From IMG/VR virus record IMGVR_UViG_3300047445_000186, positions 62,001-126,000 of that record: DNA of 64,000 bases; one strand, given 5' to 3'. The notes under the pieces are model-generated. The model made no database searches. It saw nothing but the letters and a program-made list of their open reading frames with translations, and was not told where the DNA came from. The position numbers and the translations under genes are program-made. The stretch is from a virus. Positions 1-64,000 of this stretch are shown piece after piece (the first letter of the stretch is position 1; each line of letters starts with the position of its first letter).

Positions 1-2
1 GA

Positions 3-209
3 GAGGCGCTCGTACTGAAGCTCGAGAGTTCTGAGCTCCATCACCGCCATCGGGAGTTCATCTCCTATGGCGGGACGCACGACTTTGACGAGTACCGTCC
101 GCACATGACCCTCTGCACGAGAGTCCTGTCGATCGACGAGACGAAGCTCAGTCCGATTACGTTCAGCCTGACGTTCCACAAGGAATACAACGAACCGCTT
201 GACCTGTAA
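3..209 (+). CDS. 2H phosphoesterase-like protein, C-terminal part
   Basis: The gene enters from before the window; 68 residues remain and end in TAA. The segment DEYRPHMTLC carries an H-x-T motif followed by a hydrophobic residue, as in the second half of 2H phosphoesterases (LigT/2'-5' RNA ligase fold). Phage members of this fold include anti-CBASS cyclic-nucleotide nucleases such as Acb1, where a Y-x-PH-(I/V/M)-T signature is typical. Without the N-terminal half and the first H-x-T motif the substrate cannot be assigned. Confidence 0.45.
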   Translation, partial: EALVLKLESSELHHRHREFISYGGTHDFDEYRPHMTLCTRVLSIDETKLSPITFSLTFHKEYNEPLDL

Positions 210-243
210 TGTGTTATGATGCTCATCCACAACGGAGAAAACC

Positions 244-402
244 ATGGATGAGTACATCGTGAATTTCAGTATCAAGGTCGACGACAAGGCGACTGCCGAA
301 GAACTGCAGAATCTCGTGAAGCAATTCATCTCTGAGAAAGCGCAGTTCGAACTCGGCCTCGAACTCGATGATCACATGAGTACGTCGATAGTGCGAGTTT
401 AG
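244..402 (+). CDS. Small acidic hypothetical protein
   Basis: 52 residues, starting at an ATG preceded by GGAGAAA. It reads as one small alpha/beta unit: a short strand (EYIVNFSIKV) and a helix (ATAEELQNLVKQFI). No family recognised. It ends in TAG inside a 26-base sequence that recurs twice in the window, and an intrinsic terminator follows directly. Confidence 0.65.
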   Translation: MDEYIVNFSIKVDDKATAEELQNLVKQFISEKAQFELGLELDDHMSTSIVRV

Positions 403-424
403 AGGCATTAGGTGACAGATAGCG
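398..424 (+). repeat. 26-bp dispersed repeat, copy 1
   Basis: TTAGAGGCATTAGGTGACAG followed by ATAGCG. The same sequence occurs at 20598-20624 (+, one change in the core) and inverted at 50335-50362. Here it overlaps the stop codon of the upstream gene and touches the terminator hairpin. Confidence 0.75.
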
Positions 425-446
425 GAGGACCTTAGGGTCCTCTTTT
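425..446 (+). terminator. Intrinsic terminator
   Basis: GAGGACC stem, TTAG loop, GGTCCTC stem, then TTTT. Confidence 0.85.
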
Positions 447-469
447 CGTTTCCGGAGCCAGCGCAGCCC

Positions 470-475
470 TAAATA
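470..475 (+). promoter_or_regulatory. T4-type late promoter core
   Basis: CTAAATAT, a near match to the T4 late element TATAAATA, 25 bases before the start of the membrane-protein gene at 500. The same core precedes at least ten other genes here. Confidence 0.6.
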
Positions 476-499
476 TCAGGTTCACACAAGGAGAAAGAT

Positions 500-877
500 A
501 TGGACAAGCTGGCAACTGTAATCGAAGTCTTTGGCTTCAACATCAGCCTGATGAACGCGACGATCTTCATCGTCCTGATCGGCATGCTGATGCTCTTCCG
601 TCGTATTCAAGCATCTGAGAAGCTCGACTTCGCGGACATGATCACCAAGGACGGGCGTGCTGTTTCCCTGACGAAGGTTCTGCAGCTCATTGGTGGTATC
701 ACCGCCACATGGGTGATCGTGAAGCTCACACTTGCAGGTGGTCTGAACGAGGGCCTGTTCGGCGTGTACCTCGCGTACGTAGGCGCGATCGAAGGTTATA
801 GCAAGTTCGTAGCTGCAAAGTACGGCTACACCGAGAAGTCGATCAAGGACGCTGATCAAGCGGCCAAGACAGAGTAA
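500..877 (+). CDS. Small late membrane protein, holin-like topology
   Basis: 125 residues with a good ribosome-binding site (AAGGAGAAAG). Three hydrophobic segments near residues 17-35, 63-83 and 88-106, with a charged C-terminal tail. It is driven by a late promoter. Size and topology would suit a holin or virion membrane protein, but no family signature is visible and no endolysin is adjacent, so function is open. Confidence 0.75.
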   Translation: MDKLATVIEVFGFNISLMNATIFIVLIGMLMLFRRIQASEKLDFADMITKDGRAVSLTKVLQLIGGITATWVIVKLTLAGGLNEGLFGVYLAYVGAIEGYSKFVAAKYGYTEKSIKDADQAAKTE

Positions 878-916
878 TCTCTGTACACGCGGCCAGTGCA
901 ATGCTGGCCGCGTTCT

Positions 917-976
917 GTTACAAGTCCGGCGATCGTTACAGATTCGTTTACACGAACCTCGGGATCGATATAGAAT
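917..976 (+). promoter_or_regulatory. Early-type promoter with GTTACA boxes
   Basis: GTTACA at about 917 and 935, TTTACA at 947, an 18-base spacer, then -10 TAGAAT at 971-976. The leader continues ATTCACCTATCGACAAACAA, a sequence shared with the promoters at 14716 and 25348. Confidence 0.65.
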
Positions 977-1009
977 TCACCTATCGACAAACAAACGTAG
1001 GAGCTGAAT

Positions 1010-1699
1010 ATGACCGGATTGTTCGCCAAGGCAAAGACCCTCACCAAGCCTGTTACCGCTGCCAAGAAGCAAGAGCGCCAAGAGATTCCGGTCGCGCAGC
1101 TCCAACAGCTTTGCGAAATCAAGGCGCTCATGCAGACCCTCGAGGGTGTGTACAAGTCGCTCGAAGGCGAAGTCAAGGAAGCCGGTTTCGCCGAGTTCCT
1201 CACGATGACCCAGAACACTGGTGTTCGCCCTGACTCCTTCCGCGGCATCGATGGTATGGCTTCTGCCTCCGTCGAAATGCGCAAGCGCGGTACGAACTCG
1301 GCCCTGAACGAAGACGAGTGCAAGCTCCTCCGCGAGCACAACATCGAGCCGTTCGAACAAGAAGTCCAGAAGCAACTGTTCGCGATCAACCCCGCGTACG
1401 CCGAGCAGGAAAACCTGATGGCGAAGGTCGAAGCCGCGCTGTCCAAGGTGAAGGACCTGCCGGAAGACTTCATCGTCCAACAAGCCGGCGTGACGAAGTT
1501 CGTCGTGACCGACGAGATGATGGACAAGGCGTTCAAGAACGGCGACGGCGAAGTCCTCCGGATCGTGAGCACGATGGCCCTGAAGCCGAAGCTGAACGAA
1601 GAATACCCGATGGCCGAGCTGTTCGACAACGTGAAGAAGATCGTCCAGCCCGAAGTGAAGGCCAAGAAGGCGGTCCTCCCCGGCAAGAAGGCAGCCTAA
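1010..1699 (+). CDS. Conserved-looking hypothetical protein
   Basis: 229 residues behind a GTTACA-type promoter and the ribosome-binding site TAGGAG. It is soluble, mostly helical, with Lys-rich ends (AKAKTLTKP; KAKKAVLPGKKAA). No domain recognised. It is the first gene of a co-directional run reaching about 3659, so it is probably expressed early and abundantly. Confidence 0.8.
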   Translation: MTGLFAKAKTLTKPVTAAKKQERQEIPVAQLQQLCEIKALMQTLEGVYKSLEGEVKEAGFAEFLTMTQNTGVRPDSFRGIDGMASASVEMRKRGTNSALNEDECKLLREHNIEPFEQEVQKQLFAINPAYAEQENLMAKVEAALSKVKDLPEDFIVQQAGVTKFVVTDEMMDKAFKNGDGEVLRIVSTMALKPKLNEEYPMAELFDNVKKIVQPEVKAKKAVLPGKKAA

Positions 1700-1722
1700 G
1701 TCGAGAGATCAAGGAGATCATC

Positions 1723-1923
1723 ATGATGTACCTTGTCTCTCGCACTCCGCGCCACGAGCTCCGCCTCTCGAAGTCCATCCGCGTGACGGTCGTGCACGCA
1801 GCTTCGAAGGCCGAGGCTCTCCGCACGGCAGCCCAGAACGACCCCGCGTTCTCCGATGAGAACGACAGCTTCAACGCGGCGAAAGCCGAGCCCCTGAAGT
1901 CCTCCACCACGTACACGTTCTGA
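1723..1923 (+). CDS. Small basic hypothetical protein
   Basis: 66 residues; the ATG at 1723 follows AAGGAG. A strand-strand-helix pattern (MYLVSRTPR, SIRVTVVHA, KAEALRTAA) resembles small phage proteins that alter host functions, but there is no family match. It ends three bases before the mini-ligase gene. Confidence 0.7.
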   Translation: MMYLVSRTPRHELRLSKSIRVTVVHAASKAEALRTAAQNDPAFSDENDSFNAAKAEPLKSSTTYTF

Positions 1924-1925
1924 TC

Positions 1926-2570
1926 ATGCTCGCTCCACTCGCCACTGGTCTCCGGTACGAAAGCTACTCGTATCTCTGGGCTCCCCGCCCCGAAGTCAAG
2001 ATCGCAAAGTCCCAACTCGCGTTCTACGAGAACAAAGGCTGGTGGGCCCAGAAAAAGAAGAACGGCACTTGCACGCTGATCTTCGCGAAGAAGAACGAGA
2101 TCATCTTCAAGACGCGCCACAAGGACATCGAGGACGGCAATCACCGGATGTGGCGCCCCGAGGGAGATCACAACGCGTTCTTCGCAGGTCGCGCGAAGTG
2201 GAACGTGTTCGTCGCCGAACTCCTGCACTCGAAGGTCACTGGCGGCCCGAAGAACGAGCTGTACATCTTCGATCAGATCGTCCAAGACGGTGTCCAACTC
2301 GTGGGTACCACGTTCGCCGAGCGGCAGCACATTCTGCACGAGCAGTTCAGCGGCACGGACGAAGGCGATCAAGTTCGGATCGCTCCGCGAATCACGCTCG
2401 CGAAGTGCTTCGACGAAGGTTTCATCGAGACTTTCGATCACCTGAAGAAGGAAGACGAAGGTCTCGTTCTCAAGAATCCCGACGCCCCGCTCCTCGCCTG
2501 CATCAAGGCCGGCTCGAACAACGCGTGGCAAGTGAAGTGCCGCATTGGCCACAAGAATTACTCGTTCTAA
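1926..2570 (+). CDS. Minimal ATP-dependent nucleotidyl ligase (DNA or RNA)
   Basis: 214 residues, a bare nucleotidyltransferase domain. Motif I is KKNG with the likely adenylated lysine at K44 in AQKKKNGTC; motif III-like VFVAELL near 107; motif IV DEGLVLKNP near 178; motif V WQVKCR near 203. There is no OB domain, so it is smaller than typical DNA ligases, and substrate is uncertain. The window also encodes a full DNA ligase (17433) and an RNA ligase (24050), so this is a third, distinct end-joining enzyme. Confidence 0.75.
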   Translation: MLAPLATGLRYESYSYLWAPRPEVKIAKSQLAFYENKGWWAQKKKNGTCTLIFAKKNEIIFKTRHKDIEDGNHRMWRPEGDHNAFFAGRAKWNVFVAELLHSKVTGGPKNELYIFDQIVQDGVQLVGTTFAERQHILHEQFSGTDEGDQVRIAPRITLAKCFDEGFIETFDHLKKEDEGLVLKNPDAPLLACIKAGSNNAWQVKCRIGHKNYSF

Positions 2571-2574
2571 AATC

Positions 2575-2886
2575 ATGACCGTTCTCTCTTTCCAATCCAT
2601 GGTCGCTATCCCCTTTCGAGGCGCGAAGAAAGCGGATGTTATCGCGGCGTTCGAGAAAGCCGGCATTCCACTGTACGAAATCGCCGAGCCGAAGGAAGAC
2701 ATGATCATCCTGAAGAAGTTCGTCTTTGATGACTGGCCCGAAGGGCAGATCGAGTTCGTGTTCAAGAAGCTCGGCGTCTGGGACTTCAGCTTCACGGCCT
2801 GGCGGCTTTGGGCATGGGAAGAAAAGTTCGGTGCCGTCGTCGGGGACAGAGAAATCCCCGGTGAAAAGCTCGAATGGACCCTCTGA
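2575..2886 (+). CDS. Hypothetical protein
   Basis: 103 residues; the ATG lies four bases after the mini-ligase stop. Trp/Phe-rich C-terminal half (FSFTAWRLWAWEEKF) and an N-terminal FRGAKKADVIAAFEKAGI segment suggesting a small alpha/beta fold. Family not recognised. Translational coupling to the mini-ligase suggests co-expression. Confidence 0.75.
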   Translation: MTVLSFQSMVAIPFRGAKKADVIAAFEKAGIPLYEIAEPKEDMIILKKFVFDDWPEGQIEFVFKKLGVWDFSFTAWRLWAWEEKFGAVVGDREIPGEKLEWTL

Positions 2887-2920
2887 GAACACCCCGGTTG
2901 CACCACTTCAGAAAGCTGAT

Positions 2921-3208
2921 ATGTCCTACACCTTCGTCTGTTTCGTGTCCCTGATGTACCTGATGTTGCTCGCAGGCAATCACCTCCTACTGCGGAACAT
3001 CTTCCTGCGGAATGCGCTGATCCTGCCGCTCGTGCTCCTTCGAATTCTGTTCCACGGAGCGTCGTACGTGCTCGATCTGATCTCGGGCTGGGTCTTGAAC
3101 ATCGGCGATTTCCTGCCAGGTTTCTCGCGCTCGTATCAAGATCTCGAGAACGTCGCGACTTCGAAGCGGAACCATCGCCTCACGCAAAAAGACTGGGAAA
3201 GCCTGTGA
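2921..3208 (+). CDS. Small membrane protein
   Basis: 95 residues with hydrophobic segments at about 4-20 and 27-65 and a polar C-terminal tail. The stop overlaps the next ATG (TGATG). Function unknown. Confidence 0.7.
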   Translation: MSYTFVCFVSLMYLMLLAGNHLLLRNIFLRNALILPLVLLRILFHGASYVLDLISGWVLNIGDFLPGFSRSYQDLENVATSKRNHRLTQKDWESL

Positions 3209-3396
3209 TGGACGACAATGATCCGGAACTCTTGACCGAAGAAGCTCGTCAAGACATGCTCGCCTCGATGCGCAAGCGCCTCGTCCATGAACGCTCGACC
3301 GCTCTCGACATCGTGCTGTTCATGGACGTAGCCGAGCGACTCACGCCCATAAAGCTGGTCGACGCATTCAACACTTTCTGGAACGCGAGAATCTGA
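3208..3396 (+). CDS. Small soluble hypothetical protein
   Basis: 62 residues, helical, acidic N-terminus. TGATG overlaps at both ends lock it between two membrane-protein genes, so the three are probably translated together. No family recognised. Confidence 0.7.
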   Translation: MDDNDPELLTEEARQDMLASMRKRLVHERSTALDIVLFMDVAERLTPIKLVDAFNTFWNARI

Positions 3397-3659
3397 TGGA
3401 ACACCTCGTAAGCTGGAGCGGCCTTGGCCTTACTCTGCTGTTCGTGCTTTGCACGATCGTGCTGGTCGCTCTCTGGTACTGGCCTCGAAATTCTGATGGC
3501 ACGATGATGAGCGCCGAGGAACTCGACGAGCTCTTGTCGAAGATGCCGTCGTCTGGAGCGACCTCAGACAAGATGATGTACGCGCTGATTGTGATCGCGC
3601 TTCTCGCAATCGCGCTCACGAGACACAGTGAGAAGAACACTCTCGATATAGACCGGTGA
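3396..3659 (+). CDS. Two-helix membrane protein
   Basis: 87 residues: hydrophobic helix at about 9-28, a Ser/Glu-rich loop, and a second helix at about 60-78. Last gene of the 1010-3659 run. Function unknown. Confidence 0.7.
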   Translation: MEHLVSWSGLGLTLLFVLCTIVLVALWYWPRNSDGTMMSAEELDELLSKMPSSGATSDKMMYALIVIALLAIALTRHSEKNTLDIDR

Positions 3660-3769
3660 TCCCGAACCTGATCCCGAATTGTACCGAGACGAAACCGTGA
3701 TGTACTCCCGAACCCAGACGAATAGAATAACCGAACCATGAACACATGTGCGCCCGGTTCTGGGAACGG

Positions 3770-3775
3770 TAAAAT
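3770..3775 (+). promoter_or_regulatory. -10 element of a leaderless promoter
   Basis: TAAAAT lies so that a start site seven bases past its last T is exactly the A of the ATG at 3782. No ribosome-binding site precedes the gene and no TTGACA-like -35 is visible. One of eight such promoters in the window. Confidence 0.55.
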
Positions 3776-3781
3776 GGTTGA

Positions 3782-4270
3782 ATGTTTGAACTCACCATCA
3801 ATCCAAATCGCATCGAACTCGATGAAGCGTACATGTCCATGGCCGAGATCTGGGCCAAGCGATCGAAAGCAAATCGACTCCAAGTCGGTGCGCTGATCGT
3901 GAAGGATCGCCAGATCATCTCGGACGGCTACAATGGTATGCCGTCAGATTCAAAGGATGATGTATGCGAGATCTACGACAGGGACGGGAACCTAAGAACC
4001 AAAATGGAGGTGCTGCACGCGGAGTCGAACGCACTTCTCAAGATCGCGGAAAATGGTGGAGTTGGAGCGCAAGGTGGAACCTTGTACACCACGTACTCTC
4101 CTTGTCTGGAGTGCGCAAAGCTGATCAAGCAATCGAAGATCCGTCGGGTCGTGTACAGGAACTCATATCGTGTGCAAGACGGCATTCAACTGTTGCGCAA
4201 TTGGGGCGTCGAAGTTTCGCATCTCGCATCCGCGGAATCCGATGCGACATGCGCCGGGCACGGAAGCTGA
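3782..4270 (+). CDS. dCMP deaminase (dCTP/dCMP pathway)
   Basis: 162 residues of the zinc-dependent cytidine/deoxycytidylate deaminase fold. HAE at residues 79-81 gives the zinc histidine and catalytic glutamate; PCLEC at 107-111 gives the two zinc cysteines. The family converts dCMP to dUMP for dTMP supply during phage replication, like T4 Cd. The insertion VCEIYDRDGNLR before the HAE motif is typical of phage dCMP deaminases. Likely leaderless. Confidence 0.9.
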   Translation: MFELTINPNRIELDEAYMSMAEIWAKRSKANRLQVGALIVKDRQIISDGYNGMPSDSKDDVCEIYDRDGNLRTKMEVLHAESNALLKIAENGGVGAQGGTLYTTYSPCLECAKLIKQSKIRRVVYRNSYRVQDGIQLLRNWGVEVSHLASAESDATCAGHGS

Positions 4271-4350
4271 TGCACCTGCATTCGAAGCACGTTGATCCGA
4301 AGATCAATCCCGTCGACTTCATCGAGAGCGACATGGGAACTCTCCAGTAA
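4270..4350 (+). CDS. Very short ORF, 26 residues
   Basis: Begins at an ATG overlapping the deaminase stop (TGATG) and reads MHLHSKHVDPKINPVDF to TAA. The coupling arrangement matches that of real neighbours here, but it is too short to judge. Confidence 0.35.
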   Translation: MHLHSKHVDPKINPVDFIESDMGTLQ

Positions 4351-4374
4351 CTCTCGATCGGCCAAGTGTAACGC

Positions 4375-4405
4375 TTGCGAAACTCGCGCGCGGTTGGTGT
4401 ACAAT
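4375..4405 (+). promoter_or_regulatory. Promoter for the 4431 gene
   Basis: -10 TACAAT at 4400-4405 with a possible -35 TTGCGA at 4375. The leader TTCACCATCATC matches the downstream sequence of the GTTACA promoter class. Confidence 0.5.
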
Positions 4406-4430
4406 TCACCATCATCACTTGGAGATCACC

Positions 4431-4787
4431 ATGTTCAAGCAACGCACTGCTACCGTGAACCGCCAGACCTTCAACCCCAAGAGCACCGCGCACGTGAAGT
4501 CGCTCGAGATCTTCCTGCGGACCGGCACCTGGGGCGATGTCTCGTTCTTCATCGAAGCGCCATTCACGGATGTCCCGACCACGGTGCTCACGAAGTTCGC
4601 GCTCTCGAAGCTGAACGTGACTCCCGAGACCGCGGCCGAGCGCATGGCCCGGTACGCCGCGAAGAACGTGCTCGTGATCGACGACATGGACGACCCGGTC
4701 GTGAACACCCCGGAACTCGTTGCGCAGGCCCTGCCGACCGTGCTCAAGAAGTACGAAGGGCTGGAGCTCGAACCCCTCCCTGCATGA
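4431..4787 (+). CDS. Hypothetical protein
   Basis: 118 residues; the ATG at 4431 was chosen over 4419 because TTGGAG ends eight bases before it. The central part reads like a compact alpha/beta domain (EIFLRTGTWGDVSFFIE). No family recognised. Its ATGA overlap with the DnaE-like gene implies coupled translation. Confidence 0.75.
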   Translation: MFKQRTATVNRQTFNPKSTAHVKSLEIFLRTGTWGDVSFFIEAPFTDVPTTVLTKFALSKLNVTPETAAERMARYAAKNVLVIDDMDDPVVNTPELVAQALPTVLKKYEGLELEPLPA

Positions 4788-5341
4788 CAGACGAACTGTT
4801 CACTGAACTGAACGACCGCACCTTGCGGTTCGACGGAATCTCGGTGCTCGACCCTGAAATGGTCGAGCACTTTTTGCTGCGTGGCATGAAGCCAAATCAA
4901 ATGCGTGTTCTCGAGCTCACACCAGAGCTCGAGACGTTCAACGAGAACGTTCCACCTGATGAACGGCTCTCGACAGAAATCTTCGAGGAACCTCAGTTCG
5001 AGGTTTCTTGGGAGTTGCCACCGAAGTACCTGGAGCTCGATGTCGAGCAGCACGTGCTGGCGGTGTTCGGTGAGCGTCTGCCTGAACTGGCGTATGACGC
5101 TACACAAACAGAGACGGCGATCACTCGTGTCGCCAGAGAGCTTGAGGAGTATGAGAGGCGAGGATTGACTGACCTGCTCAGGACAATCATTTACACGCTC
5201 GACAGATTCAAAGAGACAAACCAAGTGTTCGGTGTCGGGCGAGGCTCATCATGCGCTTCATTCGTGCTATTTTTGTTAGGACTGCACGTCGTAGATTCCA
5301 TCAAATACGACGTTCCACTGGAGGAATTTTTTCATGACTGA
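4784..5341 (+). CDS. DnaE-like polymerase, N-terminal palm half (split gene)
   Basis: 185 residues. The C-terminal third matches the C-family DNA polymerase (bacterial Pol III alpha) segment just before the catalytic aspartates: GVGRGSSCAS at 150-159, then DSIKY at 171-175 and EEFF near 181, equivalent to GRGSxAGS...iDPi.y.lLFERF in DnaE. The protein stops exactly where DnaE continues into its DID catalytic motif, and that motif opens the gene at 11106. No PHP domain precedes it. No intein sequence is present at the break. Confidence 0.8.
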   Translation: MTDELFTELNDRTLRFDGISVLDPEMVEHFLLRGMKPNQMRVLELTPELETFNENVPPDERLSTEIFEEPQFEVSWELPPKYLELDVEQHVLAVFGERLPELAYDATQTETAITRVARELEEYERRGLTDLLRTIIYTLDRFKETNQVFGVGRGSSCASFVLFLLGLHVVDSIKYDVPLEEFFHD

Positions 5342-5615
5342 TCCAACTACCATCATCGAGTTCTATTGGTCGGCCGAGCCGAAGAACGGAAAGATGGCCT
5401 GGTGCGTGAACTGGAAGATGATGACCGAGAAGGGCGAAACGCTCTGCCACGGCGTCGGACACAAGAGTGAACGCGATGCTGCAATGAGTGTTCAGCGAAT
5501 CGCTGATGCGCTCACGCACAATCACCACCATCTGACCACGCATCATCTGGGGCCGAAGCCAACATCCCCACTTGCTGATTACCATGAAGACACAATCATG
5601 GGTATTCCAGTCTAG
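5334..5615 (+). CDS. Hypothetical protein
   Basis: 93 residues, overlapping the DnaE-like gene by eight bases in another frame. N-terminal strand-rich part (IIEFYWSAEPKNGKMAWCVNW) and a His-rich stretch HNHHHLTTHH near 72-81 that could bind metal. Function unknown. Ends before a bidirectional terminator. Confidence 0.7.
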   Translation: MTDPTTIIEFYWSAEPKNGKMAWCVNWKMMTEKGETLCHGVGHKSERDAAMSVQRIADALTHNHHHLTTHHLGPKPTSPLADYHEDTIMGIPV

Positions 5616-5633
5616 CCAAGACCTGGAAACAGA

Positions 5634-5661
5634 AAAGGGACCTTACGGTCCCTTTATTTTT
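5634..5661. terminator. Bidirectional intrinsic terminator
   Basis: AAAGGGACC, TTAC, GGTCCCTTT, then ATTTTT; the A-run on the other side lets it serve the converging minus-strand gene too. Confidence 0.85.
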
Positions 5662-5678
5662 GCTCAGATCCCGGAGGA

Positions 5679-5876
5679 TTAAGCAAGAGCTGCGGTAGCG
5701 ATGAACGCGGTGCCGTTGAACACCTTAATCATGTTCGCAGTCGTGTCAAACACAACAGTGCCTGGCTTAATTGCGTTCACTTCTTGCGTGCCAGTTGGGC
5801 CGAAAGCAGCGACGAGAGCGGTGATTTGAGTAGTCGTGTATGTGCGGAACGAGCCAGCAACGTTACGGAATGCCAT
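5679..5876 (-). CDS. Small late protein, possibly virion
   Basis: 65 residues. The start at 5876 is set by TAGGAGAAAA upstream on the minus strand. Thr/Ala-rich sequence with PTGTQEV and VVFDTTANMIKV, looking like a small beta-rich structural or decoration protein. A TAAATA late promoter lies upstream on the minus strand at 5937-5942. No family assigned. Confidence 0.7.
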   Translation of the reverse strand: MAFRNVAGSFRTYTTTQITALVAAFGPTGTQEVNAIKPGTVVFDTTANMIKVFNGTAFIATAALA

Positions 5877-5936
5877 GTGATTTTCTCCTAAGGGGGAAGG
5901 TAAGAGAAACTCCACACCATGCAGAGTTCCAGCAGC

Positions 5937-5967
5937 TATTTAGCCCGCTGGCCGGCCGGAGTAAATA
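5937..5967. promoter_or_regulatory. Divergent late promoter pair
   Basis: TAAATA on the minus strand at 5937-5942 (for the 5679-5876 gene) and TAAATA on the plus strand at 5962-5967 (for 6015 onward), 20 bases apart. Confidence 0.6.
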
Positions 5968-6014
5968 AAGAACGCCATTATGGCGTGCCATACCCATCTA
6001 GGAGAAATTGCACC

Positions 6015-6245
6015 ATGTCGAACGCAATTCGCAGCGCCCGCGGCGTCTTTGTTGATTTTGAACTCTTGGCCATCAAGGCCCAACTCGCCGCAGTTCCGGT
6101 CCCAAAGCCAGTCTTGGATCGTCGCGTCGCTATCGAAGAACGCGAAGGGATCAAACCTCTCGCAACCCCTGCTGTCGATGAACTGCTTGCAGTTGCCGCT
6201 GCTGCAGCTGACGCATCCGCTCGCGTAGCTCCAAAGCGGAAGTAA
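6015..6245 (+). CDS. Small late protein
   Basis: 76 residues with RBS AGGAGAAAT. Motif IRSARGVFVDFELLAIK followed by VP-rich and Ala-rich helices and a basic end. From memory, similar openings (xAIRxARGxxVDFDLL) occur in uncharacterised small proteins of T4-like phages, next to other structural or late genes. Confidence 0.75.
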   Translation: MSNAIRSARGVFVDFELLAIKAQLAAVPVPKPVLDRRVAIEEREGIKPLATPAVDELLAVAAAAADASARVAPKRK

Positions 6246-6457
6246 TGTTCCATTCGACGAACAATCTGTTCTTCGGGAAGAAGGACGGGAACGTCCGGAT
6301 CCTGAAGCTCAGGACCGCTCCATCAGACTTTCCGAAGTTCGACACGAGTTTCCCTGCGCATGACGTGCTGTTAGACGTTACAATTGATGCTGGTACCTGG
6401 AGTTCGATCGTGTCATTGCAAGACGAGCGCCAGATCGATTATTTCTTTGTGGACTAA
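6245..6457 (+). CDS. Small late hypothetical protein
   Basis: 70 residues; the ATG overlaps the stop of the 6015 gene by one base. Beta-rich: NLFFGKKDGNVRILKL and VTIDAGTWSSIVSL. Probably co-expressed with 6015 and the co-chaperonin. Function unknown. Confidence 0.7.
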   Translation: MFHSTNNLFFGKKDGNVRILKLRTAPSDFPKFDTSFPAHDVLLDVTIDAGTWSSIVSLQDERQIDYFFVD

Positions 6458-6458
6458 C

Positions 6459-6779
6459 ATGAGCACTCTTCGCCCTCTCGGGAACACCATCCTTTTCACT
6501 TTCCTCGACGCAACCAGCGGTTCAGCTGGTAAGTTCACCGAACGCACTCGCGGCGGCCTGATCATCCCTCAACTGCAAAGCACCCAGAAGGGCGAGCGCT
6601 GGGGCAAGGTCACGCACATCGGTCCTGATGTCGAAGGCATTGCAGTCGGTGAATTCATCCTGATCGAGCCGATGATGTGGACGACCCACGAAGTCTTCGA
6701 AGGCGAGAAGGTCTGGAAGACGAACGACACGAAGGTCATGGCCGTCACCGATGACGAGTCACTGACAGTCACTTGGTAA
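6459..6779 (+). CDS. GroES/gp31-like co-chaperonin
   Basis: 106 residues, the usual size. It opens RPLGNTILFTF, has the mobile-loop region GGLIIPQ near 32-38, then GKVTHIGPDVEGIAVGEF and ILIEP, the strand pattern of the GroES beta-barrel (IGPDV and VGEFILIEP correspond to the V.AVG...VKVGDKV part of GroES). T4 gp31 replaces host GroES to fold the capsid protein, and the late context fits. Assigned from motif order only. Confidence 0.7.
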   Translation: MSTLRPLGNTILFTFLDATSGSAGKFTERTRGGLIIPQLQSTQKGERWGKVTHIGPDVEGIAVGEFILIEPMMWTTHEVFEGEKVWKTNDTKVMAVTDDESLTVTW

Positions 6780-6801
6780 TGAGACCAATCAAGGAAGTCT
6801 G

Positions 6802-7986
6802 ATGCTGTTCGTCCTAATCACGTTCCTTGCTGCATTCCTGATCGAGGGTCTTGGGACCCTTGTGTCGGTTATCGGCCTGAGCACGTTGTTCGGCGCGAAT
6901 CCAATTATCATCGCGCTCGCGATCTCCCTCGACGTCGGCAAGCTCGTCGTTGTCTCGATGCTGTACAAGTACGGCAAAGAGATGGGGAAGGTCATGAAGA
7001 CGTACGCGTTCATCGCTGCAACGATCACAATGATCATCACCTCGGCTGGAGCCGCTGGTTATCTCTCTGGTGAATTCCAGAAGGCGATCATGGGTACTCA
7101 AGAGGGGAGCCTGAAAGTCTCTGTGCTGAAGGATCAGCAGAAGAAGTACGAAGATCGAAAGCGCCAGATCGATGATCAGATTGCTGCGTTGCCTGAGAAG
7201 ACGACGGTGAATCAGCGATTGAAGCTCATGAACGGCTTCAAGGCCGAGCAAGCTGAACTGCAGAACAAAATCTCTGATATTGACAAGCAGCTGCCTGAAC
7301 TCCAGATCCATCAGATCGGTGTTGAAGCGAAGGCTGGTCCAATTCTTTACATCGCGAAAGCGTTCGACATTCCCGTGGAGTCTGCAGTGAAGTACGTGAT
7401 TTTGATGATCATCTTTGTGTTCGACCCGTTGGCGGTCTATCTGATTCTGGCAGGGAACTTCTTGCTCGATCGGATGCGACGTCTGAAGGAGAAGGCTGGG
7501 ATCGTTCAAGAAGAACCGAAGGAAGCTGAAGACCCACGTCAGTTCCCAGCGAACTACGGCTTCGTTGCTCAAGAGGTCGCTGACGTCTTGCCTGAAGCGG
7601 TCACGAAGGAATACGACGCACAGCAAGCGCTCAGAGTCGTCGATCTGGCTGACTTCGAGCCGATCAATCAGGAACATAACCTGGCTGATGCGCTTCGCGA
7701 ATACGAACCACCGGTGGAGCCAGTCGTCGTTCAGGAGAAAGTACCTGAGCCAGCTCCACCGGTTCCTCAGCCAGTCGTGATTGAAGAGCCCATCATCGAG
7801 GCGGAGCCAGTGCAACCGGCGACACCTGATGAAGCCGAGCGTACGCTCGAGAAGCGAGAAGAGATCACGCTCGACGATCTGATTCCTGCTCGTTCTTCCT
7901 TGAACGACATCAATCTGAACGAACCCGGTTCGAACGTGGTATTCGATTCGACACCACAAGCGGTCACGAGTCGACACTACATCTGA
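6802..7986 (+). CDS. Coiled-coil membrane protein with S74-chaperone-like segment
   Basis: 394 residues. Membrane segments near 4-25, 32-52, 66-90 and 205-230; a coiled coil at about 105-165 (QQKKYEDRKRQIDDQIAAL); a C-terminal Pro/Glu-rich tail (about 290-350). At about 250-280 it contains NYGFVAQEVADVLPEAV, the signature of the intramolecular chaperone (peptidase S74) of phage tail spikes, but without the rest of that domain. Likely a host-membrane or virion-associated protein; role unknown. Confidence 0.75.
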   Translation: MLFVLITFLAAFLIEGLGTLVSVIGLSTLFGANPIIIALAISLDVGKLVVVSMLYKYGKEMGKVMKTYAFIAATITMIITSAGAAGYLSGEFQKAIMGTQEGSLKVSVLKDQQKKYEDRKRQIDDQIAALPEKTTVNQRLKLMNGFKAEQAELQNKISDIDKQLPELQIHQIGVEAKAGPILYIAKAFDIPVESAVKYVILMIIFVFDPLAVYLILAGNFLLDRMRRLKEKAGIVQEEPKEAEDPRQFPANYGFVAQEVADVLPEAVTKEYDAQQALRVVDLADFEPINQEHNLADALREYEPPVEPVVVQEKVPEPAPPVPQPVVIEEPIIEAEPVQPATPDEAERTLEKREEITLDDLIPARSSLNDINLNEPGSNVVFDSTPQAVTSRHYI

Positions 7987-8005
7987 TCCTGACCCGCTCA
8001 GAAAC

Positions 8006-8029
8006 AAAGGAGGCTTCGGCCTCCTTTTT
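8006..8029 (+). terminator. Intrinsic terminator
   Basis: AAAGGAGGC, TTCG tetraloop, GCCTCCTTT, then TT. Confidence 0.9.
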
Positions 8030-8068
8030 CGTTCCCAGTTCCAGGACGCGCTCAAGAGCCCCTCCGTT

Positions 8069-8074
8069 TACAAT
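8069..8074 (+). promoter_or_regulatory. -10 element of a leaderless promoter
   Basis: TACAAT; seven bases past its last T is the A of the clamp-loader ATG at 8081. No ribosome-binding site fits between. Confidence 0.6.
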
Positions 8075-8080
8075 ACACTT

Positions 8081-8995
8081 ATGGCATTGAACAAACTCTG
8101 GGTGGAAGCTTACCGCCCCAAAACTGTCTCCGACGTCGTGTTCGCGAATCCCGAGGAACGCACGTTCTTCGATAACGTTGTGAAATCGAAGTCACTTCCG
8201 AATCTGCTCTTGGTTGGCGCTCCTGGCACTGGCAAGACCTCATTGAGTGGTGCGCTCTTGAATGACCTTGGCGTTCTGCCTGAGGACGTTCTTCGCGTGA
8301 ACTGCTCGGACGAGAAGATCGACGCGATGCGCGACAAGGTGAAGACCTTTGCGTACACGATGGCTATGGGCGACTTCAAGGTCGTGCAGCTCGAGGAAAT
8401 GGACAATCTGTCGAACGACGCGCAGAAGCTCCTTCGTTCCCTGCTCGAAGAAGTCTCTGGATCGTGTCGCTTCATCGGCACCGGGAACTACCAGAACCGG
8501 ATCATTCCAGCGATGCAGGATCGATTCCAAGTGTTCAACTTCAGCAAGCCAGATCGTGATGACATCGCGCTCCGAGCTGCATGGGTTCTCGAGGTCGAGA
8601 AGATCGAGTTCGAAGCCGAGGATCTGTTGAAGGTCGTCGAAGCTGGGTACCCGAGCGTTCGTCGAGTTCTCAGCCTGCTCGAGAAATCCTCGAAGACCGG
8701 GAAGCTCGTCGTGATCGGCGAAGGCGCGGTCGCAGACTGGAAGCTCCAACTGCTGCCACTACTCGAAGCGTCGGACCTGAAGGGTGCTCGCACTCTTGTC
8801 TGCGCCTCGGCCTCGAAGGACGAACTGCAAGACGTCTATCGGTACTTGTACGACAATCTGCATCGCTCGAAGAAGCTGAACACGGTTGCTGATGAAGCAG
8901 TCGTTCTGATCGCAGACTATCAGCGGTACCACGAAGCCGTGGACGACAAGGAGATCCACATCGCGGCTCTGTTCATCGAGCTCGGAGCCCTGTGA
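8081..8995 (+). CDS. Sliding clamp loader large subunit (AAA+, T4 gp44-like)
   Basis: 304 residues. Walker A GAPGTGKT at 46-53, a Walker B-like VVQLEEMD near 107-114, the arginine-finger/sensor-1 region FIGTGNYQNRIIPAMQDRF near 142-158, and a C-terminal helical collar domain. Opens EAYRPKTVSDVV, the usual RFC/DnaX box II. It loads the sliding clamp with the small subunit encoded at 9685; both sit in one co-directional run with the second DnaE-like fragment. Probably leaderless. Confidence 0.93.
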   Translation: MALNKLWVEAYRPKTVSDVVFANPEERTFFDNVVKSKSLPNLLLVGAPGTGKTSLSGALLNDLGVLPEDVLRVNCSDEKIDAMRDKVKTFAYTMAMGDFKVVQLEEMDNLSNDAQKLLRSLLEEVSGSCRFIGTGNYQNRIIPAMQDRFQVFNFSKPDRDDIALRAAWVLEVEKIEFEAEDLLKVVEAGYPSVRRVLSLLEKSSKTGKLVVIGEGAVADWKLQLLPLLEASDLKGARTLVCASASKDELQDVYRYLYDNLHRSKKLNTVADEAVVLIADYQRYHEAVDDKEIHIAALFIELGAL

Positions 8996-9252
8996 TGCAC
9001 TACCACGTTGATTCACCGAACTGGGAGTACTACGTCGAGGAAGCGAAGCTTCGTGGTCTGCAAGAAGGCGCTTCGCATCTGATCGTTGCAACTTCATGGG
9101 ATGATCCAGATGATTTGACAACTGAGTTCTACTTCGCGTTTGACGATGAAGGTGATTACGACAAGGACTCCGGCGTGATCGAGAAGCGCGTGAACAACGG
9201 TGGCGGGCAAATTCGCGCTGTGATCGAACTTGGCAGCATTACACACGGGTAA
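8995..9252 (+). CDS. Acidic hypothetical protein
   Basis: 85 residues, TGATG-coupled to the clamp-loader gene. Asp/Glu-rich middle (SWDDPDDLTTEFYFAFDDEGD) could mimic DNA. No family recognised. Confidence 0.7.
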   Translation: MHYHVDSPNWEYYVEEAKLRGLQEGASHLIVATSWDDPDDLTTEFYFAFDDEGDYDKDSGVIEKRVNNGGGQIRAVIELGSITHG

Positions 9253-9255
9253 ATT

Positions 9256-9453
9256 ATGTACTACCAACTTAACGAACTGAAACCAGGTGATCGAATCACC
9301 GTGTACATGCGCGGGAACCACGTAGTGTCGAACATAATCTTTGTGTCGTACAGTGGCGCCGAAAGCCTTTTGTCGGCAACTGACAGAGGCTACCAGTTCT
9401 TCATTGACACTCGGTCAATTGTGATGTTCCAGCTGAATAAGCTTCCAGACTGA
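9256..9453 (+). CDS. Small beta-rich hypothetical protein
   Basis: 65 residues: YYQLNELKPGDRITVY, NIIFVSYSG and YQFFIDTRSIVMF suggest a small SH3/OB-like barrel. Four bases after the preceding stop; its own stop touches the next ATG. Confidence 0.65.
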   Translation: MYYQLNELKPGDRITVYMRGNHVVSNIIFVSYSGAESLLSATDRGYQFFIDTRSIVMFQLNKLPD

Positions 9454-9698
9454 TGCAAGAACAAGTCGACCCAATGATCCGCGAGGATTACCTCTCGCAG
9501 ATCCGCGCATATGCTGTGACACTGAACAGTCACTCACCAGCTCGTGATTTGAACCAGGTGATTCACCGACTCGAGGATGCAGTGATGGATCTGTACGAGC
9601 ACTCGATCCTCACCGAGCATGGATCAAGTCTTCACTACGGGGTCGCTGAAGTCTTAGAATGTATTGACTACCTCAAGAATCTAAATGGCGTTCGATAA
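9453..9698 (+). CDS. Small helical hypothetical protein
   Basis: 81 residues, all-helical, overlapping the clamp-loader small subunit by 14 bases in another frame. Function unknown; position inside the replication run suggests an accessory role. Confidence 0.65.
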   Translation: MQEQVDPMIREDYLSQIRAYAVTLNSHSPARDLNQVIHRLEDAVMDLYEHSILTEHGSSLHYGVAEVLECIDYLKNLNGVR

Positions 9699-10176
9699 AG
9701 AAAATTTCGATCTGTTCGCGTTCCTCGGACAGCTGAACAAGCGTGACATGCACGCGTACGAGAAGCTCAGTGAAGAGGGCAAGAAAGCGGCGCACCCATT
9801 CGTGATCATGCGCTGGTTGAGCGGCACGAGTGACCAAGCCCAGATCGTTCGACTGAACGCGACTGCGAATCGCTGCATGTTCGCTCTTGGCGAAGAGAAG
9901 GGATTGCTGTTCAAGCTCCTCGCAGCCGCGTGCACAGGGCCGAAGCGGAACCAGTGGATCAAGGGACCAGGTTCATCGAAGTCTCGTCTCGCGACAGAAG
10001 CGATCACGGCCAGGTTCGGCTGCTCGACCCGCGAATCAGAGGAGCATCTCGGGTTGCTGGAGCCCACGGACGTTCTACAATTCGCAGAAGAAGCTGGTTG
10101 GGAAAAGGACCAGTTGAAGAAGCTCCAGGTTGAACTGGGTATCGAAACCGTAAAAGTGAAACCAAAGAAGAAGTAA
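9685..10176 (+). CDS. Clamp loader small subunit (T4 gp62-like)
   Basis: 163 residues. The segment LLAAACTGPKRNQWIKG (about 73-89) lines up with the LMAAVPRGKRYGKWAKL segment that I recall from T4 gp62, and size, helical content and position two genes after gp44-like agree. gp62 binds gp44 to form the loader. Sequence similarity of this family is weak, so context carries weight. Confidence 0.7.
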   Translation: MAFDKENFDLFAFLGQLNKRDMHAYEKLSEEGKKAAHPFVIMRWLSGTSDQAQIVRLNATANRCMFALGEEKGLLFKLLAAACTGPKRNQWIKGPGSSKSRLATEAITARFGCSTRESEEHLGLLEPTDVLQFAEEAGWEKDQLKKLQVELGIETVKVKPKKK

Positions 10177-10913
10177 TGGACCGTGAAGCATTGCGACTAG
10201 CAGCAGCAAGCCGTAGGAACGAAGCAGGTTACCAGCCTGTCCGAGCCACGTGGCCTTGCGAATTCTGCCTGCGCGACTTCCAGACCGAGAACGGTTTCAT
10301 GAATCACCACTGCCCTGAACGAGCGAAGCTCGAGGAGATGCGTTCACCTCGTGGCCAAGCAGCTTATGCGTACTACGCAGAGTGGATGCGTCTTCAAAAG
10401 CGCTCCGTTCCTGATGCAGAACGGTTCATGAACTCGCGACAGTGGAACTACTTCTTGAAGTTCACGGATTGGTCTGAGAAGACCGCGGTTCCGAGACCGA
10501 ATCAGTTCATCAAGCTGATGGTTGAGACGGCCACGCAACCAGTGCTGTGGTGTCGTGACAACACGTACGCAATGTACCTCCAGTGGTACGACAACGTGTA
10601 CCCACCGACACAGCAGTTCATTGAGACGTACGACGCACTCGCCTCGTACGCTCGAGATCTGGAAGTGCCAATCTCTGGAGTGTACCCCGCGATCGGAGCA
10701 ATGGAGATCGCGCGACTCGTTCGTCGCCGGAAACTCTCGCCTTGGTTGCTCGTCGTCTCTCAGAACTTCCTGAACTGGGTGCGAGCTCTGCCTCCAATGG
10801 AGCGTGATGTCCTCTCTGAAGCGATCAACTTCAGCGCGTACGCCCAGAAGCTGAAGCAGAACCCTGAACTGGCGCGTGAATTCGCGTCTGCATGTGAACT
10901 TGAAAATGTCTAA
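10176..10913 (+). CDS. C2H2-type zinc-finger protein of unknown function
   Basis: 245 residues. An N-terminal zinc finger, CEFCLRDF...MNHHC near 28-45 (C-x2-C...H-x(0-1)-H-x-C), then a helical domain with many Tyr/Trp. It abuts the gp62-like gene by one base and precedes the second DnaE-like fragment, so a role in replication or in late transcription coupled to the clamp is plausible but unproven. Confidence 0.75.
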   Translation: MDREALRLAAASRRNEAGYQPVRATWPCEFCLRDFQTENGFMNHHCPERAKLEEMRSPRGQAAYAYYAEWMRLQKRSVPDAERFMNSRQWNYFLKFTDWSEKTAVPRPNQFIKLMVETATQPVLWCRDNTYAMYLQWYDNVYPPTQQFIETYDALASYARDLEVPISGVYPAIGAMEIARLVRRRKLSPWLLVVSQNFLNWVRALPPMERDVLSEAINFSAYAQKLKQNPELAREFASACELENV

Positions 10914-11106
10914 TTTCGTTGGCTACCCTGAGAGCACTCGTCGTTTCTACGCCGAGCTGATTTACGCTTCGCTCTTGAACATCGCTGCGGTCCGCCAAGG
11001 ATTGTTCGATGAGTACTTCAGCGCAGACTTGACTGGTGATACCTGGTTCCGCTTTGTCGAGGCTCAGCCAGAAATTCACCATCACATGGTGGTTGGCAGC
11101 GTGTAA
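10906..11106 (+). CDS. Small hypothetical protein
   Basis: 66 residues beginning MSNFVGYPESTRRFYAEL, overlapping its upstream neighbour by eight bases and the DnaE-like fragment by one. It could be an accessory piece of the split polymerase, but no polymerase motif is visible. Confidence 0.65.
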   Translation: MSNFVGYPESTRRFYAELIYASLLNIAAVRQGLFDEYFSADLTGDTWFRFVEAQPEIHHHMVVGSV

Positions 11107-11672
11107 TGGACATTGACGTCGACGTCTCCCCAACATTCGATCGGACGATTTTCCCGTGGGTGCGGGCATCTGTCGTTCGTGATGGACAACTGACTCCACA
11201 TCCTTGCGGCACGTACCCGCAGTCGATGCCGATCGATCCTGTCACGAAGCTCGCAGCGATTCCGTACGACGTTGCCGAAGAGCTCGGGTACTTCAAGATC
11301 GACTTCCTGAATCTGAACGTGTACCAACACTTCAAGACCCGAGGCGAGATTGAGGCGCTCCTGAAAATCGAGCCTGACTGGACGCTTCTGCAATTACAAT
11401 CGAATCATCACAAGCTCTTTCAGCTTGCGAACCACGGTGAACTGCTCTTGAAGCTGAAGCCGAAGTCGGTTCTCGAGCTTGCAGACGTGATGGCACTGAT
11501 CAGACCAGGCAAGCGACAGCTCGTGCCGCTGTACATGAAGGATCGGAACATGGCGCGTCAAGTGCTATGGTCTCGGAACGACGAAGGGTATGCGTTCAAA
11601 CGCTCACACGCACTTGGGTACTCGATGGTACTCGTGCTGCAACTACATTTGATTGAACAGGGAAGACTCTGA
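11106..11672 (+). CDS. DnaE-like polymerase, catalytic palm/fingers half (split gene)
   Basis: 188 residues. Begins MDIDVDVS, the DxD catalytic pair of C-family polymerases at its second residue, exactly where the fragment at 4784-5341 breaks off. Then PHPCG at 31-35 (HxxG of the thumb/palm region), YFKIDFLNL at 62-70 with D66 in the place of the third catalytic aspartate, LIRPG at 131-135 (fingers), and YAFKRSHALGYS at 162-173 (YGFNKSHSxAYx). All three carboxylates are kept but most of the fingers, tau-binding and OB domains are missing. Confidence 0.8.
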   Translation: MDIDVDVSPTFDRTIFPWVRASVVRDGQLTPHPCGTYPQSMPIDPVTKLAAIPYDVAEELGYFKIDFLNLNVYQHFKTRGEIEALLKIEPDWTLLQLQSNHHKLFQLANHGELLLKLKPKSVLELADVMALIRPGKRQLVPLYMKDRNMARQVLWSRNDEGYAFKRSHALGYSMVLVLQLHLIEQGRL

Positions 11673-11869
11673 TGGCGAAAAAGAAACAAGGCGAGATCGA
11701 TTACGAGGCATTCTTGAGTGAGCTCTCTGCACTCACCCTGAAATATCGCGTGTCGATCGGTGGTTGCGGTTGCTGCGGTAGCCCGCATCTGACCGAGCTC
11801 GAGAAGAAAGTGACTGCTGGCTCGTACACGGTTTCAGACTCATACGACGACTTGACATTCCGGACGTAA
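11672..11869 (+). CDS. Small protein with Cys cluster
   Basis: 65 residues, TGATG-coupled to the DnaE-like fragment. Contains GGCGCCGSPH near 30-39, a C-x-C-C...H cluster that may bind zinc. The close coupling makes it a candidate partner of the split polymerase. Confidence 0.65.
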   Translation: MAKKKQGEIDYEAFLSELSALTLKYRVSIGGCGCCGSPHLTELEKKVTAGSYTVSDSYDDLTFRT

Positions 11870-11879
11870 GGGGAAATTT

Positions 11880-12101
11880 ATGGATCTGTTTCTTTCGTGG
11901 ACTGGGTTCGTCATCTCGGTCATCGCTGTTGCTGCTTTCATCTACAGCGGCTGCACATTCGCGACGATGGCTGTTTCAATCTGGCGCAATGCTGGACAGC
12001 AGAGTGATCGTTGGTATGCGGCTGGTCTCGGCGTGACGACCGCGGTCTGCGCAGTCGGCGCGACTTTCTTCCTTCACATTGCATCGGTGGTCGTACGATG
12101 A
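11880..12101 (+). CDS. Two-helix membrane protein
   Basis: 73 residues, hydrophobic helices at about 5-30 and 48-70, preceded by AAGGGGAAA. Function unknown. Confidence 0.65.
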   Translation: MDLFLSWTGFVISVIAVAAFIYSGCTFATMAVSIWRNAGQQSDRWYAAGLGVTTAVCAVGATFFLHIASVVVR

Positions 12102-12268
12102 AACCGAAGAACCGCGAAAACGCGCTTGCGAACTTGCAAGCGCTCATCGAAGGGACACTCGACAAGAGCACCCTGACCCTCAAAGAAGCGAAGCACATGG
12201 AGGAGATCGTGTTCGAGACGATCGTCACAAAGCTCGCAACGGTCGATGAACCATGGGAAGTCCAATGA
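12098..12268 (+). CDS. Small helical hypothetical protein
   Basis: 56 residues, ATGA-coupled at its start. Helical and charged; no family recognised. Confidence 0.6.
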   Translation: MKPKNRENALANLQALIEGTLDKSTLTLKEAKHMEEIVFETIVTKLATVDEPWEVQ

Positions 12269-12474
12269 GCGATTACGATCGTCTTCATGATGTGCTCTGG
12301 GAAGCGCTCGACATCGAGCTCTCTGACGGGCAGATTGACAAGGTCTTGGAACTTGTGCCTAGCCAGCTCGTCGCTGAAGGTGATGAGTGGGGTTGGGACA
12401 CGGTCACGAGCGATGAGCTGTTCCGCTGGGCTAAGAAGAACTTCAATCAGCTCGTGTTCATGTTCGCTTATTAA
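12265..12474 (+). CDS. Small acidic hypothetical protein
   Basis: 69 residues, ATGA-coupled to the previous gene. Acidic helical protein (LWEALDIELSDGQIDKVLEL). Last gene of the 8-12.5 kb replication run. Confidence 0.6.
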   Translation: MSDYDRLHDVLWEALDIELSDGQIDKVLELVPSQLVAEGDEWGWDTVTSDELFRWAKKNFNQLVFMFAY

Positions 12475-12491
12475 CAGTCTGTAAAACCTGA

Positions 12492-12519
12492 GTCTGATCT
12501 GAACAATCAGACTTACAAT
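12492..12519 (+). promoter_or_regulatory. Promoter with inverted repeat in the -35 region
   Basis: GTCTGAT (12492-12498) and ATCAGAC (12506-12512) form a perfect 7-bp inverted repeat that ends one base before the -10 TACAAT (12514-12519). The repeat takes the place of the -35 element and looks like an operator or activator site. Confidence 0.5.
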
Positions 12520-12544
12520 GATCTTCTTGTGATAGGAGATCGAA

Positions 12545-12994
12545 ATGTATAAACACCCAGACATTGTTCCAGTCGAGGACAATCAATTCGACAAGAGGGT
12601 CATCCCCCTTACATGTTTTGAGAAGCATGGGAAGGTCATGGATCACACGTCGAAGGGGAAGGTCGTAATCGGCGATCTTTGCGTGACTGGGTACTTCGAT
12701 GTGTACGAACATGGGGTCGCGATTCCCCATGAGTTCATCGAGGTCACGATGTTGGGTGGCTCAGTCGTTCCTTGTTTCCGGCGAAAGTCGCACAAGGACG
12801 ATTGGGTGATCTGCCAGAACTTCCAGTTCCACGGCGTGTACGCACCTGAGCCTGAACCCGTGCCTGCACGTAAGCGAGCAGCGAAGACGGCTGCGGCCGT
12901 CGCAACCGCGAAGAAGCTCACGAAGATCACGACAGTGAAGCGGAAGGCGCCAGTGAAGAAACACCCGCCACCGGTGATGCACGCCCATCACTGA
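12545..12994 (+). CDS. Hypothetical protein with basic Ala/Lys/Pro-rich tail
   Basis: 149 residues; RBS ATAGGAGAT. N-terminal two-thirds folded (KVVIGDLCVTGYFDVYEHG), followed by a low-complexity basic tail from about 100 onward (ARKRAAKTAAAVATAKK) that may bind nucleic acid. No family recognised. Confidence 0.7.
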   Translation: MYKHPDIVPVEDNQFDKRVIPLTCFEKHGKVMDHTSKGKVVIGDLCVTGYFDVYEHGVAIPHEFIEVTMLGGSVVPCFRRKSHKDDWVICQNFQFHGVYAPEPEPVPARKRAAKTAAAVATAKKLTKITTVKRKAPVKKHPPPVMHAHH

Positions 12995-13023
12995 ACCCAG
13001 GAATGCGTGAGCGTGCGTTCTTG

Positions 13024-13054
13024 AACATGTGACAATAGAAGGAAACCACATGTT
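13024..13054 (+). promoter_or_regulatory. Stem-loop or operator upstream of the nucleotidyltransferase gene
   Basis: AACATGTG and CACATGTT are perfect 8-bp inverted repeats around ACAATAGAAGGAAAC, which holds both a -10-like sequence and an AAGGA box. DNA operator or RNA hairpin cannot be told apart. Confidence 0.45.
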
Positions 13055-13063
13055 AAGAATTTC

Positions 13064-14146
13064 ATGCTCTACGATCCTCCAGTCCGGAATCTGCTCTGCG
13101 CGCTCACGTACGGTTCGCACCTGTACGGGACGAACACCCCAACGTCCGATCACGACTTCAAGGCCGTGTACCTCCCAGAGCTGCGTGACCTGATCCTCAC
13201 GAAGACGCCAAAGGTCCTGCGCTTTCGCTTTGACGCGAATGGAGACCCTGTGGGTGGTGACAAGCCGATGCCAGACAATGGGTACGAGGCTGAGCACGTC
13301 CCCGTGCAAAAGTTCGTGCAAGACTGGCTGAGCGGTCAAGCGTACGCGGTTGAGGCCGTATTCGCAGTCCTGCATGGCGCGCACGAGCTGCATCAGCCAG
13401 CGTCTTGTTTCACTCTCGAGACACGTCGCTGGAACGAGTTCGCGCGTCTGTGCCGGATCCTAGCGACTCGGTACGTGCACAAGAACGTGCAAGGTATGGT
13501 CGGCTTCGCCGTGAAGCAGACGTTCGATTACGTTCGGCGCGGTGAGCGGCTGAACCAAGCTCTGAAGGTCATCGAGGTCACGAAGAACCTCACGACGTTC
13601 GGCGTTCCGAATACGCGCCTGGATTCGCCTACTTCGTACTACAGCAACGACGGCGTGGTTGATGGAGAGATCAAGAAGGCGATCACGTACATCGCACTCC
13701 AGACGGGTCTCGAGCTTGGTGAAGCGATCCAGCATGATCGGAAGATCTTGACGCTGAAGCTGAACGGGCGTGAGTACCTCGAGACGACTTCGCTCGAGAA
13801 CTTCCTGACAGCGGTTCAAAAGCTGGCTGATCAGTACGGTGAACGCTCAACGAACGCGTCGAAGACCGACGTTGACTGGAAGTCGCTGATGCATGCGGTT
13901 CGCGTGTACCAACAGGTTCTCGAGCTCTTGAACACCGGAACGATCTCGTTCCCTCGCGAGAACTCTGATTACCTACTGCAGATCCGTCGTGGAGAGCTCA
14001 CGCTCGACGAGGTGAAGGACAATCTGCGGAAGCTGGATGATCTCGTGAACGCGACTCTCGCTACCACGAACCTTCCAGAGGTCACGGAGTCCTTCAAGGA
14101 CGAAGTCGAAGATGTGCTACACGCCTGGCTGAAGGCGCTGTACTGA
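13064..14146 (+). CDS. Predicted nucleotidyltransferase (COG3541-like)
   Basis: 360 residues. GSHLYGTNTPTSDHDFKAVY near 17-36 is the GS...D-x-D signature of the Pol-beta-type nucleotidyltransferase fold in the form found in COG3541/YcgL proteins, which occur in many phages and are linked to RNA repair. Start is uncertain: ATG 13064 lacks a clear ribosome-binding site. A second phage nucleotidyltransferase lies at 62229. Confidence 0.75.
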   Translation: MLYDPPVRNLLCALTYGSHLYGTNTPTSDHDFKAVYLPELRDLILTKTPKVLRFRFDANGDPVGGDKPMPDNGYEAEHVPVQKFVQDWLSGQAYAVEAVFAVLHGAHELHQPASCFTLETRRWNEFARLCRILATRYVHKNVQGMVGFAVKQTFDYVRRGERLNQALKVIEVTKNLTTFGVPNTRLDSPTSYYSNDGVVDGEIKKAITYIALQTGLELGEAIQHDRKILTLKLNGREYLETTSLENFLTAVQKLADQYGERSTNASKTDVDWKSLMHAVRVYQQVLELLNTGTISFPRENSDYLLQIRRGELTLDEVKDNLRKLDDLVNATLATTNLPEVTESFKDEVEDVLHAWLKALY

Positions 14147-14150
14147 ACGA

Positions 14151-14176
14151 ATAAGAGCTCCCTAGGGAGCTCTTAT
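14151..14176. terminator. Bidirectional terminator, 26-bp perfect palindrome
   Basis: ATAAGAGCTCCC joined by TA to GGGAGCTCTTAT, then GTTTTG. Sits between converging genes. Confidence 0.8.
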
Positions 14177-14192
14177 GTTTTGCGATGGCTCT

Positions 14193-14645
14193 TTAGAGAG
14201 CTGCTGCGAAAGCGATCACCGAACTCTTCGGTTTGATCTCGACGCCTGCTGGAACGTACGGTGCGCGTCGACGACGAACTCGAGCTGGTGTGGTCAAGTC
14301 GTACTGGAATGGTTTGCCTACAAGGCGGGTCACGTACGCGATGTCGAACGTCTTGTAGATCTTCCGTGTCACACTCGTCAAGCCTAGACGAGAGAGCTCG
14401 AACGAAAGCGGGTACTCAGCGTTCGTGCCAGCCAACCAGCCTTCAGCTACTTCGATGAAGGTCTGAAGATCGATCCCTTCCTGCTGGGCATGATCTAGCA
14501 CGTACGCCGTGATGCTATCGTCGTTGATGTTATCGACGATCACGAGATAGTGCTCGCGCCGATGCTCAAGCATACTGAGCAGATGCAGATTGCCGTTGTC
14601 CGAAACCGGCTCTACGATCAGCGTGGGGATTTTGCGTTTTGACAT
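14193..14645 (-). CDS. Late hypothetical protein
   Basis: 150 residues, driven by a minus-strand TAAATA element at 14672-14677. Begins MSKRKIPTLIVEPVSDNG; later VIVDNINDDSITAYVLDHA and a basic RVRRRRAPYVP segment near 123. No family recognised. Expressed against its early-type neighbours, as are the other two minus-strand genes. Confidence 0.7.
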   Translation of the reverse strand: MSKRKIPTLIVEPVSDNGNLHLLSMLEHRREHYLVIVDNINDDSITAYVLDHAQQEGIDLQTFIEVAEGWLAGTNAEYPLSFELSRLGLTSVTRKIYKTFDIAYVTRLVGKPFQYDLTTPARVRRRRAPYVPAGVEIKPKSSVIAFAAAL

Positions 14646-14671
14646 TCGTTATGTTCTTATCTGGTTCAGGA

Positions 14672-14677
14672 TATTTA
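14672..14677 (-). promoter_or_regulatory. Late promoter, minus strand
   Basis: Reads AAATAAATATCC on the minus strand, 27 bases before the gene start. Confidence 0.55.
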
Positions 14678-14715
14678 TTTCGACCGGCGAGCGCGTCGTT
14701 ACGAGTTCGGCCGCC

Positions 14716-14757
14716 GTTACAGATTAGTTTACACGCGTTTCCAGGTTGTTGTACAAT
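14716..14757 (+). promoter_or_regulatory. Early-type promoter with GTTACA/TTTACA boxes
   Basis: GTTACA at 14716, TTTACA at 14728, 18-base spacer, -10 TACAAT at 14752-14757. The leader TTCACCCATCGACAAACAAA is nearly identical to that at 977. Confidence 0.65.
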
Positions 14758-14783
14758 TCACCCATCGACAAACAAACTGAGGA

Positions 14784-15170
14784 ATGAAGATGCTGACCAA
14801 AGACAAAGTTTCCACCATCCAGTCCGATCTGCAAGCTGCCCTGGCCGAAGTCGCCAAGAAGCACGGTCTCTCGATGAGCGGCACTCGCATCGTCTTCGGC
14901 TCCACGGACTTCAAGCTCACCTGCCAATTCGCCGACAAGAGCGCGACCGGCGGCGAAGAGATCGACCCCACCCTGATCGCGAACCTCCGCCGGAACGGCC
15001 CGCTGTACGGCTTCACGATGGCCGATGTGAATCGCGAATTCCAGATCCCGGGCAAGGGCACTGCGAAGTTCCTCGGCCTCCGTGGTCGCTTCGCGATCAT
15101 CCAGTTGAATGGCAAGAACTGGAAGTACGACGTGAACATGATCGCCGCGATGGTCAAGGCTGCACGATAA
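14784..15170 (+). CDS. Hypothetical protein
   Basis: 128 residues behind a GTTACA-type promoter and GAGGAA. Ordinary soluble alpha/beta composition: helix KVSTIQSDLQAALAEVAKKH then strands TRIVFGSTDFKLTCQF. No family recognised. Confidence 0.75.
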   Translation: MKMLTKDKVSTIQSDLQAALAEVAKKHGLSMSGTRIVFGSTDFKLTCQFADKSATGGEEIDPTLIANLRRNGPLYGFTMADVNREFQIPGKGTAKFLGLRGRFAIIQLNGKNWKYDVNMIAAMVKAAR

Positions 15171-15463
15171 TGAGCGAACTGAAAGGCAGCACCCGCCGCG
15201 GGTATTTCGCCGGTGAAATTCTTCGAAGGAAAAGCAAGATGCCTGTCCCTCAGCACCAGCACGACTGCGATTGCTGCACGTTCCTCGGAAATGCCGGCAC
15301 CGCTGATCTGTACTTCTGCCCGCAAGGCGGATTCCCGACCGTGATTGCGCGGTACGGCGAAGCCGGGAACTACGCGAGCGGCCTGTTCGCCCACGACGTG
15401 AATCCCGATCTGCGTGAAGCGAAGCGTCGCGCGCAGCTCCTCGGCCTCCTCCCCAAGGACTGA
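15170..15463 (+). CDS. His/Cys-containing small protein
   Basis: 97 residues overlapping the previous stop by one base. HQHDCDCCTF near 29-38 followed by YFCPQGG may form a metal site. Function unknown. Confidence 0.65.
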   Translation: MSELKGSTRRGYFAGEILRRKSKMPVPQHQHDCDCCTFLGNAGTADLYFCPQGGFPTVIARYGEAGNYASGLFAHDVNPDLREAKRRAQLLGLLPKD

Positions 15464-15468
15464 TCACC

Positions 15469-16056
15469 ATGAAGGACAATCCCCGCGCCCTGCTCACTCC
15501 GCGCCTGATGAAGCGCGTCGAGGACAAGCTCCTCGAGTGCATCGAGATCGCGAAGCAGAAATTCCCGAAGCACGAGTGGCCGATGCCGGAAGTCCGGTAC
15601 GACGTGAAGAACACGGTCGGCGGCTTCGCGTACGGGCAGCAGTGGCTGATTCGCCTGAATCTGATCCTCTGCTTCGAGAACGAGGACCACTTCGTGAACC
15701 ACACGGTGCCGCACGAGTTCGCACACTTGATGCAGCGCCGAGTGCACGGATTCACGAAGGAAGTCAAGGAGTCGAGCGGCGAGATCAAGATCAAGAAGAT
15801 CATGGCGCACGGCAAGGAGTGGAAGGAGATGATGGGACACCTCGATCAAGTCCCTCGGAAGTACCACAACTACGACACGACCTCGATTGCGAAGCGTCAT
15901 CGCTCGAGTCGAGGCGCCGTGATCACGGGAACCCAGACCGCGCTGATGCTGAAGCGCCTCGAGAACGGCGTGAAGCGCCTCCAACCGGCAGCGAAGAAGG
16001 ACTTCCTGCTCTGGCTCGAGCAGCACATCGAAGAACTGCCGGAGAACGAGCAATGA
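15469..16056 (+). CDS. SprT-like zinc metalloprotease
   Basis: 195 residues. HEFAH at 82-86 is the HExxH zinc-protease motif and H114 in MAHGKEW supplies the third ligand, the arrangement of SprT/Spartan proteins. In cells such proteins cleave DNA-protein crosslinks. N-terminal GGFAYGQQWLIRLN matches the beta-hairpin before the active helix. The phage role is not known; its overlap with 16053 suggests an operon. Confidence 0.82.
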   Translation: MKDNPRALLTPRLMKRVEDKLLECIEIAKQKFPKHEWPMPEVRYDVKNTVGGFAYGQQWLIRLNLILCFENEDHFVNHTVPHEFAHLMQRRVHGFTKEVKESSGEIKIKKIMAHGKEWKEMMGHLDQVPRKYHNYDTTSIAKRHRSSRGAVITGTQTALMLKRLENGVKRLQPAAKKDFLLWLEQHIEELPENEQ

Positions 16057-16226
16057 TCACCGCATGGATTCTCGTCGGGTACCTTGCGACGATGAACAGG
16101 CAACCGACCCCTCCTTCGCCCGCGACCTTCGCAGATGAAGCATCCTGCGACATCGTGAAACGCGCTTCCATCGATGTCGCACGCGAGTCCTCGCTGCGAT
16201 GCGTCAAAGTCAATCTGGTAAAGTAA
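16053..16226 (+). CDS. Small protein with N-terminal hydrophobic segment
   Basis: 57 residues, ATGA-coupled to the SprT gene. MITAWILVGYLATM may be a signal anchor; two cysteines follow (C32, C49). Function unknown. Confidence 0.6.
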   Translation: MITAWILVGYLATMNRQPTPPSPATFADEASCDIVKRASIDVARESSLRCVKVNLVK

Positions 16227-16228
16227 AA

Positions 16229-16888
16229 ATGGCACACATGAAAGATCTGATGATGGTCTCGTACGTCCACCCGAAGGACTTGAAGACTCGCTATCGCCAG
16301 TCCGCGTACGACGTGCTGCCTCCCTGGGCGTTCGCAGTCCAAGACGAGATACCGACGGCCGATGAGATCGTGCTCCTCCAAGCGAATCAAGCGAAGGAAA
16401 CCGAGCCAGTCGGCGAAATAGTCGTCACCAAGGATTCGAGCGGCGAGATCGTTGCCGTGACTCGTCAAGACGAGGAAGGTCGCGTCTTGAAAGTGATCGC
16501 CACGACCTCGCGAGGTGCGCAACGCCGGATGTACATCCCCGAGATCGGTGACCACGTCAAGCTCGCCGAGCCTTGGGCCTTCCGCCTGTTCGACGAGTAC
16601 CGGAACGCCTCGATGTTCGAGCACCTCGCGCTTCCCGACCCTCGCGCCAGTAAGAAGCCTCGCGATTTCGCTGAAGTCGAGCTCCCCGCCGGCACCGAGC
16701 TCGGCGTCGATCGCGTGTACATCCGTCGAGGGAATGCCGAGTTCTCGTCGATCACGTTCAACTTGATCGGGTACAAGAAACCCAAGGGCAGTGGTCTCCC
16801 CAGTCGTGTGCGGTTCTGGGCGAAACTCGAGGACGTGAACCGCATGGTCTTCTTCTCAGCGACCGAGTCGCAAAAACTGGAGTTATGA
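16229..16888 (+). CDS. Hypothetical protein
   Basis: 219 residues, starting two bases after the preceding stop. Beta-rich sequence (GEIVVTKDSSGEIVAVTR; RRMYIPEIGDHVKLAEPW). No family recognised. Confidence 0.75.
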   Translation: MAHMKDLMMVSYVHPKDLKTRYRQSAYDVLPPWAFAVQDEIPTADEIVLLQANQAKETEPVGEIVVTKDSSGEIVAVTRQDEEGRVLKVIATTSRGAQRRMYIPEIGDHVKLAEPWAFRLFDEYRNASMFEHLALPDPRASKKPRDFAEVELPAGTELGVDRVYIRRGNAEFSSITFNLIGYKKPKGSGLPSRVRFWAKLEDVNRMVFFSATESQKLEL

Positions 16889-16889
16889 A

Positions 16890-17402
16890 ATGACACAAGA
16901 ACAGCGTGGTGCAGTTCCGCCGAAATCGGGACTTGGAATTTCGACTTGGCTTTGGCTCGTGTTCGGCGCGTTGTTCGTGCTGGCCAAGATCCACAAGTAT
17001 TTTCCAACCGCGTCTGTTCGCTCGTCGCTCGTACTCGTGATCTTCGGCGCACTGATCTTCTTGATCACGATTTGCAGGAAGTGGCCGCTCTGGAAGTACA
17101 TGATGTTCATGTTGATGCCGGCGATCGGGTACGCTGCATTCGAAGGTGGCGGTCGCCCGAACGGCGAGTTCTTGAACCTGCACTGGCTCGTGTGGATCTT
17201 CATCGGAGCATTCACGTTCACATTCACCGCGATGGCGAAGTGCATTCACGAAGACGCGATCTTGAAAGCGCAGAACCCCGAGTACGTGACGACGATGGAG
17301 ATCTTCCTGCCGATCGTTGCAGTCGTCGCGATCCTGAAAATTCCCACAATAATCGCGATCATTTTCGCCGTGATCGTCGTGATCGGTCAATCTGGTGTAT
17401 AA
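16890..17402 (+). CDS. Polytopic membrane protein
   Basis: 170 residues with about five hydrophobic segments (17-34, 45-62, 69-84, 97-116, 137-168). It starts two bases after the previous gene. Its last codons carry the promoter for the DNA ligase. Function unknown. Confidence 0.75.
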   Translation: MTQEQRGAVPPKSGLGISTWLWLVFGALFVLAKIHKYFPTASVRSSLVLVIFGALIFLITICRKWPLWKYMMFMLMPAIGYAAFEGGGRPNGEFLNLHWLVWIFIGAFTFTFTAMAKCIHEDAILKAQNPEYVTTMEIFLPIVAVVAILKIPTIIAIIFAVIVVIGQSGV

Positions 17403-17403
17403 T
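17398..17403 (+). promoter_or_regulatory. Promoter -10 for DNA ligase
   Basis: TATAAT overlapping the end of the membrane-protein gene; leader of about 23 bases with RBS TGGAG before ATG 17433. Confidence 0.6.
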
Positions 17404-17432
17404 TCATCAACACAAATCCTGGAGCATCCCGA

Positions 17433-18854
17433 ATGACCATCGCCACCTTCGTCCAAGCCCTCAAAACCTGTGAATCCGCGAGCGGTGCAGGCAAGAAGGC
17501 AGTGATTCAGACCGCGCTGAAGGGTCTGAGCGCCGACGGCCGGGTCCTGATGTTCTACGCGATGAATCCGTACTTCACGTACGGCGTGAAGAAGTACGTC
17601 CGCCCGACCGAGTACGCGGATCAAGACGCCCCGCTGAGCACGATCACCGACGTGCTCGATCAACTTCGCGCTCGCGAGCTGACTGGCACCGCAGCGAAGA
17701 ACATTGTGACGATGTTGCTTGGCGCGTTCACGAAAGAAACCTCGCACTACCTCGAGCGAATCCTCGACAAGGACCTGAAGGCCGGGTTCTCGCCAGAGAC
17801 GTACAACAAGGTCTGGCCAGGCGAGCCAGTCCCGACGTTCTCGGTGATGCTCGCCGACAAGTGTGCCGATGCCGACGAGTTCGAGCAGTACGTCACGTTC
17901 CCATGCCAAGGCGATGTGAAGTACGACGGTGAACGGAACATCGCGATCGTGAAGTCCGTGCACGGCAAGGTCGAGGTCTCGAACATCTCGCGCTCTGGTC
18001 TCGAAGCGTTCCACATGAATGGCCTGTTCGATTCCGAGCTCGCAGAAATCCATGCGTATGTGAAGGAAAAGTTCGGTTGGGACGACTTCATTCTCGATGG
18101 TGAGCGGTTCGCGAACGACTGGACCGACACGATGAACGCGAAGAAGAGCGGCCTCGAAGGTGAAGACGCGAAGTCGCGAATGTTCATCCGCGCGTTCTTC
18201 ATGATGCCGCTCAAAGACTGGTTGGCGCAGAAGACCTTGATCACGATGCGCCAGAACCGCGTGAACATCGAGCAAATCCTGAGCGATCTGCCGCACATCA
18301 CGCGAATCACTCTCAGCACCGGTCGCGAAGTCAAGGACTACCAAGACATGACGGCGTTCTGCGACGAAGTCACGACTCCTGGTTATGACGGCCAAGCCAA
18401 GGGTCACGAAGGTCTGATTCTCAAGGAATGGGAAGCCACGTACTCGTGGGATCGCTCGATGGCCTGGTGCAAAGTGAAGAAGTTCTACGATGTCGACATG
18501 AAGATCGTCGGCTTCCTGCCTGGCCGTCCGAAGTCGAAGTTCGAGAAGACGCTCGGGAAGCTCACGGTCATTGGTGTGATCGAGGAAGGTTCGATGAAGG
18601 GCACTTTCATCAAGTGCAACGTCGGCTCTGGTATCAAGACCTTGAAGCCGAAGGACGATGACAGCGTTCCGACTCGTGACGAAATCTGGAACAGCCAAGC
18701 GAAGTTCCTTGGTGGCACTGTCGTGGTGAAGTACCAAGAGATCACGCTCGCCAAGGGCAAGACGGTTCACAGCCTCCGGTTCGGCACGGTCTCTCGCTTC
18801 CGCGATGACAAGATCATCGAAGTCGAAGATATCACCGAAGGTGCAGACGCGTAA
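17433..18854 (+). CDS. ATP-dependent DNA ligase
   Basis: 473 residues, close to T4 gp30 in size. N-terminal helical DNA-binding domain (1-150), motif I KYDGER at 163-168 with K163 the adenylation site, motif III-like FILDGERF near 220, motif IV HEGLILKEW near 325, motif V WCKVKKF near 345, then an OB-fold region (MKIVGFLPGRPKSKF). Seals nicks during replication and repair; has its own promoter. Confidence 0.94.
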   Translation: MTIATFVQALKTCESASGAGKKAVIQTALKGLSADGRVLMFYAMNPYFTYGVKKYVRPTEYADQDAPLSTITDVLDQLRARELTGTAAKNIVTMLLGAFTKETSHYLERILDKDLKAGFSPETYNKVWPGEPVPTFSVMLADKCADADEFEQYVTFPCQGDVKYDGERNIAIVKSVHGKVEVSNISRSGLEAFHMNGLFDSELAEIHAYVKEKFGWDDFILDGERFANDWTDTMNAKKSGLEGEDAKSRMFIRAFFMMPLKDWLAQKTLITMRQNRVNIEQILSDLPHITRITLSTGREVKDYQDMTAFCDEVTTPGYDGQAKGHEGLILKEWEATYSWDRSMAWCKVKKFYDVDMKIVGFLPGRPKSKFEKTLGKLTVIGVIEEGSMKGTFIKCNVGSGIKTLKPKDDDSVPTRDEIWNSQAKFLGGTVVVKYQEITLAKGKTVHSLRFGTVSRFRDDKIIEVEDITEGADA

Positions 18855-19018
18855 TGTTGAACGTTTTCAAAACCGTGGTCTTGCTGGCCGTATTCATCGC
18901 TCTCGGCGAGATCCTCGTTCGAATCGCTTTTCTCGGCGCAGTCCTGTCCACGACTGCGTTCCTCGTGTTCTGCTGCTTCCTAGCTTGGATTGCTCGAGGT
19001 CTCCTATGGCGTAGCTAG
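18854..19018 (+). CDS. Small hydrophobic membrane protein
   Basis: 54 residues, starting at an ATG that shares the last base of the ligase TAA. Two hydrophobic stretches (about 5-25 and 30-50). Ends TAG before a terminator. Confidence 0.6.
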   Translation: MLNVFKTVVLLAVFIALGEILVRIAFLGAVLSTTAFLVFCCFLAWIARGLLWRS

Positions 19019-19034
19019 CCTCCTGCTAGCCCTC

Positions 19035-19068
19035 AGGGCCTACACTTCGTGAGAGGTGTAGGCCCTTT
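19035..19068 (+). terminator. Intrinsic terminator
   Basis: AGGGCCTACAC and GTGTAGGCCCT stem of 11 bp, followed by TT. Confidence 0.85.
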
Positions 19069-19119
19069 CAGCTTTCCGGATTCGATGCAACCGGCGACCC
19101 CTCGTGTAGCCAGATCGCC

Positions 19120-19125
19120 TAAATA
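19120..19125 (+). promoter_or_regulatory. Late promoter core
   Basis: CCTAAATACA, 31 bases before the GTG at 19156. Confidence 0.6.
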
Positions 19126-19155
19126 CAGCTGAAGCAGCCAGCACAGGAGCAGGCC

Positions 19156-19329
19156 GTGAAGTTGTATGATTTTTCCGTGTACGCTAAAAAGCGTGAAGTT
19201 CAGCTCAGTGCTGCACGGGTCCTTGCGCTCAAGGAACGACTGCACGAACCTGGGATCGTGCTTGAACTCAAACGCGAGGTTCAAGACTGGCTAGTCCTCC
19301 ACCAAGAGGTCTCGCACAAGGCGTCCTAG
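19156..19329 (+). CDS. Small late protein with MKL-type N-terminus, GTG start
   Basis: 57 residues read from GTG 19156 after ACAGGAGCAG. Opens (M)KLYDFSVYAKK, like other late genes here (MKLQEL, MKLFEL, MKLHEI), then a long amphipathic helix. Candidate internal head protein whose N-terminus could be a capsid-targeting peptide. Confidence 0.6.
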   Translation: MKLYDFSVYAKKREVQLSAARVLALKERLHEPGIVLELKREVQDWLVLHQEVSHKAS

Positions 19330-19359
19330 TTCCTGGATTCAGTTGCGAGGCTGAGCAAC

Positions 19360-19365
19360 TAGAAT
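19360..19365 (+). promoter_or_regulatory. -10 element of a leaderless promoter
   Basis: TAGAAT; predicted start site is exactly the A of ATG 19372. Confidence 0.6.
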
Positions 19366-19371
19366 CTAGAG

Positions 19372-20175
19372 ATGAGTACCAAATACATCCGTGTCGCAAG
19401 CGACCTGCACCTTGAGGGGTTCATGGGTCGAAACATCGAGACCCTGCAAATCGACATGCTTCCAAAGCATGAGAACGACGCCGAGTCAATTCTTGTTCTC
19501 GCTGGCGACATCAGCTCCAGCCCCACGCAGCTCTGCCAGTTCCTGAAGGTAATCGAGAATCGATTCCGTCGCGTCGTGTACGTGCCAGGAAATCACGAGT
19601 ACTACAACAACGACTTCTCGACTTGGACTCCAGCAGTCCGTGACGCGCTCGAACAGAACTGTCCGAATACCTCGGCTGCTCTGAGCGAAGTGAAGATCGA
19701 AATCATCGACGGAATTCGGTTCATCTTCGGCACGCTTTGGGCCGATGGTGGCGACAGTCTGCACTCCCAAGCGAAGGTTGGCGCTGGTCTCTGGGACTTC
19801 AGCATCATCCGCGACAAGGGAATGCGGTTCACGGTTCAAGACATGCAGCAAGTCCACAAGGCGCAGAAGTCGCAGATCAAGCAAGCTCTTGCGATGCCGT
19901 TCGAAGGGAAGACGATCGTCGTGTCCCATCACATGCCTTCGTACCGTCTGTGCCATCCGCGTTTCGGTACCGAGATAAACGGTGGATTCGCTTCGAACTG
20001 TGACGCGATTTTGGCAGGTGACGATCACCCAGACATCTGGATTCACGGTCATACGCACGACACGATCGACACTGAGCTGTTCGAGACTCGAATTGTCTGC
20101 AATCCACGCGGATACCAACGCGAGGCGAACAAGTCCGAGTTCAACACGTTCGCGCCGAAGTTCATCGATGTCTAA
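19372..20175 (+). CDS. Metallophosphoesterase
   Basis: 267 residues of the calcineurin-like fold with all motifs in order: DLHLE (11-15), LAGD, GNHEYY, SHH and GHTHD. Members hydrolyse phosphomono- or diesters with two metals; substrate cannot be read from sequence. Its end overlaps the next ATG. Confidence 0.9.
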   Translation: MSTKYIRVASDLHLEGFMGRNIETLQIDMLPKHENDAESILVLAGDISSSPTQLCQFLKVIENRFRRVVYVPGNHEYYNNDFSTWTPAVRDALEQNCPNTSAALSEVKIEIIDGIRFIFGTLWADGGDSLHSQAKVGAGLWDFSIIRDKGMRFTVQDMQQVHKAQKSQIKQALAMPFEGKTIVVSHHMPSYRLCHPRFGTEINGGFASNCDAILAGDDHPDIWIHGHTHDTIDTELFETRIVCNPRGYQREANKSEFNTFAPKFIDV

Positions 20176-20602
20176 CGTTGTTGACTTCACTGCGAGGCGG
20201 CAAGCGAAAGTTTCGCCGCCTCCGAAAATTCCTACGATTTTCGAGATCAACGTCGAGCAAGTCGATGCGCTGATTGGCGACTGGGAGAAGATGGTTCGAG
20301 CGAATCGCTTGAATGACTACTTCAAGACGGCCTTGCCAAACGTGATCGGCTTCGACAGCACCGTGAACTACATGGCGGATCTGAACGAGATCGCTCGAGT
20401 CGAGATCAAGCTTGGGATCGGTCCTGTCGTGTTCTTCCCTGGGAACTCGGAGAAGAACAAGCTCGGCTGGATCTGCGAGTACAAGATCGGGAACGACTTC
20501 ATCGCGACCCCGGAGCTCATGAGCGAGTGCTACGCTCGGACGTTCGGGATTCTGCTGTACTTGAAAGTGAAGAGAGCAGCCCTGCAAAGCGGCGCGATTT
20601 AG
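20168..20602 (+). CDS. Hypothetical protein
   Basis: 144 residues overlapping the phosphoesterase by eight bases. N-terminal basic region, then IFEINVEQVDALIGDWEKM and a strand-rich part GIGPVVFFPGNSEKNKLG. Ends in TAG within copy 2 of the 26-bp repeat. Confidence 0.7.
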   Translation: MSNVVDFTARRQAKVSPPPKIPTIFEINVEQVDALIGDWEKMVRANRLNDYFKTALPNVIGFDSTVNYMADLNEIARVEIKLGIGPVVFFPGNSEKNKLGWICEYKIGNDFIATPELMSECYARTFGILLYLKVKRAALQSGAI

Positions 20603-20624
20603 AGGCATTAGGTGGCAGATAGCC
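20598..20624 (+). repeat. 26-bp dispersed repeat, copy 2
   Basis: TTTAGAGGCATTAGGTGGCA followed by GATAGCC; again overlaps the TAG stop of the gene before it, and the promoter at 20628 starts right after. Confidence 0.75.
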
Positions 20625-20627
20625 GCC

Positions 20628-20669
20628 GTTACAATCGTTACAGATTGGACCTGCAGGATGTAGTACAAT
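20628..20669 (+). promoter_or_regulatory. Tandem-GTTACA promoter, leaderless
   Basis: GTTACA at 20628 and again nine bases on at 20637, then GGATGTAG and -10 TACAAT at 20664-20669. The predicted start site is the A of ATG 20676. Confidence 0.65.
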
Positions 20670-20675
20670 TCATCC

Positions 20676-21086
20676 ATGCACAAACAACCTCTCACTCCTG
20701 AACAAGAACAGTTCGTTCGCGAACTTGAAGGTGCCAAGGCGATCGCTGAAGCCGCTGACAAGCGCCTGAGCGATGTTCGCAAGAAGTGCAAGCACTTGTT
20801 CACGAGCTTGACCGACGAGATGCGCGGAGAGCTGAGGACGCTCTCGCAGAAGTCGTGGAAGTACGACAGCGCTGATTGCCTGCTCTGCCAGCGCTCGTTC
20901 GGATACCGCTGCCCCGACAGCCCCGACACAGTGTGTCACTACTACACGGAATCCGTGCCGTTCACTGCGCAGAACGGTGTGCGACTGGTCACCGGCGAAT
21001 TCGTGGACTACCCCGAAGGCCACGACGTCGAGAACGAAACCGATGATCAGTGCATCTTCTGCGGCCAACCCGAGGAGCGCAAGTAA
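20676..21086 (+). CDS. Zinc-ribbon-type protein
   Basis: 136 residues. N-terminal helix, then CLLCQRSFGYRC...C near 69-85 and CIFC near 128-131: two Cys pairs that could form zinc ribbons. Could be a regulator; no family named. Confidence 0.7.
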   Translation: MHKQPLTPEQEQFVRELEGAKAIAEAADKRLSDVRKKCKHLFTSLTDEMRGELRTLSQKSWKYDSADCLLCQRSFGYRCPDSPDTVCHYYTESVPFTAQNGVRLVTGEFVDYPEGHDVENETDDQCIFCGQPEERK

Positions 21087-21202
21087 TGGACTTCCACGAC
21101 GCGTTCAGCGAAGCGGCTCTCGACGAGTTCAACCTGTACTGGAACCACGGGTACTCGATCTGGGATTTCGGACCAATGTTCTGCATGGGAGGCGAACTGT
21201 GA
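21086..21202 (+). CDS. Short coupled ORF, 38 residues
   Basis: Starts at an ATG sharing the last base of the previous stop and ends in a GTGA overlap with the next gene. Aromatic-rich (NLYWNHGYSIWDFG). Coupling on both sides supports it. Confidence 0.55.
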   Translation: MDFHDAFSEAALDEFNLYWNHGYSIWDFGPMFCMGGEL

Positions 21203-21519
21203 AGCACATCGACGGTTACATTTTCATTCCGTACGGCGGCCAACGTCGATTCGGTCTGAAGACGCACGATCGCCTTGACGGCCAGGTGGTGATGTTCGTG
21301 GATCCTCGCCCCGAGCTGAACATGATGTTCCCACATCAAACGGCCCCGACCTGCCGTGCACTCACGTGCGATCGTGAAGACGAAGAAATCATGGGCCTCG
21401 TGATGGACAAAACCGCGGACGCCGCGCTGAAGCTCGGTGCCGGCAAGAACACGTACATCAAGTTGGAGAATGGCGTGCACATCATTCTCGTCAATCCTGG
21501 AAAGGTCACCAATGTCTGA
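21199..21519 (+). CDS. Hypothetical protein, GTG start
   Basis: 106 residues from GTG 21199 (GTGA overlap). Beta-rich: GYIFIPYGGQRRFGL, VVMFVDPRPEL, YIKLENGVHIILVNPG. No family recognised; couples to the phosphohistidine-domain gene. Confidence 0.65.
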   Translation: MKHIDGYIFIPYGGQRRFGLKTHDRLDGQVVMFVDPRPELNMMFPHQTAPTCRALTCDREDEEIMGLVMDKTADAALKLGAGKNTYIKLENGVHIILVNPGKVTNV

Positions 21520-23215
21520 AGTCGCTGAATCCCGCACCGAGTTCGTTTCCTTCCGCGTCGACGGCGGCTGGCTCGCGGATTTCGCTCGCACCCGTCTCGA
21601 AGAAGGCGCGTGGGACCGAGCTCTCTCGCTCTTGACCGACTCGCTCGATGGCCTGACGACCGATCAAGCGGTCGCGATCTTGAAGGGTGAAGCCACCCTC
21701 ACTGGCGACTCGAGCGACAAGGAAGGGATCGGGTACAAGGTTCTCCCGAAGACCGGCAAGCTCGCGAAGAAGATGCAAGATCGCTTGGACTACATGTACG
21801 GGAACATCTTCCGTCGTGGTGACGAGCTCTGGAAACCGTACGCCCTCGTGTCGGGCTGGGACAAGGAGGACTGGCACTTCGCGAACAGCTTCAAGGGCAC
21901 GTACCGCATGGAAGGCGTCCGCGACGACAAGTACCTCGCGGGTCTGCGTTCCCTGTACTACGCGAACGATCCGAACAAGGACATGCTTCTGCGAATCGCC
22001 GAGCGCTGGGTCGGTGATCAAGTGATCGCGGATGTCCTGTGCGAACGCGTGAAGGGCATGCCACCGTTCTGGTACAAGGTCAGTACGAACGATCCGAAGA
22101 AGTTCATCGAGGAACGACTGAACAAGCGTGGACTTCCGATCCGTGGCGCCGTGTTTGGCAGCAAGGGCGAGATCACGAAGTACAGCAATCAAGATCTGAA
22201 GCCTGAAGACATCACGGCGCTCGAAGCCGCGCGATCAATCGAAGAGAAGGCCGACACGATCGCCCCACCCACGCTCTTGAGCGACAAGGGCGAAGACGCG
22301 ATGAACGACATGGCGGCCAAGGACCTGTTCGCCGAGCTCCTCGCGACCACGACTTCGTACCTCGTGTCCGCACCGACCGACTACGCGGAACTTCGCGAGA
22401 TGGATCGCGTGTTCGAGAAAGGCGTTGACACCCTGCACCGTCATGCCACGGGCGATCAGTGGGAGATGATCGACGAGCTTCGCAAGAAGTTCAGCACCGA
22501 GCGAGAACGCATCCTTGGCGATCAAGTCCGCGCACAAGCCGACGAACATGGTGGTTGGCTCGAACTTCCGCTGATGTATAAGGGGAAGCCGTACACGAAG
22601 CAGCGCACATTGCGAGTGCCGAAGAATCCGTTCCTGTACTGGTCGCTTCGGTACTTCAACTTCGAAGATCATGGTCACGCGAAGCCGCACTGGGACTTCG
22701 TCGCCGGCTCTGGCCACAAGATGATGAACGACGATCCGTACCACACGGACTGGATGCTCGGTGCTGGTGTTCCGCTTGACGAGGCGTACAGCCACGAAGA
22801 CGGCAGCTTCGGTGAGATCGTTCGCTCGAGCTCGTACGAGTTGAAGAACAAGCTTGTTCGAGAGTACACGGGCCATGCGTTCACGACGCTGACCAAGGGC
22901 GACAAGACGTACATCTCCGGTGAGGTCGTATTCCCGAAGCCGAACGAACGAGTTCCGACTGGTTCAATCGCGATCGTGCCGCATGCCGGCCCAGAGTACC
23001 AGCTCGCCATGGAGTCTGCGAACATGGAAAGCCTCGAAGGATATCGTGGCTGCATCATCTGCGAAACTGGCGGAAAGCTCGCGCATCTCGTGGTCGTCGG
23101 TCGAGAGTTCAAGTGCACCGTGTTGATGATGCCAGGCGCAACGAAGATGTACCGCAAGGGTGATCGGGTCTCGATCGACCTGAATGAAGGTACGATCACG
23201 AATCAGATTTTCTGA
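21512..23215 (+). CDS. Large protein with C-terminal PEP-utiliser swivelling domain
   Basis: 567 residues. The last 100 match the mobile phosphohistidine domain of PEP synthase/PPDK-type enzymes: GCIICETGGKLAHLVVVGRE near 515-534 (usual GGxxSHxAIxARE), MPGATKMYRKGDRV and a final DLNEGTI. The histidine is kept although T-S is replaced by L-A. The N-terminal 450 residues show no ATP-grasp or PEP-binding motif that I can recognise, so it may be a phosphotransfer partner rather than a complete enzyme. Confidence 0.75.
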   Translation: MSEVAESRTEFVSFRVDGGWLADFARTRLEEGAWDRALSLLTDSLDGLTTDQAVAILKGEATLTGDSSDKEGIGYKVLPKTGKLAKKMQDRLDYMYGNIFRRGDELWKPYALVSGWDKEDWHFANSFKGTYRMEGVRDDKYLAGLRSLYYANDPNKDMLLRIAERWVGDQVIADVLCERVKGMPPFWYKVSTNDPKKFIEERLNKRGLPIRGAVFGSKGEITKYSNQDLKPEDITALEAARSIEEKADTIAPPTLLSDKGEDAMNDMAAKDLFAELLATTTSYLVSAPTDYAELREMDRVFEKGVDTLHRHATGDQWEMIDELRKKFSTERERILGDQVRAQADEHGGWLELPLMYKGKPYTKQRTLRVPKNPFLYWSLRYFNFEDHGHAKPHWDFVAGSGHKMMNDDPYHTDWMLGAGVPLDEAYSHEDGSFGEIVRSSSYELKNKLVREYTGHAFTTLTKGDKTYISGEVVFPKPNERVPTGSIAIVPHAGPEYQLAMESANMESLEGYRGCIICETGGKLAHLVVVGREFKCTVLMMPGATKMYRKGDRVSIDLNEGTITNQIF

Positions 23216-23221
23216 TACAAT
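23216..23221 (+). promoter_or_regulatory. -10 element of a leaderless promoter
   Basis: TACAAT; predicted start site one base before ATG 23229. Confidence 0.55.
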
Positions 23222-23228
23222 ACGGGCT

Positions 23229-23432
23229 ATGAAGCCCGTTAACAAACCGAATCTTGGCCGCCAGCCGCTTGGTCCTCTGATCAAGTCGTCACTGGCGGCC
23301 TTCGTGCAAAAGCGCGAACCAGACGAGCTCGTGATCGTGCATCACTACACTGACACTCGCACGAAGCTCCAACTCGAAGTCGAGCGTCGCTCCAGCACAC
23401 TGGGGCTCTCATTCGAACGAATTGTTCTCTGA
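23229..23432 (+). CDS. Small basic hypothetical protein
   Basis: 67 residues, likely leaderless, one-base overlap with the HNH gene. Basic N-terminus (KPVNKPNLGRQP). Function unknown. Confidence 0.65.
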   Translation: MKPVNKPNLGRQPLGPLIKSSLAAFVQKREPDELVIVHHYTDTRTKLQLEVERRSSTLGLSFERIVL

Positions 23433-23980
23433 TGGCGCAGCAAGTCTTTCACAAGGAGCTCACGCTCCGCGAGGGCTTCCTTGTATCTGAACTTCCAAAG
23501 CGCTCGCGTCTGATCAATGGTCGAGAGGTTGGCCTCTGTTCTGGCATCAAGCTATTCACCGCAATGCAAGGTCGGCCGATCAAGTGCTGGAAGTGCGAAG
23601 CGGTCGCTGATCGCTGGATTCTCGGCAAGGGTAAGAACGACAAGCTCAGTTCGCCAACGCTGAATCTGTACGCGACTCGCACTGTGAAGCGGAAAATGTT
23701 CGGCAAGAAGCGAGTTCTGCAAGAGCTCGTGATGATGACACGCGATCACATCATTCCAAAGAGTCTCGGCGGCGTGGACTTGAACGAGAATCTCCGCCCT
23801 GGTTGCGAAGACTGCAACTCTGATCGTGGCCATGCAATGGATGAAGCTGATCTGCTGTTCATGGCGAATCATCCCCATCTGATTGACGAAGAGCGTCGAC
23901 TTCAGGGTCTTGAGAACCAGCGTCGGGCTGAGCTTCGACGACAAGAGCAAGCTCGAGCTCGAGACGCCGCTCTAACCTGA
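23432..23980 (+). CDS. HNH-family nuclease domain protein
   Basis: 182 residues. CWKCEA near 51-56, then TRDHIIPKSLGG (DH of the HNH motif) near 105-116 and NLRPGCEDCNSDRG near 121-134: the ββα-metal core with a Cys-pair zinc site. C-terminal basic helix. Could be a free-standing homing endonuclease or a phage replication/packaging nuclease. Confidence 0.85.
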   Translation: MAQQVFHKELTLREGFLVSELPKRSRLINGREVGLCSGIKLFTAMQGRPIKCWKCEAVADRWILGKGKNDKLSSPTLNLYATRTVKRKMFGKKRVLQELVMMTRDHIIPKSLGGVDLNENLRPGCEDCNSDRGHAMDEADLLFMANHPHLIDEERRLQGLENQRRAELRRQEQARARDAALT

Positions 23981-24001
23981 TCCAAATCTGCACCCCCTGA
24001 T

Positions 24002-24046
24002 CTTTCCTTGTCCGCGTACAATGAGGTACGCAATAAACAAGGAAAG
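24002..24046 (+). promoter_or_regulatory. Promoter nested in two inverted repeats
   Basis: Outer repeat CTTTCCTTGT (24002) / ACAAGGAAAG (24037); inner repeat GCGTAC/GTACGC directly around AATGAG; the -10 TACAAT (24017-24022) spans the inner arm. The outer right arm is also the ribosome-binding site of the RNA ligase gene. Strong candidate operator. Confidence 0.55.
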
Positions 24047-24049
24047 AAA

Positions 24050-25321
24050 ATGGTTGCAGAACTCAAAGAACACGTCAACAAGCGCTCGCTTGTCACAGCC
24101 CGTACAATCGACGGTCTGTTCCCAATTGAAGGCGCTGACGCAATCGAAGTAGCGCAAGTCGATGGCTGGAAAGTCGTCGTGAAGAAGGGCGAGTTCAACG
24201 TGAACGACCCCTGCCTGTACTTCGAAATCGACAGCTTCCTGCCTGAAGGAAATCCCGCTTGGCAGTTCCTCGTGGACAAGCAACCGAAGGTGTTCAACGG
24301 CGTGCGTGGTCACAAGCTCAGAACGATCAAGCTCCGCGGTCAGATCAGCCAAGGGTTCGTAGTTCCGTACAAGGCGTTCCCAATCGTTGTCGCGGCCGTG
24401 ACGAACGACACGACGTTCCCAGTCCCTGAAGAACTGCGCGCTGAGTTCGACAATCTCGTGTTCGGTATGCACGAGCACGAAGCTCAGCTCGACGCTCGAG
24501 ACATGGACTTCAGCGATCTGCTTGGCGTGACGAAGTGGGAAGTCCAGCTTGCGGCGAATCTGCAAGGTCAAGCCGAAGGTCTGTTCCCGTCGTTCATCCA
24601 GAAGACGGACCAAGAGCGTTGCCAGAATCTGAAGAACGAAATCTTTGGGTACGAGGACCTCGTGATTCCGGCTAATGAGCACCGTCCAGAAATCGTTCGG
24701 AGGGCCCTGGCGTCGCCTGATGACGCGTACGAGATCACGGTCAAGCTTGATGGCTCGTCGATGACGGCGTTCGGTCGTGGCGTCATTGAGCAGGACGGCG
24801 AACAGTCGCACCTGAACATCGATGTCGGCGTATGCTCGCGTAACCTGCAGCTCAAGGTCAACGAAGCGAACGCAGAAAACTCGTTCATCAAAACGTCGAC
24901 AGACTCTGGATTGCTGCAAGCGATCATGTTCTACGTGCGTGAAACTGGTGAATCGATTGCCGTTCAAGGTGAGCTCATGGGCCCGAACATCCAAGGCAAC
25001 CGTGAACAACTCACGAAGGCGGCGTTCTATCTGTTCGACGTGTACCTCATCAATGAGGGTCGGTACGCCACGCCGATCGAGCGCGGTGAAGTGTTCCGCA
25101 GGCTCGTCGAGCTTGGTGCGAAGATCGAGCACACGCCGATCAAGCACGCGAAGACAACGCTCATTGAGCTCGGCCTGAAGACGATCGACGATCTGTTGAA
25201 GTTCGCTGAAGGTCCGTCGATCAAGCACCCGATCCGCGAAGGTCTCGTGTTCAAGCGACTGGACGGCAAGTTCAGCTTCAAGGCGATCTCGAACAAGTAC
25301 CTCGAAAAAGAGAAGGACTGA
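24050..25321 (+). CDS. RNA ligase (DRB0094-like architecture)
   Basis: 423 residues. An N-terminal domain with tRNA-binding/OB-like pattern (AIEVAQVDGWKVVVKKGEF), then a ligase domain with motif I KLDGSS at 232-237 (K232 nucleophile), AVQGELMGP (motif III-like), AFYLFDVY, REGLVFKR (motif IV) and FKAISNKY (motif V). Length and domain order match DRB0094-type RNA ligases. Likely repairs RNA, for instance tRNA cut by host anticodon nucleases. Confidence 0.85.
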   Translation: MVAELKEHVNKRSLVTARTIDGLFPIEGADAIEVAQVDGWKVVVKKGEFNVNDPCLYFEIDSFLPEGNPAWQFLVDKQPKVFNGVRGHKLRTIKLRGQISQGFVVPYKAFPIVVAAVTNDTTFPVPEELRAEFDNLVFGMHEHEAQLDARDMDFSDLLGVTKWEVQLAANLQGQAEGLFPSFIQKTDQERCQNLKNEIFGYEDLVIPANEHRPEIVRRALASPDDAYEITVKLDGSSMTAFGRGVIEQDGEQSHLNIDVGVCSRNLQLKVNEANAENSFIKTSTDSGLLQAIMFYVRETGESIAVQGELMGPNIQGNREQLTKAAFYLFDVYLINEGRYATPIERGEVFRRLVELGAKIEHTPIKHAKTTLIELGLKTIDDLLKFAEGPSIKHPIREGLVFKRLDGKFSFKAISNKYLEKEKD

Positions 25322-25347
25322 TCATCCCGACGCGAACTCGAACCCTC

Positions 25348-25389
25348 GTTACACTCGTTACGAATTCGGGTTCGCGGATGTAGTACAAT
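25348..25389 (+). promoter_or_regulatory. Tandem-GTTACA promoter
   Basis: GTTACA at 25348 and GTTACG at 25357, GCGGATGTAG, -10 TACAAT at 25384-25389, leader ACTCATCGACAAAACGAGG. Confidence 0.65.
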
Positions 25390-25415
25390 CACTCATCGAC
25401 AAAACGAGGATGACC

Positions 25416-25562
25416 ATGAAGCAAGCCACTCTCGACGCCGCTTTCGCAGCGCTCCAGACCGAAATCAAGAACGGGACCGAGTACCCGGACGCGATCTGGA
25501 AGATCAGCCAACGCTTCAAGGTCGATCACGAGATCATCGAAGCAATGTACGACAACCTGTGA
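25416..25562 (+). CDS. Small hypothetical protein, 48 residues
   Basis: Helical, KQATLDAAFAALQTEIKNG, directly behind a tandem-GTTACA promoter with a GAGG box. Position at the head of an early transcript supports it. Confidence 0.6.
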   Translation: MKQATLDAAFAALQTEIKNGTEYPDAIWKISQRFKVDHEIIEAMYDNL

Positions 25563-25570
25563 GCACGACC

Positions 25571-26071
25571 ATGGCACAAATCCTCTCCCGCGCTCGCCCC
25601 AACACCGCTGCGAACGACGCTGCGATGTACACCCCCACGCAGCAAAAGTACGACATCCGCGACAAGCTCACGGTCGATCAGTCGTGCAACGTCGAGTACG
25701 AGCGGAAGATGATCGTCCGCGAGCTGAAGATGTCGCTCTCGCGCGAAGAGCTACTCGCGATCAAGACGGCCAAGCGCTGGAATCTCTGGAGCGCACATTC
25801 GGCCCTGACCCGCTGCATCGTGGCCGAGTACGAGCTGAACATCGACGGGCATCACATCACGCAAATCTGGCGCGATGCCGAAGCACGGTACCCGCTCGTG
25901 AACATCGCCCGCACCGCCTGCGAATTCCACCCGTGCGAACCGACGAACTTCGCGCTCTCATGCATCAAGCGACTCTGGGAGAACCTGCAAGTCGCGGAAT
26001 TCATCGACACCCATCCTGCCATGACGCGGTATGCCGAAGCGCTTGACAGCTTCGCCGCCAGAAAGATCTGA
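25571..26071 (+). CDS. Helical hypothetical protein
   Basis: 166 residues; ATG 25571. Mostly helical with Trp/Cys scattered (CEFHPCEPTNFALSCIKRLW). Not recognised. Confidence 0.7.
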   Translation: MAQILSRARPNTAANDAAMYTPTQQKYDIRDKLTVDQSCNVEYERKMIVRELKMSLSREELLAIKTAKRWNLWSAHSALTRCIVAEYELNIDGHHITQIWRDAEARYPLVNIARTACEFHPCEPTNFALSCIKRLWENLQVAEFIDTHPAMTRYAEALDSFAARKI

Positions 26072-26072
26072 A

Positions 26073-26564
26073 ATGAACTGCTCACCCACCCTGACTCCCG
26101 AAGAATTCTCGGACGTGCACAACGGGAAGTGCAAGCTGTGCTCGGTGATTGAACGCCTGAGCAACGTGGTCGCCCCAGCGGTTCTTGCAGAACTGCAAGC
26201 AGCAGTGGACCTGTTGAACAAGGGTCTGCAGCGAGCGTACGATCTCGACGACGCGGAATGGGAGCGCAAGCACTCGATTGCAAAGGCAATCGGCGAGGCG
26301 AATGGCTTCAAGTCGGCCTGGAGCATCTCCGAAGTTGACAATTTCACGGCTGTTCCATTCCCGACCGCGACGCAAGTTACGTACATCGACCACTGGGGTC
26401 CACACGAGGTCTTGGTGAAGATCAAGCTGAACAGCACGTGGGAAGATCTCTGGCGCGCTGCAGATACCGCGATCGCGCTCAGCACGGATCAGCACCACAT
26501 TTTCATCGAGCGCTTCAAACTCGCCGACGACGGTTTCACCCTGATTCTCTCCACTGGAAGCTAA
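26073..26564 (+). CDS. Hypothetical protein
   Basis: 163 residues. N-terminal C3 and CKLC near 20-23 could bind a metal; helical coil at 25-60. Stop adjoins the ATG of the TPM-domain gene. Confidence 0.7.
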   Translation: MNCSPTLTPEEFSDVHNGKCKLCSVIERLSNVVAPAVLAELQAAVDLLNKGLQRAYDLDDAEWERKHSIAKAIGEANGFKSAWSISEVDNFTAVPFPTATQVTYIDHWGPHEVLVKIKLNSTWEDLWRAADTAIALSTDQHHIFIERFKLADDGFTLILSTGS

Positions 26565-27719
26565 ATGAATCTGACTCTGATTTGGTTCTTGGTCTTGCCG
26601 ATCATCGGCGGCGCCACGATCTGGCACTTCAATCGAAACACGAGCGCTGGGGTTTTCCTCGCGCCGATCGCTTTCGTCCCTGGCGCGATCCTGATCGGTC
26701 TCGTGTTCCTGATCTCGTACGGCTCGGCCGTGATCGACACAGAGATTTGGAGCGGCCAGGTCGTTTCGAAGACTCGAAAACACGACACGTACGAGGAATC
26801 GTACGAGTGCAATTGCAAGAACGTCTCGCGAACAGTGGGCTCTGGCAAGGATGCTCGGACCGTGACCGATCGCGTTTGCGACACGTGCTACCGAACGCAC
26901 TACACCGTGGACTGGGATTGCCAGACGACCGTTGGCTCGTTCCGGATCGACCGCAAGGACAGCACATGGCGCTCAGTGTACGACTCGGCAGATCCTGCGC
27001 GGTACACGTCAATCCAGAAGGGTGACCCTGCGGCGAAGACAGCGAAGTACACGAACTACGTGCAAGCCGTACCGAACTCTCTGTTTGCTGCAGTTGGAGA
27101 GACCACAAAGGCGCGATTCGCTGGAAAGCTCCCCGCGTATCCAGATCAGATCTACGACTTCTACCGAATCAATCGGTTCCTGTCCCCTGGGTTCTCGTTC
27201 CTCGACGCTGGAAAGTGGAACGAAGACATCTCGAACATCCTTCGTGATCTCGGCCCGGCAAAGCAGGTGAATGTGATCGTGGTTGTCGCGAAGACGGACG
27301 ATCGAGCGTACACCGCTGCACTGCGTGATCACTGGGAAGGCGCGAACAAGAACGACGTTGTGCTCGTGATTGGCTCCCTCGACGGCACGAAGATCGAGTT
27401 CGCCGAGGTCATGAGCTGGACGAAGAGCGAGATCTTCAAGATTGAGCTGCAAGACCGAGTGCAAGACATTGGCGTGATCGAGCGGAATCAGATCATGAGC
27501 GCCGTGCAACAGCAGATCGTGAAGAACTTCCAACGTCGCCATATGCGAGAGTTCGAGTACCTGAAGGGCGCGATTGATCCGCCGATGTGGCTCCTTGTCA
27601 CCCTGTTGATCACGCTCGTCGCTGGTTATGGTATTGCTGCAGCAGCCCTGACGGGTGCTCTCGATCGCTTCAGTGGTCGCAATCGCCGTGGAATTTACGG
27701 TCGCCGAGTTTTTCGTTAG
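26565..27719 (+). CDS. Membrane-anchored TPM-domain-like protein
   Basis: 384 residues. N-terminal helices at 4-20 and 30-50, a Cys-rich extracytoplasmic segment (CNCKNV...CDTCYRTHY...DC, about 83-125), then QVNVIVVVAKTDDRAYTAALRDHW and KNDVVLVIGSLDG (about 225-265), the core of TPM/YgcG domains, and a C-terminal helix at 350-372. In bacteria TPM proteins are commonly paired with LemA, and a LemA-like gene follows at 28025. Opens the envelope/transport module. Confidence 0.7.
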   Translation: MNLTLIWFLVLPIIGGATIWHFNRNTSAGVFLAPIAFVPGAILIGLVFLISYGSAVIDTEIWSGQVVSKTRKHDTYEESYECNCKNVSRTVGSGKDARTVTDRVCDTCYRTHYTVDWDCQTTVGSFRIDRKDSTWRSVYDSADPARYTSIQKGDPAAKTAKYTNYVQAVPNSLFAAVGETTKARFAGKLPAYPDQIYDFYRINRFLSPGFSFLDAGKWNEDISNILRDLGPAKQVNVIVVVAKTDDRAYTAALRDHWEGANKNDVVLVIGSLDGTKIEFAEVMSWTKSEIFKIELQDRVQDIGVIERNQIMSAVQQQIVKNFQRRHMREFEYLKGAIDPPMWLLVTLLITLVAGYGIAAAALTGALDRFSGRNRRGIYGRRVFR

Positions 27720-27725
27720 GACATC

Positions 27726-27983
27726 ATGTTTCGCTTTCTGTTCAATTGCTTTCGCAAGACGCCCGTGACCCCGCTCGCTGAAGACCAAGCGACCCTCGAA
27801 GGACTGGAGAAGATCGTGCACGACTTCGGTATGCGAGTTCACGAGTACATCACGCACCCTCTTGCCGACAAGGTCCAAGCTCGCAAACTCGAGGATGTGC
27901 TGCAGTACCACGAGGAACTTGTTCACTGCGCTCGCGCGAACATCTCAACCCGAAAACTCTGGAACACACTCGGCTACAACTGA
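27726..27983 (+). CDS. Small hypothetical protein
   Basis: 85 residues after AGGAC; basic N-terminus, helical. Lies between the TPM and LemA-like genes. Function unknown. Confidence 0.65.
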   Translation: MFRFLFNCFRKTPVTPLAEDQATLEGLEKIVHDFGMRVHEYITHPLADKVQARKLEDVLQYHEELVHCARANISTRKLWNTLGYN

Positions 27984-27985
27984 GC

Positions 27986-27991
27986 TAGAAT
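27986..27991 (+). promoter_or_regulatory. Promoter -10 shared by the transport module
   Basis: TAGAAT followed by TCAACTCTCATCAAACCACT. The same layout occurs at 30356 and, more loosely, 34739, so three genes of the module carry matching promoters. Confidence 0.6.
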
Positions 27992-28024
27992 TCAACTCTC
28001 ATCAAACCACTGGAGAAGATCATC

Positions 28025-28612
28025 ATGAAGAAACAAGTTGGAATGGCTCTGTCGAGCCTCCTGGTCCTGATCGGCACGATCGCCCTGATCGCGCTGCTCG
28101 TGATCCCCTCGTACATCTCGGCCGCGAACTACGGGAACAAGGTCGAGAACACGCTGAACGCGAAGATCGAAGACAACGAGAACATCTACGCCCAAGGCAC
28201 CCAAGCGGTCATGGAAATCGCGCAGGTTCCGACGATGATGAAGAACGATCTTCTCGAGCTCGTGAAAGCCGAAATCCAGGGGAAGTACGGCAAGGACGGC
28301 TCGCAAGCTACCGTGCAGTTCCTTCGTGATCGCAATATCCCAATCGACGCCTCGATGTACAAGGCGATCCAACAGCAGATCCTCGCGTTCCGGAACAAGT
28401 TCGAAGTCGCTCAACGTGAAATGCTCGATCAGCGGAACACGTACCAAATCGCGCTCGGCACCGTCTGGCAAGGCATGTGGCTGAAGTTCGCCGGCTATCC
28501 GAAGATCGATCTGAAGAAGTTCACGATCGTGACGACCGAAAAGGCTCGTGCAACGTTCGAAACGAAGCGTGACAGCGGCATCAATCTCGGTGGCCTTCGC
28601 CCCGCTCAGTAA
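28025..28612 (+). CDS. lemA: LemA-like membrane protein
   Basis: 195 residues. One N-terminal membrane helix (9-32) followed by a long helical domain: ANYGNKVENTLNAKIEDNEN, then NTYQIALGTVWQGMWLKFAGYPKIDLKKF with the YP-x-hydrophobic-x-x-F ending of LemA proteins. LemA proteins sit in the inner membrane with a helical extracytoplasmic domain; function unclear but linked to envelope stress. Pairing with a TPM protein supports the call. Confidence 0.65.
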   Translation: MKKQVGMALSSLLVLIGTIALIALLVIPSYISAANYGNKVENTLNAKIEDNENIYAQGTQAVMEIAQVPTMMKNDLLELVKAEIQGKYGKDGSQATVQFLRDRNIPIDASMYKAIQQQILAFRNKFEVAQREMLDQRNTYQIALGTVWQGMWLKFAGYPKIDLKKFTIVTTEKARATFETKRDSGINLGGLRPAQ

Positions 28613-28623
28613 GGACTACGGCC

Positions 28624-29274
28624 ATGTGGAAGACTCTCAAGAATCTCGTCGTTGAAGACGACTCCAGCGGCCAGTCCGCTGCTCCGAAGACCACGACGAC
28701 CGCAGCCACCCCGCTCGGTCACGCAGCTCCGGCCTCGACCGCAGTTGCAGCAGACAACAAGTTCGTTCAAGCACTGCGCGGTGCAATCAAGAACCGCGCC
28801 ACAGCGTTCACCTCGCTGCTCGCAGCCGCAGACAAGCTCGTGACGATCATCCCCGATCCCACGACTCGACTGAAGGCCGCGTTCGCGACGGTTGCTGGCG
28901 AAGGTCGCGGCGTGAAGGAAGTTCTGGGCGCTCTCGAGATCCATGCGTCTGACTTGGAGGGACAACGCCTGCAGTTCCAACGTGCGGCCGAGGAGGCCAA
29001 GAACATCGCTGTTGGTGGACTCCAAAGGGAGCTCGACACGATTCAACCGAGTGTCGCTGGTGCACAAAGCCAGATCACCTCGATGCAGACGCAGATTCAG
29101 TCTCTGAACGAGCTGATCGCGCAGAAGTCAGCACGTGGTGCTGAGCTCACGGCGCAGATCTCGACCGAGAACCAACGTCTCACGACGTCGCAGCAAGAAT
29201 TCGAAACCGCGCTCACGATCGTGAAGAGCGAGCTGGATGGCCAGAAGGCGATCATCCTGACCGCACTGTCCTAA
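28624..29274 (+). CDS. Coiled-coil protein
   Basis: 216 residues. Low-complexity Thr/Ala/Pro linker at 15-45, then heptad-rich helices (QSQITSMQTQIQSLNELIAQK). Probably cytoplasmic; likely partner of the membrane coiled-coil protein encoded next. Confidence 0.7.
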   Translation: MWKTLKNLVVEDDSSGQSAAPKTTTTAATPLGHAAPASTAVAADNKFVQALRGAIKNRATAFTSLLAAADKLVTIIPDPTTRLKAAFATVAGEGRGVKEVLGALEIHASDLEGQRLQFQRAAEEAKNIAVGGLQRELDTIQPSVAGAQSQITSMQTQIQSLNELIAQKSARGAELTAQISTENQRLTTSQQEFETALTIVKSELDGQKAIILTALS

Positions 29275-29297
29275 TCAACGAAACTGGAAAGAAAAAG

Positions 29298-30314
29298 ATG
29301 GAAGATTCCGCAAAGACCAAGTCGTTCTGGGCCCGACCTGAAGGCACCACGGGTATGCTTGCGCTGGCAGCCGCCGGTGTTGGTCTGTACATCGCAGCTC
29401 CCGCGCTCCTCGGCTTCATGACGATGCTCACGGCCCTGCTCGGCCAAACGATCGCGGCAGTCTCGCTCGCTGCAGTGCTCGGCGCTCTGCTGTTCATCAT
29501 CAGCGACAAGAAGTTCCGCACCCTCGGCGCGTACATGTTCAAGAGCGTGATGCGCAAGATCACTGGCGTTTTCGTCGAGATCGATCCAATTGGGATCATG
29601 AAGTCGTACATCGAGTCGCTGATTGGCAAGCGCGAAGTGATGGAAGTCTCGCGTGACAAGCTCAGCGGGCAGATCACGGTCTTGAAGAAGCAGATCAATC
29701 AGAACTCGTCTGAGTACGACAAGTCGATGTCGATGGCCGCGCTTGCTCACCAGAAGGGGAACAACTCGGTGTTCAGCGTACAAAGCCGCCAAGCTGGCCG
29801 TCTCGAGAAGCTGAACAGGGACTCGCTCGGCCCACTGCTCTTGCAGATGGAAGTGCACCTTCGCGCAATCAACAAGTACCACGAAGTCACTGGCACTGTG
29901 ATTGACGACTTGAAGAACGAAGTCTCGGCCCGCAAGATCGAACGCGACATGATCTTGGCTTCGCATACGGCAATGAAGGCAGCCAAGCGAATCCTGAACG
30001 GTGGCGGCGATGCGAAGGAGCTGTTCGATCAAGCGATGGAATTCGTGGTTGAAGACTTCGGCATGAAGATGGGCGAGATCGATAGCTTCATCGAGAACTC
30101 GAAGGGCTTCGTCGAAGGTCTGGACATGCAGAACGGTGTGTACGAAGCCGATGCGCTGAAGAAGCTCCAAGCCTGGGAGAACAAGGCCGACAGCATCCTG
30201 CTCGGGAACTCGAAGGCCCAGCTCCTGGACAGCTCGACCCTGACGAGCTCGCTGAATGTGAACATCGGTGTGCCGGCTGCGACGGTCGTCGATTACTCGA
30301 AGCTGATCAAGTGA
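29298..30314 (+). CDS. Membrane coiled-coil protein
   Basis: 338 residues. Two adjacent membrane helices (about 20-45 and 48-70) and a long helical cytoplasmic part (95-260). No family named; reminiscent of proteins encoded beside LemA, PspA or toxic-anion-resistance genes in bacteria, but that is inference. Confidence 0.7.
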   Translation: MEDSAKTKSFWARPEGTTGMLALAAAGVGLYIAAPALLGFMTMLTALLGQTIAAVSLAAVLGALLFIISDKKFRTLGAYMFKSVMRKITGVFVEIDPIGIMKSYIESLIGKREVMEVSRDKLSGQITVLKKQINQNSSEYDKSMSMAALAHQKGNNSVFSVQSRQAGRLEKLNRDSLGPLLLQMEVHLRAINKYHEVTGTVIDDLKNEVSARKIERDMILASHTAMKAAKRILNGGGDAKELFDQAMEFVVEDFGMKMGEIDSFIENSKGFVEGLDMQNGVYEADALKKLQAWENKADSILLGNSKAQLLDSSTLTSSLNVNIGVPAATVVDYSKLIK

Positions 30315-30319
30315 TCAAC

Positions 30320-30361
30320 CTGGGCGAGCTCTGACACAAAAGTGCTCGCCCAGAATAGAAT
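30320..30361 (+). promoter_or_regulatory. Hairpin followed by module promoter
   Basis: CTGGGCGAGC (30320) pairs with GCTCGCCCAG (30344-30353), a 10-bp stem without a T-run, then -10 TAGAAT at 30356-30361. The stem may limit read-through before the substrate-binding-protein gene. Confidence 0.55.
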
Positions 30362-30391
30362 TCACTTCTCATCAAACCCCTGGAAAAAAGA

Positions 30392-32116
30392 ATGAAACTC
30401 AAAGTTGTTCCGAAGATGCTGCTCATCGGCCTCGTGGTCGGTGGTGCTTACTTCGGTATCCAAGCTGCGCTGAACAGCGGCTACCTGAAGCCGAAGGCCA
30501 CGGTCGCGGTCTCGGTTCCCGACAAGATCGACTTCGGCACCGCCGCTCCGGTCGTCATTCCCGCCGCAACGAGCGCGATCACCGCCTCGGCGAGCACGAA
30601 GGAAACGATCCGCATCAAGTCCATTCCCTGGAACGGCACCACTGGTCTGCAGTACGCGAAGGCCGCTGGTCTGTTCAAGCAACGCGGTCTGAACGTCGAT
30701 GTGCAACGTGAAGACGACTACGCGAAGCTGATCGCCGACATGGCATCGTTCGCGAAGGATCCGAACACCGGTTCGCACTTCACGATCATCATGGGCGATG
30801 GTCTCCCAGCGTACATCATCGGCCTGAACGAAGCACTGAAGCCGTTCAACCAGTCCGCAGCGATGATCGCCGGCATCGGGTACTCGCGTGGTGAAGACAA
30901 GTGCATCATCGACGGGAACGCTGATCCTCGCGGTTCCCTGATCGCTGGCTACCTCGGCGATGGCGACATCAACATCTGCATCAAGTACGCGGCCGACAAC
31001 GGTATCCCCGTGAACTCCGATCCGAAGACGTTCGATCCGAACGCGATGAACTTCCTCGGCACCGGCTCTTTCGTCGAAGCTGACGAAAAGTTCATCGCCA
31101 GCGCGAAGTCGAACTACACGTCGGGCGGTTCCTGCGAAGATCGCAAGGTCGTTGGCGGCGGTACCAAGAAGGTCTGCGTGAACGGCACCGCCACTTGGAC
31201 TCCTGGTGATACCAAGGTCTTCGGTGAACTGAAGAAGCTCGGGAAGTCGATCAAGGTCATCGGTTCCACGAAGGAATACGCCTGGCAAATGCCGACTGCT
31301 GTGATCGGCAACAAGCAGTGGATGGCCAAGAACCCCGAAGTCGTGAAGGCCATGCTTGCAGCGATCTTCGAAGGTGGTGAAAAGGTTCGCTCGAACAGCG
31401 ACGCCCTGATGATCGCCGCAGCTGAACAAGCTCGAGTGAACAACGAAGGTGATGCAGCGTACTGGAGCACGATGTTCAAGGGTACCACTGAAGTCGGCCC
31501 GAACGGCAAGGCGATCAGCCTCGGTGGTTCCACGACGAATGGTGTGTCTGACGCAGCCTTCCTGTTCGGTCTGAACGGCAACGACAATCTGTACAAGAAG
31601 GTCTACACGGTGTACGGCAATATCGCAGTGAAGTACTTCCCTGATGTGATGCCTGGTGGTCTGGTTCCTTACGAGCAAGCTGTCGACAGTTCGTACGTTC
31701 AAGCTCTCCTCGGTCAGTCGACGAACGTAGCTCCTGCTGCCGTGCCGACCTACACCGCTGGTACCGAAACGTTCGCATCGAAGTCGTACGCAATCGAGTT
31801 CGAAACTGGCAAGGCAACGTTCACGCCGAAGGCTGTCGCTGTTCTGAATGACCTGCTCGATCAAGCTGCTGTGACGTCGCTCTCCGTGCAGATCAATGGC
31901 CACACCGACAACGTCGGCAATCCAGCCACGAACCTCTCGCTGAGCAAGGCACGAGCTGACTCGGTGAAGAACTTCCTGTCGCAGAACGCGCCGAAGAACT
32001 TCCCTGACGAACGAGTCGTTGCACGAGGTTTCGGCGATACGCAGCCAGCCGCCGATAACGCGACTCCCGCTGGCAAAGCGAAGAACCGCCGAGTCGAAGT
32101 GATCTTGAAGAAGTAA
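30392..32116 (+). CDS. ABC-type substrate-binding protein fused to OmpA domain
   Basis: 574 residues. N-terminal signal anchor (7-28), a periplasmic binding domain of the NMT1/TauA type (YAKAAGLFKQRGLNVDV near 87-103; LPAYIIGLNE), and a C-terminal OmpA peptidoglycan-binding domain (INGHTDNVGNPATNLSLSKA near 500-519; RGFGDTQP; NRRVEV). Such fusions tether a binding protein to the cell wall. The ABC permease (32588) and ATPase (33898) follow. Ligand unknown. Confidence 0.85.
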   Translation: MKLKVVPKMLLIGLVVGGAYFGIQAALNSGYLKPKATVAVSVPDKIDFGTAAPVVIPAATSAITASASTKETIRIKSIPWNGTTGLQYAKAAGLFKQRGLNVDVQREDDYAKLIADMASFAKDPNTGSHFTIIMGDGLPAYIIGLNEALKPFNQSAAMIAGIGYSRGEDKCIIDGNADPRGSLIAGYLGDGDINICIKYAADNGIPVNSDPKTFDPNAMNFLGTGSFVEADEKFIASAKSNYTSGGSCEDRKVVGGGTKKVCVNGTATWTPGDTKVFGELKKLGKSIKVIGSTKEYAWQMPTAVIGNKQWMAKNPEVVKAMLAAIFEGGEKVRSNSDALMIAAAEQARVNNEGDAAYWSTMFKGTTEVGPNGKAISLGGSTTNGVSDAAFLFGLNGNDNLYKKVYTVYGNIAVKYFPDVMPGGLVPYEQAVDSSYVQALLGQSTNVAPAAVPTYTAGTETFASKSYAIEFETGKATFTPKAVAVLNDLLDQAAVTSLSVQINGHTDNVGNPATNLSLSKARADSVKNFLSQNAPKNFPDERVVARGFGDTQPAADNATPAGKAKNRRVEVILKK

Positions 32117-32134
32117 TCCTTCATTCCTGATCCC

Positions 32135-32166
32135 AAGGGCAGAGTCGAAAGGCTCTGCCCTTTCTT
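32135..32166. terminator. Bidirectional intrinsic terminator
   Basis: AAGGGCAGAG, TCGAAAGG, CTCTGCCCTT, TCTT; separates converging genes. Confidence 0.85.
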
Positions 32167-32569
32167 ACTTGTACTTGTCAGCACTCAGATCGTGTGCGAT
32201 CACGCTGACCTTCACGGTGCCTTGCTTTGAAATGATCGCGTGCTCTGCGCGATGATGACCATCGAACAGGTGCACCAAACCATCAGGGGTCTTGATCCCT
32301 GTTGGCGCTCCAGGTGATGCAGATTTCGGAGTCCACGAATCAGCAATCCAGTCCTGCGTTGCTCGCAGATTCTGAACTGGAATCTCTTCCAATGAGAAGT
32401 CAGCTCGCTTGTGATCGAACACGATTCGACCAACGTGCTCGTACGTGAACTTCGACATCGGAATCGTGATCTTGCGATGCGGAAACCCGAGCTCACCGTT
32501 CTCGTCATCGAAGTCCTCGTCCTCGTAGTCTTCGTCGTCCTCGACCTGATGAATCTCATGCAGCTTCAT
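32165..32569 (-). CDS. Late ParB/sulfiredoxin-like protein with MKL-type N-terminus
   Basis: 134 residues on the minus strand inside the ABC operon. N-terminus MKLHEIHQ, then a very acidic stretch (about 11-28), a strand-rich part ITIPMSKFTYEHVGRI and LFDGHHRAEHAI near 103-114, the G-H-H-R signature of ParB/Srx-like domains. A minus-strand late promoter lies at 32601-32606. Acidic leader and late timing suggest a head-packaged protein. Confidence 0.65.
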   Translation of the reverse strand: MKLHEIHQVEDDEDYEDEDFDDENGELGFPHRKITIPMSKFTYEHVGRIVFDHKRADFSLEEIPVQNLRATQDWIADSWTPKSASPGAPTGIKTPDGLVHLFDGHHRAEHAIISKQGTVKVSVIAHDLSADKYK

Positions 32570-32574
32570 GGTAC

Positions 32575-32606
32575 TAAAATTTCAGTTATGATCTCAGCTC
32601 TATTTA
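32575..32606. promoter_or_regulatory. Divergent promoters: late (-) and leaderless (+)
   Basis: Plus strand: -10 TAAAAT at 32575-32580, predicted start site one base before ATG 32588. Minus strand: TAAATA at 32601-32606, lying inside the first codons of the permease gene. Confidence 0.55.
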
Positions 32607-33373
32607 CTCCGTACGCCTTGGGCCGAAAGCTCTCGGTAAAGTTCCTGGCCGGTGTCTCTCTGGCGACACTGATGGTGTTCTGGGCACTCGCTCCAGCTTC
32701 GACAGGTATCCCTACACAGCTCTCGATCGTTCACTCCTGGAACACCCTGGCCCTCGAGCAAGGCCTTCTGCTTGAGCTGTTCCAGTCGACGATCGTGATT
32801 TGGAAAGCTCTGTTCCTAAGTGCATTCATCGCTGGTGGGATCGCAGCTCTAGTCACGGCCGACATCTTCAAGCCCGTTGGCACGTTCATCGCGTCGATGC
32901 GCTTCCTTGGTTTCGCTGGCTTGACGTTCCTGTTCACGATCTGGACGAGTGATGGGTCACAGTTGAAACTCGCGCTCCTCACGTTCGGCATGACGGTCTT
33001 TTTGACGCGCTCAACGATCGACATGGTCAAGAGCATTCCACAATCCGACATCGATTACGCGCGCTCGCTTGGTCTCAAGGGTTGGGGCTTGACATGGGAG
33101 CTCGTTGTTCGTGGCCGCTCCGCTGACATGCTCGACTTGGTTCGTCAGAACGCAGCCGTTGGGTGGACTCTGCTCTCCATGGTCGAAGGCCTGGTCAGAT
33201 CTGAAGGCGGGATCGGTGCTCTGCTCTTGAACCAGAACAAGTATTTCAATTTGAGTGCAGTGTTCGCGATTCAACTTACGATTCTAGGGTACGGCATCAT
33301 TCAAGACTTCGGTCTTAGCTACCTTCGTAGCGTGCTTTGTCCTTGGACCAAACTTAATCGGAGCGATAAGTGA
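32588..33373 (+). CDS. ABC transporter permease
   Basis: 261 residues with about six membrane segments and the binding-protein-dependent permease signature region IDYARSLGLKGWGLTWELV near 153-171 (EAA-loop equivalent A...LG....). It would pair with the OmpA-fused binding protein upstream and the ATPase downstream. Likely leaderless transcript. Confidence 0.82.
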   Translation: MISALFTPYALGRKLSVKFLAGVSLATLMVFWALAPASTGIPTQLSIVHSWNTLALEQGLLLELFQSTIVIWKALFLSAFIAGGIAALVTADIFKPVGTFIASMRFLGFAGLTFLFTIWTSDGSQLKLALLTFGMTVFLTRSTIDMVKSIPQSDIDYARSLGLKGWGLTWELVVRGRSADMLDLVRQNAAVGWTLLSMVEGLVRSEGGIGALLLNQNKYFNLSAVFAIQLTILGYGIIQDFGLSYLRSVLCPWTKLNRSDK

Positions 33374-33696
33374 CCAAACCATTCAGTCCCGCGGAAGCCC
33401 GCAAAGCCAAGCAACAATCGATCCCACCGGAAGTGATCGAGGTTGTGAACACCATCCTTGCTCGGGAATGCTCCCAATCTGGGTACGCAACCATGCTCGA
33501 GGAAGACGTGATCACTGCGATTCTCGAGGCGATCCCCGCCGCGACCCGCTCGCAAATCTACAAGGACCACTGGCTCGATTTCGAAGAAGCCTATCGTGCT
33601 CAAGGATGGAGCGTCGACTATGACGCGCCTGGGTACAACGAGAGCTACAAGGCGAGCTACACCTTCCGCCCGAAGCGTGGAGGTGACCGTGACTAA
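33370..33696 (+). CDS. Hypothetical protein
   Basis: 108 residues from GTG 33370 (GTGA overlap with the permease). Soluble, helical N-terminus and Tyr-rich end. Its presence inside the ABC gene set is unusual; function unknown. Confidence 0.65.
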   Translation: MTKPFSPAEARKAKQQSIPPEVIEVVNTILARECSQSGYATMLEEDVITAILEAIPAATRSQIYKDHWLDFEEAYRAQGWSVDYDAPGYNESYKASYTFRPKRGGDRD

Positions 33697-33901
33697 GCTC
33701 ATTCAAGTTTCCCTGTACACGAACGACAAGAACGATGGGACGGTGCTTCATCTCCCAGTGCTTCCTCCAGTTGGCGCATTCTTGAACTACGGTCAACGTG
33801 CGTACACCGTGATCCGCGTGATCTTCGATCTCGAGATCAGCGATCGGTACAGCGATGTGCGGAACACTACGAAGATCAAACTCCTGCTTGAAGAACGATG
33901 A
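33689..33901 (+). CDS. Small beta-rich hypothetical protein, GTG start
   Basis: 70 residues; GTG 33689 chosen because GGAGG ends five bases before it. LIQVSLYTNDKNDGTVLHLP and YTVIRVIFDLEIS suggest a small barrel. ATGA overlap with the ATPase gene. Confidence 0.6.
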   Translation: MTKLIQVSLYTNDKNDGTVLHLPVLPPVGAFLNYGQRAYTVIRVIFDLEISDRYSDVRNTTKIKLLLEER

Positions 33902-34689
33902 GCTACGAAAAGAAAGAGCGACTGCTCACGATCGAGAACGTGAACTTGCAGTACGGCGAGAAGGTCATTCTGCGCGATGTGAATCTGCACGTTGACAACA
34001 TTGTTCGGCCGGGGATGCAGCAAGGTCAAGTGGTCGCGCTGCTCGGTCTGTCGGGCTCTGGAAAGACTCAACTGTTCCGATGCATTGCAGGTCTCCAAGC
34101 TCCGACCGGTGGTGTCGTAAAGCTCATGAGCGACACTCAGGTGAAAGCGGGCGACGTCGGTGTGGTGCAACAAGCATACCCGCTTCTCAATCACCGGACG
34201 ATCTGGTCGAACCTGATGCTGGCTGCGCACGGCAAGAAGGAGAACAAGGAAAAGGCGGAGAGCCTCCTTGCGCACTTCAAGCTGAGCGACAAGAAGAACT
34301 CGTACCCACTCGAGCTCAGTGGTGGTCAACGACAGCGTGTGGCGATCATCCAACAGCTCCTGTGCTCATCGCACTTCTTGCTGATGGACGAACCGTTCAG
34401 CGGTCTCGATGTGATGGCGAAGCGGCGTGTGTTCGACACGATCAACACCGTAGCGACAACCGACGAGTTGAACACGGTGATCTTCACCACGCACGATCTG
34501 GAAGCAGCGGTCACTTTGGCCGACACGATCTGGATCATTGGCCACAAGGAAGGCGATCCTCCTGGCGCGACCGTGTTGAAGCAGCTCGATCTCGCGGCGA
34601 TCGGCCTGGCCTGGACGCCTGACATCCAGCGCCACCCTTTGTACTTCCAAACCGTACTCGAGCTGAAAGAGCTCTTCGCATCACTGTGA
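33898..34689 (+). CDS. ABC transporter ATP-binding protein
   Basis: 263 residues. Walker A GLSGSGKT near 46-53, Q-loop VVQQAYPLL, signature LSGGQRQR near 141-148, Walker B LLMDEPFSGLD near 161-171, H-loop TTHD. All catalytic elements are intact, in the style of importers of the nitrate/sulfonate/bicarbonate class. Coupled by ATGA. Confidence 0.95.
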   Translation: MSYEKKERLLTIENVNLQYGEKVILRDVNLHVDNIVRPGMQQGQVVALLGLSGSGKTQLFRCIAGLQAPTGGVVKLMSDTQVKAGDVGVVQQAYPLLNHRTIWSNLMLAAHGKKENKEKAESLLAHFKLSDKKNSYPLELSGGQRQRVAIIQQLLCSSHFLLMDEPFSGLDVMAKRRVFDTINTVATTDELNTVIFTTHDLEAAVTLADTIWIIGHKEGDPPGATVLKQLDLAAIGLAWTPDIQRHPLYFQTVLELKELFASL

Positions 34690-34738
34690 TTTGCAAGTGA
34701 ACCCGAATTCACTTTAGCCGTTCATGCTGAGTGCACGA

Positions 34739-34744
34739 TAGAAT
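34739..34744 (+). promoter_or_regulatory. Promoter -10 of the 34783 gene
   Basis: TAGAAT followed by TCACCTGTCAACAACATCAT, similar to the leaders at 27986 and 30356. Confidence 0.55.
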
Positions 34745-34782
34745 TCACCTGTCAACAACATCATCTGACTGGAGTATTTCAA

Positions 34783-35079
34783 ATGGCACTCAAGCCCGTT
34801 CCCAAGCTCATCCTGATCGCCGTCATCGTTGGCGGTGTCGGCTACGGAGCCACGAAGTTCATGCCCGCTTCCGCTCCTGCTCAAGCAGCAGCACCGATCG
34901 AAGCACCCACTGTGGTTGCACCGCCCACTGCGCAAGTCCAAGAAGCACGCGCAGTTCCGGCTCCGGCCCCAGCACCTGTGAGCGAGCCCGTTCAGCAAGC
35001 GCCGGAACGCACCTTCCAAGCCGCTCCCGCGCAGAACGACGCCGGCATGAACGCCCTGCTCGGTCTGAAGAAGAAGTAA
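34783..35079 (+). CDS. Membrane-anchored Pro/Ala-rich protein
   Basis: 98 residues: N-terminal anchor LKPVPKLILIAVIVGGVGYG, then a Pro/Ala/Gln-rich extracytoplasmic linker and a short end GMNALLGLKKK. The anchor resembles that of the OmpA-fused binding protein (VVPKMLLIGLVVGGAYFG), so the two share an N-terminal module. Probably spans the periplasm. Confidence 0.7.
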   Translation: MALKPVPKLILIAVIVGGVGYGATKFMPASAPAQAAAPIEAPTVVAPPTAQVQEARAVPAPAPAPVSEPVQQAPERTFQAAPAQNDAGMNALLGLKKK

Positions 35080-35104
35080 ATCGATCATCAACTGGAGTAA
35101 CGAA

Positions 35105-36019
35105 ATGAACAAGAACTACCGCGGCTTCGCATTCGCCGCCTTGGCGCTGGCCTCTTGCGCTGCACTCGCAGCTCCCGTCGGGATCGCCTCTGGCCAACCC
35201 ACCGGCACGAACTACCCGATGGTCGAGGACATCAAGAAGGTCTGCTCGGCACCGGGCTCGCCGATCAACAACAACGTCAGCGACGGTTCGCTCGACAACC
35301 TGTTCAAGATTTACGGCGACAAGAACTCGCAGTACGCCGTGGTCCAAGCCGACGCGCTGGTCTACCAGCAAGGCCAGGACAAGAAGATGATGGACCGCAT
35401 TCTGACGGTCTTCCCGTTCTTCTCGACCGAGATCCACCTGGTCGCCAAGGACGGTTCCCCGATCAATTCCCTGGCCGATCTGCAGGGCAAGCGTGTGGTC
35501 GAAGGCCCTGAAGGTTCCGGCACCTGGGTCACGGTCCAAGTGATCAAGGCCCTGACCGGCGTGACGTGGCAGCCATTCTTCGCGTCCCAACAAGACGGCT
35601 TCAATGCCGTGATGAGCAACCAAGCTGACGCCGAGTTCATCGTCGCTGGCAAGCCGATCGGCATGCTCACGAAGGCGAGCGGCTTCAAGCTCGTGCCGCT
35701 CAAGAATCCGAAGCTCGACGAGTTCAAGCTGTACACGAAGACGATGATCTCGACCGGCTCGTACGCCTCGCAGAAGACCGCGGTGCAGACGTACAAGGTC
35801 GACAATGTGCTCGCAACGTACGCGTTCAAGAACCAGTACCAGAAGGAAATCGGCGATCTGGTCACGTGCATCACGAAGAACATCGGCCGCCTGCAGACCG
35901 AGCCTGGCTTCCACGAGAAGTGGAAGGACGTCGATCCTCTCGACATCCAGCGCATCGACTGGCCCACGCACCCCGCCGCGCTGAGCGCCATTCAACGTGA
36001 AGCGAAGGCACGCAAGTGA
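35105..36019 (+). CDS. TAXI-family solute-binding protein
   Basis: 304 residues with a cleavable signal peptide (about 1-22, ending ALAAP) and a TRAP/TAXI binding fold: GIASGQPTGTNYPMVEDI near 26-43, ADALVYQQGQ, INSLADLQGKRVVEGPEGSG near 121-140. TAXI proteins bind small organic anions in the periplasm. No TRAP permease is in the window, so it may feed the ABC permease or act alone. Confidence 0.82.
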   Translation: MNKNYRGFAFAALALASCAALAAPVGIASGQPTGTNYPMVEDIKKVCSAPGSPINNNVSDGSLDNLFKIYGDKNSQYAVVQADALVYQQGQDKKMMDRILTVFPFFSTEIHLVAKDGSPINSLADLQGKRVVEGPEGSGTWVTVQVIKALTGVTWQPFFASQQDGFNAVMSNQADAEFIVAGKPIGMLTKASGFKLVPLKNPKLDEFKLYTKTMISTGSYASQKTAVQTYKVDNVLATYAFKNQYQKEIGDLVTCITKNIGRLQTEPGFHEKWKDVDPLDIQRIDWPTHPAALSAIQREAKARK

Positions 36020-36336
36020 TCGATCACAACCCAGACCATCTGGATTTCGCGATCACGCCAGAGCGACAGGCCATTCGACAATTCCTGTCGAAGCCCGCAC
36101 CAATGCCTCAAGCCTGCGGTTGCATGGGGCCGCAGGCGATCGACGGAAGTTCCTGGGACCCCAGCTCTGGCACGAAATACGAGGACATCAAGCGGTACCC
36201 TTCCTGTCCTTGCGCGATGCAGTGGCATGAAGAAATCGACGGTCAGTTCTACGTGATCGACGAGAACAGATCACCTGATGGGATCACGCACACGGCCACT
36301 CTGGTCGGACCGGTCGGAGGACCGTACAAGAAGTAA
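36016..36336 (+). CDS. Cys-containing hypothetical protein, GTG start
   Basis: 106 residues from GTG 36016 overlapping the previous stop. CGCMGP near 34-39 and CPCAMQWHEE near 64-73 suggest a metal-binding site. Last gene of the transport module. Confidence 0.65.
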   Translation: MIDHNPDHLDFAITPERQAIRQFLSKPAPMPQACGCMGPQAIDGSSWDPSSGTKYEDIKRYPSCPCAMQWHEEIDGQFYVIDENRSPDGITHTATLVGPVGGPYKK

Positions 36337-36626
36337 GTTGTTGGTTGGTTGTTTTCTTAGGTTGATCTCGCCAGAGTGATGACCTGGCGAGCGAAGGGCA
36401 GAAGAGGTACGGGTACTCCAGCCGTATTCCTTCTGCCCTTCTTCTTTGCTCGGGTCCGGGGTGACCTCCGGACAGTGTATAATTACCATGTTAAGCGATG
36501 TTTCAATGACCCGGTCAGACCGGCCGGGAAATGAAACCTTTAGTTTACTTTTTGAAACCTGATCACTTTTAAAGGCGGAACCCGAGTAAATTTGGTGATA
36601 CATCCGGAAACGTCCTTCGGTTAGAG
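36337..36626 (+). other. Structured intergenic region without a confident gene
   Basis: Two strong hairpins: CTCGCCAG/CTGGCGAG at 36367-36391 and GAAGGGCAGAAG/CTTCTGCCCTTC at 36393-36441, the latter followed by TTCTTT (terminator-like). A TATAAT at 36478-36483 could start a short RNA; a 24-codon ATG ORF (36488-36562) lies under it but has no ribosome-binding site. Confidence 0.55.
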
Positions 36627-36632
36627 TACAAT
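36627..36632 (+). promoter_or_regulatory. Promoter -10 of the 36711 gene
   Basis: TACAAT, giving a leader of about 70 bases that is A/T-rich before ATG 36711. Confidence 0.5.
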
Positions 36633-36710
36633 ACATCTACAGCGTCGAGTAATAAGAGACAAGAACGCTGCAATAAAACTACATTTTTTGGACGAGGTTT
36701 TTTGAAAATT

Positions 36711-37421
36711 ATGGCAAAGATTCTGTTCGTGTCGTCTTCCGTGCAAGCTGCTCTCATGACGCAAGTGTTCATTCCCGAGCTGATCGATGGTTTCTGGAAG
36801 AACCATCGCCCCGCTGGTCATGGTGAAGTTTGGAAGGACGTCGACGTTCAAGTTACCGTGGATGGCACGCTCGGTCCGGTTGGATTCGATGCGCCGCGGA
36901 ACTACAACTTCCTCAACCTGGATTTCGCTCTGCCGAACGAAGCTCGTCTGGTTGCAGTTGCACAAGGTGCGAAGGCAAGCTCGAACTTCAAGTCGGTCAA
37001 GAAGGAACTGATCGAACTCGGTCGCATCGTTGGTTCGCGTCTCGCTTCGCGTGATGCAAACCCTCTGAAGCTGTTCCGTGGTAATCACAAGCCTGGTACG
37101 CAGACGGTTTCGTCCGCTCGAGCTCGTGCTGCCGCGAACGCCATGGGTTCGGCCGGTACTCAAGCCCTCGGCCTGGTCAGCGTGCAAGCCCCATCTGCAA
37201 TCGTCGTGACTCCTGAAGTCGCAGGCGCTCGCAAGATGACCGGTCCGAAGCGGACCGTGACGAAGGTGAAGAGCACCCTCCCAGCGCGCTCTCCCGAGCA
37301 AGTCGCAGCAACGAAGGCGAAGCTCGCCGAGCTGCACGAGACCGTGACCACGACCTCGCAAGGTGCCACGGTCCGCCGTGTCCCCGCAGTGATCGAAGCA
37401 TCGACCCCTGCTGCCGAGTAA
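36711..37421 (+). CDS. Hypothetical protein with basic Ala-rich tail
   Basis: 236 residues; ATG 36711 preferred to the TTG nine bases upstream. N-terminal half folded (AKILFVSSSVQAALMTQVF; YNFLNLDFALPNEARLV), C-terminal half basic and Ala/Thr/Val-rich. Own promoter and terminator make it a single-gene unit. Function unknown. Confidence 0.75.
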   Translation: MAKILFVSSSVQAALMTQVFIPELIDGFWKNHRPAGHGEVWKDVDVQVTVDGTLGPVGFDAPRNYNFLNLDFALPNEARLVAVAQGAKASSNFKSVKKELIELGRIVGSRLASRDANPLKLFRGNHKPGTQTVSSARARAAANAMGSAGTQALGLVSVQAPSAIVVTPEVAGARKMTGPKRTVTKVKSTLPARSPEQVAATKAKLAELHETVTTTSQGATVRRVPAVIEASTPAAE

Positions 37422-37435
37422 TCCTCGGCAAGAAG

Positions 37436-37462
37436 AAGGCCTGGTAACCCCAGGCCTTTTTT
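37436..37462 (+). terminator. Intrinsic terminator
   Basis: AAGGCCTGG, TAACC, CCAGGCCTT, then TTTT. Confidence 0.9.
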
Positions 37463-37481
37463 GTCACCAAAATTTGGACGT

Positions 37482-37487
37482 TACAAT
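37482..37487 (+). promoter_or_regulatory. -10 element of a leaderless promoter
   Basis: TACAAT; predicted start site one base before ATG 37495. Confidence 0.5.
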
Positions 37488-37494
37488 TATGATC

Positions 37495-37662
37495 ATGTTC
37501 CTGAAGCGAGTCGGCGAAGACCACCCTGGATTCCGGTACGGAACTCCTGACGAGACGCGAGTGCCTCCCTGCTTTCGAATGGAGAAAGCAGAACTCGGAG
37601 CGCAGCGCGACGAGTGGATCAAGAATTTCGGTCGCGAGTACGTGATCGTCGAGCAGCCCTGA
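37495..37662 (+). CDS. Small hypothetical protein
   Basis: 55 residues; ATG 37495 chosen because the upstream in-frame ATG (37489) would lie before the predicted start site. Basic/acidic mix, FLKRVGEDHPGFRYG. Function unknown. Confidence 0.6.
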   Translation: MFLKRVGEDHPGFRYGTPDETRVPPCFRMEKAELGAQRDEWIKNFGREYVIVEQP

Positions 37663-37694
37663 TCCCTGTCTCAGGACGACGGCGCCGCGCTAGA

Positions 37695-37700
37695 TAAATA
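37695..37700 (+). promoter_or_regulatory. Possible late promoter
   Basis: GATAAATACA, 63 bases before the NadM-Nudix gene. The distance is longer than for the other late elements. Confidence 0.4.
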
Positions 37701-37762
37701 CAATTACCCTAAGCTAGAGCGATAGACGCTCTCAGCATCAACAGCCAAACGAGGAGCTCGCC

Positions 37763-38932
37763 ATGGCATCGAAAACAGACGTCACCGTCTACATCGGAAG
37801 GTTCACGCCTTTCCACTTGGGTCACGCGCATGTTCTGCGCCAAGCCCTGAACAACTCCAAGCTCGTCATCGTTCTGCTCGGTTCGGCTTATCTGGCGCGA
37901 TCACTGAAGAACCCCTTCACGTTCATCGAACGTCGCAGGATCATCGAAAGCTGGGTCTCGGCCGAGATCATGGCCGGCACGATTCCGCACGACGCCGAAA
38001 TCCACTTCGCTCCGCTCCGCGACTTCACGTACAACAACGCTCTCTGGATCCGCAATGTCCAGGAGAAGGTGAAGACGATCGTTCGCGATGTGGCACTCCG
38101 TACGAATCAAATCCTGACCGACATCCGTGTCACTGGTTCGGATCGCGATGAATCGACCTGGTACCTGAACGCGTTCCCGCAATGGAAGAAGGCGCTGGTC
38201 GAAACGTTCCGTCACGACGGTACCGGCGATCTGAGTGCGACCGAAGTTCGTGAACTCCTGTTCTCCGGCCGGGCCATGGAGCCGGGCGTTGCTGAACGCC
38301 TGATCGCGATGCTCCCACGTACGACCTATGAATGGCTAGTCAAGTTCGCCGACTCACCAGAACACTTCCGGTTGGCACGGTGGTACGAACAGAACAGAGC
38401 CTATAAGGAAGCCTGGTCGGTTGCACCGTACGCCCCGATCTTCACCACGGTCGATGCCGTGATCGTTCAGTCCGGTCACATTCTCGTCGTCGAGCGCGGA
38501 GCTGAACCGGGCATGGGGCTCTGGGCTCTGCCTGGCGGATTCCTGAACACGAATGAACGGCTGCGTGATGGCGTTGTCCGTGAAGTTCTGGAAGAAACTG
38601 GGCTGCGCCTCGCTGACGGCAAGAAGGCGAAGGAGATCACGGAAGACATTCTGAAGAATTGCATTCGTGAACAGGAAGTGTTCGACGCTCCTGATCGCTC
38701 GATGCGTGGTCGAACCATCACGCACGCGTTCTTCATTCGTCTCGATGACACGAAGCCGCTCCCCAAGGTGAAGGGACAGAACGCGCCACTGCACGAAACT
38801 GGTGGTGTCGCCGAAGTCGAGACTGCGAAGGCGTTCTGGCTGCCAATCAACGAAGCTCTGAGCCGCTCGGAGATGTGGTTCGAAGATCACCACGCAATCA
38901 TCGAGACGATGATTGGCGGAAAGGACCTGTAA
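37763..38932 (+). CDS. Bifunctional NMN adenylyltransferase / Nudix hydrolase
   Basis: 389 residues. N-terminal nucleotidyltransferase: YIGRFTPFHLGHAHVL near 10-25 holds the H-x-G-H site. C-terminal Nudix domain: GGFLNTNERLRDGVVREVLE... gives a full GX5EX7REUXEEXGU box near 258-282. The first domain makes NAD+ from NMN and ATP; the Nudix part cleaves ADP-ribose-type compounds. With the nicotinamide phosphoribosyltransferase at 42876 it completes a two-step NAD salvage route. Confidence 0.92.
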   Translation: MASKTDVTVYIGRFTPFHLGHAHVLRQALNNSKLVIVLLGSAYLARSLKNPFTFIERRRIIESWVSAEIMAGTIPHDAEIHFAPLRDFTYNNALWIRNVQEKVKTIVRDVALRTNQILTDIRVTGSDRDESTWYLNAFPQWKKALVETFRHDGTGDLSATEVRELLFSGRAMEPGVAERLIAMLPRTTYEWLVKFADSPEHFRLARWYEQNRAYKEAWSVAPYAPIFTTVDAVIVQSGHILVVERGAEPGMGLWALPGGFLNTNERLRDGVVREVLEETGLRLADGKKAKEITEDILKNCIREQEVFDAPDRSMRGRTITHAFFIRLDDTKPLPKVKGQNAPLHETGGVAEVETAKAFWLPINEALSRSEMWFEDHHAIIETMIGGKDL

Positions 38933-39264
38933 TGCTGATCTACCTCGCTGCTCCGTACAGCAACGTCGAAGACAAGGACGAGCTGATGAAGAAGATCATG
39001 ACGTACTCAGGTGCGTACATGCTCGAGAACAAGGGCTCGCACATCGTGTCGCCGTTGTTCAATCACTACTCGCTCGAGCATGTGCCTGAGCTCGGTGGAA
39101 CGTACGAGTTCTGGGAAGCGTACTCGGCTGAACTGCTGGGTGTCTGCAGAAAGATGATCGTGCTCACTCTGCCTGGCTGGACGAAGAGCAAAGGCGTGCA
39201 GTCCGAGATGATGATCGCGAAGTCGCGTTCCATCCCGGTTGAGTTCGTCGAACTGTGTATCTAA
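38932..39264 (+). CDS. DUF1937/nucleoside 2-deoxyribosyltransferase-like protein
   Basis: 110 residues, one-base overlap with the NadM-Nudix gene. LIYLAAPYSNVEDKDEL at the N-terminus, FEFWEAYSAELL-like middle and GVQSEMMIAKS near the end match the small DUF1937/DUF4406 family, which shares the fold of nucleoside deoxyribosyltransferases. Substrate unknown; context suggests nucleotide or NAD metabolism. Confidence 0.7.
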   Translation: MLIYLAAPYSNVEDKDELMKKIMTYSGAYMLENKGSHIVSPLFNHYSLEHVPELGGTYEFWEAYSAELLGVCRKMIVLTLPGWTKSKGVQSEMMIAKSRSIPVEFVELCI

Positions 39265-39312
39265 AAGGTAAGATTCGGACCTTCCTAATCGAATCAAAAC
39301 TGAAAGAAGAAA

Positions 39313-39987
39313 ATGAACTTTCCTGGTGGCAACAAATTCATGGACCGTATGTTCCGCAAGGCTGATGGCGTTGTGTGGGACCTGATGAGCGGCAAGATCG
39401 GCGTGCAAACGTCGGAAGGTATCGCAACGATCGCCGGTGAAGGCGACGACGCGCAGATCACGCTGAACGTGATGGACGAATTCGGCCTGGCTCTGCCAGC
39501 GTTCGCCCAAAGCACGCCAGTCGCGTCGATCAACGTCGGCGACATCATCTACCGCGGCAAGCGCGACAACGTCTCGTTCGTGATCGGCAAGACCGACAAT
39601 GGCAAGTTCAAGGTGATGAGCACCGATGGTGTGACCTCCACCTGGACTCCTCCGAAGGTCGCGATGCTCGGCTTCGAAACTGGCGTGATGGTTCTCCGCT
39701 CGCTGGCCACGATGCTGCCGAACGGCGACAAGGGTCTGGGCGCAATGCAGAACATGCTCCTCCCAATGATGATGATGGGTGGCGGCGAACTGGGCGGCGA
39801 CATGGAAAGCATGCTCCCCCTGATGCTGATGTCCCAAACCAATGGCGGCGACGCTGGTGGCATGGGGAACATGATGCAGACCATGATGATGATGAAGATG
39901 ATGAAGGGCGACGGCGGTTCCCTGTTCGGCGGCAGCTCGAAGAAGTCGACTTCTGAAAGTGGCCGCACCCCTTTCTACAAGGGCTGA
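39313..39987 (+). CDS. Met/Gly-rich protein
   Basis: 224 residues. Folded N-terminal 130 residues, then a low-complexity part with repeated Met and Gly (LLPMMMMGGGELGG; MQTMMMMKMMKGDGG). The Met tracts could be membrane-active or metal-binding. Not recognised. Confidence 0.75.
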   Translation: MNFPGGNKFMDRMFRKADGVVWDLMSGKIGVQTSEGIATIAGEGDDAQITLNVMDEFGLALPAFAQSTPVASINVGDIIYRGKRDNVSFVIGKTDNGKFKVMSTDGVTSTWTPPKVAMLGFETGVMVLRSLATMLPNGDKGLGAMQNMLLPMMMMGGGELGGDMESMLPLMLMSQTNGGDAGGMGNMMQTMMMMKMMKGDGGSLFGGSSKKSTSESGRTPFYKG

Positions 39988-40082
39988 CCGAAGACAGCAG
40001 CGCTAGCGAGAAGTACCACACAGGTCTCCGATCGCTAAGCGCTGCGGAAAGCCAAGCACTGTCAGACATCAGGATTGTAGGC

Positions 40083-40484
40083 ATGCGGTTCTATCCAGGA
40101 TCGTTTGATTCTCTGATCCGAGCATCGCGCTCTCCTGACACCATGATGACCCGGTTATACTTGGTCTCGGAAGTGAACAACAAGTATGATCAACATGCTG
40201 TGATGGTTCACGATGGTGAAAGAAAGATCGCAAGTGTTTGCGCAGAAGATGCACCGAAGGTTCGAGCACTGCTTGAAGCATGGCGAACCGAAAGTTCATC
40301 GGATGATGTGCTGGTTTGCTCGATTGAATATGTCTCTGAAGCGTTCAACGCGGAGAAGTTGTTCAGAAACCGCGGTACTTTGAAAATCCGCGGTCGTCAT
40401 CGAGTGAATGAGCGCCTTGCTCGCAAATACGTCAAAGAGCGTGGTAATCGGATCGATCCGAAAACGTTCGAACTAGTTAACTGA
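40083..40484 (+). CDS. HIRAN-domain-like protein
   Basis: 133 residues. LYLVSEVNNKYDQHAVMVHD near 24-43 followed by KIASVCAEDAPKVRALL matches the HIRAN pattern (L..E..N.YD..A..V....IG.V....A..L), a DNA-end-binding domain. A free-standing HIRAN would be an unusual phage DNA-binding protein. Start preceded by a weak ribosome-binding site. Confidence 0.6.
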   Translation: MRFYPGSFDSLIRASRSPDTMMTRLYLVSEVNNKYDQHAVMVHDGERKIASVCAEDAPKVRALLEAWRTESSSDDVLVCSIEYVSEAFNAEKLFRNRGTLKIRGRHRVNERLARKYVKERGNRIDPKTFELVN

Positions 40485-40494
40485 AGGAAGAAAA

Positions 40495-41400
40495 ATGGGA
40501 AACGCACGTTGGGATGACAGAGCGTACAAGTCGTACGCTGATACCACGAACTACCGCAGTGCAAGCATCGACAAGGTGTTCTCGCACAAGGTGAATGAAA
40601 AGCTCGATCCGCGGAACGTGAAGGTCGGCAAGGGCGATCGCAAGGGTCTGCAGCTTCGCGAGTCGATCATCAGCGAAGAAAATCCGAATCCGACCCCGAT
40701 CATTCTCGGTCTGGACGTCACTGGTTCGATGGGCCAGGTCGCTGAGCAAATCGCGAAGGACGAGCTGCCGACGCTGATGACGAAGATCCATGAAACTGGC
40801 GTCGTGACTGATCCGCACGTGATGTTCATGGGGATCGACGACGTGTTCGCTCAAGGTCATGGTGCTCTGCAAGTCTCGTACTTCGAGCCTGATCTGCGGA
40901 TCGTCGAGCAGCTGCGGAACATGTGGCTCGTCAAGAACGGTGGCGGGAACGGTTCCGAGTCGTACGACTTGGCCTGGTACTTCGCTGGTCGGTACACCTA
41001 CCTCGAAGGCTTCGAGAAGCAAGATCGCAAGGGCTTCTTGTTCACGTTCGGTGATGAGCCTGCACCGTTCCAAACTGTCAGCCCCGGTCATCTGGAGCAA
41101 ATCTTCGGCCCTGGCGACTACGAATCAACTGCACCTGCAGTGAGCCTGAAGTCGGCACAAGCGAAGTACCAAGTGTTCCACATCGTGGTTGAACGCAGCT
41201 CCAGCAGCCGCTCCCTGCGCAAGAGCTGGACGGATCTGCTCGGCAATAACGCGATCTTCCTGCGCGAAGTGGAGTTCCTGACTCCTGTCGTTCTTGCAAC
41301 GATGGCAATCGCGAACGGCGCGAACATCCAAGACGTGATCGCTGAAAGTGAATGCCCTGCTGAACTGCGGCACGCATTCGCGAACGTGCTGGGTGAATGA
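40495..41400 (+). CDS. VWA-domain protein
   Basis: 301 residues. LGLDVTGSMGQ near 71-81 is the MIDAS D-x-S/T-x-S motif of von Willebrand A domains, followed by HVMFMGIDD and GFLFTFGDEP strands. VWA proteins bind partners through a metal; in phages their targets are unknown. RBS AAGGAAG. Confidence 0.85.
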   Translation: MGNARWDDRAYKSYADTTNYRSASIDKVFSHKVNEKLDPRNVKVGKGDRKGLQLRESIISEENPNPTPIILGLDVTGSMGQVAEQIAKDELPTLMTKIHETGVVTDPHVMFMGIDDVFAQGHGALQVSYFEPDLRIVEQLRNMWLVKNGGGNGSESYDLAWYFAGRYTYLEGFEKQDRKGFLFTFGDEPAPFQTVSPGHLEQIFGPGDYESTAPAVSLKSAQAKYQVFHIVVERSSSSRSLRKSWTDLLGNNAIFLREVEFLTPVVLATMAIANGANIQDVIAESECPAELRHAFANVLGE

Positions 41401-41555
41401 TGCTCGAGTACAAGATCGCTGCGGGTACCAGCATTCGTGAGCTGGAAATAGCGGTCCAATTCTGGCTCGATCTCGGATGGTCACTGCAAGGTGGTGTCGG
41501 AGTTGGGCCGTACTTGTACCAAGCTCTCGTTAAAACCAAAACTGAAGAAGTGTAA
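41400..41555 (+). CDS. DUF1737-like small protein
   Basis: 51 residues, ATGA-coupled to the VWA gene and ending next to the PurA-like ATG. WLDLGWSLQGGVGVGPYLYQ near 22-41 matches the DUF1737 pattern GWxxxGG(V/I)xV...YxQA. Confidence 0.6.
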   Translation: MLEYKIAAGTSIRELEIAVQFWLDLGWSLQGGVGVGPYLYQALVKTKTEEV

Positions 41556-42782
41556 ATGTCTGGCTCTACTGTTGCAGTTATCGGTGCGAATTTTGGTGAT
41601 GAAGGCAAGGGCCTGATCACTGACTTCGAAACCCGTCGTCTGAATGCGAAGCTTGTCGCGCGCATGAATGGTGGAGCTCAGGCAGGACACACGGTAGTCA
41701 CCACCGAAGGAGACCGGCATGTGTTCGGTCACTTCGGTGCTGGCACCTTTGCAGGTGCTGACACGTACCTGCCAGCCACCTTCCTTGTGAACCCTCTCGT
41801 TCACGAAAAGGAAAAGAATACCCTTGGCGCGAGAGCTACAAGAACGTTCGTACATCCACATGCACCTGTCTCGACGATCTGGGACATGGCATTGAATGCG
41901 ATCGTTGAGCTCTCGCGCGATAAGCCACATGGCTCTTGCGGCCTTGGCATCAATGAGACCGTGACTCGCACTATTGCTGGGCACGGTATTCTGTTCAACA
42001 TGCTGAAGACTCAGACGGTCGAGCACGTTGCTGGTGTGATGAGCCTGATTCGTCGTGACTGGATTCCAGAACGGATCAAGAGCTTCGGCATCGATTTCAA
42101 TTCGCATAGTGATCAGCTGCGTGCAAAGCTTGAGCCGATGCTGAACGTGCTGAATGACCTCGACTTCATGCGACACGCCCAGCGGCTTGTCGATGCAGCC
42201 GCTGGTCTTGAACTCGGTCAGCCGACGATTGAAGGCAATCTTGTGATTGAAGGTGCGCAAGGCTTGCAGCTCGATCAAGACCTCGGAATCTTTCCGCACG
42301 TGACTCGTTCGATGACGGGCCTCGGATCGGCGATCGTGACTGCGAATGAACTTGGCCGCAAGAGTGTTCAGCCCGTGTACATCACGCGTTGCTACCTGAC
42401 TCGCCATGGTGCAGGGCCACTCGAGCACGAGAAGATTCGATTCACTGAGCAGAAATTGTTCGATCAGACTAATCAACCGAATCAATGGCAAGGTACGCTT
42501 CGGTACGCACCACTGAATCTCGTGCAGCTTGAAGACTTCATTCGCCGCGACTGTGTGCGTGGTGCTGAATTCGCCAGCCGCATGAAGATCGAACTGGAGC
42601 AGCCAACGATCGCGGTCACGTGCCTCGATCAGGTCGGCTCTGAGATCTCGATGTTCGGCGCAGATCAAGAATTAGTCACGATCCCGACAGAGAATGCAGC
42701 TAGCTACATTGCAGACACGTTGAAACTCAGGTTGAGCCACTCGTCCCGCGGCCCATCTGCTGCTGACGTGCAGTTCATGTAA
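41556..42782 (+). CDS. Adenylosuccinate synthetase-like protein
   Basis: 408 residues. ANFGDEGKG near 11-19 is the GDEGKG GTP/IMP site with the catalytic Asp present; NGGAQAGHTV near 38-47 is the second active-site loop. HGSCGLGINETVTR replaces the usual GIGP segment. PurA joins IMP and aspartate; the phage paralogue PurZ acts on dGMP and has Ser in place of this Asp. The Asp argues for PurA-type chemistry, but the shortened architecture and phage setting leave the substrate open. Confidence 0.8.
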   Translation: MSGSTVAVIGANFGDEGKGLITDFETRRLNAKLVARMNGGAQAGHTVVTTEGDRHVFGHFGAGTFAGADTYLPATFLVNPLVHEKEKNTLGARATRTFVHPHAPVSTIWDMALNAIVELSRDKPHGSCGLGINETVTRTIAGHGILFNMLKTQTVEHVAGVMSLIRRDWIPERIKSFGIDFNSHSDQLRAKLEPMLNVLNDLDFMRHAQRLVDAAAGLELGQPTIEGNLVIEGAQGLQLDQDLGIFPHVTRSMTGLGSAIVTANELGRKSVQPVYITRCYLTRHGAGPLEHEKIRFTEQKLFDQTNQPNQWQGTLRYAPLNLVQLEDFIRRDCVRGAEFASRMKIELEQPTIAVTCLDQVGSEISMFGADQELVTIPTENAASYIADTLKLRLSHSSRGPSAADVQFM

Positions 42783-42875
42783 AATTGATCTATTGAAGAG
42801 GTGTGCCGAAGACCTCAATGAACTTCGGCAGTGAGCGATAGACGCGAGCTAAGAAAAGTAGAGGAGCTCTACCAA

Positions 42876-44342
42876 ATGTCACAAAGAACCGCAGCAGAAT
42901 TCCTGGCCCCGAAGGCCACGGACATCAAGTACACGCACGACGATCAGCTGATCATCAGCCTGATCTGCCGTACCGACTCGTACAAGTTCGGTCACCCGTT
43001 CGCATACCCCGAAGAAGTGAAGGGGATGTCCTCGTACGGCGAAGCCCGTGTCGATCGGAAGACCACGATCATTCCGTTCGGAATGCAGATCCTCGTGAAG
43101 AAGTTCCTCACGCAACGGATCACCATGGCGCACATCGACGCTGCTGAAGCATTCGCGCTCGCTCACTTCGGCCGCCCTCTGTTCGCTCGCGCTGCCTGGG
43201 AAAAGGTCGTGCAAGTGTACGACGGCTACCTGCCCCTGATCATCCGCGCAGTTCGCGAAGGTACGAAGATCACCGGTGGCCTGCCGATCTACAGCGTGAC
43301 CTGCCTCGACGAAGACCTGTTCTGGATGTCGAGCGGTATCGAAACGCTGATCCTTCGCGGTATCTGGTACCCGACGTCGATCGCGACGATGGACAACTCG
43401 ATCAAGCGCGAAATCAAGCACTACTACGAAATCACCGGCGCAGACATGAATCTGCTCCCGTTCTCGCTGCACGACTTCGGTGGTCGCGGTGTGACGAGCT
43501 CGGAGCAAGCTGAAATCGGTGGTGCAGCGCACACCGTGAACTTCATGGGTTCCGACACGGTCGAAGGCGTCCTTGCGGCGAACTTCTACTACAAGCACGC
43601 AATGACTGCGTTCTCGGTGTTCGCAACCGAGCACAGCATCGAATGTTCGTTCGGTGGTGGTCGTGAAGACGCACTGCGGTACATCCGCCAAGTGCTGAAG
43701 AACGCGCTCCCTGGCTCGATCGTTTCGTTCGTGCTTGACGGGTACGACGTGTACCGTGAAGCCGAGCTGGCCTGCACCGTGCTGCACGACGAAATCCTGG
43801 CGACGAACGCGAAGGTCGTGTTCCGCCCTGACAGCGGCGACATGATGGAAGTCGTTCCCCGCATCCTGCTCCTGCAAGCGAAGTGCTTCGGCACTGTGAA
43901 GAACTCGAAGGGTTTCCTGAAGGTGAACACCGTCGGCATTCTGCAAGGCGATGGCGTTGATCACCTTGCGATCACCTCGCTGCTTGGCAAGCTCCTGACC
44001 ATGGGGTTCTCTGCTGACAACGTCGTGTTCGGCTCGGGTGGTGCTCTCCTGCAGAAGGTCAATCGCGACACATTCAAGTTCGCACAGAAGGCCTCCGCTG
44101 TTCTCGTGAATGGCGTGTGGAAGGGTATCGCGAAGGATCCGATCACCGACCCTGGCAAGAAGTCGAAGGAAGGCATCCTCACTACCGTGCGTTCGCGCAT
44201 GACTGGTGAACTGATGGCTGCTCGCCTCGATCTGGCGCCGCTGAACGAAGAATTCGAGGACCTCCATGTCCTGGTTTACTACTACGGTCAGCTGTACAAC
44301 GAGACCACGATGGACGAAGTCCGCGAACGCGCAGCAGTCTGA
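42876..44342 (+). CDS. nadV: Nicotinamide phosphoribosyltransferase
   Basis: 488 residues. ATG 42876 preferred (GAGGAG nine bases before) over GTG 42831. Typical family segments: TDSYKFGHP near 34-42, EILILRG-like ETLILRGIWYPTSIATMD, SLHDFGGRG (the H/F-G-x-RG loop), VFRPDSGDM near 329-337 and VFGSGGALLQKVNRDTFKFA. It makes NMN from nicotinamide and PRPP, feeding the NMN adenylyltransferase at 37763. Confidence 0.93.
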   Translation: MSQRTAAEFLAPKATDIKYTHDDQLIISLICRTDSYKFGHPFAYPEEVKGMSSYGEARVDRKTTIIPFGMQILVKKFLTQRITMAHIDAAEAFALAHFGRPLFARAAWEKVVQVYDGYLPLIIRAVREGTKITGGLPIYSVTCLDEDLFWMSSGIETLILRGIWYPTSIATMDNSIKREIKHYYEITGADMNLLPFSLHDFGGRGVTSSEQAEIGGAAHTVNFMGSDTVEGVLAANFYYKHAMTAFSVFATEHSIECSFGGGREDALRYIRQVLKNALPGSIVSFVLDGYDVYREAELACTVLHDEILATNAKVVFRPDSGDMMEVVPRILLLQAKCFGTVKNSKGFLKVNTVGILQGDGVDHLAITSLLGKLLTMGFSADNVVFGSGGALLQKVNRDTFKFAQKASAVLVNGVWKGIAKDPITDPGKKSKEGILTTVRSRMTGELMAARLDLAPLNEEFEDLHVLVYYYGQLYNETTMDEVRERAAV

Positions 44343-44344
44343 TC

Positions 44345-44569
44345 ATGCAGAAGTACGACCTGACCGTTCTCACGAAGTTTGAACCTCAAGCTCGTGAGAT
44401 GTGCAAGAACCTTGGAGTCAACCCTGACGAACAGGTCCATGCCGGTGAGTACGGTTGGATTCAACCTGCATGGTTCGCCGAAGCCGAGAGGCTGGCAGTT
44501 CTGTTCGATCGCCTGGTGCTCCTAGGGGTGATCGAACAGAAAGCTGTACAGCTTATCACCCTCCCTTAA
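44345..44569 (+). CDS. Small hypothetical protein
   Basis: 74 residues, three bases after the NadV stop. Helical with WIQPAWFAEAERLAVLFD. Function unknown. Confidence 0.65.
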   Translation: MQKYDLTVLTKFEPQAREMCKNLGVNPDEQVHAGEYGWIQPAWFAEAERLAVLFDRLVLLGVIEQKAVQLITLP

Positions 44570-44605
44570 ACGGTGTCCCTGAACACCACCTGATCACTCC
44601 GGAAT

Positions 44606-44923
44606 ATGAACGTCGACATCGCGATCTTTGATGACCAGACCCAAGACCCGAACGCATCTGTTCGGAATGCCGTGCACTGCCTCGCATGGGTGCAGGTCGA
44701 AACCCAACCGTCGGTGCAGAATCCGAAAGTCCCTGATCTACTGATCATCGCAAGCGGTGGCAAGCAGTACCGCTTCACGAATCCCGCGTTGGTCTCGATC
44801 GGTCATGGCCGCACTGTGCTCCGCGTGTTCGAAGCACGTGACAGCGGTTCCGTTGGTGGTGTCGTCGAGCGCATGATCGTGATCATGGTTGCTGGCGCCC
44901 TTGGCGAAGCACTGCACGACTGA
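44606..44923 (+). CDS. Hypothetical protein
   Basis: 105 residues. VDIAIFDDQTQDP, LLIIASGGKQYRF and VIMVAGALGEALHD suggest an alpha/beta fold. Not recognised; two bases before the next ATG. Confidence 0.65.
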   Translation: MNVDIAIFDDQTQDPNASVRNAVHCLAWVQVETQPSVQNPKVPDLLIIASGGKQYRFTNPALVSIGHGRTVLRVFEARDSGSVGGVVERMIVIMVAGALGEALHD

Positions 44924-44925
44924 TC

Positions 44926-45258
44926 ATGAAAAATCTGATCATCGCAGCTCTGCTGCTCGCATCGTCTACTGTGTTCGCGCATGGTAGCTCCCATCCAAAG
45001 AAGGAAGACCCGCCTCCGCCGCCAGAAGTTGTCGCGACTGGAAAGCCTTGTTGGATCCAGGTGAACGACGAGCCGACGTACATGAACGCGAAGTTGATCA
45101 CGCAGATCAGCAAGACGCGTGTATGGAACAAGAAAACTTCCGAGTACGACCTTCCGGCGGTGTTTTATCAAGCAGGTAAACAGACAGCCGTGGCTGCAAC
45201 CCCGAATCCTGAAGCGGTCATGAAAGACTTCATGGCGCAAACCGACAAATGCAAATGA
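44926..45258 (+). CDS. Secreted small protein
   Basis: 110 residues with a clear signal peptide (LIIAALLLASSTVFAHG, cleavage after about residue 18), a Pro-rich stretch and two cysteines (C43, C109) that could pair in the periplasm. Function unknown. Confidence 0.75.
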   Translation: MKNLIIAALLLASSTVFAHGSSHPKKEDPPPPPEVVATGKPCWIQVNDEPTYMNAKLITQISKTRVWNKKTSEYDLPAVFYQAGKQTAVAATPNPEAVMKDFMAQTDKCK

Positions 45259-45265
45259 GATCACC

Positions 45266-45664
45266 ATGCGCTGGGCCCAATACCACTCCAAAGGATATGA
45301 GTGCTCTTCGCGAGGCGATAAGCGCTTCAGCGCTCTGTTCGCTCGCCTTGCTGATGGAAGAACTATCGAAGAAGGGTATCAGCTGGACGTCAAGGGATAC
45401 CGACAGCATTCGAATGAGTGGCGAGCCGGCAAAGGTAAGCCTCCACTTAACGGCAAAACAAAGGCCGAACTCTGGGCTGAGTATCTCGTACTCTGGGAAA
45501 CCTGGGCAAGCGAGAATCCCGAGCTGATCGTTGAACTAGAATTGAAATCTCGCGATAAAGTTCTAACCGATATGTTCGCGACGACAGACGTAAACCAAGC
45601 GCACGCACTGAGCGTGATCATTCGAAACATGCGTGAGAACGCGAGAACAGGATTCACTTTTTAA
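45266..45664 (+). CDS. Conserved-type phage hypothetical protein
   Basis: 132 residues. YHSKGYECSSRGDKRFSALF near 6-25 and DVNQAHALSVIIRN near 106-119. From memory this layout recurs in small phage proteins that begin HSKGYECSSxGDKRFSA, of unknown function. Confidence 0.7.
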   Translation: MRWAQYHSKGYECSSRGDKRFSALFARLADGRTIEEGYQLDVKGYRQHSNEWRAGKGKPPLNGKTKAELWAEYLVLWETWASENPELIVELELKSRDKVLTDMFATTDVNQAHALSVIIRNMRENARTGFTF

Positions 45665-45666
45665 TC

Positions 45667-45885
45667 ATGCCGAACATCCATCGCCAAGTCACCGTCGTCA
45701 TTTCGCCCGACGAAGTGATGAACATTCTCCGCCAGCATGGTCAAGTTCCTGAGAACGCCGTCGCAAAGTTCTCGCACCGCGTTGGTGACAGCCGTGGGAG
45801 CGCATGCTCGGCGCATGCTCCGCACGTTTCGTTCACGTACACCGAAGGCCTGACGCCGACCAGCACCTACGGTGGTCCGGGCTAA
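45667..45885 (+). CDS. Small hypothetical protein
   Basis: 72 residues: VTVVISPDEVMNILRQHG then a Ser/Thr/Gly-rich end. Two bases after the previous stop. Confidence 0.65.
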   Translation: MPNIHRQVTVVISPDEVMNILRQHGQVPENAVAKFSHRVGDSRGSACSAHAPHVSFTYTEGLTPTSTYGGPG

Positions 45886-45916
45886 CTATGTACGGGTCCG
45901 TCGATCTATGATATAA

Positions 45917-45935
45917 AGGTTCCTGAAAGGAACCC
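45917..45935 (+). promoter_or_regulatory. Hairpin over the ribosome-binding site
   Basis: GGTTCC, TGAAA, GGAACC: the second arm contains the AAGGA-type binding site of ATG 45938, so folding would hide it. A TATAAA lies just before. Confidence 0.5.
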
Positions 45936-45937
45936 GT

Positions 45938-46288
45938 ATGATTCTGAATCGACGGAAGCTGATAAGCAGCAGAGAAGCAGTTGAGGCAAAGTGTCAGCAC
46001 GACAAGCCTTGTTCTGATTGTCCATGGGCTCGTGATTCACTTCACGGCTGGTTAGGTGGATTTTCACCTGACACGTGGACAGCGGCTGCGCACGGCGAAG
46101 AGGTAATTTGGTGTCACATGCTAATCGGCGCGCAATGCGCCGGTGCTGCGATCTACCGCGCGAATGTTGCGAAGAACACCAGATCCGATCAGACTCTTCG
46201 TCTCCCAAAAGATCCAAAGATGGTGTTCAACACGCCGTTCGAGTTCTGGGATCACCATACGATCGCGCCCAGGAAGGACAAGAAATGA
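45938..46288 (+). CDS. Cys-rich hypothetical protein
   Basis: 116 residues. CQHDKPCSDCPWARDSLHGW near 19-38 and WCHML, C67 near the middle: a C-x6-C-x2-C-P-W cluster recalling DUF6283-like proteins. Possibly metal-binding. ATGA overlap with the next gene. Confidence 0.65.
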   Translation: MILNRRKLISSREAVEAKCQHDKPCSDCPWARDSLHGWLGGFSPDTWTAAAHGEEVIWCHMLIGAQCAGAAIYRANVAKNTRSDQTLRLPKDPKMVFNTPFEFWDHHTIAPRKDKK

Positions 46289-46527
46289 TCCAGCTTCTCT
46301 TGACATTCACGACACCTGTGTCGTACACCGCGCAAGAGCTCACTGCCGTGATAAATGGTCGTGGACCGAGGCGGTGGCAAGCAAAAACCGTTCGCGTTTC
46401 GCAGATGCTGAAGATGGCCGCGGGATCACGGCGGCTCACGGTTGACCGGAAGATCATCGTGAACAAGCTCATTGTCACGTACTCAGGTCCAGAAAGCGTA
46501 TTCGAAGAGATCATGAAACGGGCGTAG
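46285..46527 (+). CDS. Small basic hypothetical protein
   Basis: 80 residues, ATGA-coupled. Beta-rich basic protein (RRWQAKTVRVSQMLKMAAG). Ends TAG. Confidence 0.65.
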   Translation: MIQLLLTFTTPVSYTAQELTAVINGRGPRRWQAKTVRVSQMLKMAAGSRRLTVDRKIIVNKLIVTYSGPESVFEEIMKRA

Positions 46528-46533
46528 AATCCT

Positions 46534-46539
46534 TAAATA
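46534..46539 (+). promoter_or_regulatory. Late promoter core
   Basis: CTTAAATAGA, 23 bases before ATG 46562. Confidence 0.6.
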
Positions 46540-46561
46540 GAAGGAACTACCTGCCCTGAAC

Positions 46562-47005
46562 ATGAAACTGTTTGAACTGAAATCCCACCGTCCGCGCGTG
46601 CACACACCGGACACGATGGATCTGTACCTTGATCTGTCCGAGTACGGCATGAGCGACGAAGTCGACGTTCAAGTCGAATACGAATACGAAGGTGAGTCGC
46701 ACACCGATCATCCTTACGGTTCCGGCACCGCTCGTGAACATCACCCAGCTCGCCTGACCGTCGGTGAAGTGAAGACGATCCGTGACGAGCCAACGTACGA
46801 TCAAGACGGGAACGAGAACGGAACTCCGCTGCCAAAGGGCACCGTGATTTCGAATCTCGAGTGGTACAAGCATGCGGACAGCCTGCACGACTGGATCGAA
46901 GAGAAGGTTCAGAGCAAGCTCGCAGACATGGCCGACGAGAACTTCGAAGAGCCAGATCGCGATGATTACTACGACGCGTACTCTGATTACGACGGCCCTA
47001 ACTGA
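46562..47005 (+). CDS. Acidic late protein with MKL-type N-terminus
   Basis: 147 residues beginning MKLFELKSHRP, then very acidic (VDVQVEYEYEGE; DRDDYYDAYSDYDG at the end). Late promoter and N-terminal peptide suggest an internal head protein; T4 internal proteins carry an N-terminal targeting peptide removed by the prohead protease. The acidic body could mimic DNA. Confidence 0.65.
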   Translation: MKLFELKSHRPRVHTPDTMDLYLDLSEYGMSDEVDVQVEYEYEGESHTDHPYGSGTAREHHPARLTVGEVKTIRDEPTYDQDGNENGTPLPKGTVISNLEWYKHADSLHDWIEEKVQSKLADMADENFEEPDRDDYYDAYSDYDGPN

Positions 47006-47013
47006 GAACCACT

Positions 47014-47361
47014 ATGAATCTGACTGAAATCCGCGGCGCAAAGCCGCACAAATTCGCCATTGTCTATGAAGGATCATGGGAAGGCGAAGACGAGAACCAC
47101 ACTGAGTACTCGATGCTTGATGTGTTCGAAGTCTCTGCTGCCGATCTGAAGAAGTTCGCTGCCGCGAATGACTGGCCTGTCGGCGAGTTTATTGATGGCG
47201 CCGACGGTAGCGCTGAAGCAGCCACTGTTCTTGCGAAAGCACTGGAAGCTGGACAGCTCGGCAAGAAGACCGGAAAAGTTAAGGTGTTCGGTTCTGATGT
47301 CGGCGTCGAGAACGTCGAATCTGCAGATAGCAGCGTCAATCTGTTGTTCCCTGAGCTGTAA
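47014..47361 (+). CDS. Late hypothetical protein
   Basis: 115 residues, MNLTEIRGAKPHKF at the start, acidic, with ISD-type linker GADGSAEAATVLAKALEAG. Same transcription unit as 46562. Function unknown. Confidence 0.65.
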   Translation: MNLTEIRGAKPHKFAIVYEGSWEGEDENHTEYSMLDVFEVSAADLKKFAAANDWPVGEFIDGADGSAEAATVLAKALEAGQLGKKTGKVKVFGSDVGVENVESADSSVNLLFPEL

Positions 47362-47714
47362 TGAAACTCCAAGAACTCCACGAAGCAGCTGAAGGATCGG
47401 GCAAGACGATCATCAGCGATGCGTCAAAGACCTTGCGTGGGATCGCTGCAAAGCATGGGCTCGTGCTGAAGACGAACCCACGCGAAAACAAGACATCCTT
47501 TGTTTGGGACCTCGGTTTCGAACCAAACGCGGCGAACTACCACAAGATGCATTCGGGTGAAAGCGGCGTGAACAAGCTGTTCACTGATGCGATCGACAAG
47601 TTCTGGCAAGATGTCGCGAAGCTTCCAGGTGAAAAGTTCTCGAATGGTGTTAAGCTCGAGCCAGGCGTGAAACCACGTCACGGCTTCGGCCACTCGCTGA
47701 AGATCATGAAGTGA
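47361..47714 (+). CDS. Late protein with MKLQEL-type targeting peptide
   Basis: 117 residues beginning MKLQELHEAAEGSGK, close in layout to T4 capsid-targeting peptides (MKTYQEF..EA..E), then a folded basic domain. Overlaps the previous gene by one base. Candidate packaged protein. Confidence 0.65.
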   Translation: MKLQELHEAAEGSGKTIISDASKTLRGIAAKHGLVLKTNPRENKTSFVWDLGFEPNAANYHKMHSGESGVNKLFTDAIDKFWQDVAKLPGEKFSNGVKLEPGVKPRHGFGHSLKIMK

Positions 47715-47752
47715 TCCCGAAGATCAAGGTTCTCGAACAGACGATCTTGATC

Positions 47753-47758
47753 TACAAT
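47753..47758 (+). promoter_or_regulatory. tmRNA promoter -10
   Basis: TACAAT; start site predicted at about 47765, matching the start of the acceptor hairpin. Confidence 0.55.
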
Positions 47759-47764
47759 AGAAGT

Positions 47765-47846
47765 ACTGCAGCAATGCAGTGATTGCCGTAATTCGGACTG
47801 ACTTGATGGATTTTGGACGGGGGTTCGACTCCCCCCACCTCCACCA
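47765..47846 (+). ncRNA. ssrA: Permuted tmRNA, acceptor piece
   Basis: Begins with hairpin ACTGCA-GCAA-TGCAGT, then TTTTGGACGGGGGTTCGACT and CCCCC (T-arm), acceptor strand CACCTCC and encoded ACCA at 47843-47846. In one-piece tmRNA this is the 3' end; here it lies upstream of the 5' end, the arrangement of circularly permuted two-piece tmRNA. The strand pairs with GGGGGTG at 47877 with a G3-U70 wobble, the alanine identity element. Confidence 0.85.
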
Positions 47847-47876
47847 AAAGAAGCTTGATCGCAGGATTCTTCTGAT
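47847..47876 (+). other. Intervening segment between the tmRNA pieces
   Basis: 30 bases joining CCA to the mature 5' end, with AGAAG/CTTCT arms; expected to be cut out. Confidence 0.7.
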
Positions 47877-48060
47877 GGGGGTGCCATGGTTTCGACAAGG
47901 TTACTGAGATGACGTACGCGGCAGGAGAGACGACCGACCTAATCGGCGTAAATGAAGTAAATGCTAACTCTGATAGCTTCCGTCTCGTCGCCTAAACAAC
48001 GACCCCGGTGAGGTCAGCCGCCTTATAAAGAAACGGTTAGAAAATAGAAAGTTGATCAAG
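47877..48060 (+). ncRNA. ssrA: Permuted tmRNA, coding piece
   Basis: Starts GGGGGTGCCATGGTTTCGAC, the tmRNA 5' signature. Tag frame after TAATC (resume context like TAGTC): GVNEVNANSDSFRLVA then TAA at 47993-47995, ending in a small hydrophobic tail as degradation tags do. The resume codon may be GGC or GTA. The 3' boundary is approximate; a terminator follows. Confidence 0.85.
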
Positions 48061-48090
48061 CCTCGGCCGAAGTCCTTTTGATTTTTCGCT

Positions 48091-48119
48091 ACAAGGACCT
48101 TCGGGTCCTTGTTTGTTTT
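48091..48119 (+). terminator. ssrA: Intrinsic terminator of tmRNA
   Basis: ACAAGGACC, TTCG, GGTCCTTGT, then TTGTTTT. Confidence 0.9.
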
Positions 48120-48128
48120 CTGGGCCTG

Positions 48129-48134
48129 TAAATA
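48129..48134 (+). promoter_or_regulatory. Late promoter core
   Basis: TGTAAATACC, 27 bases before ATG 48161. Confidence 0.55.
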
Positions 48135-48160
48135 CCGGTTTCATACACAGAGACAGAATC

Positions 48161-48385
48161 ATGGAACCAGCTCGCATAGAAGATTACTTCTTCAAGTCCG
48201 TAGCAGCGATCGGCGACACAGGCGACACCGACGTGCATCATTTCCAGACCGATGATGAGGACTACTTCTTCTCGCCCGGTGCGAACGAGTGGCCCGATTT
48301 CTTCACTGACGGGGTTGAAGACGAGAATCCGGCGCAAGGAAAAATTCCTGCAGAAAAACCGCGCAAAATTTTCTCGTCACGCTGA
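48161..48385 (+). CDS. Small acidic late protein
   Basis: 74 residues, acidic and aromatic (DDEDYFFSPGANEWPDFF) with a basic end. Late promoter upstream. Function unknown. Confidence 0.65.
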   Translation: MEPARIEDYFFKSVAAIGDTGDTDVHHFQTDDEDYFFSPGANEWPDFFTDGVEDENPAQGKIPAEKPRKIFSSR

Positions 48386-48393
48386 ACCCGCCC

Positions 48394-48399
48394 TAAATA
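48394..48399 (+). promoter_or_regulatory. Late promoter core, leaderless arrangement
   Basis: CCTAAATAAG; its end is six bases before ATG 48406, so a start six to seven bases downstream falls on the ATG. Confidence 0.55.
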
Positions 48400-48405
48400 A
48401 GCCGT

Positions 48406-49086
48406 ATGATCCTCTCTGAACTCCATGGCGGCTTTGAAGGCCAAACACTCGAACAGGTCGTGAAGGCCTTGGTCACCAAGAACAAGCTCGGATCGGCTGA
48501 TGGTTCGAACGCGATCGTTCTATACGCGCCTTCCAAGAGCTACGTTTACCGCGTGTGGGTAGACGATGCTGGGTACGAAGAGTGGCTGAAGTACGCGGTT
48601 CAGAATCAATCGAATCCGCACGTGTTGAAGGTCCTCTCAAAGGTTCGCACTGTGCAGCCGAAGCTGGCCGGAATTCCTGACGGAAAGACCGTGAAGTTCG
48701 TGAAGCTTGAAAAGCTCGGCGATCTGACGATGGAACTCGCGAACACGATCACGACCGCGTTCCAAGCGGCTGGTGAGCTTGGTGAAGCCGAACTCAGAGA
48801 GATGGAGTACGACGGCTTCGTTGAGACGATGAAAGAAACGGCCGAGATGTACACCGATGACGGTGAAGGCGATCACATCGTAAAGACCATGAAGAAGTAC
48901 GATTCGTTCTTCAAGTTCTACTATGAGCTTTCGGTCGAGAAGGGGTACCGCGACATGCACGCTGAGAACTGCATGATGCGTGGCTCTGTTCCTGTGATCA
49001 TCGACCCATTGCATCTCGATGAGAACATCATCTCGGCCTCTGACATGGTCGGTGCCCTTGACCTCGGCGGGCGCGGTCCTCGCTAA
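48406..49086 (+). CDS. Late kinase-like protein
   Basis: 226 residues. N-terminus MILSELHGGFEG resembles a head-targeting/cleavage peptide. Near 183-203 it reads YRDMHAENCMMRGSVPVIID, matching the D-x-H-x2-N...(I/V)xD catalytic and metal loops of kinase-fold proteins (aminoglycoside phosphotransferase style). No clear glycine loop is visible. It could be a virion-delivered kinase or a degenerate relative. Confidence 0.6.
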   Translation: MILSELHGGFEGQTLEQVVKALVTKNKLGSADGSNAIVLYAPSKSYVYRVWVDDAGYEEWLKYAVQNQSNPHVLKVLSKVRTVQPKLAGIPDGKTVKFVKLEKLGDLTMELANTITTAFQAAGELGEAELREMEYDGFVETMKETAEMYTDDGEGDHIVKTMKKYDSFFKFYYELSVEKGYRDMHAENCMMRGSVPVIIDPLHLDENIISASDMVGALDLGGRGPR

Positions 49087-49109
49087 CCCGAACTATTTTC
49101 GGAAACGGA

Positions 49110-49138
49110 TTGTACAGGTCTCCGGGTCTGTGTATAAT
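49110..49138 (+). promoter_or_regulatory. Promoter for the CTA tRNA
   Basis: -35 TTGTAC at 49110-49115, 17-base spacer, -10 TATAAT at 49133-49138: the best sigma-70 match in the window. The following TCACTCATGCGC closely resembles the start of the main tRNA array at 54584. Confidence 0.7.
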
Positions 49139-49146
49139 TCACTCAT

Positions 49147-49221
49147 GCGCCTGTAGCTCAACGTCGGAGCAGTGGATTCTAAATCTGAAGGTCGTGGGGT
49201 AGGCACCCACCAGGCGCACCA
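49147..49221 (+). tRNA. tRNA with anticodon CTA (amber-decoding)
   Basis: 75 bases, CCA encoded. Acceptor GCGCCTG/CAGGCGC, D-stem GCTC/GAGC. Strict numbering gives loop TTCTAAA with U33 and anticodon CTA (49179-49181), purine 37; anticodon stem A-T, G-C, two G-T wobbles and one mismatch. The T-stem GTGGG/CCCAC closes an unusual loop GTAGGCA without TTCG. Two downstream genes carry early in-frame TAG, which supports an amber-decoding role. Charged amino acid unknown. Confidence 0.8.
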
Positions 49222-49237
49222 AATTCTGGAGTAGGAA

Positions 49238-49348
49238 ATGAGTAGACGCAAACAGCAGGGCGATGCGCTTTTCTTGGCCATTCTTGCCGTGGTTGTCACC
49301 CTTGTGGTGATCGCCTGGATTGTGCAGACACAGTCCACCTCTTTCTAG
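49238..49348 (+). CDS. Small single-helix membrane protein
   Basis: 36 residues after TAGGAAA. SRRKQQGDAL then a hydrophobic helix (11-29). Ends TAG with an in-frame TAA two codons later, a back-up stop that would limit read-through by the neighbouring amber tRNA. Confidence 0.55.
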   Translation: MSRRKQQGDALFLAILAVVVTLVVIAWIVQTQSTSF

Positions 49349-49351
49349 TCG

Positions 49352-49357
49352 TAAATA
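49352..49357 (+). promoter_or_regulatory. Late promoter core
   Basis: CGTAAATAGT, 25 bases before ATG 49383. Confidence 0.6.
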
Positions 49358-49382
49358 GTTTCACCAACCAAAGGAGTATTCC

Positions 49383-49727
49383 ATGAAGCTGTAGAACCTC
49401 AAGTCGTACCTTTACACGATTTCTCGCCGCGATCTCCCCCTCGCGCAACAGGCCGTTCAAGCTGCCCACGCTGGCATCGAGCACGCCTATCAATTTGGTC
49501 GCCCTGCCGATCACCATCCCTCGTACATTCACCTGACGATTCGCGACAAGCATCAGCTTGAGCAACTCCGTGCGCGTCTCCACAGCGCAGGCATCGGCAC
49601 GTCCGAATTTCACGAGCCTTACCAAGACTGGGGTCTCACGGCAATCGCTTGCTGTCTGACCGAAGACAATCGCAATCTGCTCAAGGGCCTTCAGCTCTGG
49701 CGCCTTCCAACTCAGGAGATGACATGA
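49383..49727 (+). CDS. Pth2-like peptidyl-tRNA hydrolase with in-frame TAG at codon 4
   Basis: 115 codons. ATG 49383 has RBS AAGGAG and a late promoter, but codon 4 is TAG (49392-49394); the frame then stays open to TGA at 49725. There is no ATG, GTG or TTG after the TAG until two codons before the end, so the protein needs amber decoding. It reads MKL-x-NLKSYLYTISRRDLP, then QQAVQAAHAGIEHAY, the signature helix of Pth2-type hydrolases, and GLTAIACCLTED. The MKL start also fits the late targeting-peptide group. Confidence 0.75.
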
Positions 49728-50332
49728 AAATCACGTACAACGAAAATCCAATGGCCGCAACGATCGAGCTCGATGAGCATGAGAAGCGCGAGCTCCGCAA
49801 TCGAATCGAGATCAAGGAGCTGAAGGAGCTCTTGTACGACACGCACTTCCATCTGGTCGACGAGTACGACGGGAAGTACTTCGATCTGGCGAAGGCCCGA
49901 GAGAATGTGGAGCCTTCGTACTATTACGCGGACGACACCCCGACCTGCGGTCTCGAGAAGCGAGTCGAAGAACTCTACCAGTACGCGCTCAGTGAACAGA
50001 CGAGCTCCCACGCCGGTGATTGCACGTGCTTCGCCTGCTCCTGCACGAAGTGCTGGTTCGAAGGGATGCTCGGCATTGATACGATCAAGGGACTTGGGAA
50101 GCACGAAGGTCACAAGATCTACGCAGCTTTCAGCAGGGAAGGTATGACGGTCGATCGCTTGATCGCTGAGTGGGAAGCTGCTCCTCCTATCGTCGCAACC
50201 AAGGACTGGCATGAGGGTCACACTGACCGTTGGAATGCTGAACGAGCTAAGGCGCTCGCCTGGTTGAAGGAGTACCGGACGTTGGTAGGAACCACGACGG
50301 TCACCCCGGTTGGTGTCGATCGGACTCTGTGA
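49724..50332 (+). CDS. Hypothetical protein with Cys cluster
   Basis: 202 residues, ATGA-coupled to the Pth2-like gene. CTCFACSCTKCWF near 109-121 is a dense Cys cluster (C-x-C-x2-C-x-C-x2-C) likely to bind zinc. No family recognised. If the upstream TAG is not decoded, translational coupling would fail here too. Confidence 0.7.
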   Translation: MKITYNENPMAATIELDEHEKRELRNRIEIKELKELLYDTHFHLVDEYDGKYFDLAKARENVEPSYYYADDTPTCGLEKRVEELYQYALSEQTSSHAGDCTCFACSCTKCWFEGMLGIDTIKGLGKHEGHKIYAAFSREGMTVDRLIAEWEAAPPIVATKDWHEGHTDRWNAERAKALAWLKEYRTLVGTTTVTPVGVDRTL

Positions 50333-50334
50333 AA

Positions 50335-50362
50335 CGCTATCTGTCACCTAATGCCTCTTAAT
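50335..50362 (-). repeat. 26-bp dispersed repeat, copy 3 (inverted)
   Basis: Reverse complement reads TTAAGAGGCATTAGGTGACA then GATAGCG, matching copies 1 and 2. It sits between the 49724 gene and the second TAG-containing gene. Confidence 0.75.
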
Positions 50363-50388
50363 TCACGCCTCACCCTAAAGGACTTCAC

Positions 50389-50997
50389 ATGACGTAGGTT
50401 TACCCCACTTCCTTCGACGAGCTCAAAGCAGCGATGCAATCAGGCACGCAAACGAGAGGGATCAGCTTCTGGGAGCATGGTTCACTTGTCTCACGCCGGT
50501 TCTGCGATCTCATGAACCCGAACCCGCAGATGATCTGGCGACTGCCTGCTTGGTTCACTGAGCACGCGGATTGGATTCGCGAGACGCTGATGCCTCACTT
50601 CGAGAACATCGCGATCTACCACCAATGGCACGATTGCGGTAAGCCGTACTGCAAGACGATCGACGAAGACGGCAAGGTCCATTATCCAGATCACGCTGAA
50701 ACGTCTGCAAAGATCTGGAATTCGCTCACTCAAGGACAAACTGACCCTTGGGCGAAGGACAATCGTTGGATTGGTTGCCTGATCCGCGATGACATGCTTT
50801 GTCATCAACTCCGTCCAGCCGATGCAGAGGCTTTCGCCTTGAACCCGAACGCTGTCACGCTTCTCACGACCGCATTGTGCGAGCTGCATGCGAACGCCTC
50901 CATGTTCGGAGGTCTCGAATCCGACTCTTTCAAGATCAAGTACAAGCGTCTTGATAAGTGCGGTGCTACTATTCTCAATAAACTCACGAAGGAATAA
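50389..50997 (+). CDS. HD-domain-like protein with in-frame TAG at codon 3
   Basis: 203 codons. ATG 50389 follows AAAGGA by six bases and reads ATG ACG TAG (50395-50397), then VYPTSFDELKAAMQSG in frame. The next ATG (50434) has no good ribosome-binding site. YHQWHDCGKPYC near 78-89 and HYPDHAETSAKIW near 97-109 give the H...HD...D pattern of HD phosphohydrolases. Together with 49383 it forms a pair of amber-gated genes beside a CTA tRNA. Confidence 0.7.
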
Positions 50998-50999
50998 TC

Positions 51000-51260
51000 A
51001 TGGAATTCAATTCACGCTCTACCTATCTCGCCGCCGTCAAGGACTGGCAATTCAAATACTTCTCGAAGATCGCCGAGATCCGAGCGATCAAGCTGAAGTT
51101 CAAGGACGTTCATCGTGAACAGGCGAAAGGAAAGTTCGCGCACGTGTACGGTCTTCGCAGCGAACTGCACGACGCGCAGAATGATCTTGTGAAGCTTGTC
51201 GTTCAGCGAGAAGAAGGCCGACGAGAAGCACATCGTCAGTACATCGCCGCGCACTCCTGA
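51000..51260 (+). CDS. Helical hypothetical protein
   Basis: 86 residues, two bases after the HD gene. Basic helical protein (QFKYFSKIAEIRAIKLKFKD). Function unknown. Confidence 0.65.
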   Translation: MEFNSRSTYLAAVKDWQFKYFSKIAEIRAIKLKFKDVHREQAKGKFAHVYGLRSELHDAQNDLVKLVVQREEGRREAHRQYIAAHS

Positions 51261-51326
51261 ACCAGAGTTTGTACGTCAGCTCGAGCTGGGTTGACGTACA
51301 ATGTGGTTACTCGCTAACACTAACTA

Positions 51327-51635
51327 ATGGCGAGAATGAATACAGAACGAGTTTGGTACAAGGCGAAGCTGCTCCCAGCAGCCCAGTCAATTTTTACAGA
51401 AGGTTTCTACCCGGAACCGAAGGCTAGAACTGGGTCCCAGTACGTGTACTTCACTCAGGTGGACTCTGCTCCTACGAATTCGAAGGTGCTGATTGCATCT
51501 CGACTCGCGGAGAACTCTTTCCGTATGTTGACGTTGGAACTGGCGAAGCATTGTCTTGAACCAGGCGATAAGGCAACGCGCGCTGAGATGAGTGAGCTGA
51601 ATCGTTTAAGCGCGCATCTCGAAAAGCACGTATGA
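51327..51635 (+). CDS. Hypothetical protein
   Basis: 102 residues (or 99 from ATG 51336). A TACAAT at 51297-51302 gives a short leader. IFTEGFYPEPKARTGSQYVY and LIASRLAENSFRML. ATGA overlap with the HAD-like gene. Confidence 0.65.
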   Translation: MARMNTERVWYKAKLLPAAQSIFTEGFYPEPKARTGSQYVYFTQVDSAPTNSKVLIASRLAENSFRMLTLELAKHCLEPGDKATRAEMSELNRLSAHLEKHV

Positions 51636-52123
51636 CCCGCAATCTCTGGCTTGATCTCGAAGACACGATCATCGCTCCTGTGACGAACGGCTGGCCTCAG
51701 ACGTCGCTCGTGAACGAGGAGAAGATCTTGGCGTTCATCGAGGAATACAAGCCAGACCACGTGCACATCTTCTCGTTCGCAATCTGGAACCAGTTCGAAT
51801 TCCGCGCGTTCCAGTTGTTCACACAGCCGATGATCGAGCGCGTGCTGATGATCAAGCTTGACGTGATTCCAACAGTCGATGATCACATCATCAAGGCCTG
51901 TTGCCGCGTTATGAAGATGGCGCACGAGTACGTTGACTTCGAGGAGATGAGCAACTTCTGGGGAAAGCACGAAGCATTCCGCCTGTTCCTCCGCGATCGG
52001 TACAAGTCAGGATCGGTCGAGACTGATCACGTTCTGCTCGATGACGCCGTGTTCAACGAAGAATTCGTGTGGCCTGATCTGAAGATCAAGGGCCGCGTCC
52101 TGAATATTGATCAAATGAAATGA
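51632..52123 (+). CDS. HAD-like protein
   Basis: 163 residues. LWLDLEDTIIAPV near 5-17 resembles HAD motif I (DxD-x-T), and HVLLDDAVFNE near 134-144 resembles motif IV (DD). The nucleophile pattern is D-L-E rather than D-x-D, so activity is uncertain. Confidence 0.6.
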   Translation: MTRNLWLDLEDTIIAPVTNGWPQTSLVNEEKILAFIEEYKPDHVHIFSFAIWNQFEFRAFQLFTQPMIERVLMIKLDVIPTVDDHIIKACCRVMKMAHEYVDFEEMSNFWGKHEAFRLFLRDRYKSGSVETDHVLLDDAVFNEEFVWPDLKIKGRVLNIDQMK

Positions 52124-52230
52124 CGTTCCTTTCATCATTCACTGCGCTCCCAGCAATCGGTCCAGAGAACCGAGTACAGCAGTGGGATCGAATCACTGAC
52201 GTGAGAATAACAATTCCAAGGAGAGAACCA

Positions 52231-52578
52231 ATGGCCCAGAACCCTGTATTTGAAACCTTCGATGAAGACGCGATCGTGACTCGTGAAGGACTGATCCGCG
52301 CACTTCAAGCCGGTAAAGTTCGAGTAGCATTCACGACAGCAGACGGCTCGCCGCGCGACATGGAATGCACGCTGAACGAAAGCCTGATTCCTACTGAGCA
52401 GCGTCCTGTGAAGGCGCCAATCACTACTCTGCAAGACATCGCGTACGCACCTGATCCGAGAACGATCGCCGAAGCTACCAAGGTCCAAGACCCGAATTTG
52501 ATCAAAGTGTACGCGCTTGACCGTCAAGGCTGGCGTTCGTTCCGCTTTGAACGACTACTTTCCCACTCAAACCCCTGA
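52231..52578 (+). CDS. SH3-barrel-type protein (DUF2693-like)
   Basis: 115 residues; ATG 52231 with AAGGAGAG, although the frame is open back to an ATGA overlap at 52120. RDMECTLNESLIPTEQRP near 43-60 and VYALDRQGWRSFRFERL near 93-109 match the layout of the small phage SH3-barrel family (MxxTLNxxLIP...WRSFR). Function unknown. Confidence 0.65.
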   Translation: MAQNPVFETFDEDAIVTREGLIRALQAGKVRVAFTTADGSPRDMECTLNESLIPTEQRPVKAPITTLQDIAYAPDPRTIAEATKVQDPNLIKVYALDRQGWRSFRFERLLSHSNP

Positions 52579-52584
52579 AAGAAC

Positions 52585-52905
52585 ATGGAAGTTAAATCAT
52601 TCCTCCTGCAAACTGGTCAAGAGATCATTGCTGAAATCGTCGCGCACTCGTCTTCGGATGAGAAGTGGACAATCCACAATCCACTGGCCGTGCACATCAT
52701 GCAAGGTCCAGACGGCAAGCCACAGCTCGGCTTCGCACCGATCTCGATGATCCACAAGACTGACGTCGACATCGTCGTGCACCGCACTTCGCTGTTGCTC
52801 GAACCTGTCGAAGTCGAAGAAGCGGTCGCGTCCTCGTACATCCAACAACAGACTGGCCTGATCGTCGCTCCAACGGCGCTGGGCAAGCAAATCCTGCACA
52901 GCTAA
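52585..52905 (+). CDS. Sm-like-fold phage protein
   Basis: 106 residues. VKSFLLQTGQEIIAEIV near 3-19 and WTIHNPLAVHIMQGPDG then LGFAPISMI resemble the Sm-type barrel of small cyanophage/T4-like proteins. RNA binding is possible but not shown. Confidence 0.55.
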   Translation: MEVKSFLLQTGQEIIAEIVAHSSSDEKWTIHNPLAVHIMQGPDGKPQLGFAPISMIHKTDVDIVVHRTSLLLEPVEVEEAVASSYIQQQTGLIVAPTALGKQILHS

Positions 52906-52906
52906 G

Positions 52907-53056
52907 ATGCTAGACCTCTTGAAGAAATACGGCGTGAAAGCCGGCCTCGCAGCAGCGATTGTGGTTGCACTCACCGTGATCCCGCTGTACTTCCAATACA
53001 AGACGACCGTTGATTTCGATGCTAGAATCACGGCTCTCGAAAAGGCTGCAAAGTGA
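52907..53056 (+). CDS. Small single-helix membrane protein
   Basis: 49 residues: LKKYGVKAGLAAAIVVALTV gives one helix (11-27), then a charged tail. GTGA overlap with the next gene. Confidence 0.6.
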   Translation: MLDLLKKYGVKAGLAAAIVVALTVIPLYFQYKTTVDFDARITALEKAAK

Positions 53057-53304
53057 ACGCAACTGAACAATTCCGGCAACTGGTCGAGCAGCTCGCATAC
53101 TACGATCACGAGAACGACACGGACGTGGTCTCGCAGACCGTGATCCTGGTGAACGACCTCGTTGCAGAACAAGCGACGCAGGCCGAAGCAATCGATGCAT
53201 TCACCGGGTACGCTGAGGCTCTGGCTGAAATTCTGGATGATGCCGAGCAACGCACGCTCGTTCAGTCCGTGTTCAAACAGATTCCGACTCTGCTGTTCCT
53301 GTAA
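53053..53304 (+). CDS. Small acidic helical protein, GTG start
   Basis: 83 residues from GTG 53053. Acidic helices (EQFRQLVEQLAYYDHEN). Followed by a terminator. Confidence 0.65.
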   Translation: MNATEQFRQLVEQLAYYDHENDTDVVSQTVILVNDLVAEQATQAEAIDAFTGYAEALAEILDDAEQRTLVQSVFKQIPTLLFL

Positions 53305-53324
53305 GGTCTGTCCTGGAGTAAAAT

Positions 53325-53347
53325 AGCACCCATCACGGGTGCTTTTT
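53325..53347 (+). terminator. Intrinsic terminator
   Basis: AGCACCC, ATCAC, GGGTGCT, TTTT. Confidence 0.85.
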
Positions 53348-53370
53348 CGCATCCAGCCTAGCCGATCCTG

Positions 53371-53376
53371 TAAATA
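53371..53376 (+). promoter_or_regulatory. Late promoter core
   Basis: TGTAAATAAAG, 30 bases before ATG 53406. Confidence 0.6.
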
Positions 53377-53405
53377 AAGACGAACTAAATCATTAGGAAT
53401 TTCGT

Positions 53406-54080
53406 ATGAAGATGCTGCAAGAACTGCTCACGCTCCGTGAAGCTTTTGAAAAGATTGAGCTGAAGGACCTGATCACTCACTTCCCAAAGTTCCACGGTAA
53501 GGCTCTCGAAAAGCTGTGGGGCGGCTCACGTCTCGTTTGGAACGGCGACGCGTTCTTCACCGACAGTCAATGGGGTCCTGCGTACAAGAAGTCTGTCGCT
53601 GCTTGCGAAGCGTACGCGAAAGACGGGTACAACACTGACGCAACGATCTCGCTCGACACGGGTGGTATCGGTGAATCGCACCACGGTGGTGACTTCACGT
53701 TCGACATCGAATTCAAGGATGCCGATATGCAGGAAGTCTATTGCGGTTACCGCACTGAAGACGACACGCTGTTCATCGGGTTCGACACCTGGGTCTCGGA
53801 AGACGCTTTCAACGAAGCTTGGGACAAGGAATTCCAGAACGAAACCGGCGAAGAATTCGATCACGAGAACGATCAGCACCGCGAAGTGTTCGACAAGGCA
53901 TGGGCTGAGTACCAGCGCGAAGGCCTCGGCATGTGGGGTGTTCTGTACTCGATCACGCACGGCGACGATGCATACACGGCTGAAGCAACTGATGCTCAAC
54001 CAGGCGGCTTCTACCGCGGGATCTACAAGAAGATGAAGGCTGATCAGGGTAACGAGATCATCGATCTTCGTCTGGACTGA
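53406..54080 (+). CDS. Late acidic protein with targeting-type N-terminus
   Basis: 224 residues beginning MKMLQELLTLREAFEK, comparable to T4 internal-protein leaders. Acidic and aromatic body (GEEFDHENDQHREVFDKAW). Candidate packaged head protein; function unknown. Confidence 0.65.
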   Translation: MKMLQELLTLREAFEKIELKDLITHFPKFHGKALEKLWGGSRLVWNGDAFFTDSQWGPAYKKSVAACEAYAKDGYNTDATISLDTGGIGESHHGGDFTFDIEFKDADMQEVYCGYRTEDDTLFIGFDTWVSEDAFNEAWDKEFQNETGEEFDHENDQHREVFDKAWAEYQREGLGMWGVLYSITHGDDAYTAEATDAQPGGFYRGIYKKMKADQGNEIIDLRLD

Positions 54081-54082
54081 TC

Positions 54083-54529
54083 ATGAAATTCGGTCTGATC
54101 GTGGAGATCAACGAACTCCTGAGCGAAGGTGCTGCAGAAGGTTTTGATCCAAGCGGCAAATTTGTAGGCTGGTCACTGCGACTGCTGGCGACTGCCTCTG
54201 GCCACAAGGTCTCTCCAGGTCTTGGGGCCATTCATGGTGACGTGATCTTCTTCAAGAACGAATTAGAAGCCCGTGCAGCGGTCAAGAAAGCTGGCATGGA
54301 CGGATTCCGGTTCGCGACTCCAGCAGAATTCAAGCTCCTGAAGGCGAATGGATTCGGTATTCGTCTGAAGGAAGAAGTAGTCGTGCACGACATGGGCGAC
54401 GGCCTGAAGGCTTACTCGATCTTGAAGGACAGCTCCTGGCACAAGAACGCCTACAAGGAAGTTCCGAAGGACGCCTGGTCGATCGGTAAGTTCGTGACCC
54501 TGCACAGACAAGATCGTCGTCAAGACTGA
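54083..54529 (+). CDS. Late hypothetical protein
   Basis: 148 residues, two bases after the 53406 gene. MKFGLIVEINELLSEGAAEG at the start may be a targeting peptide. Body: HGDVIFFKNELEARAAVKKA. Not recognised. Confidence 0.65.
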   Translation: MKFGLIVEINELLSEGAAEGFDPSGKFVGWSLRLLATASGHKVSPGLGAIHGDVIFFKNELEARAAVKKAGMDGFRFATPAEFKLLKANGFGIRLKEEVVVHDMGDGLKAYSILKDSSWHKNAYKEVPKDAWSIGKFVTLHRQDRRQD

Positions 54530-54534
54530 TCCCG

Positions 54535-54568
54535 AGCGAGATCCCGTGTGAGAACGCCGGATCTCGCT
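54535..54568 (+). terminator. Hairpin before the tRNA array, weak terminator
   Basis: AGCGAGATCC/GGATCTCGCT, 10-bp stem, without a T-run. Confidence 0.5.
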
Positions 54569-54577
54569 ATATAGATT

Positions 54578-54583
54578 TATAAT
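54578..54583 (+). promoter_or_regulatory. tRNA array promoter -10
   Basis: TATAAT followed by TCATTCATGCGC, nearly the same sequence as at the CTA tRNA promoter. Confidence 0.55.
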
Positions 54584-54590
54584 TCATTCA

Positions 54591-55018
54591 TGCGCTGCTG
54601 CAAAGCAACGTAGACAACCGGATAGAGTAACTTCAAATGTACGCAACGTCAGTAACAGTCGGATATACATCAAGCCCAGTGCTTGGTGGTACCTCGCCTG
54701 CGCTCGCCTTGCCACTGGAGTTGACCCTCAGCTAAAGTTCTAACGAACCAAACGCAACGAGGGTCTAGACGAAAGTCGAGACCCTCGAGTGGTATCTGGA
54801 AGTTGATAAACGGTCATCCTGATAACTGATGAGTCAGTGATGATTAAGAAGATTACAATAACTCATCGACGCTGATTGAACATCGTTTCAACAGCAGCAA
54901 ATCTGAAAAGATCTGCAGTTCATTAAAAATTTAGAACACCAATCAAGCGCGCAGCTTGATGATCTGATCCGGTCTCGCAGATGCGACAAAGGTGAAAGAG
55001 AATTACTGCGCAGCTTTT
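54591..55018 (+). ncRNA. Structured leader of the tRNA array
   Basis: 428 bases without an ORF of note. Strongest element: CGAGGGTCT(A)GAC, GAAA tetraloop, GTC(G)AGACCCTCG at 54758-54787. Stop codons are dense in all frames. It may be spacer or hold unrecognised RNAs; no tRNA with a CCA end could be folded here. Confidence 0.4.
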
Positions 55019-55094
55019 ACCCGGTTAGCTCAGTTGGTAGAGCGGCGTCATGACATGGCGTAGGTCGTTGGTTCAAACCCAACACCGGGTACCA
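55019..55094 (+). tRNA. tRNA-Val (GAC)
   Basis: ACCCGGT/ACCGGGT acceptor, canonical D-stem GCTC/GAGC, loop ATGACAT, T-arm GTTGG-TTCAAAC-CCAAC, CCA encoded. Confidence 0.9.
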
Positions 55095-55199
55095 TTGGAA
55101 ATCGCTCTTGTGACATCTTCTAACATGGAAAGATTCGCGGTGAGTATCGTAAAAATGCTGGTTTCGAGATCCAGCTGTCATTCGAGTGATTCCCAATGG
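55092..55199 (+). ncRNA. tRNA-like element closed by a 16-bp inverted repeat
   Basis: CCATTGGAAATCGCTC (55092-55107) pairs with GAGTGATTCCCAATGG (55184-55199) at 15 of 16 positions; the left arm includes the CCA of tRNA-Val. Inside is a T-arm-like GCTGGTTTCGAGATCCAGC but no standard anticodon arm. Confidence 0.5.
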
Positions 55200-55303
55200 T
55201 AAGAAAATCCTTGTTGTGAGGGTGGAAAGCGGAACACTGGCCATTTCGGTAAATCCTTTTGGTTGCACGCAGTTTTGAGTACATTCAACAGTCAATGAGG
55301 TAT

Positions 55304-55392
55304 GGGCCCGCTGTCCTTGGAGAGATAAGCTCGCTGTAAACGAGTGGCACGCAAATAAGTCTGAACTGGTTCGATTCCAGTCGGTCCCACCA
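55304..55392 (+). tRNA. tRNA-Tyr (GTA), class II
   Basis: Anticodon arm GCTCG-CTGTAAA-CGAGT, long variable region, T-arm AACTGG-TTCGATT-CCAGT, CCA encoded; one acceptor mismatch. Confidence 0.8.
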
Positions 55393-55400
55393 AATAACTT

Positions 55401-55483
55401 TCGCTTCAACCGTTGTGGTAACGGCCCGACTTTGAATCGGTGGTCACGAAAACTGATGAGGTTCGATTCCTCGTAGCGATCCA
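55401..55483 (+). tRNA. tRNA-Gln (TTG)
   Basis: U1-A72 start (TCGCTTC), loop CTTTGAA, T-arm GAGG-TTCGATT-CCTC, CCA encoded; variable region longer than usual. Confidence 0.65.
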
Positions 55484-55499
55484 AATTGAAGAACACCTT

Positions 55500-55586
55500 G
55501 CCCAGGTGGCGGAATTGGTAGACGCGCAGCGTTGAGGTCGCTGTGTCCGAAAGGACGTGGAGGTTCGAGTCCTCTCCTGGGCACCA
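55500..55586 (+). tRNA. tRNA-Leu (GAG), class II
   Basis: GCCCAGG/CCTGGGC acceptor, AGCG-TTGAGGT-CGCT arm, class II variable arm TGTCCGAAAGGACG, CCA encoded. Confidence 0.92.
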
Positions 55587-55681
55587 TGAAAATAAGAACA
55601 AAAACAAACACGGAACGATGTTGTCCTCGCAACATCGGGAATGTGAGGTCGCAGAAGCGATCTAAAACCGAGGCGTACTAA

Positions 55682-55774
55682 CCGTACTGATGAGCTGGTG
55701 AAACTCCAGCGAAACGCACTGAGAAAAGTTCATCGAGGTAAGAACTCTGAACGTAGTACCAGTAGCGTATACGG
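55682..55774 (+). ncRNA. Type I hammerhead ribozyme
   Basis: Core CTGATGA (55687-55693), stem II GCTGG-TGAAACT-CCAGC, GAAA (55711-55714), stem III CGC+ACTG pairing with CAGT+GCG (one bulged A), then U-A and stem I strand TACGG (55770-55774), perfectly complementary to CCGTA (55682-55686). Every conserved core position is present. Predicted cleavage after A55769. Confidence 0.85.
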
Positions 55775-55861
55775 GACAATGTGGTGAAGTTAAATGCAGT
55801 GAGTGCACTTACTGTATGATGCACCTTTGGTCAGCTTACATGCTGGTCAAGTTCAAGATCG

Positions 55862-55966
55862 GACCTTGATCGTTGCACCCGACCAATTTGGGCTTAAGCA
55901 TTGGGGTTGCGGGAACGCCTTGCAAGTGTTCTGTCAGTGGAGTTCGATTCTCCCTAGGTCCACCAG
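55862..55966 (+). ncRNA. Oversized tRNA-like element with CCA
   Basis: GGACCTT pairs with AGGTCC at the 3' end, T-arm GGAG-TTCGATT-CTCC and CCA are present, but about 105 bases lie between the ends and no 7-base anticodon loop fits; a CCAAT/ATTGG stem has a 12-base loop. Possibly an interrupted or decayed tRNA. Confidence 0.4.
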
Positions 55967-55971
55967 AATGT

Positions 55972-56004
55972 TTCTCATTGTAGACAATGTACACAATGAG
56001 AAAC
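55972..56004 (+). other. Spacer hairpin
   Basis: TTTCTCATTGT and ACAATGAGAAA form an 11-bp stem between array elements. Confidence 0.6.
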
Positions 56005-56022
56005 AGTTTAAGAATGCACTTT

Positions 56023-56100
56023 GTCAGAGTGTGGTGACAAGTGGACGTCGACCGGGTTTGGAACCTGGAATATGCCGGTTCGAGGCCGGCCACTCTGACA
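56023..56100 (+). tRNA. tRNA-Pro (TGG), no encoded CCA, in a 19-bp stalk
   Basis: GTCAGAG/CTCTGAC acceptor, CCGGG-TTTGGAA-CCTGG anticodon arm, T-arm GCCGG-TTCGAGG-CCGGC. The acceptor stem is prolonged by flanking sequence to 19 bp (56013-56031 with 56091-56109). The D-arm is atypical. Confidence 0.65.
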
Positions 56101-56113
56101 AAGTGCATTCGAT

Positions 56114-56190
56114 CGGAGATTAGCGCAGTCTGGTAGCGCATCTGCTTTGGGAGCAGAGGGTCAGAGGTTCGAATCCTCTATCTCCGACCA
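56114..56190 (+). tRNA. tRNA-Pro (TGG)
   Basis: CGGAGAT/ATCTCCG, GCGC D-stem, TCTGC-TTTGGGA-GCAGA arm, T-arm AGAGG-TTCGAAT-CCTCT, CCA encoded; textbook tRNA-Pro. Confidence 0.93.
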
Positions 56191-56329
56191 AATATCTCTC
56201 CATGACACGGGGAGTACAATGTGATAAGTTCCGTGTCCTTAGTCGGTGAAAGTTCGCGATAGCGCCGGAAACGGTTTGACTCGAGCAAGATGAAGATCGC
56301 TAGATCTTGCCGGGAAGCACTTGGTTATG

Positions 56330-56414
56330 CTTCAGCTATTTTGGTAGTAGCATGTGTGGGATATGCAGCCCTTTGGTGGGAAGATCACAGGTTCAAATCC
56401 TGTCTACTGATCCA
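56330..56414 (+). ncRNA. tRNA-like element, anticodon unclear
   Basis: T-arm ACAGG-TTCAAAT-CCTGT and a TGATCCA end are clear; acceptor pairing is partial and the anticodon arm does not fold in standard form. Boundaries approximate. Confidence 0.35.
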
Positions 56415-56531
56415 GGTAAGTCTCAGTCCTTCTAATGACTGAGTGGTGGAACGTCGCGTTGAAACCAATGCGGCCCCAGAACGTGAAATTGAATGTGGTC
56501 TGAACATCATTTGTTTACCACAGGAGAAATC

Positions 56532-56810
56532 ATGTTCAAAGTTCAATACGATGTCAATGTTCCAGGCGCATGGCGCGGTGCTCGGACTCTGTCCCCAGGC
56601 GATCTCGGCGAAAACCCTTCGGGGTGGACGATCACGGGTGTTGTCCATGAGGATTATTTCGAGTGGGTGAATTACTTTGAAGCGAAGCATCCTACCTTCG
56701 GGTGGGTACGTGGAGACTTCGAGTCGGAAATCCAGGCAAAATCTAAGAAAGCGTTCGCGCACTTCTTAGAGAATCATCCGCCAAATGAGTGGGATTACGG
56801 CGATATCTGA
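56532..56810 (+). CDS. Hypothetical protein embedded in the tRNA array
   Basis: 92 residues with RBS CAGGAGAAAT. VPGAWRGARTLSPGDLGENP then Trp-rich helices. Not recognised. One of five coding genes between tRNAs. Confidence 0.7.
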   Translation: MFKVQYDVNVPGAWRGARTLSPGDLGENPSGWTITGVVHEDYFEWVNYFEAKHPTFGWVRGDFESEIQAKSKKAFAHFLENHPPNEWDYGDI

Positions 56811-56852
56811 AAGAACTCTCCTCGGTATGAGATAAAAAGGCCGTGAAATTCT

Positions 56853-56928
56853 GGGGGATTAGCTCATCTGGGAGAGCGGCAGCTTTGCAAGCTGTAGGTG
56901 ATCGGTTCGAGTCCGATATCCTCCACCA
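56853..56928 (+). tRNA. tRNA-Ala (TGC)
   Basis: GGGGGAT/ATCCTCC with a G3-U70-type wobble (GGG/TCC), GCAGC-TTTGCAA-GCTGT arm, CCA encoded. Confidence 0.93.
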
Positions 56929-57225
56929 AATTTGATCCTAACGGCGCTAATAACCGAGATAACGCCGTGAAGAACATGAACTGCTGGCAAAGTCGATAAA
57001 TTCCTTCTCAGGATGTGCAGTTGTTCAGGGTCAATTCGTTTATTGGTTGTAGGTGCTGCCCCACGTAAAGTACAGAACCTTCAGAATTCCGTGATCAGAT
57101 ACGGCCGCCTAACAAGCGGCAAGAGTCCTCTGATCGCGATCCAATTTCGACGCTAGTGTAGTAGATGCACGCCGTCCATGAGTGGCGGAAGGAAAGGTGC
57201 AAATCCTTTGTGTTGATCCATCTTT

Positions 57226-57297
57226 GCGGGTGGTTTGTGGAATACGTTTAGCCTTCCAAGCTGAAAGATGCAGGTTCGAACCCTGTCGCCCGCTCCA
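57226..57297 (+). tRNA. tRNA-Gly (TCC)
   Basis: GCGGGTG/CGCCCGC, TTAGC-CTTCCAA-GCTGA arm, T-arm GCAGG-TTCGAAC-CCTGT, CCA encoded; short D-arm region. Confidence 0.85.
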
Positions 57298-57384
57298 TAT
57301 CTGAACGCTCTTGCGGTAAAGAGTGCAGCGCCTGCAGCGTGTCTTCTCCCTCGAGGACAAGTGCATTCGAGAGCGTTCAGATAT
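57297..57384 (+). ncRNA. Array element closed by a 15-bp perfect inverted repeat
   Basis: ATATCTGAACGCTCT and AGAGCGTTCAGATAT; the arms touch the CCA of tRNA-Gly and the first base of tRNA-Tyr. About 58 bases inside show no tRNA fold. Confidence 0.6.
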
Positions 57385-57470
57385 GGGTATTCGTCAGAGC
57401 TGGAGAGCTGAAGCGGGCTGTAACCCCGTTCCTTATAGGTGAGCAGGTTCGATTCCTGCAGTACCCACCA
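57385..57470 (+). tRNA. tRNA-Tyr (GTA), second copy
   Basis: GGGTATT/AGTACCC, GCGGG-CTGTAAC-CCCGT arm, enlarged variable region, T-arm GCAGG-TTCGATT-CCTGC, CCA encoded. Confidence 0.75.
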
Positions 57471-57488
57471 GAATTTTAGGAGTTCAAA

Positions 57489-57752
57489 TTGCGTTGTAAA
57501 CCAGGTATCCTCGCCGAGATTATCGGCGGTGTAGATGGTCTGAACAAAGGAAAGATCGTTGAAGTCGTTGCGTTCGCAGGAATGCACGTTGAATTCGGTC
57601 CAATCTGGGAAATCAGGTCACGCACTCTCGATCTCGTTTCTGAGTACGGTGGAATGTCTAAGGACGCGCACTGTGCTGACATTTGGTTGAAGCCGATTCC
57701 AACGGATCCGCTCCCACCAAAGGTGAAGACAAAAGACCTCGAGCTCGTATGA
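57489..57752 (+). CDS. Small beta-rich protein, TTG start
   Basis: 87 residues; TTG 57489 chosen because AGGAG lies seven bases before and no ATG fits. RCKPGILAEIIGG and NKGKIVEVVAFAG resemble small phage barrel proteins that begin (M)KCKPGDLAxxI. ATGA-type overlap with the ferredoxin gene. Confidence 0.65.
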   Translation: MRCKPGILAEIIGGVDGLNKGKIVEVVAFAGMHVEFGPIWEIRSRTLDLVSEYGGMSKDAHCADIWLKPIPTDPLPPKVKTKDLELV

Positions 57753-57979
57753 TCGTGTGTCTCTGCTACCGAGTCTCTTCGAATGAGATTCGCGACGCAG
57801 CGAAGTTCTTGAACGCGAAGACCATTGAGGAACTCCAATGTGGTCTCGAAGTCTGCCAGAATTGTGAAGTGTGCAAGCCGTACATTGAAGCGATTCTGCA
57901 GGAAACGGTTCCTTCCGTATCGCATGGGTTAAGCGATGGTGATCACGATACCACAATCGAGACGCGGCTACTGTGTTAA
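57749..57979 (+). CDS. Bfd-like [2Fe-2S] protein
   Basis: 76 residues. CLCYRVSSNEIRDAAK near 4-19, TIEELQCGLEVCQNCEVC near 26-43: a C-x-C...C-x2-C pattern as in bacterioferritin-associated ferredoxins (CxC...CxxC). Such proteins release iron from bacterioferritin. Similar small ferredoxins occur in other phages. Confidence 0.7.
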   Translation: MIVCLCYRVSSNEIRDAAKFLNAKTIEELQCGLEVCQNCEVCKPYIEAILQETVPSVSHGLSDGDHDTTIETRLLC

Positions 57980-58140
57980 TGTGGTGAGATGTACTCTAGA
58001 GTCTCGGCCATGAACGTTCCTGTTCATTGGAGATACGAATATTCCCTGAGTTGGTTTATGAGAAAGTTCACGTTAACAACTGCTCAAAGCTGGTAGGTAA
58101 GCTACAAGTCGTAATGTTGGGAAACGTCGCGCAGATATAT
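57980..58140 (+). other. Array spacer
   Basis: 161 bases without a gene or a tRNA fold that I can support. Confidence 0.5.
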
Positions 58141-58216
58141 GCCCTTGTAGCTCAGTGGTAGAGCACCCGCCTTGTAAGCGGTAGGTCGCGAGTTCAATTC
58201 TCCGCCAGGGGCACCA
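58141..58216 (+). tRNA. tRNA-Thr (TGT)
   Basis: GCCCTTG/CAGGGGC, GCTC/GAGC, CCCGC-CTTGTAA-GCGGT arm, CCA encoded. Confidence 0.93.
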
Positions 58217-58224
58217 TGAATTAT

Positions 58225-58304
58225 TGCGGGGTAGGGGAGTCTGGTCGTCCCCGCCAGTCTCATAAGCTGGAGATCGTGCGGTTCAAATCCCACCCCCGCA
58301 ACCA
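58225..58304 (+). tRNA. tRNA-Met (CAT)
   Basis: TGCGGGG/CCCCGCA, D-stem GGGG/CCCC, CCAGT-CTCATAA-GCTGG arm, CCA encoded. The U1-A72 pair leaves initiator, elongator or Ile2 identity open. Confidence 0.8.
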
Positions 58305-58349
58305 ATTCCCTGAGTTGATGTTGAACTCTAATACAAGAAATCATCACCT

Positions 58350-58426
58350 GCCCTGTTACGCTAATTGGTAGTGCGGACAGTTTCAAACACTGTTGGTTCT
58401 CGGTTCGAATCCGAGATGGGGCACCA
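58350..58426 (+). tRNA. tRNA with anticodon CAA on a class I body
   Basis: GCCCTGT/ATGGGGC, ACAGT-TTCAAAC-ACTGT arm with five perfect pairs, 5-base variable loop, CCA encoded. CAA reads UUG (Leu), but bacterial Leu tRNAs have a long variable arm. Confidence 0.8.
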
Positions 58427-58431
58427 GATTT

Positions 58432-58508
58432 GCGGTCGTGGTGTAATTGGTAAACGCCTCCGGTTCAGAACCGTAGTCCTGTGGGTTCGAGTCCCACCGA
58501 CCGCACCA
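58432..58508 (+). tRNA. tRNA with anticodon CAG on a class I body
   Basis: GCGGTCG/CGACCGC, GTGT/ACGC D-stem, loop TTCAGAA, 5-base variable loop, T-arm GTGGG-TTCGAGT-CCCAC, CCA encoded. CAG reads CUG (Leu). Confidence 0.8.
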
Positions 58509-58642
58509 GAACGAAACGTGCAGCAATGCACCGATATCGCCGAACGTGGTAGGCGTAGAGCATGGGCTAAATCGATGATGCAGCATGCCGCTAAGTAACA
58601 ACCAACTCTTGTTGATTATCAGACTAAATCATCAGAATTCAT

Positions 58643-58752
58643 GCGCGTGTTGCGGAACGGCACACGCTGTCGGTAAAGAGCCGACGACCCAGACGTTCGA
58701 CTCGTCTTAAACTATGGAGGGGATGTAGGTTCGAATCCTACCGCGCGCACCA
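58643..58752 (+). ncRNA. Oversized tRNA-like element with two anticodon-like arms
   Basis: 110 bases. GCGCGTG/CGCGCGC acceptor, T-arm GTAGG-TTCGAAT-CCTAC, CCA encoded. Two 5-bp/7-base hairpins occur in tandem: GTCGG-TAAAGAG-CCGAC and AGACG-TTCGACT-CGTCT; only the second has U33 and would give anticodon CGA (Ser). Confidence 0.5.
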
Positions 58753-58754
58753 GG

Positions 58755-58867
58755 TTTTGATCGATGCCTTAATTGGGTATCTGTGTTCCAGACGGATTGT
58801 TCTTCGGTCTGGACGTGAAGTACTCGCTCCCACAGAGTAAGAGAACATGAGGGGAGTCTCGATCAAA
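58755..58867 (+). ncRNA. Array element closed by a 9-bp inverted repeat
   Basis: TTTGATCGA and TCGATCAAA bracket about 94 bases containing a second hairpin CCAGAC/GGTCTGG. Confidence 0.45.
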
Positions 58868-58874
58868 TTAGTTT

Positions 58875-59005
58875 GGAGTCGTGGTGTAATGGTAGCACAC
58901 GTACAAACTCGATTTCTCCATTTTGTCGCTTCGGCGACCGCACTGAAATTGATTATCTCCCGTAACGAGCGGGGACCGCGGTTCGAATCCCGGTAGACTC
59001 CACCA
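58875..59005 (+). ncRNA. Interrupted tRNA-like element, 131 bases
   Basis: GGAGTCG acceptor with GACTCC, D-arm GTGT-AATGGTA-GCAC, TTCGAAT T-loop and CCA are tRNA features, but about 55 extra bases with hairpin GTCGC-TTCG-GCGAC lie in the anticodon region. Confidence 0.45.
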
Positions 59006-59010
59006 AATAT

Positions 59011-59086
59011 AGGCATGACGCTGAAATGGTTTCAGGCCGCGGTCACATCGCGGATTTAGGGAGTTCGATTCTCCACTTGCCCACCA
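59011..59086 (+). tRNA. tRNA-Val (CAC), probable
   Basis: CTGA/TCAG D-stem, CCGCG-GTCACAT-CGCGG arm, T-arm GGAG-TTCGATT-CTCC, CCA encoded; acceptor has two mismatches. Confidence 0.6.
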
Positions 59087-59096
59087 TTGTTTTGAG

Positions 59097-59244
59097 AATG
59101 TTTATCAGAAAGTCTAACCGCTGACAGTTGGTTATCTACTTTTACTGCTTAAAAAATCCGGAGATGGTTCAATTCCTCTCATGGTCTGCTGGTGCCGGAG
59201 ACCAATGCCCAACTTCACTTTTGTTCGGCGTTCTGATAAACATT
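59097..59244 (+). ncRNA. Array element closed by a 14-bp perfect inverted repeat
   Basis: AATGTTTATCAGAA and TTCTGATAAACATT enclose about 120 bases with a TGGTTCAATTCC T-loop-like stretch but no full tRNA fold. Confidence 0.55.
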
Positions 59245-59257
59245 TTGAAAGAGTATC

Positions 59258-59491
59258 ATGAAAATGGTAACCCGCGACGATTATCCTAATTTGGATCCGG
59301 AAGTTTCAGTGCACAATTGCACTGCAGAAAATCCGATGCCTCCAGAGGTTGGAGATCGCGCTCAAGAGCTGAAGCAGCTTTGGGTACATCATGATACTGA
59401 AGAAATTTGGGAGAGCGATTCAGGCCGCTTTATGCGCGTTCGCTGTCTGCACTGCAAGTACGAGTACACAATCGACTTCGGTGATGATTGA
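59258..59491 (+). CDS. Small CxxC protein within the array
   Basis: 77 residues, MKMVTRDDYPNLDPEV, and CLHCKYEYTI near 63-72 (one Cys pair). Ends six bases before tRNA-Val. Confidence 0.65.
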   Translation: MKMVTRDDYPNLDPEVSVHNCTAENPMPPEVGDRAQELKQLWVHHDTEEIWESDSGRFMRVRCLHCKYEYTIDFGDD

Positions 59492-59496
59492 GATTT

Positions 59497-59571
59497 GGGT
59501 CCTTAGCACAGCGGTAGTGCGGCTCCTTTACACGGAGTAGGTCGTAGGTTCGATCCCTACAGGACCCACCA
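59497..59571 (+). tRNA. tRNA-Val (TAC)
   Basis: GGGTCCT/AGGACCC, GCTCC-TTTACAC-GGAGT arm, T-arm GTAGG-TTCGATC-CCTAC, CCA encoded. Confidence 0.92.
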
Positions 59572-59573
59572 AG

Positions 59574-59710
59574 TTTTGTCACCCTACCCAAGGGGTCCAT
59601 GAGAGTGGTTGGAAGCATCATGGCAAGTGTTTACGTAGCTCAGTGGAAAGAGCGCCATCCATCGCGTGGTGGAGACGCAGGTTCGAATCCTGTCGTAGTT
59701 CCGTGACAAA
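59574..59710 (+). ncRNA. tRNA-like element without CCA in an 8-bp stalk
   Basis: TTTGTCAC (59575) and GTGACAAA (59703) enclose a tRNA-like body: GTTTACG, GCTC/GAGC D-stem, GCAGG-TTCGAAT-CCTGT T-arm. The best anticodon loop CCATCGC lacks U33, so identity is unclear. Confidence 0.45.
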
Positions 59711-59809
59711 TTATTTTGCTGCTTGGTAAGACAAGCTAACGGAGGATGGGAAGTACGTCGCCATGAAGGCGATACGGCGGATACCCCACCGGCCTTGCAG
59801 CTCCAATTT

Positions 59810-59901
59810 GGAAGATGATACCTGATGGTGACGGTGGCTCCCTGCTAAGGAGTTCGTCCGGTGATGAACCGGATTCGGTTCGATTCCGACCTCTTCCTCC
59901 A
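59810..59901 (+). tRNA. tRNA-Ser (GCT), class II
   Basis: GGAAGAT start, GCTCC-CTGCTAA-GGAGT arm, long variable arm TCCGGTGATGAACCGGA, CCA encoded. Confidence 0.88.
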
Positions 59902-59904
59902 ATA

Positions 59905-60014
59905 TGGCGCATTGACCTGTAGTAGCGCTTAAATGCAGGGCGATATGGTATCAAGCACGAAGGCTGCTCGAGCAGCTAGAGGCAATGAGGTTCGAATCCT
60001 CCCAGTGCGCCGCC
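59905..60014 (+). ncRNA. Oversized tRNA-like element with CCA
   Basis: GGCGCAT pairs with GTGCGCC, T-arm GAGG-TTCGAAT-CCTC, CCA encoded, but 110 bases long and the anticodon region is a palindrome GCTGCTCGAGCAGC. Confidence 0.45.
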
Positions 60015-60032
60015 AATTTAGTGGAGTGAGAC

Positions 60033-60338
60033 ATGAAACTGCGAAACATCATCCTCGCTCTGAAGGACCAACTGCCGCTCAGACGGCTGATCAGAAATCT
60101 TTGGAACGGTCGTGTGACTGGTCTGACGCATCCAAGAACGCACTTGAATGCGAACGGCAAACCAAAGATCATGTACAACACAAAAGCGACTGCAGTGAAA
60201 GCTGCAGCTGCGATGGCCGCGAAGCGTGGCGTACCGTTCGGAAATTGGAAATGCATGCATTGCGATGGTTTCCACATCGGCAAGAACCGATCGTACGACA
60301 ACTTCAAGGCAAATCAGAACATGGAAGAGTCTCCCTGA
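60033..60338 (+). CDS. Basic CxxC protein within the array
   Basis: 101 residues, Arg/Lys-rich (LRNIILALKDQLPLRRLIRN) with CMHCDGFHIGK near 75-85. Its last 16 bases overlap the tRNA-Ser (CGA) gene, including the stop codon. Confidence 0.65.
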   Translation: MKLRNIILALKDQLPLRRLIRNLWNGRVTGLTHPRTHLNANGKPKIMYNTKATAVKAAAAMAAKRGVPFGNWKCMHCDGFHIGKNRSYDNFKANQNMEESP

Positions 60339-60413
60339 TGGTGATGGGGTCCGCCTCGAAAGCGGTTCTGTCCACGCGAGTGGGCAACGGTTCGATTCCG
60401 TACTCTTCCTCCA
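60323..60413 (+). tRNA. tRNA-Ser (CGA), class II
   Basis: GGAAGAG/CTCTTCC, CCGC-CTCGAAA-GCGG arm, class II variable arm, CCA encoded. 5' end overlaps the preceding CDS. Confidence 0.9.
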
Positions 60414-60420
60414 GAACAGT

Positions 60421-60475
60421 GGGTGGGTTTGTGGCAAACCCGGGAATGCAGGTTCGAGTCCTGTCCCATCCACCA
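60421..60475 (+). ncRNA. 55-base tRNA minihelix-like element with CCA
   Basis: GGGTGGG/CCCATCC acceptor, T-arm GCAGG-TTCGAGT-CCTGT and ACCA are complete, but only 20 bases (hairpin TTTG-TGG-CAAA) replace the D- and anticodon arms. Confidence 0.55.
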
Positions 60476-60557
60476 ATAGTTGAGGGCCTTCGATCGCATC
60501 GAGGGCGTGGTTAGACTGCGCAGTCGGACGAAGATCGTGGCCACGGTCAATGTCCTA

Positions 60558-60598
60558 AAAGTTGTTTGGTATGTGAGGTTCAACTCCTCACCAACTTT
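60558..60598 (+). ncRNA. 41-base acceptor/T-arm minihelix
   Basis: AAAGTTG/CAACTTT around TTTGGTAT and a perfect T-arm GTGAGG-TTCAACT-CCTCAC. No CCA at the expected place. GTGGTTA and TAACCAC bracket the surrounding region. Confidence 0.4.
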
Positions 60599-60701
60599 AA
60601 CCACCTCATTCAATTTAAGCGGGACCGCTGGGTCAACAAGTCTGCATAAGCCGGAGGTGCTTGCACCGAAGAGAGATACAGCCCAGGTTAAAACCGCTTT
60701 T

Positions 60702-60791
60702 GGAGAGTTGTCCCTGATGGTGATGGGCACCGCTTGGAAAGCGGTTGCACTGCGAAAGCGGTGACGGTTCGATTCCGTAGCTCTCCTCCAG
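60702..60791 (+). tRNA. tRNA-Ser (GGA), class II
   Basis: GGAGAGT/GCTCTCC, ACCGC-TTGGAAA-GCGGT arm, long variable arm, CCA encoded. Confidence 0.92.
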
Positions 60792-60798
60792 AATTCCG

Positions 60799-60874
60799 CG
60801 CGAATGGCCGAATCGGTATAGGCAAGAGGCTTAAACCCTCTTTGTTGTCGGTTCGAGTCCGACTTCGCGCACCA
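60799..60874 (+). tRNA. tRNA with anticodon TAA on a short-variable body
   Basis: GCGCGAA/TTCGCGC, AGAGG-CTTAAAC-CCTCT arm, short variable loop, CCA encoded. TAA reads UUA (Leu). Confidence 0.85.
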
Positions 60875-60879
60875 AACAT

Positions 60880-60962
60880 GGCCTCGTGGATAGTGCAAAT
60901 CGGTACAGCTACCGGGTTTAGAACCCGGACCATTGTGAGTTCGAGTCTCACCGAGGCTACCA
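60880..60962 (+). tRNA. tRNA with anticodon TAG on a short-variable body
   Basis: GGCCTCG/CGAGGCT, CCGGG-TTTAGAA-CCCGG arm, 6-base variable loop, T-arm GTGAG-TTCGAGT-CTCAC, CCA encoded. TAG reads CUA (Leu). Confidence 0.85.
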
Positions 60963-60971
60963 TGAATTTTT

Positions 60972-61047
<76 letters not shown>

Positions 61048-61052
61048 GATAT

Positions 61053-61138
61053 GCGTGAGGTCGTGGGACCTATGGCAAAGCGCGAATCGGCCGAGAACGC
61101 GCCGAAGTCGCTTGGTTCGACTCCAAGCTCCCGCTCCA
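61053..61138 (+). ncRNA. Atypical tRNA-like element with CCA
   Basis: GCGTGAG/CTCCCGC (one mismatch), strong T-arm GCTTGG-TTCGACT-CCAAGC, CCA; the anticodon stem GCGCG/CGCGC closes a 13-base loop. Confidence 0.45.
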
Positions 61139-61159
61139 ATATTGGTGTTCTAAATTTAT

Positions 61160-61249
61160 GGAGACGTGGCAGAGTGGCCTATCGCTCCGGCCTTGAAAAC
61201 CGGCGACCCTTAACCGGGTCCGTGAGTTCGAATCTCACCGTCTCCGCCA
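61160..61249 (+). tRNA. tRNA-Ser (TGA), class II
   Basis: GGAGACG/CGTCTCC, CCGG-stem with loop CTTGAAA, long variable arm, T-arm GTGAG-TTCGAAT-CTCAC, CCA encoded. Confidence 0.92.
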
Positions 61250-61253
61250 TCTA

Positions 61254-61341
61254 TGTTCAGTGTGGTGAGCAATTGTCGAATTGGTACAGCCCCTTGCGTT
61301 TAGCGAGGCCACTTTGCGGGTTCGAATCCCGTCACTGAACT
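61254..61341 (+). ncRNA. Atypical tRNA-like element, no CCA
   Basis: GTTCAGTG/CACTGAAC 8-bp acceptor, T-arm GCGGG-TTCGAAT-CCCGT, stem CCTTG/CGAGG around CGTTTAG, which lacks U33. Identity unclear. Confidence 0.45.
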
Positions 61342-61346
61342 CCTCC

Positions 61347-61387
61347 GTTACAGTCGTTACACATTCACGCGCAGGATGTAGTACAAT
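61347..61387 (+). promoter_or_regulatory. Tandem-GTTACA promoter
   Basis: GTTACA at 61347 and 61356, GCAGGATGTAG, -10 TACAAT at 61382-61387, leader TCACCATCGACACTG. Starts the next early unit right after the array. Confidence 0.65.
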
Positions 61388-61416
61388 TCACCATCGACAC
61401 TGAAACGGAGATCCTC

Positions 61417-61794
61417 ATGACCGAAAAGACCATCGACGAAAAGAAGCGCGAATTCTACGTCGGCCACGTGAACAGCGGCCTGGAAGGCGCGAAGCGCAAG
61501 ATCGCGAAGTTCGCCGCCGACGTCGTCGAGAACCCCGAGCATGCGATGACCTGGTCTGACGACACGTTCACCACCGCGGCGAAGCACACGATGTACACGC
61601 GGATCGCACAGGGCCTGGGCCGTGAAGAATGCACGCTCCAGATGGTGTACGACACGCTCCAGTCCGAGTTCCTGAGCAAGGCTCGGTACATCAACAATCG
61701 CTCGACTTCGACCGGCTCGAACCGCATGGCTGACTGCACAGTCTCGGTCCTGGCCGAAGAGCTCGAGTTCCTGGGCCGCGGGTTCCTGGGCTGA
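61417..61794 (+). CDS. Hypothetical protein
   Basis: 125 residues behind a tandem-GTTACA promoter and ACGGAG. Helical, basic N-terminus (IDEKKREFYVGHVNSGLEGAK). Not recognised. Confidence 0.75.
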   Translation: MTEKTIDEKKREFYVGHVNSGLEGAKRKIAKFAADVVENPEHAMTWSDDTFTTAAKHTMYTRIAQGLGREECTLQMVYDTLQSEFLSKARYINNRSTSTGSNRMADCTVSVLAEELEFLGRGFLG

Positions 61795-61798
61795 TCAG

Positions 61799-62164
61799 AT
61801 GAGCACCAAGATCTACCCGATGCAGCTCAGCGAGAGCACCGCGCGGAAACTCGTGTCGAACCACCTCAGGGTTCCGTTCGAACGTGAAATGCGCGCGCGG
61901 TACGGAGACGTCTCGCTCACGTACTACGCCACTCTCCAGGAGAACGGCGAGGTCGATGTGTTCGTGCACTACGTGAGCGAAGGGTTCGGCATCCAATCGG
62001 CCGGCCCGCTCATTCGCGAGAAGATCCGGCCGTACGATGCGGAGCGGATCGCCGAGCTGGAAGAACAGCGGAAGTTCGAGATCGCTCGTGCCGAGTACGA
62101 ACGCCGCCAATCAGTGAAGGCTCTCGCCGAGATCGACAAGATCAAGAAGAAGCTGTTCGCCTGA
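61799..62164 (+). CDS. Hypothetical protein with C-terminal coiled coil
   Basis: 121 residues. Strand-rich start (VSLTYYATLQENGEVDVFVH) and a charged helix at 85-120. Not recognised. Confidence 0.7.
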   Translation: MSTKIYPMQLSESTARKLVSNHLRVPFEREMRARYGDVSLTYYATLQENGEVDVFVHYVSEGFGIQSAGPLIREKIRPYDAERIAELEEQRKFEIARAEYERRQSVKALAEIDKIKKKLFA

Positions 62165-62171
62165 TCCCACC

Positions 62172-62203
62172 CGACGCCGAACCTTATTTGAGGTTCGGCG
62201 TCG
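62172..62203 (+). terminator. Strong hairpin, probable terminator
   Basis: 13-bp stem CGACGCCGAACCT/AGGTTCGGCGTCG; only a weak T-run follows. Confidence 0.6.
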
Positions 62204-62216
62204 GCGTTTCCGGAGC

Positions 62217-62222
62217 TAGAAT
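62217..62222 (+). promoter_or_regulatory. -10 element of a leaderless promoter
   Basis: TAGAAT; predicted start site is exactly the A of ATG 62229. Confidence 0.6.
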
Positions 62223-62228
62223 CCGGGA

Positions 62229-63170
62229 ATGGCTGAAATCACAGAACAGGTTCGAGCGAAAATTCAAGCAGATGCCACGGCCCGGCTGAAGGAGCTTCGT
62301 GCTCGGAACGTAGGCTCGGAGGAACCAGGGGCCCTCTGTGGCACCGTTCCAACCAAGCCCAATTGGCTAATCATCGGCAGCACGGCGGCGTACCGGTGGT
62401 TCCCGGACATGCGGAAACCGGCCGATCTCGATCTGCTCACGCCAGCAACGATCAAGACCTCGAGCACCCAGCTCTGCTTCGTAGACACGCAGTGGCACGC
62501 AGCAGCCGAGCATGTTCTGTCCGTGAATCGCGACCCAGTGTTCGCGGATCCAGACGTGCTGTACACGCTGAAGGTCTCGCACGCGCACTGGAACATCAAG
62601 TGGCAGAAGACGATGGACGACATCGAAATTCTCCGCCGCAAAGGGTGCAAGCTGAACTTCAAGTTGTACGAACATCTCGTCGAAGTCTGGACAGAGATTC
62701 ACGGCAAGAAGCACGTGAACATGAACCAGTCGATGGACACGTTCTTCAAGGATGCCGTTCAGCGCGAGTACGATCACGAGTACCTCCATGAGCTCGTCGC
62801 GTTCAACGGTCGACCAATGCACGAGCGCCTTCGTCCTGACATCGGTACCGCATGGTGTGACCAGAATCTGTTCAATGCTCTGACCCCTGATGAACAGGCG
62901 CAAACAGTCCTAGAAGAGATAATGGCTACTGCTATCGAGCGTTCCCGTCTGAACAATACGGCCCGTAAGAGCCAGAAGTTCGCGGCGATGAACAGAGCAC
63001 ACTTCCTGCTTTGCACATCCATGACCAAGGGATGGTTCGCGCGGTACCTGATTTTGAATCGATTTAACTTACTTTATGAGCGAAAAGAAGAATGGCTGAC
63101 GATAATGAACAAAGCGCTTTCGGTGATTTCGACAGCACCGACTCGAGCGTGTACACCTCGAAGCAATTGA
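62229..63170 (+). CDS. Nucleotidyltransferase-like protein
   Basis: 313 residues. LIIGSTAAYRWF near 47-58 and KPADLDLLTP near 63-72 form the GS...D-x-D core of Pol-beta-like nucleotidyltransferases; a helical C-terminal part follows. Its last 79 bases overlap the 63092 gene in another frame, so the true end may be earlier or the overlap real. Confidence 0.7.
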   Translation: MAEITEQVRAKIQADATARLKELRARNVGSEEPGALCGTVPTKPNWLIIGSTAAYRWFPDMRKPADLDLLTPATIKTSSTQLCFVDTQWHAAAEHVLSVNRDPVFADPDVLYTLKVSHAHWNIKWQKTMDDIEILRRKGCKLNFKLYEHLVEVWTEIHGKKHVNMNQSMDTFFKDAVQREYDHEYLHELVAFNGRPMHERLRPDIGTAWCDQNLFNALTPDEQAQTVLEEIMATAIERSRLNNTARKSQKFAAMNRAHFLLCTSMTKGWFARYLILNRFNLLYERKEEWLTIMNKALSVISTAPTRACTPRSN

Positions 63171-63553
63171 CCCTGCTTGCTCTGACCGATCCTTGCGAGG
63201 CCCTGCAGATTGTGTTCGCTGGTTTGTCTGGCGACGCTGAAAAGGAGGACTTCGATTTGGAACAGTTCTGGAGCGAATGCTATCCCGAGCTTGAAGATTT
63301 CTCGGACGGTAAGGAGCACTACCTCGGCCTGACGTACCAGCTCGTGCATCAAGAAGGCGGCCACGAAGGTGGCGGCGAATCTGTCGATCGCGTGTACGCG
63401 CTGAAGGACTTCGTGAGCGGTGATGTGCACGCATTCATTCGCCAAACTGGTTACTACTACAGCCATAACGGCACAGAGTGGGACGATGGTCTGAACCAGG
63501 TGTATGCCCGCGAAGTAATGATCACGATCTACGAGGATAATCCGCATGTCTGA
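63092..63553 (+). CDS. Acidic hypothetical protein
   Basis: 153 residues; AAAAGAAGA precedes ATG 63092. Acidic start, then FWSECYPELEDFSDGKEHY and YYYSHNGTEW. Eight-base overlap with the next gene. Function unknown. Confidence 0.7.
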   Translation: MADDNEQSAFGDFDSTDSSVYTSKQLTLLALTDPCEALQIVFAGLSGDAEKEDFDLEQFWSECYPELEDFSDGKEHYLGLTYQLVHQEGGHEGGGESVDRVYALKDFVSGDVHAFIRQTGYYYSHNGTEWDDGLNQVYAREVMITIYEDNPHV

Positions 63554-63887
63554 AGAACTCACCAAGAAATTCGCGAAGAAGGATCCTGTCGCGTTCGTGA
63601 CGGCGCTGATCCGCTCACTCGGATATTCCACTAACCAGGCCGGTCGGTACAAGTACAAGAGTGATCTTGAACATGACGACTTCACGATGAAGCTCGTAGC
63701 CGAAGACGGTGGTGAGGGCGACGGCGCTCCGATCAGCCTCGTGTTCGAGGTCCAAGAGAACGGAAAGCATGTTCTGTACTTCGAAGTGACGGGAACGTAC
63801 AGCTCGTGGGCCGACACCGAGTACGATAGCGATATCGTGATCGTGAAGCCGAAGCAAGTGAAAGTAACCCAGTGGTTCCCCGTATGA
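63546..63887 (+). CDS. Hypothetical protein
   Basis: 113 residues, basic start then beta-rich part (ISLVFEVQENGKHVLYFEV). Not recognised. Confidence 0.7.
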   Translation: MSEELTKKFAKKDPVAFVTALIRSLGYSTNQAGRYKYKSDLEHDDFTMKLVAEDGGEGDGAPISLVFEVQENGKHVLYFEVTGTYSSWADTEYDSDIVIVKPKQVKVTQWFPV

Positions 63888-64000
63888 TGCTCGAGGATTA
63901 TGTCGCGCATCTGAAGGAACTGGCTGAACAGTTCCACACGGAGTGGGTCAAGAGCCGGGTAACCAATCCACGGGAGTGGCCTCTGATGATGAACCAGGCA
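63884..64000 (+). CDS. Partial gene running off the window
   Basis: 39 residues visible from an ATGA overlap: MMLEDYVAHLKELAEQFHTE. Continues beyond the window; no call possible. Confidence 0.6.
   Translation, partial: MMLEDYVAHLKELAEQFHTEWVKSRVTNPREWPLMMNQA

Follow-up and report, generated by a model that had tools for sequence, protein, structure and literature searches.

Expression of release factor 2 is autoregulated through an early in-frame stop codon in its gene, prfB. Stop codons are recoded with suppressor tRNAs in the code 15 crAss-like and Lak phages, in which the recoding is proposed to time the lytic genes (PMC13037316, PMC10607447). An engineered feed-forward leak dampener combines an amber codon directly after the start codon with a co-regulated suppressor tRNA (PMC7969014). 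Suppressor tRNAs without a known target are carried by phages XacN1 (PMC5852040), RsoM2USA (PMC8504454), Summit (PMC9022506) and Atu_ph07 (PMC6102473); the authors of the XacN1 study did not identify a target for its two CUA tRNAs (PMC5852040), and the same holds for Summit (PMC9022506).

The window analysed here (64,000 bases, corresponding to bases 62001-126000 of a 331,776-base virus record) is from a large bacterial virus and contains a putative suppressor tRNA followed by two genes, one for a Pth2-like protein and one for an HD-superfamily protein, each with a TAG codon shortly after its start that we refer to as a gate (Table 1). As in the recoded phages, a phage suppressor tRNA (CTA or TCA) would decode an in-frame stop and expression would depend on that tRNA; unlike the recoded phages, the standard code is retained, a single stop right after the start is present in one gene pair, and the stop switches with the anticodon. 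The locus shares with the leak dampener a stop right after the start and a cognate suppressor in the same genome, with a predicted dependence of the one on the other, and appears to be a natural counterpart of that synthetic device. It resembles prfB in that an early in-frame stop would set expression of a translation factor, whereas prfB works by +1 frameshifting in response to RF2 and the key here is a cognate suppressor tRNA. XacN1 is itself a member of the gated Pth2/HD family, and RsoM2USA, Summit and Atu_ph07 are alike in tRNA class by description. No earlier description of suppressor-gated Pth2/HD was found in the openly licensed literature, and priority is thus uncertain.

Table 1. Features of the gated locus (window coordinates), with four leader ORFs from remote Pth2 loci
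Feature	Coordinates	Strand	Basis or details
Phage tmRNA, tag ANSDSFRLVA	47754-48086	+	ARAGORN; Rfam RF01850, 130.9 bits
Promoter-like TGTACA-16-TATAAT (or TTGTAC-17-TATAAT from 49110), directly 5' of tRNA	49111-49138	+	10/12 matches; putative function
Suppressor tRNA, anticodon CTA, encoded CCA, aberrant D- and T-loops	49147-49221	+	Rfam RF00005
36-aa membrane ORF between tRNA and Pth2	49238-49348	+	Ends TAG, TAA two codons further
Ribosome-binding site AAAGGAG of gated Pth2 gene	49370-49376	+	
Gated Pth2-like gene, MKL-TAG-NLKSYLYTISRRD...	49383-49727	+	Homologue comparison, structure model
Pth2 gate codon TAG (codon 4), next base A	49392-49394	+	
202-aa gene, ungated, ATG overlaps Pth2 stop (ATGA)	49724-50332	+	
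Ribosome-binding site AAAGGA of gated HD gene	50377-50382	+	
Gated HD-superfamily gene, MT-TAG-VYPTSFDEL...	50389-50997	+	phrog_14850, HD motif, structure model
HD gate codon TAG (codon 3), next base G	50395-50397	+	
L159 leader, MRNKQL-TAG-QVRGPP-stop			
L160 leader, MKSNQAECW-TAG-TYNYSRGPP-stop			
L171 leader, MTRIRDIPR-TAG-SIRAPP-stop			
L162 leader, ML-TGA-CIRAPPC-stop			Beside TCA tRNA

The Pth2-like frame opens ATG AAG CTG TAG and continues for 110 open codons to a TGA (49725-49727); its first in-frame start downstream of the TAG is the penultimate codon. An initial interpretation made from the DNA alone (the sequence-only reading) had described a Pth2-like gene with a good ribosome-binding site, an amber at codon 4 and no usable start until its end, and all of these points hold. 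Single-sequence Pfam searches give almost no matches (the window protein alone matches PTH2, PF01981, with E 0.047), and 12 of the 24 family members match PF01981 (best E 3.4e-7). The predicted structure (pLDDT 92.7) has archaeal and human Pth2 as its top PDB matches (E from 1.4e-5). The product is Pth2-like by sequence and modelled fold, and is predicted to have peptidyl-tRNA hydrolase activity.

The HD frame opens ATG ACG TAG and has 199 open codons after the gate, with an in-frame ATG at 50434 that lacks a ribosome-binding site; the ribosome-binding site and the TAG at codon 3 claimed at first for this second gene are both confirmed. Its product belongs to phrog_14850 (E 2.4e-49), and residues H27, H78-D79, H99, D132 and H136 are invariant among 21 family sequences, forming an H...HD...D metal-binding pattern. 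PF01966 is matched by five of the 21 (best E 3.9e-6). Among solved structures, the family profile hits the HD part of 'Poly A polymerase' chains 3wfo-3wfr (E 6e-5), which hints at a possible kinship to the HD domain of tRNA 3'-end (CCA/A-adding) polymerases; a structure search with the window model (pLDDT 95.2) gives no significant match. Pth2 and HD probably act together, because they are fused into one protein in XacN1, RAS14 and pT24, and their targets are presumably tRNA 3' ends.

The tRNA scores 43.4 bits against RF00005 (gathering score 29) and is not called by ARAGORN. Its acceptor stem (7/7) and T-stem (5/5) are fully paired, the anticodon stem has four of five pairs, and the loop TTCTAAA gives the anticodon. 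The D-loop has no GG and the T-loop reads GTAGGCA rather than TTCRANY, and given these aberrations the tRNA may be a weak suppressor. The initial statement that it numbers cleanly to CTA is right as to the anticodon and agrees with the Rfam score; it was slightly generous about the D- and T-loops. No second convincing CTA tRNA was found in the genome of this phage, for which ARAGORN lists 44 other tRNAs and one tmRNA. The short membrane ORF between the tRNA and the Pth2-like gene ends as the same reading had it. The 202-aa gene between the two gated genes has no match in Pfam or PHROG and, to judge from its start, is probably translationally coupled to Pth2.

DNA-level searches for relatives return nothing useful, and the relatives described here come from protein searches. 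An early in-frame stop recurs in Pth2 and/or HD homologues of jumbo and huge phages, among them the isolates GAP32, CBB, BF, XacN1, RAS14, ME3, Arash and pT24. The Pth2 frame starts M-[AT]-[QH]-TAG in GAP32, BF, CBB, XbC2 and Kaldavass, M-T-TAG in ME3 and M-L-TAG in Arash. Among huge phages (460-735 kb), Pth2 is gated in LR756511, LR756500, LR756501 and LR756504 (with starts MTH-TAG, MK-TAG, MS-TAG and MT-TAG) and HD is gated in LR745206 (MNT-TAG). In most relatives HD carries an independent gate of its own (MT-, MK-, MM- and ML-TAG); it has no start gate in the GAP32 clade, ME3 and Arash. XacN1 and RAS14 have HD-Pth2 fusions that open ATG AAG TAG, and pT24 has a Pth2-HD fusion that opens MK-TAG; an XacN1/RAS14 alignment scan finds no IMG/VR relative.

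Where the start is readable in close IMG/VR relatives, the stop is at codon 2-7, mostly 3 or 4, and 46 of 56 unique gates are at codon 3 or 4, as are both gates in the window. A gate is present on HD or Pth2 in 66 of 76 distinct HD-containing loci (IMG/VR or MAG) and is kept across proteins that are only ~35% identical. The gated frames remain open for 100-280 codons with conserved protein sequence, in isolates and in dozens of metagenomes, and existing annotations split them, drop them or start them past the stop. A nearby CTA tRNA persists in several relatives that were scored as ungated, at least one of which (L405) looks gated when its sequence is read. The sequence-only reading had said that relatives in which sense codons replace the stops and the CTA tRNA is missing would count against it. 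RaK2 and Hallingskeid are the only such cases; their sequences have neither gate nor CTA tRNA, which we read as joint loss and not as refutation.

The homologue comparison proposed at the outset finds the position of the TAG conserved, with TGA in its place where the tRNA is TCA. Four TGA-gated records are available; tRNA-TCA is present in all of them and tRNA-CTA is detected in none. L015 (record G002) has TGA at Pth2 codon 4 and HD codon 5 together with two tRNA-TCA, and L126 has a TGA gate with tRNA-TCA. The loci of L343 and L357 have TGA gates and no suppressor, and searches of the whole records find two and one tRNA-TCA, respectively, and no tRNA-CTA. The TCA tRNAs of L343 and L357 were predicted from the TGA gate before being found. 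In the reverse test, whole-record searches show that TAG-gated L362, L373, L397 and L364 hold tRNA-CTA; with few exceptions, wherever enough sequence was read, a TAG-gated locus is accompanied by one or two CTA tRNAs, either close by or at another place in the record. At least two independent switches to TGA are required by supported branches in a tree of 77 HD proteins.

Stop and anticodon form matching pairs (TAG/CTA or TGA/TCA) wherever a convincing suppressor is found; the exceptions are the gated LR745206, LR756504 and L378, for which no convincing CTA tRNA emerges from pattern searches that would miss degenerate tRNAs like that of the window. L378 was considered as a mismatch (TAG gate with an ARAGORN 'TCA' tRNA) and set aside, the tRNA call being doubtful (without U33 and CCA). 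Atu_ph07, which has a UCA suppressor and was tested as a prediction, has neither a Pth2 nor an HD relative. Because the bodies of the suppressor tRNAs are highly diverse (closest isoacceptors Lys, Met, Gln, Arg, Thr and others), the trait that these sequences indicate to be conserved is the decoding of the stop codon and not the inserted residue.

Homology-free whole-genome scans for gated genes cover G000, G002, XacN1 (first 320 kb) and RAS14. The genome of this phage contains exactly two gated ORFs, Pth2 and HD; a hard coding-score cut misses the short Pth2, and the final filters recover both gates. G002 has Pth2 and HD gated with TGA plus unrelated singletons, XacN1 only the fusion (first 320 kb), and RAS14 the fusion and one TGA singleton, such that Pth2/HD is the sole cross-genome cluster of gated genes in the four scanned genomes. 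Across ~60 loci, strict gate criteria select 58 of 105 Pth2/HD ORFs, compared with two of 320 ORFs in other conserved families; a further family, apparently another branch of Pth2, has three of seven.

A purine 3' of UAG promotes suppression. All 56 unique gates have a purine at +4, compared with 210 of 447 gene stops of this phage (Fisher p 1.6e-17, which is indicative and overstates independence, the gates counted sharing descent), as do 97 of 98 gates in a second, overlapping set. The cost of suppression would be lowered here because TAG terminates only 18 of 448 called genes, and strong suppression would be costly in the opal genome G002 because TGA terminates ~53% of its genes.

The gates, the cognate tRNAs, the covariation of stop and anticodon, the restriction to Pth2/HD and the +4 purine are properties of the genomes themselves, and are very probably best explained by a Pth2/HD module licensed by a suppressor tRNA; from them we infer readthrough itself, and gating as a selected function. 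The original proposal of two genes gated by TAG right at their starts, in dependence on the CTA tRNA, is strongly supported by the conservation, the switch to TGA and the confinement to these genes. Its further suggestions, of a control in time by which the products appear only when the tRNA has become abundant and of a feedback loop in translation quality control, are conjectural. The phage would keep the standard code for its other genes and place a stop two to three codons past the start of Pth2 and HD. Ribosomes initiating at the strong ribosome-binding sites would, without the suppressor tRNA, terminate after a peptide of two to three residues. Once transcribed, matured and charged, the tRNA would compete with release factor at UAG (UGA in some relatives), with the +4 purine context favouring suppression, and full-length Pth2 and HD would be made. 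A plausible purpose is a leak-proof AND gate that withholds tRNA-processing enzymes until the tRNAs of the phage are functional, and Pth2/HD may in turn feed back on tRNA state.

Remote Pth2 relatives are organized differently. They have no start gate, and in several of them a suppressor tRNA lies 0.2-1 kb upstream. In eight remote loci the space between the tRNA and the operon holds a short leader ORF that is preceded by a ribosome-binding site and contains an in-frame stop followed by a PP motif. The motif is RGPP in L159 and L160 and RAPP in L171 and L162, with four different Arg codons; the leaders of L149, L154, L155, L158 and L165 have XPP without the exact R[A/G]PP. The proline codons CCTCC double as an anti-Shine-Dalgarno sequence, and the leader is predicted to fold as a hairpin over the ribosome-binding site of the operon. 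With a modelled ribosome over CCTCC, the mean unpaired probability of the operon ribosome-binding site rises in 8/8 (from 0.13-0.42 to 0.35-0.89).

RAPP and RGPP are strong arrest motifs in ApdA, ApdP and ApcA (PMC10951233, PMC12992588). The phage leaders resemble those arrest peptides and leader attenuators in having a short leader ORF, an R[A/G]PP or XPP motif and a hairpin over the ribosome-binding site, and differ from them in the stop codon before the motif, by which the leader would need a suppressor tRNA; arrest is predicted. Readthrough of the leader stop would bring the ribosome to the R[A/G]PP-like motif, and the hairpin would open and expose the operon ribosome-binding site. There may therefore be two ways in which Pth2 is linked to a suppressor tRNA, the second drawn from few sequences. 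That a lock codon and a dedicated suppressor tRNA co-evolve in a circuit that, through the action of Pth2 and HD on tRNA 3' ends, reads the functional state of the phage tRNAs and includes a feedback loop, and that the two layouts have converged on this target, is a tentative interpretation that we consider somewhat more apt to fail than to stand.

A narrower purpose for the same module is a feed-forward filter against leaky expression, with a shared promoter and neither sensing nor feedback, and we give this sub-case a substantial chance that falls short of even. The promoter-like site directly 5' of the tRNA and on the same strand fits such a filter, and in the engineered system ambers right after starts with a co-induced suppressor cut leak several-fold (PMC7969014). 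Promoter-like sites in the region are not more numerous than in shuffled sequences. In this phage the site lies immediately before the tRNA, with the gated genes downstream in the same orientation, and the tRNA and the gated mRNA may accordingly be co-transcribed; with a shared transcript, the gate may read tRNA maturation or charging and not transcription time. This arrangement is not general, and a shared-promoter filter likewise is at odds with relatives in which the tRNA sits 3-4 kb downstream or at another site in the genome. The leader layout also resembles a sensor rather than a plain filter.

Neutral tolerance, in which the suppressor is kept for another reason and TAG is an ordinary sense codon that can occur anywhere, accounts for the mid-gene TAG in the HD gene of the GAP32 clade and for a second, internal TAG in LR756501 Pth2. 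It is nonetheless unlikely, as the gates cluster at codons 3-4, keep the +4 purine and fall in the same two genes in very distant phages, and no clear TAG readthrough is seen in other genes of this phage, where a coding-like extension past the stop is found in one of 18 TAG-ending genes (25 of 186 for TAA and five of 243 for TGA).

Tiny start-stop ORFs can cause peptidyl-tRNA drop-off, as do the bar minigenes of lambda. The start and gate (e.g. MKL-stop) could similarly be a functional minigene acting through termination, peptidyl-tRNA drop-off or ribosome loading, with the long frame entered by re-initiation or at a non-standard start. Drop-off would suit a Pth target, and the first codon past the gate is often ATT, ATC or GTT. 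However, some gates precede AAC or ACA codons, there is no ribosome-binding site downstream, and the match of TAG with CTA and TGA with TCA is left unexplained, such that a minigene is a distinctly improbable account.

A pseudogene, sequencing error or assembly artefact, as might be suspected from a tRNA missed by ARAGORN and frames that gene callers split, skip or start late, is refuted by independently sequenced isolates and dozens of metagenomes with the identical structure and long conserved frames, and has a negligible probability. An equally small probability attaches to whole-genome reassignment of TAG (code 15), with which the CTA tRNA and the rarity of TAG as a terminator agree: in-frame TAG is found in two genes only, the TAG-ending genes still end there, and the opal relative keeps TGA as its main stop. 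The locus was thus rejected as a member of the recoded-phage class (code 15 or code 4-like), the cognate suppressor being present and in-frame stops in many genes absent.

A suppressor-licensed Pth2/HD module offers a specific, conserved target for suppressor tRNAs of phages that use the standard code. The XacN1 HD-Pth2 fusion (GenBank BBA65512.1, with its annotated start past the TAG) is a strong candidate for the target of the XacN1 suppressors. Earlier target searches would have failed because the stop is two to three codons past the start, which leads gene callers to place the start beyond it or to omit the gene; annotation of the gated genes in GAP32, CBB, BF, XacN1 and others needs correction. 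The arrangement suggests a compact natural switch that allows expression of a gene only when one particular tRNA is functional, and has the rare property that lock and key are both readable from sequence and seen to co-evolve. It makes two questions testable, namely the role of phage suppressor tRNAs and the reason for the joint presence of tRNAs, tmRNA and Pth2 in large phages. The proximity of a tmRNA to the module is frequent, but not constant, among relatives: one is close to it in L009, L013, L014, L015 and L019, and another lies near the suppressor tRNAs of XacN1.

Eight remote Pth2 loci, distant relatives of the Pth2-like gene that lack a stop close to the start codon, contain a leader ORF in which an in-frame stop precedes an R[A/G]PP or other XPP motif, together with an anti-Shine-Dalgarno hairpin predicted to pair with the ribosome-binding site of the operon. 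The leader lies between a suppressor tRNA and the Pth2 operon, and it is possible that it acts as a suppressor-dependent translation attenuator.

Leader ORFs at remote Pth2 loci (coordinates are those of each locus)
Locus	Position
L159	5514-5612
L160	5498-5609
L171	4600-4702
L162	4990-5073
L165	5510
L155	3167
L154	5517
L158	107

The suppressor tRNA of the window (49147-49221) has neither the D-loop GG nor the T-loop TTC motif, and the usual elbow contacts are therefore probably absent. The window tmRNA (47733-48086) has overlapping Rfam matches to both betaproteobacterial and permuted tmRNA, and in several relatives a tmRNA is again close to the suppressor tRNA and Pth2. Elsewhere in the window, a 107-base Rfam tRNA match at 58643-58749 is unreported by ARAGORN and could contain an insertion or intron-like element, and a tRNA call in the phage tRNA array (56341-56414) has a two-base anticodon (tg), indicating an unusual anticodon loop. 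Ochre (TTA anticodon) tRNAs are called in phage RAS14 (L068) and at L142:11135-11213, adjoining normal tRNA clusters.

The HD-domain gene of GAP32 (L023:2824-3390) has a conserved internal TAG in the context ELDTG-TAG-GDP, and as a consequence is annotated as three genes (GAP32_398, 398A, and 399). Three contigs binned as Cyanobacteria/Melainabacteria MAGs (L416, L417, and L418) contain the HD gene in its gated form, and a CTA tRNA lies ~0.7 kb downstream of the start of this gene; these are probably phage contigs placed in bacterial bins. Phage Atu_ph07 (MF403008, L259) is reported to carry a UCA suppressor tRNA (PMC6102473), and no relative of the Pth2/HD pair was found in it. Phage G002 (loci L015 and L173-L190) is opal-gated and has two TCA tRNAs, yet TGA ends ~53% of its genes.
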